A model generated the notes under the pieces. The model saw only the letters and a list, made by a program, of their open reading frames with translations, was not told where the DNA came from and did no database searches. Position numbers and translations under genes: made by a program. From Lachnospiraceae bacterium (GTDB lineage Bacteria > Bacillota > Clostridia > Lachnospirales > Lachnospiraceae), in the NCBI GenBank assembly GCA_017440575.1, contig JAFSGY010000032.1, forward strand, positions 1 to 37,500: DNA of 37,500 bases, in the 5' to 3' direction. The number at the start of each line of letters is the position of its first letter. Within the stretch, counting starts at the first letter, position 1. This document shows positions 1 to 37,500 of this stretch, piece by piece.

Positions 1-551
1 AACCACTTGCTAATCAAAACTATGGAAAAATTATTAATGAAAAGCATTTCCACAGACTCCTTGGTCTGATTGAAAATGAAAAAGTAGTTGCAGGTGGAAG
101 CTATATGAAGGATACGCTGCGCATCGAGCCAACCGTTCTTGACAATGTAACCTTTGAAGATGCTGTTATGCAGGAGGAAATCTTTGGTCCAATCCTTCCG
201 ATACTAACCTATGTATCCCTTGATTCTGCCATCCAGCAAATCAATACCATGCCTCATCCACTGGCACTTTATCTGTTTACCTCTGATAAAAAGGTGGTCA
301 AAAAGGTAACTTCCTCCTGTGGCTTTGGTGGTGGATGTATCAACGATACCATTATCCATCTAGCAACCAGTGAAATGGGCTTTGGTGGCTTTGGTGAAAG
401 CGGTATGGGGTCCTACCACGGCAAAGAGGGTTTTCAAACCTTTACTCATTATAAGAGCATCGTTGATAAAAAAAACTGGCTTGACCTGCCTATGCGCTAT
501 CAGCCATATACCGATTTTCACAACAAGCTTGTACATTTCTTTTTAAAATAA
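1..551 (+). CDS. Aldehyde dehydrogenase, C-terminal part (5' end outside window)
   Basis: The reading frame is open from base 3, so the gene begins before the window; the first ATG at 105 is internal. About 182 residues are visible. They carry the C-terminal hallmarks of the NAD(P)-dependent aldehyde dehydrogenase superfamily: the EEIFGP motif, the FGGFGESGMG glycine-rich stretch, and a tail with RYQPYT close to the end, as in class 3 (fatty-aldehyde type) enzymes. The family oxidises aldehydes to carboxylates. The catalytic cysteine and the nucleotide-binding fold lie upstream and cannot be checked. The gene converges on the chemoreceptor gene and ends just before a shared hairpin terminator. 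Substrate is not predictable from this fragment. Confidence 0.9.
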   Translation, partial: PLANQNYGKIINEKHFHRLLGLIENEKVVAGGSYMKDTLRIEPTVLDNVTFEDAVMQEEIFGPILPILTYVSLDSAIQQINTMPHPLALYLFTSDKKVVKKVTSSCGFGGGCINDTIIHLATSEMGFGGFGESGMGSYHGKEGFQTFTHYKSIVDKKNWLDLPMRYQPYTDFHNKLVHFFLK

Positions 552-554
552 ACA

Positions 555-589
555 AATGCAGGATATCCCTTTCTTGGTTATCCTGCATT
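555..589. terminator. Bidirectional hairpin terminator between convergent genes
   Basis: A perfect 11-bp stem (AATGCAGGATA / TATCCTGCATT) with a 13-nt loop lies between the aldehyde dehydrogenase stop (549-551) and the chemoreceptor stop (599). T-rich sequence follows on both strands, so it can serve both genes. Confidence 0.8.
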
Positions 590-598
590 CTTTATTCA

Positions 599-2125
599 CT
601 ATAATTTAAATCTTGAAATAGTTTCTTTTAATTCTGTTGCAATCTTATTTAACTTCTGTACATAATCCGAAACATCTTCCATGGTTGTATTTACAAGCTC
701 TGCGGATGCCGTTACCTGTTCTGCCGCTGCTGCTGACTCTTCGGAAATGGAAGCAATATTTTCCATACTCTCTACAACTGTTTCTTTATTCTGTACCATA
801 TTATTATTCAGCTTACCAATCTGCTCTAATCCCTTGATCAAGTTATCAACTGCTTCTGAAATCTTATGGAACAGTTCTCTGGTATCGTGAATGGCATTTT
901 CCTGCTCCTGCTGTAATCTGTTGCTTTCTTCCAAATTACCGGATACCTGCGCAGATTTTTCTGAAATCTCCATAACAATTGCCTTAATCTCATCCGTAGA
1001 ATCCTTAGACTGCTCAGCCAGCTTTCTAATCTCGTCTGCAACTACCGCAAAGCCTTTTCCAAGCTCTCCTGCTCTTGCAGCCTCAATCGATGCATTTAAT
1101 GAAAGTAAATTTGTCTGACTGGTAATATCTGCAATAACATCCGAAATGTAATTAATCTTATCAATACTTTCTAACATTTCACCTATCATTTCACCTGAAA
1201 CCTTAGAATTCTCTCTTGTTTTATCGGTCTTCTCAACCAATTCACCTACAACATTTATTCCCTTTGTACTAAGTTCATTTGCTTCCTGCGCGCTTTGAGC
1301 CTGCTCTGTCGCACCGACTGCCACACTTTGAATTGCCATCGTTACCTGATTTGCCGTTTCCTTTGTTGTTAATGACACTTCATTAATATCCCCTGCAACA
1401 TGATATACATCCGAGAACTTATTTCCTACTTCACGAATTAATCCCGAAACAGAATCTACCATGCTATTAAAGTTCTCCTGCAAATCGCCCAGCTCATCCT
1501 TACGAGTAACCTTAATTCTATCCGTAAAATCACCATCTGCTAATTTTGCAGTTGCTGTTTGCAGCTTACTTATGGCTCTTGAGAGTGAAAATGCTACAAA
1601 AACGGCAATTATAGTACCAATGATAAGTGCAATGATAATGGAAACTACAATTGATGTAATCATCTCAGAAATATTTTTCGCATTTTCCATTTCACTACAA
1701 ATAAATCCGATTAATTTCCAATTTGTTATCTCATCCTCTAATACAGTAACATAAAACGTATTACCATCTATTTTTTCTGTATAAGAATACACGGAATTAA
1801 CCGCTTCTGTCTCCTGCGCAGAATCAGCTACAAATCGGTTCCAAAATTCATTGTTTGCTACCGTATCTGTAATATATGTATTATTCTCGTTGTCTACCAA
1901 AATATTTCCATCTGCATCAACAAGAATAACATAACCTGTATTTAGTAATTTAATCTCTTGTACATACTGCTCCAAAGTAGAGAAGCCAATGTCTAATGCA
2001 ACCGCACCAGTCTGTACATCATCAATTCTGATTCCCTGAGAAACGGTAATAATCTTCTGCCCTGTTTCCTCATCCACATATGGTTCTGTAAACATGGCGA
2101 AAATATTTTGACGTGATTTATTCAT
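599..2125 (-). CDS. Methyl-accepting chemotaxis protein, N-terminally truncated
   Basis: The 508-residue product begins in the middle of what looks like a dCache-type sensor domain ([11 protein letters not shown] at about 12-22). It then has one membrane segment (about 157-180), a HAMP linker and a full cytoplasmic signalling domain with the conserved tip ([16 protein letters not shown]). Chemoreceptors of this class have a first membrane helix and the first half of the sensor before this point. Those roughly 150 residues are missing and no ribosome site precedes this ATG. A separate chemoreceptor-like start lies just upstream in another frame. With only one membrane helix the sensor could not be placed outside in the normal way, so the gene is probably a decayed receptor. 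The signalling half itself is intact. Confidence 0.8.
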
Positions 2126-2148
2126 TTGCTTCTGATAGAGATTTTCAT
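2122..2148 (-). pseudogene. Residual 5' end of the truncated chemoreceptor
   Basis: A ribosome site (AGAGGG, 8-nt spacer) precedes an ATG at 2148 that encodes MKISIRSK and then TGA. This short basic sequence resembles the cytoplasmic N-terminus of many chemoreceptors just before their first membrane helix. It is out of frame with the downstream receptor. The TGA overlaps the ATG at 2125 (ATGA), so reinitiation there is possible. I infer that a deletion joined the original start to the middle of the sensor domain. Confidence 0.5.
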
Positions 2149-2256
2149 CCTTTATTCCCTCTTTCTTTTGTAACGAAATTTGATAAATTTTGTTTAATTT
2201 TCAACGCAAATTATATCATTGTCTATTATTTAAAGCAATATATTCTTATTTTTGTG

Positions 2257-3657
2257 TCATTTTTCGCTATTATATTGCTTATTTAACTCTCGTTTTTTTT
2301 CGAGTTCCCTTGCATTGTTTTCTATTCTGGACTTATTCAACGGATATAGGAAAAATAACACAACTGCCAGCAACACAAAGCCTACCGCCGGAACCAGACA
2401 GGTTAGATTATAAATCCCCTTTGTAACCTCCGGGTCAAATGCTGTCGCCTGTGAATATCCAATTGCCGTAAGCAGTACACCGGTTACGCCTGAGGATGCT
2501 GCCTGTCCTAGCTTTCTTGCAAAGGAATACACCGCATAAATCGTTCCATCCGAACGCTCTCCTGTCTGTACTTCCGTGTCATCAATGACATCCGTAATCA
2601 TTGCCCAACAGATTAAATTAAATACTGCAATTCCAATATAAGAAATCGCATAGATAATTACAAACACCCACGCATTCGTTACCTGTAGCACAAAAGCAAC
2701 CGCAAAGACTGCTGCCCCAAAGATAGAAGATACCACGGCAAGCTCCTTCCTGCCAAATCGCTGTGATAACCTTACTGTAAAGCTGGCACACCCAAGGGTA
2801 ACCACAAGACCTACGATACCGGTTGCTGCCTGAGCCTGGGTATTGCCAAAATAATTCGGAAACACATAGGTTGTCATTGTTGATACTGTCAGCTGTACCA
2901 ACAGCATGCAAATAGATGCCACTACAATGCCAATTAATGCTTTATTCTTAGCTAAACCTGTCAACAGATTGCTGAGGCTGAATTTTTCCGTTTTTCGCTC
3001 TACTTTTACCCTTTCTGTCATCAGAACATAACATAAAATATAACAGATTATCGCACCAATCGAGCATAGAAGTGCAGCTATCATGGTCTTTTGCCCGGAT
3101 AAAACACTGTTTCCGTTCTCATCCTTATAATAAATAATAAGTGGCAATAAAACACCAATTACAGTTCCTGCAAGCGCTGAACCTATCGTTCTCCAATTAG
3201 AAAGCTGTGCCCTATCCTTAGACTCTGCCGATATTGCCGATACCATCGAACCATAAGGAATATTAATACTCGTATAGAAAACACTTCCCCATAACAAATA
3301 CGTAAAAAACATCCAGAATATCTTAAAGCCCATAGACATATCCTGAAACCAGCTTGCATACATCAAAAAGGAAGCTACCGCAACAGGACCACACATTCTT
3401 CGAATCCATTCAATGAACTTTCCCTTCTTCCCCGGTCTGCTGCGGTCTACAATCTGTCCCATTGCCACATCCGTAAAGGCATCCACAAAACGTGCTGCCA
3501 TCATCATAAAACCAATCAGCCCCACAGACACTCCCATCACATCCGAGTAGAATTTCATCAGTATCATACTTGACAGGATAAACGTAAAATCATTTCCAAA
3601 ATCTCCAAACATATATCCAAGCTTATCTCTCATGCCAAATGGCTTTATCTCTTTCAT
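2257..3657 (-). CDS. GPH-family glycoside:cation symporter (MelB/UidB-like)
   Basis: A 466-residue membrane protein with about 12 predicted hydrophobic segments. The N-terminus (DKLGYMFGDFGNDFTF) and the following FVDAFTDVAMGQIVDRSRPGKKGKF are typical of the glycoside-pentoside-hexuronide:cation symporter family of the major facilitator fold, which imports sugars or glycosides with Na+ or H+. It lies directly downstream of the GH2 glycosidase on the same strand, so the likely cargo is a beta-glycoside or hexuronide that the enzyme hydrolyses inside the cell. The start is supported by TTGGAGGG nine bases upstream. A hairpin terminator separates it from the glycosidase gene, so its level may be set by partial read-through. 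Exact substrate is unknown. Confidence 0.88.
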   Translation of the reverse strand: MKEIKPFGMRDKLGYMFGDFGNDFTFILSSMILMKFYSDVMGVSVGLIGFMMMAARFVDAFTDVAMGQIVDRSRPGKKGKFIEWIRRMCGPVAVASFLMYASWFQDMSMGFKIFWMFFTYLLWGSVFYTSINIPYGSMVSAISAESKDRAQLSNWRTIGSALAGTVIGVLLPLIIYYKDENGNSVLSGQKTMIAALLCSIGAIICYILCYVLMTERVKVERKTEKFSLSNLLTGLAKNKALIGIVVASICMLLVQLTVSTMTTYVFPNYFGNTQAQAATGIVGLVVTLGCASFTVRLSQRFGRKELAVVSSIFGAAVFAVAFVLQVTNAWVFVIIYAISYIGIAVFNLICWAMITDVIDDTEVQTGERSDGTIYAVYSFARKLGQAASSGVTGVLLTAIGYSQATAFDPEVTKGIYNLTCLVPAVGFVLLAVVLFFLYPLNKSRIENNARELEKKRELNKQYNSEK

Positions 3658-3696
3658 TTAAGCAATCCCTCCAAAATCGGTATTACAACGAATAAA

Positions 3697-3739
3697 AAAG
3701 TTGTCCTATTCGATAGTATGTCTCGAATAGAACAACTTT
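3697..3739 (-). terminator. Hairpin terminator between glycosidase and symporter genes
   Basis: A 17-bp stem (plus-strand arms 3697-3713 and 3723-3739) with a 9-nt loop. Its single mismatch on the plus strand becomes a G-U pair in the minus-strand RNA, and TTTTTTATTC follows on that strand. It should end or reduce transcription coming from the GH2 gene before the symporter. Confidence 0.75.
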
Positions 3740-3765
3740 ATGAGAGATTCTTACTTATTTTACAT

Positions 3766-6012
3766 TTAAATTTTTCTTATCTGATTCAGTCTTGCATTCA
3801 GCTCTAACAGCTGTTCCTTGGTTACTGCTGTTCCAACTGCACCAAAGGTATTAATCAAACGAATCATAGTAAAGCTCCCCATCATCTGCATAAATCCGCC
3901 AATACTTTCCGGTGTCAATGCAAAGGCTCCTTCTCCTTTATCCTTTCCCATATGCTTCATAAGCTCAAAGAATAGCTCCTCGCCCTCCTTTGACTTAAGA
4001 ATATCACTCATTTTGTCATTTAGGGATAAATATCCTTCCTTTTTGGTAATATCAAACCAATTCAGAATAGCCCCCTTTTCCTTCAGGCGATATTCTTCAT
4101 TGAATACAGCAACCTTTCGAATCATACTTTCGTCCGTGCAGTTACCTGAAACTGCCTTTAGAACACTTTCTCCCTTATTCTGTACCTGAAAATAGAAGAA
4201 ATGACAATCACTTTTCTGCTTTCCAAGGCTTTGTCCGTTTACAAACAGCTCTACCTCCGGCAGATTGGAATACACCGTAACCTTCGTTTCGTCCTCTACA
4301 CGGTCTATATAACGCTTTCCACAGATGTGTACAAAGGGCTCATCGGAAAGCCAAGCCTTATATGCATAGAAAGAATCCTTCTTATACTTGCGATCAAAGG
4401 TCACCAGTCCCTTATGATTCTGTCCGTTTTCACCGCCCTCATTTCGTGCATCTGCACCAAAATCAAACATGTTCCATACATGTGTTGCCCAAAGATATGG
4501 TCTGGTAAAAAGCTGCTTAATCAGCTCTTCATGATAATATGCCTGATATTCCTCGGTATAATCACCCTGCTGTGGGTCAGACGTATGCCAGTTAAGCGCC
4601 TCGCATCCATACTCACTGACACCTATTGGAATGTCTGGGAATTCCTTATGGAAATTGTCAAACCAAGGTCCATTCATAGAAGTATCACCACCATACCAGC
4701 CAAAATAATGGTTATAGGACACCACATCCGGTATCTGAATATATGGGTCATGAATATCACACATGGTAACTGCTGCAATCGTTGTAAGCCTTGTCTTATC
4801 AAGCTCATGTGCCAAGTCATTTAAGATACGATGATTTTCCAATAAATCCTCATCTGACTTACCACCAGACATGGTAATCTCATTGGATAATCCCCATACC
4901 ACGATGCTTGGATGATTATAGTTCTGGATAATCAACTCCTTCATCTGGGAAATGGTATTCTCTCTTCCATTTGGCATATGGCCGGAAATATACGGAATCT
5001 CAGCCCATACTACCATACCATATTCATCACATAGGTCATAAAAATACTGGTCATGCTGATAGTGTGCCAGACGAATCGTTGTGGCTCCCATTTCAGAGAT
5101 AAACTCCATATCCTCTCTGTGATGCTCTGGTAATAATGAATTTCCCACTCCCCATCTGTCCTGATGACGTGACACACCGCGAAGCGGATAGCACTCACCA
5201 TTCAGAATAAAGCCTTTTTCCGAGTCTATTTCAAAGGTACGACAGCCAAATCGTGTCTTAATCTTGTCTACACACGCATCTCCTGCAATCAATGTCACCT
5301 CAGCGGTATACAGATAAGGGTCCTTTCTACCATGCCAAAGATGAACCTTTTCTATCTTCAGTGTCATGCATGTCTTATCCGCAGACTGACAGCCTTCTAC
5401 CACAACCTCATTGTCTTCATTCCGAATCGAAAAACAAAGCGTCTGTCCCTCTTTTCGATTAGTCAGATATGCCTCTATTTCAACCTCTGCTGTACCATCT
5501 GTAATCATTGGGGTTACCTTAATACCAGGTCCTCCATAATAATCCAGCGTAAAATGAGATTCCGGCACTGCAATAATCTTTACCTCACGATACAGACCAC
5601 CGTAAAAGGTAAAGTCTGCATTTTGTGGATATACCCTGTCATTTGCCCTGTTATCTACTGCGATAACCAATAAATTTTCATCCTTTAATGCTTCTGTAAT
5701 ATTGACACGCCAGATAGAATAGCCTCCATCATGATGTGCCAGCTTCTTTCCATTTAAAAATACATCTGCGGATGAATTGGCGCCATTGATTTCCAAATAA
5801 TATATGGCATTCTGTGGTAACTCACTTTTTTGAAATTCCTTTGCATAATAGCACATACCCCGGTAATAATCATTACCACCATCCTGACCATCTATGTCAT
5901 TCCACGTGTGCGGCAGATTCACCCAGTACCAGCTCTGTGCCATTGTCTGGGGAACTGCGGCTGTATCCTTTGTAAAAGCCCATTTTGAGTTTAAATCATA
6001 AATTTCACGCAT
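3766..6012 (-). CDS. GH2 family beta-glycosidase (beta-glucuronidase/galactosidase-like)
   Basis: A 748-residue cytoplasmic GH2 hydrolase with no signal peptide. It has a jelly-roll sugar-binding domain (about 1-150), an immunoglobulin-like domain (about 160-260) and a TIM barrel. The acid/base glutamate is E378 (WGLSNE) and the nucleophile E467 (GVSEYG). N532-H-K534 matches the NxK signature that recognises the carboxylate in beta-glucuronidases, but similar sequence also occurs in other GH2 enzymes, so beta-galactosidase or galacturonidase remain open. About 100 residues after position 645 form an extra, probably helical domain beyond the usual GH2 core. The start has AAGGTAAGG eight bases upstream. 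It follows the PucR regulator by 40 bp and precedes a GPH symporter, which together suggest a glycoside-use module. Confidence 0.88.
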   Translation of the reverse strand: MREIYDLNSKWAFTKDTAAVPQTMAQSWYWVNLPHTWNDIDGQDGGNDYYRGMCYYAKEFQKSELPQNAIYYLEINGANSSADVFLNGKKLAHHDGGYSIWRVNITEALKDENLLVIAVDNRANDRVYPQNADFTFYGGLYREVKIIAVPESHFTLDYYGGPGIKVTPMITDGTAEVEIEAYLTNRKEGQTLCFSIRNEDNEVVVEGCQSADKTCMTLKIEKVHLWHGRKDPYLYTAEVTLIAGDACVDKIKTRFGCRTFEIDSEKGFILNGECYPLRGVSRHQDRWGVGNSLLPEHHREDMEFISEMGATTIRLAHYQHDQYFYDLCDEYGMVVWAEIPYISGHMPNGRENTISQMKELIIQNYNHPSIVVWGLSNEITMSGGKSDEDLLENHRILNDLAHELDKTRLTTIAAVTMCDIHDPYIQIPDVVSYNHYFGWYGGDTSMNGPWFDNFHKEFPDIPIGVSEYGCEALNWHTSDPQQGDYTEEYQAYYHEELIKQLFTRPYLWATHVWNMFDFGADARNEGGENGQNHKGLVTFDRKYKKDSFYAYKAWLSDEPFVHICGKRYIDRVEDETKVTVYSNLPEVELFVNGQSLGKQKSDCHFFYFQVQNKGESVLKAVSGNCTDESMIRKVAVFNEEYRLKEKGAILNWFDITKKEGYLSLNDKMSDILKSKEGEELFFELMKHMGKDKGEGAFALTPESIGGFMQMMGSFTMIRLINTFGAVGTAVTKEQLLELNARLNQIRKI

Positions 6013-6032
6013 ATAGATTACCTTACCTTTCT

Positions 6033-6052
6033 CAAACTATTTATATAGTTTG
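6033..6052. promoter_or_regulatory. Palindrome between pucR and the GH2 gene
   Basis: CAAACTAT-ttat-ATAGTTTG is a perfect 8-bp inverted repeat in the 40-bp gap between the regulator's stop codon and the glycosidase ribosome site. It has no T-run, so it is more likely an operator or an mRNA processing/stabilising hairpin than a terminator. Confidence 0.4.
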
Positions 6053-7204
6053 TTACATGGAACGAATAAAATACGCCATTTGATAAATTAGTCTTTCCTC
6101 TGTTGTATCTAATTCACAATGTAACAGCTTTTTGATGTTGGAAATTCGATAAATAACCGTATTGCGATGGGTAAACATTGCCTCTGCCACTGCCTGTATG
6201 CTTCCATTATATTTTAGATACCATTCTAATGTTTCTACGTAATTACTGTTATGCTTCGCATCATAATCAAGTAATGGCTGTAATGTGTTTTCTCCCATTT
6301 CTTTTAACAGTGCGGTATCCGTCACGGAATACAATAAGCGGTGTATTCCCATTTCATCAAAATGCAAAATGGGTGTCTTTTTCTTCCTTGCCATAGTAAC
6401 GGCTGCTTTTGCTCTCTGATAGGCAATATGGAGATTTGTTATATCATGCACTACACTTCCAGTACCTGCAAAGACCGGAACCTCCGGCATTTTCCGTTTT
6501 GTCCGCCTTACTACACCCTCTACAATCTCATCATAATCCTTTTGTGAAACATCATTCATAATCAAAACAAAATTCGAATCATAATAGAAAAAGCTTCCAT
6601 TATGTGTGATATTTTTTAAATATATCTGCAAACGGTAGCTGAGGCGCCTTCTCTCCACGGTATCCATCTCATCTAATCCCTCTGCCGTAAAGATAACAAC
6701 TCGAAACTCTCCATCCACATCAAAATACGGCAGCAAATCCTTACGATACAACTCCTGATTCGCCGGCTCTTCGATTGCATGGATAAAGGCTCTTGTAATC
6801 TCCTCATCCGCAGTACCCTGCAAAAAGATTCGTATACTAAAGTCCTTAATCATATCCACAAGCAAAACCTCCCACGGAACCGTCATGAGTGGAAGGTCAT
6901 TCTCATCACAATATTCCATAATGGACTGAGGTATTTCCTTTATGTACTCTCCTGTATTTACAATTAATCCCGCTGCATGATGCTTAACGAGCATTTCCAC
7001 CAGATTCATAAGCTTTTCTTCGGTATCGAAACCTAATCCGGTAGTAACTGCAAGTTCCTTCCCTCCAAAATTCTGAATAATGGCGGTATCCTCCAGCATG
7101 AGAATCCAATTGATGGAATTCGACCAGCCCTTATGTCCTGCTATCAGTTCCATCTGATAACGCTCCTTTGAAAGCAAATTCATATCCTCTATGGTAAATC
7201 CCAA
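6053..7204 (-). CDS. PucR-family transcriptional regulator
   Basis: A 383-residue regulator with an N-terminal PucR-type sensing domain (GFTIEDMNLL onward to about 120), a central region of the CdaR/GGDEF-like kind, and a C-terminal helix-turn-helix of the PucR class (VAEAMFTHRNTVIYRISNI). Proteins of this family control catabolic genes in response to metabolites. I chose the TTG start at 7204 because a perfect AAGGAGGG lies six bases upstream; a longer frame back to 7240 would place this ribosome site inside the coding region. It lies immediately upstream of the GH2 gene on the same strand and may control it. A short inverted repeat next to its ribosome site could be an autoregulatory site. 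Confidence 0.85.
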   Translation of the reverse strand: MGFTIEDMNLLSKERYQMELIAGHKGWSNSINWILMLEDTAIIQNFGGKELAVTTGLGFDTEEKLMNLVEMLVKHHAAGLIVNTGEYIKEIPQSIMEYCDENDLPLMTVPWEVLLVDMIKDFSIRIFLQGTADEEITRAFIHAIEEPANQELYRKDLLPYFDVDGEFRVVIFTAEGLDEMDTVERRRLSYRLQIYLKNITHNGSFFYYDSNFVLIMNDVSQKDYDEIVEGVVRRTKRKMPEVPVFAGTGSVVHDITNLHIAYQRAKAAVTMARKKKTPILHFDEMGIHRLLYSVTDTALLKEMGENTLQPLLDYDAKHNSNYVETLEWYLKYNGSIQAVAEAMFTHRNTVIYRISNIKKLLHCELDTTEERLIYQMAYFIRSM

Positions 7205-7220
7205 GACATTCCCTCCTTTT

Positions 7221-7239
7221 TGTCCGTTACTTGCGGACA
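7221..7239. promoter_or_regulatory. Inverted repeat adjacent to the pucR ribosome site
   Basis: TGTCCG-ttacttg-CGGACA lies a few bases upstream of the AAGGAGGG that serves the regulator gene. It could be an operator or a hairpin that affects translation initiation. Function is inferred from position only. Confidence 0.35.
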
Positions 7240-7352
7240 CTTGTTTTGTTAATACTATTTTTCCCCGATTATTTTCGTCATTTTATTACAATTTTATCAT
7301 TATTTGTGCTGCGAGTACATATTTATAACCTATTTTTTAGTACCTTAACCCA

Positions 7353-7380
7353 TTGGATTCGTGCTGATATTTGGTATGAT
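7353..7380 (+). promoter_or_regulatory. Promoter of the 52-aa gene
   Basis: A TGGTATGAT extended -10 element (hexamer 7375-7380) has a weak TTGGAT -35 at 16 bp. The ribosome site begins about 30 bp downstream. The TG extension compensates for the poor -35. Confidence 0.5.
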
Positions 7381-7427
7381 ATATATAACAAAACAAAAAC
7401 ACAAAATCTACAAAGGAGGCGTTTTTT

Positions 7428-7586
7428 ATGACAACATTATTTATCAATAACTACAATACCTATTCTATGGAACAGACAACACCAAAGTGGATGCGTGAAG
7501 AACGCTATGGCTATTGTGAGCCAACAGCTCAGCAGGCTCAGACTTTTAAGTCTTTCTTCACTAAGCTGGTTAACCTTTTCTTATAA
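7428..7586 (+). CDS. Unrecognised 52-aa protein
   Basis: A short gene with every expression signal: an extended -10 promoter, AAAGGAGG nine bases before the ATG, and an intrinsic terminator 35 bp after the stop. The product has a Thr/Asn/Tyr-rich start, a central stretch with Trp and charged residues (KWMREERYGYC), a single cysteine, and a hydrophobic, basic end (FKSFFTKLVNLFL) that could form an amphipathic helix. There is no signal peptide and no family I recognise. It is divergent from pucR and stands alone between that gene and a decayed chemoreceptor. The complete set of signals makes chance unlikely; its function is unknown. Confidence 0.7.
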   Translation: MTTLFINNYNTYSMEQTTPKWMREERYGYCEPTAQQAQTFKSFFTKLVNLFL

Positions 7587-7620
7587 ATTTTATATATAAC
7601 TTCTTCATTTCTTAATAGAA

Positions 7621-7651
7621 AAATGGGACTCATGTAGTTCCATTTTTTTAT
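7621..7651 (+). terminator. Terminator of the 52-aa gene
   Basis: AAATGGGACT / AGTTCCATTT pairs over 10 bp with one G-U and a 5-nt loop, followed by a run of T on the plus strand. Confidence 0.8.
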
Positions 7652-7662
7652 GCGCACGTATT

Positions 7663-7688
7663 AAAAGGCCCTCTGTTTCCAGAGAGCC
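7663..7688 (-). terminator. Terminator of the frameshifted chemoreceptor gene
   Basis: On the minus strand GGCTCTCTG-GAAA-CAGAGGGCC forms a 9-bp stem with one G-U pair and a GNRA-type loop, followed by TTTTAATA. It begins 14 bp after the chemoreceptor stop codon. Confidence 0.75.
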
Positions 7689-7701
7689 CTCATATATTCG
7701 T

Positions 7702-9422
7702 TTAAATCTTAAACTGTGCAAGCATCTGCACCATGGTAGCTACCTGAGCAGTCTGTTCTTCACTGACTGCTGCTGTTTCCTGTGAAGTTGCTGAGTTATT
7801 ATCAACAATCTCTGCTACTGCGGAAACATTTTCATTGATGTTATACATATTATTTGCTTCCTCACGAAGCTCATCTGCCATCTGAGCCATCTTTTCTGTG
7901 GATGCCTTAGCACCAGTCATAACTTCTTCCATATTCTTAACTGTTTCATCAGCAATCGCAATACCTTTTTCAACAGTCTCTACGGTCTTTTCAATAAGTA
8001 CTGTGGTCTCACCTGCTGCCTGTGCGGATTCTTCTGCCAGCTTCTTAACCTGCTCCGCAACTACTGCAAACCTCTTCCTGCCTCACCTGCACGAGCAGCC
8101 TCAATCGAAGCATTCAGTGAAAGAAGATTGGTCTGACTAGAAATATCCTCAATCGTAGCAATAATGGTACTGATTTCTTCAGAACACTTACTAATCTCAT
8201 TAATCGTAACCTTAAGCTCCTGCATCTTCGCATTACCTGACATCAGAAGCTCTCCTGCCTGTGTAGAAATCATAACCGTATCTTGTGCATCCTGTGCCTT
8301 TTCTTCCATACTCGTTGCCATCTGCTTAACCATATCAGCTACCTCTGCAACCTTAGTAGACTGTATCGTACATCCATCTGCTAAGTCCATCGCAGCCTTG
8401 GCAAGCTGTTCAGAACCGCCATCAACCTCTGCTGCTGTATCCTTAATAGTCTGTAATACCTGCTTCATATCCGCTATAATTTTAATCAGAGATTCCTTAA
8501 TCTGAACAAATTCTCCAACGTATTCCTGTGTGACTTCAACATGGTAGTTTCCACTTCCCATCTGGCCAAGCACATCTGATATTTCATGTATCATATTAGA
8601 GAAATTCTGCTTCATAAAAGCTATGGCTTCCACCATTTTTCCTACTTCGCTCTCATCAGCATACATATCCATTTCTTTATCGAAACGTCCCTTTGCCAGC
8701 TCTGTCATCTGGTCAGAAACTTTTACAATTGGAATTAACAACTCTTTCTTAGAGAAATTAATTGTACCTGCAATCTTCATAACAATATAAATAAAGGACA
8801 ATGCAAATAAAAACTCACTAATATACATAAATGTTGTGAGCATACTCTGTTTCTTACTAATACGGTTCTGTATATTGTTAATACATTCATCTGTCAGACT
8901 ATTAATCTGTTGAATCGTCTCTTCATATTCTTCGCCAAATACCAGATTCATTGCTGTTTTCAAAGACCCCGTCTTTACATATGCCATTGCTTCTTCTTCT
9001 AATGGCACCAAATTATTTGATAAAGCTGCTATCTGCTCAAGCTGTGCCCACTCTTCATCTGTAATATCATTTTCTTTCAAGCCTGCCCATGCAATATCAC
9101 GATTCTTATCTTCATTCAATTCTTTAAAATAATTATTGTAATATAACTCATTACCCGTAACCGTATAAGACTGTACTTCTGCTGTTAGTGTCTTCGAACC
9201 AATTCTATATTGATTCAAATACATAACACTCTCCAGCTGATCAGCATTTGCTATAGATACTGTGATATTAATAACAGTAAACACCACCAATAAAATAATA
9301 CCGAGACCTACTACACGATAGGTATCCTTTACAATCTTATTCAGCTGCGCTGCCTGACCATTTTTATAAACAGACTCCTCTTTTTGGTTCATCATTACTT
9401 TTGTTTTCTCCTGTTTTTTCAT
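7702..9422 (-). pseudogene. Methyl-accepting chemotaxis protein broken by a one-base frameshift
   Basis: The frame from 9422 encodes an N-terminal membrane helix (about residues 30-55), a helical-bundle type extracellular sensor, a second membrane helix near 210-230, HAMP, and the signalling domain up to GEAGRG. Then it reads LQ and stops (TAG at 8061-8063). If one T is restored in the GGTTTGCA at about 8065-8072 the frame reads GRGFAVVAEQVKKL, the universally conserved receptor tip, and continues to the stop at 7702. The restored protein would be about 573 residues. The start at 9422 follows TAGGAGGG with a six-base spacer. Either the gene is a recent pseudogene or this is a sequencing error; the short T3 tract argues against a phase-variation switch. 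Confidence 0.85.
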
Positions 9423-9456
9423 GTCCACCCTCCTACATTTCTCTTTCAAGACATAA

Positions 9457-9485
9457 TGCTCACCCGAACTACGTTCAGATGAGCA
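9457..9485 (-). ncRNA. Structured 5' leader hairpin of the chemoreceptor mRNA
   Basis: Within the roughly 100-nt leader of the chemoreceptor gene the minus-strand RNA can form a 13-bp stem (arms 9473-9485 and 9457-9469, two G-U pairs) closed by a 3-nt loop. It ends about 18 nt before the ribosome site. It matches no riboswitch I know and could be a stability element. Confidence 0.4.
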
Positions 9486-9528
9486 CTAAGCAATCAAATT
9501 CTGTATTTTTATTCGTCTCATATTATAA

Positions 9529-9557
9529 ATTATACACAATTCCATTTTATAGGTCAA
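9529..9557 (-). promoter_or_regulatory. Promoter of the frameshifted chemoreceptor gene
   Basis: TTGACC and TATAAT separated by exactly 17 bp on the minus strand is a near-consensus vegetative sigma-A promoter, placing the start of the transcript about 100 nt before the ATG. Confidence 0.75.
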
Positions 9558-9561
9558 TGTT

Positions 9562-9587
9562 ATCAGAAATTTTTCTTATTTTCTGAT
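9562..9587. other. Hairpin between the lipid kinase gene and the chemoreceptor promoter
   Basis: ATCAGAAA / TTTCTGAT form a perfect 8-bp stem. A T-run (TTTTTG) follows only on the plus strand, where no gene is being read, so it is at best a weak terminator for the lipid kinase gene. It abuts the -35 element of the chemoreceptor promoter. Confidence 0.35.
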
Positions 9588-9621
9588 TTTTGTGTATATT
9601 TCGCACAGAAGAAAACATTTC

Positions 9622-10551
9622 TTAAATCAATACTTTCAGCTTTGCAGGCAGACACTCAAAACAAACCTTGGTCACATCACCACAATATTCTCCATCTGTA
9701 TGTAAAACCATCGGCTTATCCATAGATAATTCACAACACTGACAATTCTCTATCTTCACTCCATGGAACCGTTCATGCTTGGCGGCTACCAAAAAAGGAA
9801 GTACAAAAAAGGTACATAACTTTGGTATTCCATGAACGGTACAAACTGACAAAAGACCATCCTTTGCATCCGCAGCCGGTGCCATAGGAACGCCGCCACC
9901 CTCTGCCCTGAAATTCATTGCTGCAGAGAAGATATGTTTTTTATAAAGTGTCTTTCTTCCCTTATCAATCACTACTTTGGTATCCGAAGTCTGCATACTA
10001 AGAATCGACTGTACTGTTATGATCAAATACGTCAGCTTTCCAAGACCGATTCGATTCAATACCTTCTTAATCCTAGAGGTCATGGACTTCTTGCAGACAA
10101 GTGCATCCATACCAACTCCCGCACTAATCATAAAGAGGCGTGAAATCTCTCTCTCATTATCCAGCCAGCTTGCCTTTCCCAAATCAATGGTCTGAGTTCC
10201 CTTAGACTCCAGAATCCGTAGCAAAAGCTCCTCTGGTGTTCCTGAAATTCCTAAGCCCCTTGCACAATCATTGCCTGAACCCGTAGGAATAATTCCAAAT
10301 CTTATTTTTTCAAAGCAAGTAATACCATTTACCACTTCATTAATGGTTCCGTCTCCACCAACAACAACCAGCTTAATCTCAGCTTCATCCAAATTACTGA
10401 TTTCTTCTGCAAGCTTGGTTGCATGTCCAGCGTACTCTGTCTTCCAGATACGATACGGCTCTTCCTCTTTTTTCAATAATGCTTCTATTTGTTTCCATAC
10501 ACGTACACCTTTTCCGCTTCTGGAATGCTCATTTACAATAAAATGAATCAT
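9622..10551 (-). CDS. Diacylglycerol/lipid kinase family protein (YegS/DagK-like)
   Basis: A 309-residue soluble protein of the diacylglycerol kinase catalytic family. It has the N-terminal NEHSRSGKG motif, the nucleotide-binding GGDGTINEVVNG (about 67-78) and the GSGNDCARGLGI stretch. The family phosphorylates lipids such as diacylglycerol or undecaprenol using ATP at the inner face of the membrane. The ATG at 10551 is preferred because AGAGGTG lies six bases upstream; a GTG at 10560 would overlap that ribosome site. It starts about 12 bp after the mgtE stop and is almost certainly co-transcribed with it, although no biochemical link between lipid phosphorylation and Mg2+ uptake is evident from the sequence. 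Confidence 0.85.
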   Translation of the reverse strand: MIHFIVNEHSRSGKGVRVWKQIEALLKKEEEPYRIWKTEYAGHATKLAEEISNLDEAEIKLVVVGGDGTINEVVNGITCFEKIRFGIIPTGSGNDCARGLGISGTPEELLLRILESKGTQTIDLGKASWLDNEREISRLFMISAGVGMDALVCKKSMTSRIKKVLNRIGLGKLTYLIITVQSILSMQTSDTKVVIDKGRKTLYKKHIFSAAMNFRAEGGGVPMAPAADAKDGLLSVCTVHGIPKLCTFFVLPFLVAAKHERFHGVKIENCQCCELSMDKPMVLHTDGEYCGDVTKVCFECLPAKLKVLI

Positions 10552-10562
10552 AATATTCACCT

Positions 10563-11954
10563 CTATAGCTGTAACACATTAATTAACAGCAACCATGCAA
10601 ATCCATAATAAGTAACTACTGCCACAAGGTCATTTACTGTTGTAATCAGCGGTCCTGACGCGACTGCAGGGTCTACCTTCATCTCATGGAAGAAGATGGG
10701 CACTACCGTTCCTACAAAGCTCGATATTGTCATAGAAAGAATCAGTGCAATTCCAACACAGGCTGATATTGCAAATGCATAACCTACCGTCTGTCCTTTT
10801 AACAGACATACATATGCCCCAATAAACACAACGGACAATATGCCTAAAATCAAGCCATTGCAAAAGCCAATCCGCATTTCCTTAAACATCATACCAAGCT
10901 TCTGCTTCTTCTCGAGATTCTCATCCATCAGACCTCGAATCGTAACCGCAAGGGACTGCGTTCCCACATTACCTGACATACCTAAGATTAATGACTGGAA
11001 GCTTACAATAATCGCAAGCTCTGAAATCACACCTTCAAACAATCCTGTCACGGCAGATACAAACATACTAAGCGCCAACAAAACAGCAAGCCACGGAATA
11101 CGCTTTTTAATGCTTTCCAATACACTCTCTTCCAAATCAGCCTCTTCTGTCATACCGGCAAGCATGGCATAGTCTTCGCTCATCTCATCATCAACTACCT
11201 CAACAATATCCTGTGCCGTAATAACACCCAGAATCTCATTTTCCTCGTTTAAAACCGGAATGGAATCCTCCGCATAATCCTTCAATCGCTCAATACAATC
11301 TGCTATCTGTTCATGATCGCGTACATATGGATACGACTGACTGATTAAAGTGTGCAGCTCTACATAATTACGTGCAACAATCAAATCCTTTAAGTTGATT
11401 GCCCCGTAAAAGGAATTATCATCATCCTTCACATAGATGGTGGTAATATTATCATTTTCCTCTGCCTGGGCAATCAACTCACGCATTGCCTGCTTAATGG
11501 TCAATCTTCTGCTAATCTCTATATAATTGGTAGTCATAATACTACCAATCTCATCCTCGTCATAGGAACGAATCAGGTTGATGTCTTCCTTTGACTCCTC
11601 ATCCATCAACTCAATCAACTGATTTCTAGTTTCCTCATCTACTTCTTCAAGAACATCAACCGCATCATCGGCATCCATGTTCTCAATAATGTCTGCCGCC
11701 TTCTCCGGCTCAAGTTCTTCCAGATAAGTTCCTACATCATCTACGTAAGCAAAGATTTCAGATACTCTCTCTATCCCAAGTATCTGATACAATCTTTTTC
11801 TCTCAAATTCACTTAATTCATCCAATGCAGATGCAATATCGTTATCATGATAATTATCAATCTGCTCTGCAATTGACTTCTCAAATTCGCCATTACGAAT
11901 CAGCTCTACCAGCTCCTGCACATAATCAGGAACCATGATTTCTTCATTCTCCAT
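10563..11954 (-). CDS. mgtE: Magnesium transporter MgtE
   Basis: A 463-residue protein with the full MgtE plan: an acidic helical N domain (about 20-130), paired CBS domains (about 135-255), a connecting plug helix, and a C-terminal membrane domain with five helices that contains the conserved GNVGTQSLAV pore motif. MgtE forms a dimeric Mg2+ channel that closes when cytosolic Mg2+ binds the N and CBS domains. The start has GAGGTGG upstream. The gene sits behind a 229-nt leader with its own promoter, a short leader ORF and alternative hairpins, described separately, which suggest regulation by transcription attenuation. The lipid kinase gene follows 12 bp downstream. Confidence 0.95.
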   Translation of the reverse strand: MENEEIMVPDYVQELVELIRNGEFEKSIAEQIDNYHDNDIASALDELSEFERKRLYQILGIERVSEIFAYVDDVGTYLEELEPEKAADIIENMDADDAVDVLEEVDEETRNQLIELMDEESKEDINLIRSYDEDEIGSIMTTNYIEISRRLTIKQAMRELIAQAEENDNITTIYVKDDDNSFYGAINLKDLIVARNYVELHTLISQSYPYVRDHEQIADCIERLKDYAEDSIPVLNEENEILGVITAQDIVEVVDDEMSEDYAMLAGMTEEADLEESVLESIKKRIPWLAVLLALSMFVSAVTGLFEGVISELAIIVSFQSLILGMSGNVGTQSLAVTIRGLMDENLEKKQKLGMMFKEMRIGFCNGLILGILSVVFIGAYVCLLKGQTVGYAFAISACVGIALILSMTISSFVGTVVPIFFHEMKVDPAVASGPLITTVNDLVAVVTYYGFAWLLLINVLQL

Positions 11955-11993
11955 CTACTCCACCTCAAAACAATATAAAACTGTTTTGGGCAT

Positions 11994-12052
11994 AAAAAAA
12001 CCACCGTTTTATACTCCCAAAAACAGAACCAAAGGGTTGCTTGAAACGATGG
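11994..12052 (-). terminator. Attenuator terminator in the mgtE leader
   Basis: On the minus strand CCATCGTTT (12052-12044) pairs with AAACGGTGG (12009-12001) over 9 bp with one G-U, and seven T residues follow (12000-11994). A 34-nt loop lies between the arms. The hairpin lies upstream of mgtE and 18 nt downstream of the leader ORF stop, so transcripts that end here never reach mgtE. Confidence 0.7.
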
Positions 12053-12108
12053 ACAAAATCATTCTTATACTAAAATACTAAGAGTTCGTATACGAACCTT
12101 TGTCCATC
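12048..12108 (-). promoter_or_regulatory. Antiterminator stem in the mgtE leader
   Basis: GATGGACAAA (12108-12099, inside the leader ORF) is perfectly complementary over 10 bp to TTTGTCCATC (12057-12048). The last five bases of the second arm are the first five of the terminator stem, so only one structure can form at a time. Inside the loop is the perfect palindrome GTTCGTATACGAAC (12084-12097). A ribosome that reaches the leader stop would cover the first arm and favour the terminator; one that stalls or falls off early would leave the antiterminator free. Confidence 0.65.
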
Positions 12109-12144
12109 CATGCTAGGTCGACCGCAACTATCACAACTGTCCAT
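12070..12144 (-). CDS. 24-aa leader peptide of the mgtE operon
   Basis: An ATG at 12144 with AAAGGAG seven bases upstream opens 24 codons ending in TAG at 12070-12072. The peptide begins MDSCDSCGRPSMDG and ends in a hydrophobic tail. It is too short to be an enzyme and matches no family I know. It sits about 40 nt from the predicted transcription start and overlaps the first antiterminator arm, the classical arrangement of ribosome-controlled attenuation. Acidic residues at codons 2 and 5 and a CxxC-like pair are notable. In enterobacteria Mg2+-responsive leader peptides work by stalling or destabilising ribosomes; whether this one senses Mg2+ is inference. Confidence 0.65.
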   Translation of the reverse strand: MDSCDSCGRPSMDGQRFVYELLVF

Positions 12145-12189
12145 ATACGACACTCCTTTCTGATTATTCTACGTTAGTAATTTACTTTT

Positions 12190-12218
12190 ATTCTATTCTT
12201 CTGATACAAAATTGTCAA
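12190..12218 (-). promoter_or_regulatory. Promoter of the mgtE operon
   Basis: A perfect TTGACA (-35) and TAGAAT (-10) separated by 17 bp on the minus strand. It overlaps the last codons of the upstream HAD gene and predicts a leader of about 229 nt before mgtE. Confidence 0.75.
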
Positions 12219-12855
12219 TAATATGACAAACACCTGACAGAGAATTTACACATCCAAATAATAACAGCTTGAGTTCCTCATCCGGCTGTGTTAAGTCCGG
12301 TACCATAACTGGCTTGAGTCCTGCTCTATACGCTGACAAGATACCATTTGGAGAATCCTCAACTGCAATACAGTGCTCAGGCTTTTCTCCAATCTGCTCA
12401 CAAGCATACAAATATACATCCGGCGCAGGCTTCCCATGCTCTACCTCCTTGGCACTTACGATGCTGTCAAATAGCTCCATAATTCCAAGCTGTGTCAAAT
12501 GTTCCCTTGTACGGTCAAGTGGTGTTGCTGTTGCTACTGCTATTTTGATTCCCTTTTCCCGTAGAAGCTTAAGCGTTTCCTCTACCTCTGGCTTCATCTC
12601 TAGTCCACACTGTTCCAACGTCTCTTTTACAAGCTGTCTTCTTCGCTCTCTGATTGCATAATAGTCAAATTCCTCACCAAAGATTTCCTTCATTCTTTTT
12701 TCCGCTATCTTTGCATCACAGCTCCTTAGACTTAATGCCTGCTCTTTCGTAAAAGGAAATCCTGCCTCCTTTGATGCCTGTATCCAGCAGGAAAAATAAT
12801 GCTTCTCTGTATCAATCAATACACCATCCATATCAAAAATCACTGCTTTTATCAT
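12193..12855 (-). CDS. HAD-superfamily hydrolase (beta-phosphoglucomutase-like)
   Basis: A 220-residue haloacid dehalogenase-like enzyme of the helical-cap (subfamily IA) kind. Motif I is FDMDGVLIDTE with the nucleophile D8 and D10, motif II is in AVATATPLDRT, the lysine of motif III is in EVEHGKPAPDVY, and the acidic motif IV is VEDSPNGILSA. Members include phosphoglycolate phosphatase and beta-phosphoglucomutase; the substrate here cannot be told. The ATG at 12855 fits the family start. A TTG at 12870 is also in frame, but AAAGGA lies too close to it, so the ribosome site is poor for either. It follows the metallopeptidase gene by about 24 bp and is probably in the same transcript. Confidence 0.85.
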   Translation of the reverse strand: MIKAVIFDMDGVLIDTEKHYFSCWIQASKEAGFPFTKEQALSLRSCDAKIAEKRMKEIFGEEFDYYAIRERRRQLVKETLEQCGLEMKPEVEETLKLLREKGIKIAVATATPLDRTREHLTQLGIMELFDSIVSAKEVEHGKPAPDVYLYACEQIGEKPEHCIAVEDSPNGILSAYRAGLKPVMVPDLTQPDEELKLLLFGCVNSLSGVCHIIDNFVSEE

Positions 12856-12879
12856 ATATATGAGTCTCAATTCCTTTCT

Positions 12880-13545
12880 CTATTCTAATATTTCCATGAT
12901 CCGTCTGTTATCTTTTAGCCACTTTTCATGCTCTCGATAAGAAGCATCTACTCTTTCGACGCTCTCCCAAAAGCTCCTGCTATGATTCTTATGTAAAATA
13001 TGACATAGTTCATGCACAACCACATAATCAACCACCTCCGGCGGACACATAATCAACCGCCAGCTAAAGTTAATATGATTCGTACCACTACAAGAGCCCC
13101 ATCTTGTCTTTGCCGAAGTTATCTTTACTCCCTCCGGCACCACTTGCATATTCTTTGCAATCGTCTCCACACGTTCCTGCAGGATCACTGCTGCTCTTTT
13201 TTTATACCAGGTAACAAGCTTTGTGTCTGCATCCTGCGTTTCCGGCAATAAAAATGCCTTTCCATCAAAGTAGATTTTCTTGGTCATGCCCCGGAAAATC
13301 ATACATTCCCGTCCCAAATAAGGAATGGTTTCCCCATCCTGTAAGGCAAGCTTGGGACGCTCCTGTTTTTTTAGCTTCATTTCTTCTGATTTTTGCTCTA
13401 TCCAGTCCTGTTTTTCCTGCACAAAACGCATAATATCATGATTAGAAGCATAAAAAGGCGCCCTGACAATCAGCTCTCCGTCACTATCTATGACAAGTGC
13501 TATTGTCTTGCGCCTTGATTTTACGATTTTCTTTGGTTCTATCAT
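12880..13545 (-). CDS. YgjP-like (M48-type, DUF45) zinc metallopeptidase
   Basis: A 221-residue soluble protein with the zinc-binding HELCH motif (VVHELCHILHKNHSRSFW) followed by a conserved RVDASYREHEKWLKDN tail, characteristic of the YgjP/WLM-like metallopeptidase family. The N-terminal half has the usual VKSRRKTIALVID beta-rich start. Function of the family is poorly defined; members are often found inside restriction-modification and other defence loci. I chose the ATG at 13545 because AGGAGG lies eight bases before it and only two before the alternative at 13551. It follows the BrxD-like ATPase gene by about 80 bp and precedes the HAD gene. Confidence 0.85.
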   Translation of the reverse strand: MIEPKKIVKSRRKTIALVIDSDGELIVRAPFYASNHDIMRFVQEKQDWIEQKSEEMKLKKQERPKLALQDGETIPYLGRECMIFRGMTKKIYFDGKAFLLPETQDADTKLVTWYKKRAAVILQERVETIAKNMQVVPEGVKITSAKTRWGSCSGTNHINFSWRLIMCPPEVVDYVVVHELCHILHKNHSRSFWESVERVDASYREHEKWLKDNRRIMEILE

Positions 13546-13586
13546 TCGCATATCCTCCTAATCATTGACTCAAGGATATGTTACTT

Positions 13587-13604
13587 GATTTTTCCTGAAA
13601 AATC
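13587..13604. other. Short hairpin between the ATPase and metallopeptidase genes
   Basis: GATTTTT-cctg-AAAAATC forms a perfect 7-bp stem in the 79-bp gap. No T-run follows on the minus strand, so it is not a convincing terminator. Confidence 0.3.
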
Positions 13605-13629
13605 TACCTATTCTTATCAAATGATACAC

Positions 13630-14895
13630 TTATGATGTCGCCGTAAGAATGTCTTCCTTTGGCTTATTCTGATACTGTTGGGACAGATTTAACAATGTGA
13701 TATAATTGCGAATCATATCTCTTGCTGTAATATCCTCTGCTTTTTGCTTCTTGGCATACTGTGTTTTCAGGAAATAAATAAAGTCATCATGTTCAAGTCT
13801 TGCCTGATAATCGTATACCACCTCATGAAGCTGTGTCAGTTTTTCAACCAACACATACATCTCTCCAGGATTTAATGGGAACAATTTAATTACTGGAGCT
13901 GCCATATCCCGAAGCATCACAACACCTTTTTTCTCTTCCCTGTCATCCTTTAATCTTGACCTTAATGGAGCAAAGCTATAGATTCCTCTAACCGTATCCT
14001 CAAGAGCCTCCTTCGTAATGCTCATGATGATACCCATGTTCTTGGCTTTTCCCTGAAGTACATCATTATAAATCGATAATATCTTATTATAATTATAATC
14101 TCGTCCAACCTTACTTGGAATCTCATAGATAGTTGCCATCTCGTCAATACAAATATAGAGTCCTGTATAACCAGCCTTTACCACAAAATCAGCAAATAGC
14201 TTCATAAAATCATACCAATTGTCATCGGTAACGATTAGATTCACACCAAGGTCATTTTTTGCCTCCGTCTTGGTTCTGTACTCCCCACACAACCAACGTA
14301 GCGCATTTTTCTGCAAGTCCATATCTCCGGTTCTATGTCCCTTATAATATGCTGCAATTACCTTGCCGAAGTCAAAGCCATTGATTCTCTCCTCCATAGA
14401 GCTTGTAATCTCATAGATTTTCTTGCTTACCATCAAATCAAAGGCTTCCTGCCCCGGTGTCAATCCATCCTTCTGTACAACCTGATTTTCGATAGCGCTT
14501 ATCCACTTATCCAGAATCAGTGTCAGTGCACCGTTATCTGGTCTTGCACTGACTGACATGTTACGAATCAGTTCTCTGTATGTAGCAAGACCTTGTCCTC
14601 TGTTTCCGACAAAGCGTCTGTCTACCGACAGTTCTACATCCGTAACTACAAAGTTTTTCTCCATAACATGATTTCTTAGAGCATGCAACAAAAAGGTTTT
14701 TCCGCTTCCATATTGTCCTTCAATAAAGCGGATTGCTGCCCCACCATTTTCAATGATGGATACGTCCTGCAACAGCGCCTGTACTTCGCTTCTTCTTCCA
14801 ACAGTAATATATTCCAGTCCAACGCGAGGTACTACTCCGCCCTTCAATGAATTCAGCACTGCTGCTGCCGTAGCCTTAGAAACCCTGTTATCCAT
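13630..14895 (-). CDS. BrxD-like P-loop ATPase (BREX ATP-binding domain, DUF2791)
   Basis: A 421-residue P-loop protein with Walker A GQYGSGKT at 60-67 and Walker B LYICIDE at 246-252, followed by an arginine-rich region and a C-terminal part that looks like a winged helix. The N-terminal GGVVPRVGLEYITVGR is typical of the DUF2791/BrxD-like ATPases that occur in BREX and several other multi-gene defence loci. Length matches BrxD (about 430) and not BrxC (about 1200). The ribosome site AAAGGGG lies near the ATG. The only obvious partner is the DUF4391 gene just upstream; no helicase, methyltransferase, PglZ-type phosphatase or nuclease is nearby, so the pair is either a minimal system or a remnant with another role. 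Confidence 0.8.
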   Translation of the reverse strand: MDNRVSKATAAAVLNSLKGGVVPRVGLEYITVGRRSEVQALLQDVSIIENGGAAIRFIEGQYGSGKTFLLHALRNHVMEKNFVVTDVELSVDRRFVGNRGQGLATYRELIRNMSVSARPDNGALTLILDKWISAIENQVVQKDGLTPGQEAFDLMVSKKIYEITSSMEERINGFDFGKVIAAYYKGHRTGDMDLQKNALRWLCGEYRTKTEAKNDLGVNLIVTDDNWYDFMKLFADFVVKAGYTGLYICIDEMATIYEIPSKVGRDYNYNKILSIYNDVLQGKAKNMGIIMSITKEALEDTVRGIYSFAPLRSRLKDDREEKKGVVMLRDMAAPVIKLFPLNPGEMYVLVEKLTQLHEVVYDYQARLEHDDFIYFLKTQYAKKQKAEDITARDMIRNYITLLNLSQQYQNKPKEDILTATS

Positions 14896-14970
14896 ACTCC
14901 ATCCCCTTTACATACCCTTATAGCTTAATCTATCAGCACCGGTCTGCTCTCCCCAAAGCCTGCCGGATAC

Positions 14971-15609
14971 TTACGCCTCTACGCGAAGTCGTGACTCACA
15001 GTATTCTGCTTCCTCACGGATTCTTGCAATATTCTCCATACTGAACTCGTATGCTAAATCAACTCTAGGCATTTTCTCCCTCTTCATATTCTGAAATGCC
15101 TTTTCTATCATGATAACCTTCTTCTGCTGACGAAGTGTCATATAGATTCTCTTATGAATCTGTTCCGTATCCTTACCGGAATCCTGTTCAAAATCAAGGA
15201 TTTCAATCATACGTGACACATCATATGGGAAAAAGTCAGTTGAAACAGTCCTTCCACTGTTTCCTTTTCCACATGGAAGATAGGTACCCATTGCCAGTTC
15301 ACCCTCACACAAGTAAACCAAAACCATTGGTTTCTGAATCAATCCTACCAAAATCTCGGTCAAAAGTTCTGTAGAAATCTTGTGCTTTAGTACCACTTCA
15401 AATACGGATATTCCCTTCTGACGAATCAACGCATTTACATCGGTAATACCATCCACATCCGTAATCTGATAATTCCATGTAACTGCTTCTACGTCTGTCT
15501 CAAAAATTTCACGACACTTTGCATTGTCTATCCTCTGAAAAAGAATATTCAGAGGCATTCCCTTATCAACCTTATACTGTTTTGGAATATTATATCTGCC
15601 CTCACTCAT
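14971..15609 (-). CDS. DUF4391 domain protein
   Basis: A 212-residue protein that I recognise as DUF4391: an N-terminal stretch with IPKQYKVDKGMPLNILFQ, a region around VLKHKISTELLTEILVGLIQKPMVLVYLC-like hydrophobic strands, and a charged helical C-terminus. Biochemical function is not known. Genes of this family are often seen next to helicase, methyltransferase or BrxD-like ATPase genes. The ATG at 15609 has AAAAGGAAGAGG six bases upstream; the ATG at 15633 lacks a ribosome site and would put that sequence inside the gene. A TATAAT at about 15665-15670 could serve as its -10, with no clear -35. The ATPase gene follows after 75 bp. Confidence 0.7.
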   Translation of the reverse strand: MSEGRYNIPKQYKVDKGMPLNILFQRIDNAKCREIFETDVEAVTWNYQITDVDGITDVNALIRQKGISVFEVVLKHKISTELLTEILVGLIQKPMVLVYLCEGELAMGTYLPCGKGNSGRTVSTDFFPYDVSRMIEILDFEQDSGKDTEQIHKRIYMTLRQQKKVIMIEKAFQNMKREKMPRVDLAYEFSMENIARIREEAEYCESRLRVEA

Positions 15610-15756
15610 ATACGTCCTCTTCTTCCTTTTCATTATTCTGTAAAATTATTATGTTAATCCTTATTTCGAGTTCATTATAATATATTTTTCAAAAAATTAC
15701 CACACTTTTTTCTCAAATGTTGTGAATTGTTTGAAAATTTATGAATTTTGCAACAA

Positions 15757-15797
15757 AAAAGGAATTTAAATACAGTCAAACTGCATAAATTCCTTTT
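15757..15797 (-). terminator. Terminator after the aldo/keto reductase operon
   Basis: A 12-bp stem (AAAAGGAATTTA / TAAATTCCTTTT) with additional pairing in its loop, followed on the minus strand by TTTTTTG. It lies in the 263-bp gap between the reductase stop and the DUF4391 start and separates the two transcription units. Confidence 0.75.
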
Positions 15798-15836
15798 TAT
15801 TTTTCACAACATATATTACATTTTTATTTACATAAT

Positions 15837-15863
15837 GTAACAATTCAGTACCTTCATAGTTAC
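15837..15863. repeat. Small palindromic repeat (REP/MITE-like family member)
   Basis: GTAACAATTCAG at one end and GTTAC at the other frame a 27-bp unit that shares the 14-mer ATTCAGTACCTTCA with an element at 31502-31626. It lies 10 bp after the aldo/keto reductase stop. A dispersed short repeat is inferred from the two copies. Confidence 0.45.
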
Positions 15864-15872
15864 CTTTTTGGC

Positions 15873-17003
15873 TCAGTTTATTACCTTATCTAATTCCTCT
15901 TGAAGTCTCTCTAAATCCTCGCGGATATGTATCTTCTGCGGACAAACCTTCTCACATTTTCCACACTTAATACAATTCTTCGGCTTTGCCTCCTCAGGAA
16001 TATCCTTCTCCCATCTCTGAACAGTATCCTTCACATTACCATATACATGATACTCATTCCATACCTGGAAGCTTCCCGGAATATTGACACCTGCCGGACA
16101 TGGCATACAATACTTACATGCCGTACAGCCATTCTGTACACGGCTATGAAGTGTATTTGCCACTTTTTCAACAATCTCCTGCTCTTCAGCACTCAATATT
16201 TCAAAATTGGTAAAGGTCTTCAAATTATCCTCTACCTGCTTCATATCAGACATACCACTAAGGATTACCTTTACATTATCGAAGCTTCCTACATAACGGA
16301 GTGCCCAGGACGCCGTACTGTCTTCCGGTCTTGCCTCTCTGAACATTGCTGTAATATCTTCGGGCAGGCTTGCAAGAGAACCACCCTTTACCGGCTCCAT
16401 GATTACCATCGGAATACCAAGGCTTTCCGCAAGCTCTACGCCCTTTGTAGTTGCCTGTGTATCCTTATCCATGTAGTTCAGCTGAATCTGACAGAAATCC
16501 CACTTATAATTGGTAATAATATCTTCAAACACTTCATAATCATCATGGAAAGAAAAGCCGAGGTAACGAATTTTTCCTGCTTTTCGCAATTCTTCGCAAT
16601 AATCAAGAATGCCTAGCTTCTTTACCAATTCCCATCTGTCCTTATTCAGAGCATGCATCAGATAAAAGTCAACATACTCCATATTCAGACGTTCTAGCTG
16701 ATCTGAAAAGATTCTCTTTACATCGTCAATCGTCTTCACTTCCCAAATTGGAAGCTTGGTTGCCAGATAAAAGGACTCTCTTGGATACCTTGCAAGAGCT
16801 CTTCCTACAACCGGCTCACTTGCTCCACCATGATAAGGGTATGCGGTATCAAAATAATTCACTCCTGCCTGATATGCCTTATCCAACATAGCAAAGGCTT
16901 CTTCCTCATGAATACTTCCATCCTCATTCAAAGGAAAACGCATACACCCAAACCCTAATAAAGAAGTTTTGGCATCAATGTTTTTCATCATTCTGTACTC
17001 CAT
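15873..17003 (-). CDS. Aldo/keto reductase with C-terminal 4Fe-4S domain
   Basis: A 376-residue protein. The first 280 residues form the aldo/keto reductase barrel, with the DTAYPYHGG catalytic tyrosine region, a K in ATKLP and H in FYLMHAL. The last 90 residues form a ferredoxin-like domain with two cysteine clusters, CTACKYCMPCP and CIKCGKCEKVCP, which probably bind two 4Fe-4S clusters. This fusion is common in anaerobes, where it likely couples electron transfer to reduction of a carbonyl substrate that is unknown. The ATG at 17003 is chosen because AAGGAGG lies seven bases before it; a longer frame from 17036 would overlap mfd. It starts 22 bp after mfd and is probably co-transcribed. Confidence 0.9.
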   Translation of the reverse strand: MEYRMMKNIDAKTSLLGFGCMRFPLNEDGSIHEEEAFAMLDKAYQAGVNYFDTAYPYHGGASEPVVGRALARYPRESFYLATKLPIWEVKTIDDVKRIFSDQLERLNMEYVDFYLMHALNKDRWELVKKLGILDYCEELRKAGKIRYLGFSFHDDYEVFEDIITNYKWDFCQIQLNYMDKDTQATTKGVELAESLGIPMVIMEPVKGGSLASLPEDITAMFREARPEDSTASWALRYVGSFDNVKVILSGMSDMKQVEDNLKTFTNFEILSAEEQEIVEKVANTLHSRVQNGCTACKYCMPCPAGVNIPGSFQVWNEYHVYGNVKDTVQRWEKDIPEEAKPKNCIKCGKCEKVCPQKIHIREDLERLQEELDKVIN

Positions 17004-17025
17004 AGTTAATCCTCCTTGTATTTTT

Positions 17026-20000
17026 TTAATCTTCATAAAGTATCTTCATATCACACAGCATACGATGCGTATGCTCCAGCATCAAATCGGCTTCTTTTTC
17101 CACTAAGCCATATTTCTTATATTTTAACACAAAGTTTGGTGTTCCTTTTGCAGAAAATTGCAAAAAACCCTTATATTTTTCTAAAAGTATCGGTAAACGC
17201 TCCACATGCACCGGAGCATAGGGTTCCATATAAAAGGTAATACCTCCAACCTTGCCCTTAATCTCTGTGACATAACGCTCATGTGCAAGCACTCTGATAA
17301 GAGAAATGTGTATAAGATTATCTACGGACTTTGGCACATTCCCAAAACGATCCAAAAGCTCAGCCTTCATATCCTCACACTCTGCTTCATTTTCAAGGCT
17401 CGCAATTCGCTTATAAATATCAAGCTTCTGTACCTCATTCACAATATAGGAAGCTGGAATAAAGGCATCTATATCCATATCTACATAGGTATTGAAGTCC
17501 TCTTCGAGACGTTTGGTTCCCTTCAATGTCTTGACTGCCTCATTAAGCATCTTACAATACAGGTCATATCCAACTGCTTCCATATGTCCATGCTGTCTCT
17601 CGCCTAACAGATTACCGGCACCACGAATTTCCAAGTCACGCATAGCAATCTTAAAGCCACTTCCCAAATCGGTAAATTCCTTAATTGCCTGCAAACGTTT
17701 CTCCGCTACCTCCTTCAGCATCTTATCCTTCTTATACATCAAAAAGGCATAAGAGGTTCTGTTAGAACGTCCAACTCTTCCTCGTAACTGATAAAGCTGT
17801 GACAAGCCCATATTATCAGAGTCATGAATAATCATGGTATTCACATTGGATATATCAAGTCCTGTTTCAATAATGGTAGTCGAAACAAGAACATCAATCT
17901 CACCATTAATAAAGTCAAACATGATTTTTTCCAGTTCATGTTCCTTCATCTGACCATGTGCATAGGCAACATTAGCTTCCGGTACAAGTGCCTGAATCCG
18001 GTCTGCAATATCTGATATGTTATTAACTCTGTTATATACATAATAGACCTGTCCCTGTCTGGAAAGCTCTCTGACAATTGCCTCTCTTACCATTTCCTCG
18101 TTATATTCCATAACATAGGTCTGAATCGGCTGTCTTTCATTTGGCGCCTCCTCCAAAACACTCATATCACGGATTCCAACAAGGCTCATATGCAGGGTTC
18201 TTGGAATCGGCGTTGCCGTCAGTGTCAAGACATCCACATCCTCTTTTACCTGCTTGATTTTTTCCTTATGACGAACACCAAAGCGCTGGTCCTCATCTAT
18301 GATTAGTAATCCTAAATCCTTATACTGCACATCCGCTGATAACAGTCTGTGTGTACCAACTACAATATCTACCATACCTTTTCTCAGGTCTTCGATAGTC
18401 TTTTTCTGTTCCCCTGCTGTTCGGAAGCGTGACAACATATCCACACGAACCGGAAAATCTTTCATTCGTTGCATAAAGGTATTGTAGTGTTGCTGTGCCA
18501 GAATCGTAGTTGGCACCAGATAAGCCACTTGCTTTCCATCCTGTACTGCCTTGAATGCCGCACGAATCGCTATCTCGGTTTTACCATAACCAACATCTCC
18601 ACATATTAAACGATCCATAATTCGAGAGCTCTGCATATCTGCTTTGGTTGCATCAATGGCAAGCAATTGATCCTCTGTTTCCTGAAACGGAAACATCTCT
18701 TCAAACTCCTGCTGCCACACGGTATCCTGACTAAAAACGAAGCCCTGCTTCTCCTGTCGAACCGCATACAATTCTACCAAATCCTTTGCAATCTCATTGA
18801 CTGCAGTCTTTACACGGGTTTTTGTCTTAGTCCATTCCTGCGTACCAAGCTTATTAAGCTTTGGTTTCTTGGCTGCATCTGCAGAAGCATACTTCTGAAT
18901 CACATCCAGTCCGGTTGCAAGGATATAAAGATTGCCTCCGTCACGGTACTCAATCTTCATGTAATCCTTGATAACCTTATCTACCTCTACCTTTTCAATA
19001 CCACGGTAAATTCCCAGTCCATGATTCTCATGTACCACATAATCGCCAACCTTAAGATCAGAAAAATCGTTAATTTTCTGCCCTTCATAAACCTTTTTCT
19101 TACGCTTTTTACGGTTCTGTTTTCCAAAAATATCAGTTTCTGAAATAACGACAAATTTAAGCAATGGATATTCAAAGCCTTTTAACACATTTCCGTAAAA
19201 GGTCATAATCTCTCCTTTTTGCAGCTCTCTGTCAGGATTATCCGAATAGAATGCAGTAAGCCCCTCATCCATCAAATCAACAGCAAGGCGCTTGGCTCTG
19301 GTTGCTGAAGCAGAAACAAGTAAAACACGATATCCGTTCTTCTTAAAGTTCTTCAAATCCTTTACCAGCTCAGGAAAGCTATTATTATAAGAAGCTACAC
19401 TTCTGACATTTATGGCATACCTCTTTGCAAACTTAATCGGAAAGCCTTTATATTCCATCGTAGAAAGCGCTATTAAACGCTCTCTTTCCAGTCTGGCAAA
19501 TATCTCACGCATACCAAACAGAATATCCATCTGTCCCGGCAAAATATATCCTTTTTCTGCTCTTGCAGTCATACTCTCGCGAAATTCCAGCTCTACTGCT
19601 GAGGCATGCTCCTCGATTCTAGCAGGTTCATCCAGATAAAAACAGCAATTACGCCCCTGGAACAGCTCTAAAAATGACTGCGTTTCTGGGTAAAAATAAC
19701 GAATAAAGCTTTCAAGGTTTACATAAGATTGGAACTGTGTTACCTGCTCCTTAAGCTCCTCCAACATCTGCTCCAGTCTGTGGGCTTCCTCTGGTTTTGT
19801 ATCCTGCCTAAAAGCTGCTGCTCTTTGCTTGCACTCCTTTTCCATATTATGAATGCCTTCTTCCAGCACGCTTTTTGACAAAATCATCTCTGTTGCAGGG
19901 AAAATAGAAACTTCCGAAAGCTGCTCAATAGAACGCTGGCTCAAAATATCAAAGGAACGAATGGACTCAATCTCATCCCCCCACAACTCGATACGAACCG

Positions 20001-20562
20001 GATTCTCCTGCGTCAAATCAAAAATATCAATAATTCCACCCCGAATCGAGAACTGTCCCGGTGCTTCTACCTGATAATTCTTCTCATATCCCATCTCTAC
20101 GAGCTTTTTTGCAATAGCAGACTCTTCGATGATACTATTGGCATCTATCTGAATCACATTTTCTTTCCAGACCTCTAACGGTATCTGATGTGCCATGAAA
20201 GCAGAAAATGTCGTAACAATGGTAATCGGTTCCCCTTCTAAGATATGTCTTAGCACTTCGATTCTCTCTTTGGTAAGTTGATTACTATGAATATCTGCCT
20301 GATAGAAAATCAAATCCTTTGCCGGATAAAAATAGGAGGATTTACAATACAGCTTGCAATCATCCAATAATTCTCTTGCCTTCATATCGCTATAGGTAAT
20401 AATAACCTTGACATCAAAATCCTCACCTACTCCATAGACCATATGCAGCTTCTGTGAATCCACACACCCGGAAACGCTGACTTTTCCCTGAGGTTGTCTT
20501 AACTCTTCTGTTATCTCATCATATCCGCCAAGCTCTCGAAGCGGCGCCAACAATGCGTTCAC
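17026..20562 (-). CDS. mfd: Transcription-repair coupling factor Mfd
   Basis: A 1178-residue protein with the full Mfd layout: UvrB-like N-terminal modules, the RNA-polymerase interaction domain beginning at VGDYVVHENHGLG (about 505), and a superfamily 2 translocase with Walker A GDVGYGKT (about 655-662) and IIDEDQRFG as motif II (usually DEEQ). The C-terminal helicase lobe and TRG motif are followed by the D7 domain. Mfd removes RNA polymerase stalled at DNA damage and recruits UvrA. The GTG at 20562 is preferred because GGGGAGG lies five bases before it and the product then starts like other Mfd proteins; a TTG at 20592 has no ribosome site. pth lies 80 bp upstream. Confidence 0.95.
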   Translation of the reverse strand: MNALLAPLRELGGYDEITEELRQPQGKVSVSGCVDSQKLHMVYGVGEDFDVKVIITYSDMKARELLDDCKLYCKSSYFYPAKDLIFYQADIHSNQLTKERIEVLRHILEGEPITIVTTFSAFMAHQIPLEVWKENVIQIDANSIIEESAIAKKLVEMGYEKNYQVEAPGQFSIRGGIIDIFDLTQENPVRIELWGDEIESIRSFDILSQRSIEQLSEVSIFPATEMILSKSVLEEGIHNMEKECKQRAAAFRQDTKPEEAHRLEQMLEELKEQVTQFQSYVNLESFIRYFYPETQSFLELFQGRNCCFYLDEPARIEEHASAVELEFRESMTARAEKGYILPGQMDILFGMREIFARLERERLIALSTMEYKGFPIKFAKRYAINVRSVASYNNSFPELVKDLKNFKKNGYRVLLVSASATRAKRLAVDLMDEGLTAFYSDNPDRELQKGEIMTFYGNVLKGFEYPLLKFVVISETDIFGKQNRKKRKKKVYEGQKINDFSDLKVGDYVVHENHGLGIYRGIEKVEVDKVIKDYMKIEYRDGGNLYILATGLDVIQKYASADAAKKPKLNKLGTQEWTKTKTRVKTAVNEIAKDLVELYAVRQEKQGFVFSQDTVWQQEFEEMFPFQETEDQLLAIDATKADMQSSRIMDRLICGDVGYGKTEIAIRAAFKAVQDGKQVAYLVPTTILAQQHYNTFMQRMKDFPVRVDMLSRFRTAGEQKKTIEDLRKGMVDIVVGTHRLLSADVQYKDLGLLIIDEDQRFGVRHKEKIKQVKEDVDVLTLTATPIPRTLHMSLVGIRDMSVLEEAPNERQPIQTYVMEYNEEMVREAIVRELSRQGQVYYVYNRVNNISDIADRIQALVPEANVAYAHGQMKEHELEKIMFDFINGEIDVLVSTTIIETGLDISNVNTMIIHDSDNMGLSQLYQLRGRVGRSNRTSYAFLMYKKDKMLKEVAEKRLQAIKEFTDLGSGFKIAMRDLEIRGAGNLLGERQHGHMEAVGYDLYCKMLNEAVKTLKGTKRLEEDFNTYVDMDIDAFIPASYIVNEVQKLDIYKRIASLENEAECEDMKAELLDRFGNVPKSVDNLIHISLIRVLAHERYVTEIKGKVGGITFYMEPYAPVHVERLPILLEKYKGFLQFSAKGTPNFVLKYKKYGLVEKEADLMLEHTHRMLCDMKILYED

Positions 20563-20641
20563 GTTTACCTCCCCTAATTTTCCAACTAACAAGCCTAGTC
20601 AGAAAACTCACCTATCTCGTTTCATAAAATATTGTTTTGTA

Positions 20642-21217
20642 TTATCTACTTACCTTCGTATTATAGCGGTTCATTGCTTCACCAATATCCCCCTGAAGCA
20701 TCAGATTTACCGCACCATCTACTCTTTTCATACCATCCTTTAATGTTGCAAGGTCTTCCTTACTAAAATGTCCCAATACATAATCAGCAAGATCATAGCC
20801 CTTGGGCTTTTCACCCACGCCAATCTTAATTCTCTGAAAGGTATCATGTCCAAGGTGCGCAATGATATTCTTGATTCCATTATGTCCTCCGGCACTACCT
20901 TTTTTTCGCACTCTCAGCTGTCCCACATCTAGACTGATGTCATCATAGATTACGATAAGCTCTTCCTCTTCATCTACCTTATAATAATCTATGACTGCAC
21001 GCACTGCTTCACCACTTAGGTTCATATAGGTCATTGGCTTTACTAAGATAACCTTATTACCGTTAATAACTCCTTTTCCTAACAATGCCTTATGCTTTAC
21101 TTCACTTACATTAATTCCATATTTATCTGCCAACATATCAATGGCTGCAAAGCCAATATTATGTCTTGTATTATCATATTCCTTTGTTGGATTTCCTAAA
21201 CCTACTATAATATACAT
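20642..21217 (-). CDS. pth: Peptidyl-tRNA hydrolase
   Basis: A 191-residue enzyme that frees tRNA from peptidyl-tRNA dropped by ribosomes. The start MYIIVGLGNP and the following TRHNIGF contain the conserved N9 and catalytic H19. Further conserved stretches are VKPMTYMNLSGEAV, IYDDISLDVGQLRVR and GSAGGHNGIKNII. The length is normal. The ATG at 21217 is the family start and has AAGGAATGG upstream; the frame could be opened further upstream but would run into the DUF6472 gene. It lies 22 bp after that gene and before mfd, the usual pth-mfd order in Firmicutes. Confidence 0.95.
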   Translation of the reverse strand: MYIIVGLGNPTKEYDNTRHNIGFAAIDMLADKYGINVSEVKHKALLGKGVINGNKVILVKPMTYMNLSGEAVRAVIDYYKVDEEEELIVIYDDISLDVGQLRVRKKGSAGGHNGIKNIIAHLGHDTFQRIKIGVGEKPKGYDLADYVLGHFSKEDLATLKDGMKRVDGAVNLMLQGDIGEAMNRYNTKVSR

Positions 21218-21239
21218 TTTTCCATTCCTTTTTCTGATT

Positions 21240-21419
21240 CTACATCTGATGACGCACAACTGCGTACTCGTCTCCATTTCGGTAATACGGACATTCCTTA
21301 TACTGCCCCTGGCTTATACGTACAGCATCATCCTCATCCATATTTACTTCACAATAGTAACATTCATCATCATCATCATATACATTAAATGCGCATGTAT
21401 CACAACTTGCTCCTGCCAT
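21240..21419 (-). CDS. DUF6472 family small cysteine-rich protein
   Basis: A 59-residue acidic protein starting MAGASCDTC, with further cysteines in ECYYCEV and ECPYYRNG, and ending in VVRHQM. The CxxC pairs suggest a small metal site, probably zinc. The pattern matches the DUF6472 family found in Lachnospiraceae and relatives, whose function is unknown. It precedes pth by 22 bp on the same strand and is likely the first gene of the pth-mfd transcript. Asp-rich coding sequence here contains a GAT-type run (ATGATGATGATG on the minus strand). The ribosome site is weak (AAAGG farther than usual). Confidence 0.8.
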   Translation of the reverse strand: MAGASCDTCAFNVYDDDDECYYCEVNMDEDDAVRISQGQYKECPYYRNGDEYAVVRHQM

Positions 21420-21458
21420 ACTTTCACTTTACCTTTCTTTATATATTCTCATAAAAGA

Positions 21459-21485
21459 ACCTCTTCACTCTAAAAATGAAGAGGT
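21459..21485 (-). terminator. Terminator after the Rpn-like gene
   Basis: A perfect 9-bp stem (ACCTCTTCA / TGAAGAGGT) with a 9-nt loop starts 8 bp after the stop of the Rpn-like gene; TCTTTTATG follows on the minus strand. Confidence 0.75.
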
Positions 21486-21492
21486 CACTTTC

Positions 21493-22401
21493 TTAAATAG
21501 AATCTTTAAGCTTTTCTATTTCTTTTATGGTTAGACCTGTATATTTCATAATAAGCTCTATCGGCATATTATCTTCTAACAGCTTAACAGCTATTGTATT
21601 TGATACCTGTGTAGTTACCTGCTGTGTTACTCGTTGTGTCACTTGTTGTGTCACTTGTTGTGTCACTTCTTCTTCTCTCTTCTTCAATTTTTCAGCTATT
21701 ACCGGCTGCATTAATTCCTCTAATGCTTCACACATTTCAGGTGCCTCCCTTCTCAAAATAGCAAATGTATCTGCATTTGCCCGAATCGCTACATTCAATA
21801 AAGAATCCGCATTGTCTTTATCTTCTTTGCCTGATAAGTTATTTGTACTTTTTATTAATAACTGTGCATCCTGACCTATCATCTCTTCTGTTAGTGCTGT
21901 CAGCCAAACATGCTGCTCCTTATCCAATTCTTTGGATATTATAAACTGTGTTGGAAATAACACGAAAGTACCACTAATATAGTATATCCCTTTATATGGG
22001 TTTGAAATAACATATCCTTCTGATTTCAACATAGTAAATAGTTTCTGTGGCTTACGCTCCTGAACAATGGATATGGTAATTTCGCTCTGCATACGTTCAT
22101 TTACTTCTTTACCACCAGCCTTATACAAACAAGCATATGCAATGGTCTTAAAATAAGAATCTATGTTAATACCATCCTTTGGAGCTTTATATTCCATAAT
22201 GTTATGTTTACGAAATATTTTGCCTATCGCATTCTTTATCTCATCCTGTCCTTGTTTATGTATCACAAGCAAATCAGCCTGTAACGGCTTAGAATTCAGA
22301 TTATATTCATTATGGAATTCCAAATCTTCTCTGTTATCTGCCAGTTCAAGTCGTACTGCGGAACAAAACGCCGGATGCCATTGTATTCTTTTATCTTCCA
22401 T
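21493..22401 (-). CDS. Rpn/PD-(D/E)XK nuclease-like protein
   Basis: A 302-residue protein of the type often found in many copies in Lachnospiraceae, resembling the Rpn/transposase-like PD-(D/E)XK family. The probable active-site residues are the D in QADLLVI and the E and K in NIMEYK. After this nuclease-like core a helical region leads to a 20-residue tandem repeat of the type VTQQ (about 245-265), probably a coiled coil, and a short C-terminal helix-turn-helix-like segment (NMPIELIMKYTGLTIKEIEKL). Family members are proposed to promote recombination; activity here is untested. The ATG at 22401 has AAGGGTG upstream. The gene stands alone, ended by its own terminator. Confidence 0.7.
   Translation of the reverse strand: MEDKRIQWHPAFCSAVRLELADNREDLEFHNEYNLNSKPLQADLLVIHKQGQDEIKNAIGKIFRKHNIMEYKAPKDGINIDSYFKTIAYACLYKAGGKEVNERMQSEITISIVQERKPQKLFTMLKSEGYVISNPYKGIYYISGTFVLFPTQFIISKELDKEQHVWLTALTEEMIGQDAQLLIKSTNNLSGKEDKDNADSLLNVAIRANADTFAILRREAPEMCEALEELMQPVIAEKLKKREEEVTQQVTQQVTQRVTQQVTTQVSNTIAVKLLEDNMPIELIMKYTGLTIKEIEKLKDSI
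21605..21664. repeat. Tandem 12-bp repeat inside the Rpn-like gene
   Basis: Five units of a 12-bp sequence close to ACTTGTTGTGTC (plus strand) follow each other; the last two are identical. They encode the VTQQ/VTQR/VTTQ coiled-coil repeat, and copy number could vary between strains without breaking the frame. Confidence 0.8.
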
Positions 22402-22590
22402 GTATTTACTCACCCTTATTATATCAATAGAAGTTCCTCTTTTCAATCATATCATGAAAACGCAGCAGAACTTATGTTCGGTATCTTATCATTATTTATC
22501 ATATTAGTCAATATATTTTATACAGATAATATACATATAGTATTCAACTATAATGCCAATAAACACCTCGTGAATTCCCTTCGCGCAAAA

Positions 22591-22616
22591 AACGGGATAC
22601 CTTTCAGCATCCCGTT
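22591..22616 (-). terminator. Terminator after spoVG
   Basis: AACGGGAT / ATCCCGTT forms an 8-bp GC-rich stem with a 10-nt loop, and TTTTTTG follows on the minus strand about 36 bp after the spoVG stop. Confidence 0.85.
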
Positions 22617-22652
22617 ACCCACATTATGTTATAAAATTTAAGCTTTTATATA

Positions 22653-22928
22653 TTAAGCTTCCTCGTCCGGCTCTAATAAAGCCTTCTCATAGCTTTCAAG
22701 AATTGTCTTCTGAATGATTTCTCTTGTGGAAGAATTGATTGGATGTGCGATATCTCTGTATTCGCCATCTGCAGACTTCTTGCTTGGCATAGCAATAAAG
22801 AGCCCCTTTTCTCCTTCGATTACCTTAATATCATGAACTACAAATTCATCATCAAGTGTAATGGAAACTACTGCCTTCATCTTTCCTTCCTTTGTAATTT
22901 TGCGAACGCGTACATCTGTAATCGTCAT
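22653..22928 (-). CDS. spoVG: Septation/RNA-binding regulator SpoVG
   Basis: A 91-residue protein matching SpoVG: start [19 protein letters not shown], core [20 protein letters not shown], the basic loop [18 protein letters not shown] and an acidic C-terminus. SpoVG proteins bind nucleic acids and influence septum formation and gene expression. The ATG at 22928 has AGGGGG nine bases upstream. It lies 54 bp after glgD on the same strand with no hairpin between, so it may be read from the glgCD transcript as well as from a promoter of its own that I could not identify. Confidence 0.92.
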
Positions 22929-22982
22929 TCTTAAGATCCCCCTTTGCAAGTCATAGTGAATTACTTTAACACAAACATTACC

Positions 22983-24101
22983 TTATAAAACATATCTTTC
23001 ATTTTTTTCTACCACGACTTTGATACCATTTTCCCCAACGTGGTAAGAATTAGCTCTAATCGTATCGCGGCTTTCTACAATACAGTTTTCAATGTGGGTG
23101 TTGTCGCCTAGATACACATCATTTAAAATGATGGAGTTTTTAATATAACAATTGTTGCCAACAAATACCTGCTTGAACAGAATCGAATTTTCTACGGTTC
23201 CGTTTACGATACAACCACTGGAAATCAAGCTGTTCTTCACCTGTGCACCAGGATTGTACTTTGCAGGTGGCAAATCATCAACCTTGGAATAAACATCTGG
23301 ATGCTGCTTGAAGAAATAATTACGAATCTCTGGTTTTAAGAAATCCATATTTGTTCCGTAATAATCCTCTACCGATGCGATATTTCTCCAATAAGAATTA
23401 ATCTTATATCCGTAAATTCTCTTCACATCCTTATAACGAATCAGAATATCCTGTACAAAGTCATATCTTCCTTCCTCTGCACACTTCTCTAACAGCTCAA
23501 TCAGCTGTCTTCTTCTGATTACATAGATGCCGCAGGAAACAGTTGTGGACTTCACTACCATTGGCTTTTCCTCGAACTCTTCAATACGAAAATCCTCGTT
23601 CATCTTAACAGTTCCGTAACGCTCGATTTCTGCATCTGCCGGCATGTCCTTAACTACAACTGTAATATCTGCCTTCTTTGCAATGTGATATTCCAATACT
23701 TTATTATAATCCATTTTGTAGACGCAATCGCCATTTGCGATGACTACATATGGTTCATGGCTTCTCTTTAAAAACAGAATGTTCTGGTAAATACTTTCTG
23801 CTGTTCCTCTGTACCAGTTACTGTTATCAGGAGTAACGGTTGGTGTAAAGGTATACAAACCGCCCTGCTTACGTCCAAAATCCCACCACTTAGAGGAATT
23901 CAAGTGTTCATGAAGGCTTCTTGAGTTATACTGTGTGATAACTGCTACCTTCTGGATATGGGAATTGGTCATGTTACTTAATGTAAAGTCAATACTTCTA
24001 TAGCTTCCTGCTACCGGCATTGCTGAAATGGCTCTTTTATGAGAGAGTTCCTTCATTCTCTTGCTGTTTCCGCCTGCCAGAATAATACCTAATGCTCTCA
24101 T
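22983..24101 (-). CDS. glgD: GlgD subunit of glucose-1-phosphate adenylyltransferase
   Basis: A 372-residue nucleotidyltransferase-like protein with an N-terminal IILAGGNSKRMKELSHKRA motif, ANGDCVYKMDY metal/nucleotide region and a C-terminal left-handed beta-helix of hexapeptide-like repeats (GCIVNGTVENSI, GDNTHIENCIV). It is shorter and more divergent than GlgC. In Firmicutes GlgD pairs with GlgC and raises the activity of the enzyme that makes ADP-glucose for glycogen synthesis; by itself it is nearly inactive. It starts 2 bp after the glgC stop, so the two are translationally linked. Confidence 0.93.
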   Translation of the reverse strand: MRALGIILAGGNSKRMKELSHKRAISAMPVAGSYRSIDFTLSNMTNSHIQKVAVITQYNSRSLHEHLNSSKWWDFGRKQGGLYTFTPTVTPDNSNWYRGTAESIYQNILFLKRSHEPYVVIANGDCVYKMDYNKVLEYHIAKKADITVVVKDMPADAEIERYGTVKMNEDFRIEEFEEKPMVVKSTTVSCGIYVIRRRQLIELLEKCAEEGRYDFVQDILIRYKDVKRIYGYKINSYWRNIASVEDYYGTNMDFLKPEIRNYFFKQHPDVYSKVDDLPPAKYNPGAQVKNSLISSGCIVNGTVENSILFKQVFVGNNCYIKNSIILNDVYLGDNTHIENCIVESRDTIRANSYHVGENGIKVVVEKNERYVL

Positions 24102-24103
24102 AA

Positions 24104-25372
24104 TTACTCACCCGCCTTTATCAATGTCTTGCCGCTGTCTAAAATGCCATCTGGATAGTCATTAGAGTCTGTCACACCGGAAACTACAGAGTTCTTTCCA
24201 ATCTTAACGTCTGAAGGAATGATGGATTTCTCACCAATGGTAACTAAGCCATGATTATAAATTCCCGGCTTGGTATCATTTTCCTTCTCCTCCATGGTTC
24301 CAAGTTCAACATTGTCACCAATCTGAACATATTCATCAATGATTGCTTTCTCAACAATACAGTTGCTGCCTACCTGGGTCTGATTCATAATAATCGAATT
24401 ACGTACTACAGTTCCTTCCCCTATTACAACACCACAGCCAATAACGGAATTGTATACTTGGCCATAAATTTCTGAGCCTTCGCCGATAATGCTACGCTCA
24501 ACAACACTGTTTGAAGCAATGTACTGAGGTGGTAAAATATCACTCTTCGTATAAATCTTCCAATATTCCTCATATAAATTGAATTCAGGAACGATATCAA
24601 TCAGCTCCATATTTGCTTCCCAATAAGAGCTAAGTGTTCCTACATCCTTCCAATAGCCATTGAACTCATAGGTGTACATCGGTGCACCCTTTTCAAAGCA
24701 ATATGGAATAACATGCTTACCAAAATCAAGTGCCGGCTGGTCAGCCTTTGCGATTAACGCTTCTTTTAAGGTCTTCCAGTTAAATATATAAATACCCATG
24801 GAAGCTAAATTGCTTCTTGGATTTTCCGGTTTTTCTTCAAAATCAGTGATTTTTTTCTTTTCGTCAGCAATAACGATACCAAATCTGCTCGCTTCTTCAA
24901 TTGGAACCGGCATCGAAGCAATTGTAACTTCTGCGCCACTTTCCTTATGGAAATCAAGCATCACTTCATAATCCATCTTATAAATATGGTCACCTGACAA
25001 TATTAGCACATAATCAGGATTATAATTTTCCATGTATTCAAGATTCTGGAAAATTGCATTCGCAGTACCGGTGTACCACTCGCTGTTTCCACTCTTTTCG
25101 TATGGAGGCAGTACCGTTACTCCACCAATATTACGGTCGAGATCCCAAGGAATACCGATACCGATATGTGTGTTCAGCTTCAATGGCTGATATTGAGTAA
25201 GTACGCCGACTGTGTCGATGCCGGAATTGATACAGTTACTTAGTGGGAAATCGATAATACGATATTTTCCACCAAAAGAAACTGCCGGCTTTGCCATCTT
25301 AGATGTCAGGACACCCAGTCTAGAGCCCTGTCCACCTGCTAAAAGCATGGCGATCATTTCTTTTTTAATCAT
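24104..25372 (-). CDS. glgC: Glucose-1-phosphate adenylyltransferase GlgC
   Basis: A 422-residue catalytic subunit: N-terminal [23 protein letters not shown] nucleotide-binding segment (about 9-30), [23 protein letters not shown] with the catalytic aspartate, FEEKP and a C-terminal beta-helix. It makes ADP-glucose from glucose 1-phosphate and ATP, the first committed step of glycogen synthesis. The ATG at 25372 is favoured by TTAGGGGTGACGAG upstream and by family length. glgD follows immediately. A sigma-A-like promoter lies 80 bp upstream. Storage polysaccharide synthesis is therefore probably induced as a unit of glgC and glgD. Confidence 0.95.
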
Positions 25373-25420
25373 CTCGTCACCCCTAATAATGCATAATTCG
25401 ATAGGTAGTTTCGCAATCAT

Positions 25421-25876
25421 GACTTACGCCATTTTACGTTAAACCTAAGTCGATTATAGCACACTATTGACATAAAGTGAACATTTTTACCAATTATTCA
25501 ATGTATTTTCTTTCAATTACTTTGTATGATTTTTCATTGATGAAAAGTTTACATGCTAATGAATTCTTTAAAGTTTCTCCATACATTTCCAATATTTGTT
25601 GCGTTTACAAAATATATATCGGAATGTTTTCAGTTTCCTTGAGTGGTTAACTGTAAATTTATTATTTTTTATCCATTATGTATATCTTTTTCGTAAATTA
25701 TTTATTCAATTTATACAATTAATCAAATGCAACCTATGGATTGAACGTTTATTTTTTCTTTTTCATATCATAATATAACTCTTTCATTTAAAGGTGGAAA
25801 AGTTTTGCGATTAGGTGTACACTGTAAAGAAAATCAGTAAAACGAAACTTTATATCCTATTTATGGAGGTTATCAT
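25421..25876. other. AT-rich divergent intergenic region between glgC and murC
   Basis: About 450 bp without a gene. It holds the glgC promoter at the left end and the murC ribosome site TATGGAGG at the right end (25862-25869). The middle is very AT-rich and T-tract-rich, with a small hairpin (TTTTCAT-tg-ATGAAAA near 25532-25547). I could not assign a convincing murC promoter, and short open frames here lack ribosome sites. Confidence 0.6.
25453..25481 (-). promoter_or_regulatory. Promoter of glgC
   Basis: TTCACT (-35) and TATAAT (-10) on the minus strand with a 17-bp spacer, about 80 bp before the glgC start codon. The -10 is perfect and the -35 matches four of six bases. Confidence 0.6.
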
Positions 25877-27256
25877 ATGTATCAAATTAATTTTAAAGAA
25901 CCCATACATGTACATTTTATGGGAATTGGCGGTATCAGCATGAGTGGACTTGCAGAGATTCTTCTCGATGCTGGTTTCCCTGTAAGTGGCTCCGATGCCA
26001 AGAAGTCTCCTCTGACAGAGCACCTGACAGCAATTGGTGCACAGATTTCTTATGGGCAGCGTGCCGAAAATATCACAGAAGATATTGATTTGGTTGTTTA
26101 TACTGCTGCCATTTCCAAGGATAATCCGGAATATATGGAAGCCATGAATAAAAATATTCCTATGATGACTCGTGCCGACCTGCTCGGACAGATTATGAAA
26201 AACTATCAGACTCCGATTGCTATCAGTGGTACTCATGGTAAGACCACAACTACTTCTATGATTTCTGAGGTTCTGCTTGCAGGAGAAACAGACCCTACTC
26301 TTTCTATTGGTGGAATCTTAAAGTCCATTGGTGGAAATATTCGTGTTGGAAAATCAGAATATTTTGTAACAGAAGCATGCGAGTATACCAACTCCTTTTT
26401 AAGCTTCTTCCCACGTATCAGTATTATATTAAATATAGAAGAAGACCATATGGACTTTTTCAAGGATATTGATGATATTCGCAATTCCTTCCACCGTTTT
26501 GCAGAGCTTCTTCCAGAAGACGGCTACCTCATTATTAACTCAGGTATTGAGCAGCTTTCTGATGTTACTAAAGACTTATCATGCAAAATCATTACTTTCG
26601 GTAAGGATAAATCTTCCGATTACAGCTACACCGATGCTTCTTTTGACGAAATGGGCAGAGCTTCTTATACTTTATTAAAAAATGGCTCTCCTGCCGGAAG
26701 AATCGAGCTTGGTGTCGTAGGCGAACACAATATATTAAATTCCTTATCCGTTATTGCATTAATGGACTTACTTCATATAGAAGAAACAACTGTCTTATCC
26801 GCCTTGAAATCCTTCAACGGTACGGAAAGACGCTTTGAATACAAGGGCTCTATAGCAGGTGTAACCATTCTGGATGATTATGCACATCATCCGACTGAAA
26901 TCGAAGCAACTTTAAAAGCTGCAGCTAATTATCCACACAAGACACTATGGTGCGTATTCCAGCCTCACACCTATACACGTACCAATGCCTTTTTAAAGGA
27001 ATTTGCTCAGACGCTTAGTCTTGCTGATAAAGTAATCCTAACTGATATCTATGCAGCACGAGAAAAGAATACCATCGGTATTACCTCGCTAGATCTTCAA
27101 CGCGAGATGGAAAAGTTGGGTAAGGAATGCTTCTATTTCCCTTCATTTGATGAAATTGAAAATTTTTTATTAGAAAATTGTATCAACGGTGATTTGTTGA
27201 TAACTATGGGAGCCGGAGATGTTGTAAAAATCGGCGAAAATCTCTTAGGAATTTAA
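25877..27256 (+). CDS. murC: UDP-N-acetylmuramate--L-alanine ligase
   Basis: A 459-residue Mur ligase. The N-terminal domain has HFMGIGGISMSGLAE, which binds UDP-MurNAc; the central domain has the ATP-binding GTHGKTTTTSMIS (118-130); the C-terminal domain contains DDYAHHPTEIEATLKAA and FQPHTYTR typical of MurC. It adds the first amino acid, L-alanine, of the peptidoglycan stem peptide in the cytoplasm. A ribosome site TATGGAGG lies seven bases before the ATG. The stop codon is directly followed by the first DnaA box of the intergenic cluster, and no clear terminator is visible after the gene. Confidence 0.96.
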   Translation: MYQINFKEPIHVHFMGIGGISMSGLAEILLDAGFPVSGSDAKKSPLTEHLTAIGAQISYGQRAENITEDIDLVVYTAAISKDNPEYMEAMNKNIPMMTRADLLGQIMKNYQTPIAISGTHGKTTTTSMISEVLLAGETDPTLSIGGILKSIGGNIRVGKSEYFVTEACEYTNSFLSFFPRISIILNIEEDHMDFFKDIDDIRNSFHRFAELLPEDGYLIINSGIEQLSDVTKDLSCKIITFGKDKSSDYSYTDASFDEMGRASYTLLKNGSPAGRIELGVVGEHNILNSLSVIALMDLLHIEETTVLSALKSFNGTERRFEYKGSIAGVTILDDYAHHPTEIEATLKAAANYPHKTLWCVFQPHTYTRTNAFLKEFAQTLSLADKVILTDIYAAREKNTIGITSLDLQREMEKLGKECFYFPSFDEIENFLLENCINGDLLITMGAGDVVKIGENLLGI

Positions 27257-27453
27257 TTATCCACATTATCCACATTTTTTGGACGCAAAAACGCGAAAAA
27301 AGGATGTGGATATTTTTATACGAAATCCACAATTTCTTTTTTTCTTATTCACATACCTCAAACACTGTCTATACAAGGCGAAACTGTTTTTTGCCTTTCT
27401 CCTTATCCACATTATCCACGCAATCCACAATTCCTTGAAACCCAGTATTCACA
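27257..27453. promoter_or_regulatory. DnaA-box cluster upstream of dnaD
   Basis: At least four boxes fit the TTATNCACA consensus: TTATCCACA at 27257, 27266 and 27403, and TTATTCACA at 27345. Near matches lie at 27305-27313 (reverse strand), 27412 (TTATCCACG), 27445 (GTATTCACA), 27323 and 27421. Two head-to-tail tandem pairs are exactly 146 bp apart. This density is far above chance and marks a binding site for the initiator DnaA. It lies between murC and the replication genes dnaD and dnaC, so it could control their transcription, titrate DnaA, or act in replication initiation. Confidence 0.8.
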
Positions 27454-27476
27454 AGGGTTTGAGGGATGTCGGGGGC

Positions 27477-27504
27477 TTGCTTTTTTAAACAGTTGTGTTA
27501 CAAT
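27477..27504 (+). promoter_or_regulatory. Possible promoter of the dnaD operon
   Basis: TACAAT (27499-27504) has a weak TTGCTT -35 at 16 bp. It sits just downstream of the DnaA-box cluster and about 75 bp before the dnaD start. Confidence 0.4.
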
Positions 27505-27581
27505 ACACTTACTTTGGGTCAGCGGTCATTCTTTCATAGGTTACCATGCTGACAGATACTACTACCAGGACAGGTGAAATG

Positions 27582-28706
27582 ATGAATCGAATTAACATCT
27601 ATCGTAATACACACAAAGAGCAGACTTCTGTTTCTAATTTTTTTATTGACGAGTTCATGGCCGATGCAAACGATGCACAGCTAAAAATATATCTTTTCTT
27701 AATCCGTATGATGAGTGCCAACTTACCAACAAGTGTCACAGACATTGCGGATAAATTCAACTACACAGAAAAGGATGTGCTTCGTGCGCTCATGTATTGG
27801 GAATCAAGACAGCTGCTCGCTTTAGAATACGATGCTGCTCACAATCTGTCTGGCATACAAGTCCTTTCCCTGGACAACCATTATGAATACCAGCAGGCAG
27901 CACCACGTATTACACCGGTACTGTCCTTTATACGACCTGCATCCATGCAGACAGGATTTCGCACTCTAACAACTAACGCCAGCGCTGCTCCCATCAGCGC
28001 ACCTGTTAAACAAGAGATGCAGGCCGAGATTCAAAAGCCGGAATACACCATGGACGACCTAAAGAATTTTAAGAGCAACGAAGAAGTCCAGCAGCTTCTC
28101 TTCGTAACAGAACAATATATCGGAAAGCAGTTGACGAGAACCGATATCGAAACCATTCTTTTCCTCTACGACGGACTCGGATTCTCCGCTGACCTGATTG
28201 ATTATTTGGTGCAGCACTGCGTAGAGCGTGGTAAAAAAGATTTCCGTTATATGGAAAAGGTTGCTATTGCCTGGGCCGATCAAGGCATTACAACCCCCAA
28301 ACAGGCACAGATGGCAAATAAATCCTATGACAAAAACGTTTATACAATCATGAAATCACTTGGTAAGAATTCCAACCCTGCTCCCAAGGAAATGGAATAC
28401 ATTAACAAGTGGACAAAAGACTATGGTTTCATGCTGGATGTCATACAGGAAGCTTGTGACAAGACTGTCATGACTACGGATTCCCACCGTTTTGCCTATG
28501 CAGATGGTATTCTAAGCAAATGGTATCAGGCCGGAGTACGCAAGAAGGAAGACATCGTTAATGCAGATGCAGCCTTCCAACGCAGTAATTCCCCCAAAAC
28601 TACTGCTCCACAGCGTACCGTTAACGCTGGTGCAAACAAGTTCAATCGTTTCGCACAGAATACATACGATTTTGAACAGCTTGAACAGAACATCTTGAGC
28701 AATTAA
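27582..28706 (+). CDS. dnaD: DnaD-domain replication protein
   Basis: A 374-residue protein with an N-terminal winged-helix region (about 20-90, SVTDIADKFNYTEKDVLRALMYWE), a variable linker and two DnaD-type C-terminal domains: one around ETILFLYDGLGFSADLIDYLVQHC and a second around MEYINKWTKDYGFMLDVIQEAC. DnaD proteins help remodel DNA at origins and load the replicative helicase in Firmicutes. The start at 27582 follows AGGTGAA; the frame is open from 27546. It is followed by a DnaC-type loader, and preceded by the DnaA-box cluster, which fits a replication-initiation operon. Confidence 0.85.
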   Translation: MNRINIYRNTHKEQTSVSNFFIDEFMADANDAQLKIYLFLIRMMSANLPTSVTDIADKFNYTEKDVLRALMYWESRQLLALEYDAAHNLSGIQVLSLDNHYEYQQAAPRITPVLSFIRPASMQTGFRTLTTNASAAPISAPVKQEMQAEIQKPEYTMDDLKNFKSNEEVQQLLFVTEQYIGKQLTRTDIETILFLYDGLGFSADLIDYLVQHCVERGKKDFRYMEKVAIAWADQGITTPKQAQMANKSYDKNVYTIMKSLGKNSNPAPKEMEYINKWTKDYGFMLDVIQEACDKTVMTTDSHRFAYADGILSKWYQAGVRKKEDIVNADAAFQRSNSPKTTAPQRTVNAGANKFNRFAQNTYDFEQLEQNILSN

Positions 28707-28740
28707 TGCAAAAAATCCATACTCGGAAGATTTTTTTGCA
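28707..28740 (+). other. Hairpin between dnaD and dnaC
   Basis: TGCAAAAAATC and GATTTTTTTGCA can pair over about 11 bp with one bulged T, right after the dnaD stop. The T-run is part of the stem, so it could lower rather than end transcription into the next gene. Confidence 0.4.
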
Positions 28741-28764
28741 AGCTACTAAGGATGGGAGAGTATT

Positions 28765-29736
28765 ATGTCACTAACAAACAGTCAATACAATGCTATTATT
28801 CGCTCTTATGAAGAGAAGCAGAGAAAAGCAAGATATTTACAAGAGGAGCATACCCAAAAGGTTTATGCTGCTATACCGGAATATGAAGAGCTGGATAGAC
28901 AAGTGTCTTCCATCTCCATTGCACAGGGGCGCAAACTCCTTGGCGGCGACAGCAATGCTCTTGCCGAATTAAAGGAGCAGCTAAAACTTCTATCCCAAAA
29001 GAAGGCTTTGTTGTTAAAAGAGCACGGATTCCCTTCTGATTATCTTTCCCCTGTATACGAATGTCCACATTGTCAGGATACCGGATACATAGATAATAAG
29101 AAATGCTCCTGCTTTCGCAGTGCTGAAATCGAGCTGATTTACGAACAGTCTCACATCAAAAATCTCTTAAAAACTGATAATTTCAACAGCTTATCCTATG
29201 AATTTTATGAGGGTGAAGACCTTGAGAGATTCCAAAAAGCAGTCATTGAATGCCAAAAATTCATAAAAAATTTTCAATCAGACTACCACAATTTATTTTT
29301 TTATGGTACAGTAGGTACTGGTAAATCATTTTTGTCCTCTTGCATTGCCAAGGAACTGATTGACAAAGGGCAGCTTGTTATCTATTTTAGTGCGACTCAG
29401 TTATTCGACGCATTATCAAAAAGCACCTTTGACAAAGAGAGTAAGGAGGCTGCATCGGGGATTTACGAGGACATATATGAATGTGATTTACTAATCATAG
29501 ATGACTTGGGAACTGAACTTACTAATGCGTTCGTTTCATCCCAGCTTTTCTCCTGTCTGAATAACAGACATCTTCGTAAGAAATCTACGATTATTACGAC
29601 GAATCTGTCATTGGAGGAATTAAGGGATCGTTACTCTGACAGAATCTTTTCCCGAATAACAAGTAATTATGGGATGTGCAAGCTAACCGGACGAGATATC
29701 CGGGTTACCAAAAAATTGTTGTTGAACAGAAAGTGA
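28765..29736 (+). CDS. dnaC: DnaC/DnaI-type helicase loader ATPase
   Basis: A 323-residue AAA+ protein with a helical N-terminal part (1-90), a zinc-binding segment (C100-x2-C103 and C114-x-C116), Walker A GTVGTGKS (181-188), Walker B LLIIDD (242-247) and the DRIFSRI arginine-containing C-terminal part. This layout is that of the DnaI/DnaC helicase loaders; the zinc segment is typical of Gram-positive members. It loads the DnaB-type helicase with the help of DnaD. It lies 58 bp downstream of dnaD. IstB proteins share the ATPase but not the location or zinc segment, so transposon origin is unlikely. The TGA overlaps the AGGAG site of the next gene. Confidence 0.88.
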   Translation: MSLTNSQYNAIIRSYEEKQRKARYLQEEHTQKVYAAIPEYEELDRQVSSISIAQGRKLLGGDSNALAELKEQLKLLSQKKALLLKEHGFPSDYLSPVYECPHCQDTGYIDNKKCSCFRSAEIELIYEQSHIKNLLKTDNFNSLSYEFYEGEDLERFQKAVIECQKFIKNFQSDYHNLFFYGTVGTGKSFLSSCIAKELIDKGQLVIYFSATQLFDALSKSTFDKESKEAASGIYEDIYECDLLIIDDLGTELTNAFVSSQLFSCLNNRHLRKKSTIITTNLSLEELRDRYSDRIFSRITSNYGMCKLTGRDIRVTKKLLLNRK

Positions 29737-29747
29737 GGAGTTTCGCA

Positions 29748-30944
29748 ATGCCAGTTCGCGAAGAAAAAAGAAATCTGAATTCGATACCTGTAGGTTCTCT
29801 TGGTATCATTCCTTTAGAGGGCTGTAAGTCCCTTGGACAAAAAGTTGATGAGTACCTTGTAAAATGGAGAACAGAACGTGAGAGTGAACACAAGAACAGT
29901 CTCGCATTTGCAGGTTACCAGCGTGATTCTTATATTTTAAAGACCAAGGTTCCACGTTTTGGTACAGGTGAAGCCAAGGGTATGATCTTAGAATCCGTTC
30001 GAGGTGATGACTTATATATTCTCGTAGACGTTGCTAACTATAGTTTAACTTATTCTTTATGTGGCCATGAGAATCATATGTCTCCGGATGACCACTATCA
30101 GGATTTAAAGAGAATCATTGCCGCAGTAGGTGGTAAAGCAAGAAGAATTACCGTAATTATGCCTTTCCTTTATGAAAGCCGTCAGCATAAGAGAAATTCC
30201 CGTGAATCTCTTGATTGTGCTATCGCATTACAGGAAATGGTAAAGATGGGTGTAGACAATATTATTACATTTGATGCCCATGACCCTCGTGTACAGAATG
30301 CTATTCCTCTGAGTGGCTTTGAAACTGTACAGCCGACTTATCAGTTTATCAAGGGACTCTTAAATAACGTTCCTGACTTAACCATTGACTCTGACCATAT
30401 GATGATTATTAGCCCTGATGAAGGCGGTATGGGACGAGCCATCTACATGGCAAACGTTATGGGACTTGATATGGGTATGTTCTATAAGAGACGTGACTAT
30501 ACACAGGTTGTTGATGGACGTAATCCTATCGTTGCACATGAATTCCTTGGAAGTGATGTAGAGGGCAAGGACGTATTAATCATTGATGATATGATTTCAT
30601 CCGGTGAAAGCGTTCTTGAAGTAGCTCAGGAATTAAAGAACAGAAAGGCCAACAGAATCTTTGTTGCTACTACCTTTGGTTTATTCACAAGTGGCCTTGA
30701 GAAATTCGATGAAGCTTATGAAAAGGGCTTAATCTACAGAGTTCTCACTACCAACTTAATCTACCAAATGCCAGAGCTTCTTGAAAAGCCATACTATATC
30801 AACTGTGATATGAGTAAATATATCGCTTATATCATTGATACTCTGAACCATGATTCTTCTATCAGTGATTTATTAAATCCTAATGATAGAATTCATGCTA
30901 TCATTGAAAAGTACAAGAATAAGGAATTAGATTGTCAGAAATAA
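29748..30944 (+). CDS. prs: Ribose-phosphate pyrophosphokinase (PRPP synthetase), long form
   Basis: A 398-residue enzyme that makes PRPP from ribose 5-phosphate and ATP. It has two phosphoribosyltransferase-type folds; visible signatures are DNIITFDAHDPRVQNAI (metal/ribose-phosphate region) and the PRPP-binding loop VLIIDDMISSGES. It is about 80 residues longer than the usual 310-320 and begins with an N-terminal region of about 60 residues not seen in standard forms; long paralogues are familiar from Lachnospiraceae genomes. The ATG at 29748 has AGGAG seven bases upstream, the site overlapping the dnaC stop, so the two genes are closely linked. A strong terminator follows. Confidence 0.88.
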   Translation: MPVREEKRNLNSIPVGSLGIIPLEGCKSLGQKVDEYLVKWRTERESEHKNSLAFAGYQRDSYILKTKVPRFGTGEAKGMILESVRGDDLYILVDVANYSLTYSLCGHENHMSPDDHYQDLKRIIAAVGGKARRITVIMPFLYESRQHKRNSRESLDCAIALQEMVKMGVDNIITFDAHDPRVQNAIPLSGFETVQPTYQFIKGLLNNVPDLTIDSDHMMIISPDEGGMGRAIYMANVMGLDMGMFYKRRDYTQVVDGRNPIVAHEFLGSDVEGKDVLIIDDMISSGESVLEVAQELKNRKANRIFVATTFGLFTSGLEKFDEAYEKGLIYRVLTTNLIYQMPELLEKPYYINCDMSKYIAYIIDTLNHDSSISDLLNPNDRIHAIIEKYKNKELDCQK

Positions 30945-30949
30945 ATGAT

Positions 30950-30994
30950 GAATATAAAAAGAAACCCTTAGCGTTAGGGTTTCTTTTTATATTC
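30950..30994 (+). terminator. Strong terminator of the dnaD-dnaC-prs operon
   Basis: A perfect 19-bp stem (GAATATAAAAAGAAACCCT and its complement) with a 7-nt loop, ending in CTTTTTATATTC, starts 5 bp after the prs stop. Its symmetry would also stop transcription from the opposite direction. Confidence 0.9.
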
Positions 30995-31013
30995 ATTCGC
31001 TCTACAAAACCTC

Positions 31014-31028
31014 GAAAGGAGTGCTCAC
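31014..31028. repeat. Left copy of a 15-bp inverted repeat around an accessory block
   Basis: GAAAGGAGTGCTCAC occurs here and in inverted orientation at 33298-33312. The two copies enclose the Nudix-GNAT-Nudix-SGNH genes. No transposase is associated. Confidence 0.6.
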
Positions 31029-31055
31029 AGCCCTATTACTCGTTTAAACCTGAAT

Positions 31056-31475
31056 TTAAATAGCCTCTCTACGTCTTGCTTCTTCCAGTAATTTGGGTTG
31101 AATCAATGGATATGTCCAATTATCAACCAACTCATCAGTAAGAATTATCTTTTCAATCTCACTATGTAACTTTCCTTCAAATTCCGTAACCTCTGCAAAA
31201 TACAGCTTTCCAAAGGTCTCTGTTCCCTCTTCCTCTCTGACAACAGAATAAATACACACTGGCTTTATAGCAAAATCGATTGCTCCTGTTTCTTCATACA
31301 GTTCTCTTTTGGCGGTATCGTCAATGTTCTCTCCCTCTTCACGATGTCCTCCCGGAACCTCGTAGGTATCTCTTGCTTTATGCTTGCAGAATACCCATTT
31401 TCCGTTCGATTTTGTTATAATAACTGCGAATTTTAATAATTCATCCTGTACTTCTTCATAAAATCTGACTTGCAT
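31056..31475 (-). CDS. Nudix hydrolase
   Basis: A 139-residue protein with a complete Nudix box beginning GGHREEGENIDD and ending RELYEETGA (GX5EX7REUXEEXGU), which binds divalent metal and cleaves nucleoside-diphosphate-linked substrates. The region before the box (VFCKHKARDTYEVP) resembles 8-oxo-dGTP-type or general housecleaning hydrolases, but specificity cannot be told. AAGGTAAGG lies upstream of the ATG. It is separated from the next gene upstream by a 125-bp repeat-like element, so it may have its own transcript. Confidence 0.88.
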   Translation of the reverse strand: MQVRFYEEVQDELLKFAVIITKSNGKWVFCKHKARDTYEVPGGHREEGENIDDTAKRELYEETGAIDFAIKPVCIYSVVREEEGTETFGKLYFAEVTEFEGKLHSEIEKIILTDELVDNWTYPLIQPKLLEEARRREAI

Positions 31476-31501
31476 AATACTGCCTTACCTTTTCTCTATT
31501 T

Positions 31502-31626
31502 GCAATTATTCAGTACCTTCACACTCACGCTACAAAAAACTAACCCAAATTGCTACGCAATAAAATTCTTGTATCATGTTCTTACAATCTCAGCAATAAG
31601 TGTTTTGACCTATCCTGAATAGTTAC
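31502..31626. repeat. 125-bp MITE-like element with imperfect terminal inverted repeats
   Basis: GCAATTATTCAG at 31502-31513 and CTGAATAGTTAC at 31615-31626 are inverted repeats matching at 10 of 12 bases, and the 14-mer ATTCAGTACCTTCA is shared with the unit at 15837-15863. The interior has no reading frame with a ribosome site. It fills the gap between the GNAT and the Nudix gene exactly, ending at the base before the GNAT stop codon. Confidence 0.5.
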
Positions 31627-32091
31627 TTAATTTTGTAATTCCATTTCGTCATTCATGCCTATAAAACCATATTTCTCATACAATCCCCGTCCCACCTGTG
31701 TAGCTTCGAGTGAGATTGCTGTAATTCCTCTTGCCTTTGCTTCTGCCACAAGTAAGTTTAGTGTTTTATAAGCAATTCCCTGTCTGCGGTATTCCGGCTG
31801 CGTATACATATTCATGATATATGCCTTTTTTCCTGTGGGATTATGATAAGTAGGCATAACTTCAAAAAAGCTAACTCCACCTGCGCCAACAAATTCTTCT
31901 TCATCCAGTACCAAATAAGCGACATGAGTATCCTTGCTTAATGCCCTTTTATAATATTCATAGGATTGTTCTCTGACCTCAGACATATCCACGTCATCTG
32001 ACAATTGATTTGCTGCACGCAATACTATAATTCTTGTTTCTGTTAAGATGTCGATGTCCTTTATGGTTGCTTTCTTGTATGTTAATGACAT
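31627..32091 (-). CDS. GNAT-family N-acetyltransferase
   Basis: A 154-residue GNAT fold protein. The acetyl-CoA-binding motif A is visible as MYTQPEYRRQGIAYKTLNLLVAEAKARG with the Q/RxxGxA loop, and motif B as LEATQVGRGLYEKYGF. Substrate unknown. The ATG at 32091 is preferred over a TTG at 32097, with AGAGGA ten bases upstream. It follows the Nudix gene by 20 bp and lies in the same likely transcript (SGNH-Nudix-GNAT). Confidence 0.88.
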   Translation of the reverse strand: MSLTYKKATIKDIDILTETRIIVLRAANQLSDDVDMSEVREQSYEYYKRALSKDTHVAYLVLDEEEFVGAGGVSFFEVMPTYHNPTGKKAYIMNMYTQPEYRRQGIAYKTLNLLVAEAKARGITAISLEATQVGRGLYEKYGFIGMNDEMELQN

Positions 32092-32111
32092 TTGCAACTA
32101 ATCCTCTCTAT

Positions 32112-32603
32112 TTAAGTTTCCATTAATATATCAAAATTGACACCCTCTGAATTCGTCACTCCAACATAAACATTATCCGTAAAACGCCCTACTTTATAGT
32201 AATGCTCCATTACCCCCTTGGCTGTAAAAGGCATTTCCAAAGACAATATTTCATCTATCGAAAACCATCTGCAACTGCCTTCATTGGAAACGAGATTTTC
32301 ATCTACGGATTCTTTTAATTCTGCAAAAAAGTAATAATTTTGCCTAATTTCTCCTTTTGTACTTCTCAATGTAACATAGCGAAAAGCCAATCCCTCTACA
32401 TCTTCTGGCTGTAATCCCAATTCTTCTCTCATCTCTCTTAATACACAAGCTTTTGCATCATTTAATTCTTCTTTTTCAAAATGTCCACCAGCAGAACCTG
32501 TCCACACATTATTTACTACTTTTCCACCTTGGCGGTATAACAAAAGCACACGCTCTTCTTTAAACAAGTATAATCCTGTCATATTTCTCAATCTTCCGTC
32601 CAT
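32112..32603 (-). CDS. Nudix hydrolase
   Basis: A 163-residue Nudix protein with a box beginning GGHFEKEELNDA and ending REMREELGL. The N-terminal KEERVLLLYRQGGKVVNNVW strand is typical of the fold, and a C-terminal extension of about 60 residues follows. AGGGAG lies upstream of the ATG. It starts 15 bp after the SGNH hydrolase gene and ends 20 bp before the GNAT gene. Substrate unknown. Confidence 0.88.
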   Translation of the reverse strand: MDGRLRNMTGLYLFKEERVLLLYRQGGKVVNNVWTGSAGGHFEKEELNDAKACVLREMREELGLQPEDVEGLAFRYVTLRSTKGEIRQNYYFFAELKESVDENLVSNEGSCRWFSIDEILSLEMPFTAKGVMEHYYKVGRFTDNVYVGVTNSEGVNFDILMET

Positions 32604-32618
32604 GTATGTATCACTCCC

Positions 32619-33251
32619 TCATTTTGAAATAAAAGCATGAACCTGCTCATATATCTGTTTCATTCCCCTCTGATTCGGATGTCCATTCTCTTTGTCTATA
32701 TTTTCTAATACTATACAAGGAATGTTGAAATGCTCACAAATGCGCATCTGCCATTCTCGAACCGAACCAGTAATATCATCATTTATAATGTTATAGATTT
32801 GTGATGTGGCATGTGTTCTTGTCAGATAATCCATCATATAACAGAACGCTGGCGCAAATTCCTTCAGCTCTTCTTTCGTCCAGTCTGCGTATTTCTCATT
32901 ACCAATTGGTACACCTGCCCAAAAGTCATTCGTTCCACCAAATACAAGAAGAATATCCAGTGATTTCGTTTCCTCTCCTAATTCACGATACATTCTCTTA
33001 ATAAAGGACAATTCCGATGCATCTGCCTGGTCATACCATGTGTTACAAACCGGACTACCACTGTAACTGCAATTGGCTATCAATTCATAATCAGCCGCCT
33101 TGCAAAGCTGCCACCACCAAGTCTGCTCCACTGCTGTCATATCATTCTCGCACGAATTACCATTATCATTATACCAAGCCTCATAATCTGCCGGAATCCA
33201 ACCTAAGTAGGTTGAATAGGAATCTCCTAGGATTCCAAGTGTTTTTTTCAT
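32619..33251 (-). CDS. SGNH/GDSL-type hydrolase
   Basis: A 210-residue hydrolase of the SGNH superfamily. The nucleophilic serine is in GILGDSYSTY (S11), the second block is GGTNDFW with its conserved asparagine, and the D-x-x-H-like block is GHPNQRGMKQI near the end. There is no signal peptide, so it is probably cytoplasmic. The family includes esterases and acyl-hydrolases; substrate unknown. GAGGAGG lies seven bases before the ATG. It is the first gene of the SGNH-Nudix-GNAT unit, and the right-hand 15-bp inverted repeat lies just before it. Confidence 0.85.
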   Translation of the reverse strand: MKKTLGILGDSYSTYLGWIPADYEAWYNDNGNSCENDMTAVEQTWWWQLCKAADYELIANCSYSGSPVCNTWYDQADASELSFIKRMYRELGEETKSLDILLVFGGTNDFWAGVPIGNEKYADWTKEELKEFAPAFCYMMDYLTRTHATSQIYNIINDDITGSVREWQMRICEHFNIPCIVLENIDKENGHPNQRGMKQIYEQVHAFISK

Positions 33252-33297
33252 ATTGTCTTCCTCCTCATTATGTCTATTTTAAATTATTTTTCATGTG

Positions 33298-33312
33298 GTG
33301 AGCACTCCTTTC
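33298..33312. repeat. Right copy of the 15-bp inverted repeat
   Basis: GTGAGCACTCCTTTC is the inverse of the sequence at 31014-31028. It also forms the outer arm of an imperfect hairpin (33303-33320 with 33340-33357, 15 of 18 pairing) that runs into the end of the decayed GNAT gene. Confidence 0.55.
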
Positions 33313-33625
33313 AAGGCTTATGTAAAACGAAGGAATATCTAAGCATTTTAAGGAGTGCAGTCAAGGCTGTAAACAAATTTTGAAGTGATTTTTGGGTATG
33401 AGAACACATTTTTTCTCTATATACCCAAAACACTACTCTATGAGTATCAGTGCCTTCTACTTCATTCACACCGGTATCACCAATTAATTCGCCTGTTTCC
33501 TTTAACTCTGCGGCTAGCACATATGGTAAATGACCATGATTCACACAATCAACATAAAAATAAATTGCATCTTCTATCTTGAACTTTCTAATTCTTAAAC
33601 GTTCTGTTTCAAATATGTACTCCAT
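33311..33625 (-). pseudogene. Decayed GNAT acetyltransferase (RimJ/RimL-like)
   Basis: 104 residues remain. The start, MEYIFETERLRIRKFKIEDA, is typical of RimJ/RimL-type GNAT enzymes, and LKETGELIGDTGVNEVEGTD is the usual central strand pair. About 30 residues normally found between these parts seem deleted, and the acetyl-CoA-binding motif expected after FWVYREK is missing. The C-terminus instead ends in an unrelated segment (LRYSFVLHKP) that may be a further fragment of the same gene. A ribosome site (AGGGAAG) is still present. The 3' end runs into an inverted repeat, so the damage may have come with the insertion of the neighbouring block. Confidence 0.65.
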
Positions 33626-33682
33626 CTTTTCTTCCCTTATTGCTCCAAATCGCTGTTTCTAACTCGTTTGGAAAACAGTTAC

Positions 33683-34147
33683 TCACATACAATATAAAGA
33701 ATATGGCGCGTGCTTCTTACTTCCTTCATATTCTTTATATTGTAATCCACCTTCTTCTGAAACTGCACTTTCTATTAATTTCTTAGTCAACTCTGGAACA
33801 TCATCCCTTGCTAAAGCCTCTTCGATATCCAACCATAGCACTTCGCTATTTTCATCATTGTCAGAGGCTGCTTCTCCCGATATATATTTTGCTCTAAATG
33901 CAATGTACCAATCATGCATATTAAAACGAATGCCAATAATATCTACCGCTTCTACTTCAATCTTTGTTTCTTCCATAAATTCTCGCTTCAAGGCTTCTTG
34001 TGGTGTTTCTCCAAAATTCACATATCCCTCCGGTATAATCAGCATATCTTTTCCACTTCCATAGGTATGACGAGCAAGTAATACCTTTCCATTATTAATT
34101 ACAACTCCTGTTACGCTTTGTCCCCAGTTTGTGTTTTCGTTACTCAT
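33683..34147 (-). CDS. Nudix hydrolase
   Basis: A 154-residue Nudix protein. The box begins with GYVNFGETPQEA and ends with REFMEETKI; the usual glycine near the end is a lysine. The N-terminus (SVTGVVINNGKVLLARHTYG) is a normal fold start. The C-terminus ends HAPYSLYCM and is encoded by one arm of a perfect 17-bp inverted repeat. The ATG at 34147 lies 26 bp after the lipoprotein stop; the longer frame from 34180 would overlap that gene. Ribosome site is AAAGG farther than usual. Substrate unknown. Confidence 0.82.
   Translation of the reverse strand: MSNENTNWGQSVTGVVINNGKVLLARHTYGSGKDMLIIPEGYVNFGETPQEALKREFMEETKIEVEAVDIIGIRFNMHDWYIAFRAKYISGEAASDNDENSEVLWLDIEEALARDDVPELTKKLIESAVSEEGGLQYKEYEGSKKHAPYSLYCM
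33688..33744. repeat. 17-bp perfect inverted repeat within the Nudix 3' end
   Basis: TACAATATAAAGAATAT (33688-33704) and its exact complement (33728-33744) flank 23 bp. They lie in coding sequence, giving the protein ends QYKEY and PYSLYC. No T-run follows on the minus strand, so it does not look like a standard terminator. Confidence 0.7.
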
Positions 34148-34173
34148 ACTAATAACCATGCCTTTCCATATTA

Positions 34174-34806
34174 CTACCACGATTCCTTTATTAATTTCAA
34201 AATCGTTTCCTCGAAATATTCATCACCATTTCCTAATTCCAAGGGTACTTCTCCATCCTGTATGCTTAAAAGTAAATCTGCTTTCTCAAGATATCCTTCT
34301 ACACTCTCTATCCACCTATAAAAATCTTCTTCCATAAAATCAGACTGCGTATATGAAAAGGATTCGTTTTCTTTGCTATATACCGCCAGCTTCGGACCTA
34401 CCTGCTCACCAAAAGCATATACTTGATAAGATAATTCTCCATCTTTTTCTCTTATATCAAGCTGAATCTCAAAAAGATAATCCTTCCATTCTTCTGTATA
34501 TAAATAAATGCTTTTCCAACCGGTATTAACGTCTATGCGATATGGGTCATTGGACTCTCCACTATGTATTAGTAGCATTCCACCTTTTCCATCTTTTTGC
34601 TCATATACCTCTATCTTGTCTTTTCTTTCTGTATCATTTGTTGAGCCATCCGTATCATGATTCAACCGAACGTTATATGTACTTTGCAAAGAATAATTTT
34701 CTTCTGTTGCTGAAGCACACCCCATGATGCTTGCCATTATGAAAATAGCAATTACTCCGCAATATTTTTTCTTTCTATTATTTTTCTGCGCCCTGAATTT
34801 CCCCAT
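34174..34806 (-). CDS. Predicted lipoprotein of unknown function
   Basis: A 210-residue protein with a basic N-terminus, one hydrophobic signal segment and a lipobox (ASIMGCAS, Cys at about 29), indicating a lipid-anchored protein on the outer face of the membrane. The rest is charged, rich in beta-strand-like and Tyr/Glu content with no recognised domain. AAGGAG lies seven bases before the ATG. The Nudix gene starts 26 bp after its stop and may be co-transcribed. I do not recognise a family. Confidence 0.7.
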   Translation of the reverse strand: MGKFRAQKNNRKKKYCGVIAIFIMASIMGCASATEENYSLQSTYNVRLNHDTDGSTNDTERKDKIEVYEQKDGKGGMLLIHSGESNDPYRIDVNTGWKSIYLYTEEWKDYLFEIQLDIREKDGELSYQVYAFGEQVGPKLAVYSKENESFSYTQSDFMEEDFYRWIESVEGYLEKADLLLSIQDGEVPLELGNGDEYFEETILKLIKESW

Positions 34807-34849
34807 CGTAATTCTCCTTCTTCTAATTTATCTTTACGATACTCACTTC

Positions 34850-35314
34850 TTAATCCGTCACTTCCGGGTCACCGGCTTCTTCATTCCCTAGATATACCTT
34901 GTATGGCTTCCCTTCATACAGGTTCATAATCTGCCTGCGTAGCTTTGAAGGATAGAGCTGTGAATGATTCAGCGTCGCAATATCAAGCCACTCAAAGCCT
35001 ACCTGATTGGTATCTCCCTGTAAGGTTGCATTTTCAATTTCTCCAAGATATTCACACAAGAATACCAGGTCTACTCTGTGAAAGCGTTCTCCATGCAAGC
35101 CTTCTATCACAAATACAAGCTCCTTTGCCTCAACCCTGATTCCCATTTCCTCTGCTACTTCTCGGCAAACCGCATTAGGCAGAAGCTCCTCTGTTTCTTG
35201 TCCGCCGCCCGGCATAATATGCCACTCTTCGTTTCCATCGTTTATTTTTATGGTTAATACCTTTCCGTCTTTTATAATCAGTGCCTTTGCTGAATTTCTA
35301 ATCTTTCGTTCCAT
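34850..35314 (-). CDS. Nudix hydrolase
   Basis: A 154-residue Nudix protein with box start GGGQETEELLPNA and end REVAEEMGI. The N-terminal KALIIKDGKVLTIKI and the following EEWHIMPGGGQ are typical. The C-terminus has the usual EWLDIATLNHSQLYPSKLR. AGGGGGG lies upstream of the ATG. It is the first of the minus-strand run after the terminator of the ATPase-TOPRIM unit. Substrate unknown. Confidence 0.88.
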   Translation of the reverse strand: MERKIRNSAKALIIKDGKVLTIKINDGNEEWHIMPGGGQETEELLPNAVCREVAEEMGIRVEAKELVFVIEGLHGERFHRVDLVFLCEYLGEIENATLQGDTNQVGFEWLDIATLNHSQLYPSKLRRQIMNLYEGKPYKVYLGNEEAGDPEVTD

Positions 35315-35441
35315 GCTATTCCCCCCTAGTACTTATAAACATTTCCATTTATCCATATAGAAACATAAAAATCATGCTATATCTTCCTTATGTAAATTTT
35401 AAGAATGTAACTCAAAATAGATTTATTATATAAAATATAAT

Positions 35442-35478
35442 AAACGCAAAATATTGAACCTTCAATCATTTTGCGTTT
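35442..35478 (-). terminator. Terminator after the ATPase-TOPRIM genes
   Basis: An 11-bp stem (AAACGCAAAAT and complement) continues after a bulge into ATTGAA / TTCAAT with a 2-nt loop, 38 bp after the TOPRIM gene stop. The T-tract is only partial (TATTATATTTTA on the minus strand). Confidence 0.6.
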
Positions 35479-35515
35479 ACACATTTTTATAAAACTCTAT
35501 AACCACTTATAATTC

Positions 35516-36235
35516 TTAAATGTTTAAAAAATCAAATCCTTGATTCAATACTGCATTTTCTTTCCAATTGTACGCTTTCAAAACTCTGGCTCTCTCATCA
35601 TACTTTTCTTCCGGAGTTCTGATTGCAAAATATGTATTAAATACCGCCTTGCATACTCTTGATTTTTTCTGTAAATACCTATTTTGCTTTACTGCAATTT
35701 TCTCAATAAATTCTTTACTGTTAAGAATTAATTCTTTTTCTATATCATCTGTTCCCAAAGCTTCTAATAATATCGTTTCAATTGCTCCTGTTTCACCTTC
35801 TGGAATACATTTTACAAAAAGCTTTATCTGCAAACAACCTAATATATTATTATCTATTAACCAATTAATATCTGAATTAATATGCTCCTCTTCGAACTGA
35901 GTTGTAAGTTTCTCGTTCAGCTTTTCCAAAAACTCTCTATTACTATCAATAGTATCATGATCAATCATAATGATAACTTTATCATACAACTCCTCGCTTT
36001 TCGTAGCCAACTCTAACTTATCTTTCAATTTGAACACTTCATTTGGAATATTCGTCATGCCACCACAAGAGCATATTTCCACAATATTTCCCTCTTTTTC
36101 CAATGTCCTCTTTAAAAGTCTATTAGATACAGAGTTTTCAACAAAGCCCTGATATTTCCAATCGTATTTATATTGAAGTACAAACTGTATCATTAAAAGA
36201 TCCGTGGTTCCTTCACAAAATATAATGGTTTTCAT
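35516..36235 (-). CDS. TOPRIM-domain protein (DUF3226-like), partner of an OLD-like ATPase
   Basis: A 239-residue protein with a TOPRIM signature: the conserved glutamate in FCEGTTD (E8, D12) and the D-x-D motif in IIMIDHD (D92, D94), which would bind Mg2+ in a nuclease or primase-like centre. The C-terminal half is helical and charged with no recognised domain. Its ATG abuts the TAG of the ATPase gene with no gap, a sign of translational coupling and of a two-protein complex. In the OLD and PARIS families an ABC-type ATPase works with a TOPRIM nuclease in phage defence; in this case the two are separate polypeptides. The exact family is uncertain. Confidence 0.75.
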   Translation of the reverse strand: MKTIIFCEGTTDLLMIQFVLQYKYDWKYQGFVENSVSNRLLKRTLEKEGNIVEICSCGGMTNIPNEVFKLKDKLELATKSEELYDKVIIMIDHDTIDSNREFLEKLNEKLTTQFEEEHINSDINWLIDNNILGCLQIKLFVKCIPEGETGAIETILLEALGTDDIEKELILNSKEFIEKIAVKQNRYLQKKSRVCKAVFNTYFAIRTPEEKYDERARVLKAYNWKENAVLNQGFDFLNI

Positions 36236-37336
36236 CTATCTTAACTCCAATCCATATTCATCTAATAATTGAATCGCTTTCTTACCACTTACATTACGTG
36301 CTTTAACAGCTCCTTCTACATTTACAAGTGTAATCATGCGTGTTTCATCCTGTATTTCAGAACAACATCTTAATACTGTTTCAATAGCTTCAATACTGTG
36401 TGATGTCATGAATATCTGTACGTTCATTTTTTTTGCAGTTAACAAAATCCAACTAAATACATTTTCCATTGCTGATATATGAATAGCTGTTTCAAACTCA
36501 TCAAGTAATAATATACCGTCTTTGGCTCTTAATACAGCACTTAAAAGCAACATTGCCTTTTTCATTCCATCTCCATACGCATTTAGCAGCAAACCTTCTC
36601 TATGATTTTTAGACAGTACTACATATTTTCTTCCTAAAGCTCTCTCTTCTACTACAGAATTAATAGAAATAAATCCCGGATCAAACTCTCTCATTATTTC
36701 AACAAATTGCTCATATAAATCAGGATCAGTTAGCAAGGAATCTAAAAAGAAAAAATTCTGTGCATGCTGTGTCGGTGAAATATACACTATGTTGCTTATA
36801 ATCTTTCTATCTTCTCTTTCTGAAGTATACGGCAAACCTCTTTGTATCCCATACACCACATCTTCGCCACAAACTTCTCCATCCACTTTATATTGTATCA
36901 CTAGTACTCCTGTTTCATATTCATTCGCACTTTCCACATCATCCACATCAAACTTCCTTATGTATGTAGAATATCGTTCTAGCTGTCTATCAGTAATAGT
37001 CGTGTCAAAATCCTTACCACTTATTTCAATCTCAAAAGCTTTGTGATTGGCCACTCCACCATACGAAATAATCATATCTAAATCTTTTTCTCCTATTGGA
37101 AATAAGGATTTCATTGTATCATATACAGTAGTAACCATTCTAGATGAATTTCCTTCTCTACGCCCAATTATTCTCCATGCTCTAAGATTGTTCGGTGCCT
37201 CTAAACTTTCAATAAGCTCTAAAATACTGGTTTTTCCTGTATTATTTGCTCCCGCAATAATATTTACCATTCCTAAATCATTCAATTCAAGATCATAAAT
37301 TCCTCTATATCGTTTTATCTTCAATTCAGACAGCAC
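36236..37336 (-). CDS. ABC/SMC-type AAA ATPase, OLD-like (AAA_15/AAA_21)
   Basis: A 366-residue ATPase with Walker A GANNTGKTS near the N-terminus, a long inserted region (about 60-240), an ABC-signature-like AYGDGMKKAM (about 253-262), Walker B ILLLDE (275-280) and the SHS H-loop. This arrangement is that of the SMC-like ATPases in OLD nucleases, PARIS AriA and related systems. The GTG at 37336 has AGAGG eight bases upstream; GTG at 37345 would overlap that site. The gene is followed immediately by the TOPRIM gene. Direct repeats over the -10 region suggest regulated expression. The coding sequence looks more AT-rich than the housekeeping genes, consistent with transfer. Confidence 0.75.
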   Translation of the reverse strand: MLSELKIKRYRGIYDLELNDLGMVNIIAGANNTGKTSILELIESLEAPNNLRAWRIIGRREGNSSRMVTTVYDTMKSLFPIGEKDLDMIISYGGVANHKAFEIEISGKDFDTTITDRQLERYSTYIRKFDVDDVESANEYETGVLVIQYKVDGEVCGEDVVYGIQRGLPYTSEREDRKIISNIVYISPTQHAQNFFFLDSLLTDPDLYEQFVEIMREFDPGFISINSVVEERALGRKYVVLSKNHREGLLLNAYGDGMKKAMLLLSAVLRAKDGILLLDEFETAIHISAMENVFSWILLTAKKMNVQIFMTSHSIEAIETVLRCCSEIQDETRMITLVNVEGAVKARNVSGKKAIQLLDEYGLELR

Positions 37337-37385
37337 TTTTGTCACCTCTCAACATTGATTTCGGATATTATTTCATATTAACATT

Positions 37386-37418
37386 ATTATACACTATTTT
37401 ATATACACTAATACACTA
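37386..37418 (-). promoter_or_regulatory. Promoter region with three ATACACTA repeats
   Basis: TATAAT (minus strand, 37391-37386) is the only good -10 before the ATPase gene. ATACACTA occurs three times in the same orientation at 37389-37396, 37403-37410 and 37411-37418; the first overlaps the -10. Such spaced repeats look like binding sites for a repressor; no clear -35 is seen. Confidence 0.5.
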
Positions 37419-37500
37419 AAATATTTATAAATTGTATTTATCGTTACTGTTCACACCGCACTCTTCACTGAAAATTAACTCCTGCTCTTGTCTTAACACT
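37419..37500. other. Window-edge sequence, no gene assigned
   Basis: The last 82 bp hold no supported gene. On the minus strand a short frame ends in a TGA near 37465, which could be the tail of a neighbouring gene outside the window. GTTACTGTTCAC at about 37443-37454 faintly resembles the ends of the short repeats at 15837 and 31502. Confidence 0.4.

Follow-up and report, generated by a model that had tools for sequence, protein, structure and literature searches.

A leader lies on the minus strand between a HAD hydrolase gene and mgtE, the gene for a Mg2+ importer that is followed in turn by a YegS-type lipid kinase gene, in the window (the whole stretch of DNA analysed here, 37,500 nt from a draft genome of 122 contigs that is 78% complete by tool estimate), and the question raised by this locus is how the leader acts on mgtE. 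The first-pass annotation had proposed ribosome-controlled attenuation, a proposal that comparison with relatives strongly supports: the leader ORF is conserved, as are both mutually exclusive helices, whose sequences have changed. The reading put forward here, to which we assign a probability of about 0.66, is ribosome-controlled attenuation of mgtE through a conserved leader peptide, with low Mg2+ as the most likely signal. Comparison of sequences establishes the protein-coding start of the ORF, the two exclusive helices, the promoter and the link to mgtE; production of the importer probably depends on whether the leader is translated.

Parts of the leader in the window

Re-reading of the minus strand confirmed the promoter (TTGACA-17-TAGAAT, i.e., a 17-nt spacer, with 11 of the 12 positions of the two hexamers matching), the Shine-Dalgarno sequence (SD) and the 24-codon ORF that had been described ahead of mgtE, and likewise the antiterminator with its first arm inside the ORF and the terminator with seven T. 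The coordinates are given in Table 1. Five bases, CCATC, are common to the antiterminator (2:3) and the terminator (3:4), so that the two helices are mutually exclusive, as had been claimed.

Table 1. Leader features and adjoining genes in the window, in the order of transcription
Feature	Position	Strand	Remarks
-35 hexamer TTGACA, leader promoter	12213..12218	-	
-10 hexamer TAGAAT	12190..12195	-	
Leader ORF Shine-Dalgarno sequence AAAGGAG	12153..12159	-	
Region 1, SD/start-codon arm	12139..12156	-	Hairpin with 12097-12081; predicted fold; duplex -19.8 kcal/mol
Leader ORF MDSCDSCGRPSMDGQRFVYELLVF	12070..12144	-	24 codons + stop; pN/pS of codons 2-6 in relatives 0.09-0.18
Codon 9, Arg CGA	12118..12120	-	Proposed pace-setting codon
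Antiterminator arm 2 GATGGACAAAG	12098..12108	-	Within the ORF
Partner arm of region 1	12081..12097	-	Directly 3' of arm 2, within the ORF; predicted fold
Antiterminator arm 3 TTTTGTCCATC	12048..12058	-	
Terminator 5' arm CCATCGTTT	12044..12052	-	CCATC in common with arm 3
Terminator 3' arm AAACGGTGG (arm 4)	12001..12009	-	
Terminator T7 tail	11994..12000	-	
mgtE ribosome-binding site GAGGTGGAG	11958..11966	-	Sequence re-read
mgtE, Mg2+ importer	10563..11954	-	MgtE_N, CBS and MgtE domains; TIGR00400 above cut-off
YegS/DAGK-type lipid kinase	9622..10560	-	Next gene of the presumed operon with mgtE

As isolated helices, 2:3 and 3:4 of the window have energies of -13.8 and -10.1 kcal/mol, respectively. 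The fold of the antiterminator segment beats 200 of 200 shuffles (z -3.1), and the terminator segment alone is only moderately above shuffles (z -1.6; 14 of 200 equally good). The window terminator was not picked up by a simple terminator scan that allowed only loops of 3-8, which reported a small hairpin within the ORF instead. When the leader is folded as a whole, the predicted structure (z -1.97; 9 of 200 shuffles equally good) includes a helix over the SD and start codon of the leader ORF. Because this region-1 helix pairs the leader SD and start with a later part of the ORF, a classical set of 1:2, 2:3 and 3:4 helices is possible.

At gathering scores, no Rfam family (including T-box and M-box, RF00380) matched in the window, and at permissive E values the single match was a chance snoRNA (E 0.35) on the opposite strand, again with no match to RF00380. 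The leader had been judged unlike the M-box, and the search agrees with this.

Leader ORF and peptide start in relatives

MgtE matches were gathered in relatives and 118 upstream regions were scanned; five of the 123 matches with E <= 1e-90 were left out (contig edges, partial genes, oversight), as were the distant MgtE matches. An ORF with an SD and a start of roughly M[DE][SNG][CSG]D[SG]xGR was found in 70 of the 118 regions; shuffling the regions gave 0.8, and reverse-complementing them gave 1. Many related bacteria therefore have the same peptide start ahead of this importer, whereas the other 48 regions were without such an ORF by the peptide score used. The set used in the structure tests comprised 75 leaders, namely these 70 and five with a shortened start that were added by eye (L133, L144-L146, L149). 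Their ORFs are 15-52 codons long, and they are mostly 5' leaders with a promoter of their own. Promoter-like pairs occur upstream of 32 of the 75 (2.6 expected).

Within the genus of the window, 25 of 30 loci carry the leader by DNA match alone, and three further orthologues (L136-L138, one of them cut short) had none by peptide score. One of the five genus loci without a leader (L026) has a remnant, in which the SD region is retained and neither the start codon nor arms 2 and 3 were found. A leader version of its own, with MDSCDSTGRS or a shortened start, e.g., MDGSNSRSMNKVF, precedes the second and more distant paralogue of mgtE in the genus (L139, L140, L144-L149).

The pooled in-frame pN/pS of codons 2-6 is 0.18 in the 64 leaders that have no indels; the other two frames give 0.77 and 0.70. 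As this set had been picked by peptide, which biases the ratio, the calculation was repeated on sets picked by DNA, which gave 0.16 in frame for the 25 genus leaders (0.36 and 0.97 in the other frames) and 0.09 for 18 family hits of the sequence model R1 (1.03 and 0.31). Over codons 10-18 the ratio is 0.82 in the former and 0.86 in the latter. Serine codons switch from AGT to TCT at codon 6 (L114, L118) and at codon 10 (L095), and the shorter leader starts differ by whole codons. The low in-frame ratio, the switches between serine codon families and the whole-codon length differences together argue that the start is read as protein and the remainder is not; judged from them, codons 2-6 are under selection at the amino-acid level. 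The same data bear on a ligand-binding RNA whose conserved core overlaps an ATG by chance and which needs no translation. Such a riboswitch would account for the bias of codons GAC (48 of 60 Asp2 codons), AGT and CGA, which is unusual enough to indicate some constraint on nucleotides or codons, and for the low ratio in one of the off-frames (0.31); it is nevertheless improbable, given an in-frame pN/pS that is low but not past codon 10, the whole-codon differences at the start, the serine codon switches and the lack of an Rfam match.

Residue 2 is acidic in 74 of the 75 leaders, Asp being nearly invariant there, residue 5 is Asp in 63, and at least two acidic residues occur at positions 2-6 in 65, frequencies that are partly built in, since the set is partly chosen by peptide and the score rewards Asp2 and Asp5. 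In the sets chosen by DNA, Asp5 is found in 25 of the 25 genus leaders (as is an acidic residue 2) and in 17 of the 18 model hits. Asp5 is absent from 12 of the 75, including all six own-genus paralogue leaders with a shortened start, and is replaced by Gly, Glu or His in several hits from other families (MDGSGSSHKG, MESCGSCGRC, MDNSESPVP, MDGSHNKD). Of the peptide features pointed out by the first-pass annotation, the acidic residues close to the start are conserved, which favours ribosome progress as the sensor, and the CxxC-like pair is not: position 4 is Cys in 51 of 64 leaders and Ser, Gly or Pro in 13, and Cys7 occurs in eight of 64. Zinc or redox sensing through CxxC was set aside because Cys is replaced across leaders, so that it is not the general mechanism. 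An attenuator responding to cysteine starvation was rejected as well, as conserved Cys codons at a stall site were not found (Cys4 in 51 of 64, Cys7 in eight of 64). Classical amino-acid attenuation, in which scarce charged tRNA-Cys or tRNA-Ser would stall the ribosome, would draw on the Ser/Cys-rich start and the two Cys of the window peptide; with 13 of 64 leaders having Ser, Gly or Pro in place of Cys4, no runs of a single residue and a downstream gene for a Mg2+ transporter instead of an amino-acid gene, we regard it as quite improbable.

Of the 38 leaders that have arginine at codon 9, 37 encode it by CGA, although the codons on either side vary; over codons 7-12 of the 75 leaders, CGA accounts for 55 of the 69 Arg codons, compared with 9% of Arg codons in the genes of the window and 7% in those of the loci. 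CGA is decoded through inosine wobble, and the P-site codon and the front of the ribosome are 15-16 nt apart; if CGA occupied the A site, the ribosome would end near +36/37, and arm 2 of the window begins at +36. The tRNA-Arg genes found include ACG, CCG and CCT, with no UCG (30 of 34 tRNA matches taken as loci; genome 78% complete). These observations speak for a codon-paced attenuator, in which the ribosome waits at CGA9, any slowdown of translation or low supply of Arg-tRNA turns mgtE on, and the acidic start is secondary. However, codon 9 is CAG or CAA in most of the genus of the window (in some of these leaders CGA comes one place later, at codon 10), the codon could persist by common descent, and the tRNA list is incomplete, as UCU, needed for the common AGA codon, is likewise missing from it; we therefore consider this alternative unlikely.

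Exclusive helices, distribution and link to mgtE

Helices were sought in the 75 leaders by a looser duplex test, in which 49 were among the best 5 of 100 shuffles and the window was not singled out (23 of 100 shuffles equally good). As merged helices blurred this test, it was replaced by a search for compact helices, with dinucleotide shuffles as expectation and the arm-2 search begun at codon 10. An exclusive 2:3 helix with an overlapping 3:4 helix and T tail was found in 23 of the 75 leaders (1.60 expected). Among leaders of other genera (n = 42), this arrangement occurs in 14 (0.93 expected), the 2:3 helix is better than all 60 shuffles in 15 (0.7 expected), and arm 2 starts at +34 to +37 in 17 (7.7 expected). 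The corresponding values are six (0.28), four (0.4) and 21 (4.7) for the mutually related orthologues of the genus of the window (n = 25), and three (0.28), two (0.1) and five (1.7) for its second mgtE paralogue (n = 8). Arm 2 ends within the ORF in all 75 leaders, and arm 3 begins within it in seven.

The arms differ widely in sequence between genera, e.g., CTGCGGTGGCAGGGG/TTTTTGCCGCCGCAG in L088, ATAATGATGGATACAG/CTTTATCCATCGTTAT in L102 and GCGATGGGCAAA/TTTGTCCATCGC in L106 (arm 2/arm 3), which argues that it is the pairing and not the sequence that is kept. Of the compensatory changes proposed as a check on both stems, a two-sided one can be cited for the 2:3 helix, where GGGCGAAT/ATTCGCCC is replaced by GGGCGTAT/ATACGCCC in L028. 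Beyond codon 10 the sequence drifts while pairing persists. If the leader served to make the small peptide, as a regulator or metal binder, and the hairpins were an ordinary terminator, the conserved peptide start and the CxxC of the window would be explained, but neither the drift of codons 10-18 at the amino-acid level under retained pairing nor the loss of CxxC elsewhere, and we hold this to be very improbable.

The 3:4 helix takes two forms. In 16 of the 25 genus leaders it is CGCCC/GGGCG, which ends 5-10 nt before the mgtE start, over the ribosome site of that gene (start codons as guessed by script), and in the window and its two nearest relatives a T7 terminator stands in place of this block (by sequence; the script chose another helix for L009). 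Within the ORF or close to it, 20 of the 75 leaders have a hairpin followed by a U-rich tail (6.3 expected), 15 of these 20 being genus orthologues. In own-genus leaders such as L011, L012, L013, L016, L020 and L021, U-tailed hairpins lie within the ORF about 43 nt from the ATG, e.g., ACACTG..CAGTGT followed by TCTTTTT, and in L017 the in-ORF hairpin is ACACG..CGTGT. Such a hairpin is possibly a pause site or a second terminator; it does not agree with the simple model, as early stalling would switch mgtE off if the hairpin terminates. In L098 and L099, GAGCAGCT directly ahead of the leader start and AGCTGCTC towards the end of the ORF are complementary. A T run follows AGCTGCTC, and a leader left untranslated might therefore terminate directly.

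Model R1 yielded 24 non-own hits in 299 genomes of the family, 18 of them before mgtE and six by chance (chance hits were judged from their reading frames throughout). With model R2, 295 genomes of the order gave 32 non-own rows, 29 of them with loci, of which 22 lie directly before mgtE and five are chance; of the remainder, L157 is cut off too early for a judgement, and in L179 mgtE lies 1 kb further on. These order-level hits are partly non-independent, three coming from genomes of the family set (G095, G221, G330) and five more from the genus of G221; they include other families and a distant MgtE subfamily (L166, L170, L175-L178). Among 291 genomes of the class there were ten non-own hits, six before mgtE, one before a CorA-type gene and three by chance, and among 398 genomes of the phylum one weak hit besides the window itself (E <= 0.003). 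A scan of 84,980 named species genomes with the exact pattern gave 22 hits. In 21 of them mgtE follows on the same strand, 123-449 nt downstream; the remaining hit has only 47 nt of sequence after it. The motif is present in records named Coprococcus comes, Roseburia, Blautia, Agathobacter, Hominisplanchenecus faecis and Clostridium fessum. A pattern scan of viral contigs was without matches.

The leader before the CorA-type gene (Pfam CorA, 8.7e-51) scored only E 0.002 with the model. It is a single case (L212:1514-1692), with a leader that begins MDSSDGNPLRR and whose ORF contains a GC hairpin and a T run; a search of 32 genomes from the same family did not find it again, and two hits there were due to chance. 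Two tandem mgtE genes flank the leader in L177 and L178, as the Salmonella mgtQ lies between genes.

The M-box was found in none of the 38 genomes of the genus of the window (search with strict filters) and in six of the 79 genomes searched, in four of which (G067, G048, G072, G044) it adjoins a distant-type mgtE. With no M-box in the genus and the M-box beside distant-type mgtE elsewhere, the leader and the M-box look like alternatives.

Proposed mechanism and known systems

Under the ribosome-controlled reading, transcription would start about 40 nt ahead of the leader ORF, and a ribosome would load on the leader and make MDSCDS... Once past codon 9, it would cover arm 2 and later sit between arms 2 and 3, so that 3:4 pairs and mgtE is off, through the intrinsic terminator in the window or a hidden mgtE ribosome site in most of the genus. 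A ribosome that stalls or falls off within the first nine codons would leave arm 2 free, 2:3 would form and mgtE would be on. As with MgtL and MgtQ, ribosomes bearing the acidic start would be destabilised when Mg2+ is low. With no translation at all, the 1:2 helix together with 3:4 would keep mgtE off. That the ribosome acts as the switch in the cell, and in this direction, we infer; Mg2+ as the signal is suggested by the linked gene and by analogy with MgtQ and MgtL, which provide the strongest hint.

A wider reading, which we offer tentatively and consider possible but doubtful, is that a translation-based Mg2+ sensor arose in Clostridia separately from the enterobacterial MgtL and MgtQ and took the place of the M-box: an acidic nascent start would weaken Mg2+-poor ribosomes and a strongly preferred CGA (inosine wobble) would park the edge of the ribosome at the antiterminator, with a terminator or a hidden ribosome site as output and both MgtE subfamilies, perhaps also corA, as targets. 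If true, Mg2+ sensing by ribosome stability would be a convergent solution that extends beyond enterobacteria to common gut bacteria in which no M-box was found, and acidic residues at 2 and 5, arrived at twice, would provide a simple, testable rule for the destabilisation of ribosomes by nascent chains. The tens of natural leader variants are material on how RNA reads out the position of a ribosome.

The M-box (RF00380) likewise stands before Mg2+ transporter genes, which it controls in Firmicutes, but there the RNA itself senses Mg2+ and there is no leader peptide. The Thioalkalivibrio mgtE motif is, like the window leader, conserved before mgtE; the part of PMC11109978 drawn on here presents it as a riboswitch candidate limited to Thioalkalivibrio, in which a large stem contains the start of mgtE, and describes no leader peptide for it. 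A full-text literature search, with subscription papers and preprints mostly outside its scope, gave no paper on this leader among the matches listed. Two surveys of bacterial RNA motifs (PMC11109978, PMC8632094) and a survey of premature terminators (PMC2965389) do not mention Lachnospiraceae in their main texts by word search, and the last two of these papers do not mention mgtE there either.

Judged by sequence features, the leader resembles a trp-type attenuator in having a short protein-coding ORF and mutually exclusive helices, with one arm in the ORF and one helix that forms a terminator or ribosome-site block. The trp-type transcription attenuator follows a 1:2, 2:3 and 3:4 logic with a T-tailed terminator. 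This logic is the same in the window leader, which differs in having no run of regulatory codons and an ion transporter as its target.

With MgtL and MgtQ, the leader has in common the acidic residues at the peptide start and the linkage to a Mg2+ transporter gene. According to the sections of PMC8092293 on mgtQ, where it is compared with the trp-type attenuator, Asp2 and Glu5 encoded by this ORF in the Salmonella mgtCBRU operon destabilise the ribosome, and the mgtB ribosome site is freed through 2:3 against 3:4. The likeness to the window-type leaders lies in the short ORF with acidic residues 2 and 5, in 1:2 and 3:4 opposed to 2:3, in a 3:4 helix that hides the ribosome site of a Mg2+ transporter gene and, as proposed here, in destabilised ribosomes that turn the gene on. 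The mgtQ ORF, however, as described in that source, has eight codons, lies between two genes, acts on translation only and is enterobacterial, with mgtB as its target, whereas the window-type leaders have 15-52 codons, are mostly 5' leaders with their own promoter, precede mgtE and end in a terminator or a hidden ribosome site. In MgtL, the leader peptide of E. coli mgtA, acidic residues cause ribosome drop-off in low Mg2+ according to the portion of PMC11282234 consulted; as in the window leader, an acidic start (EPDP in MgtL) goes with a transporter gene being turned on, but MgtL acts by Rho-dependent termination, has prolines in its motif and controls mgtA. The analogy therefore suggests that the leader works like MgtQ and MgtL, a likeness of working for which no kinship by descent is claimed.
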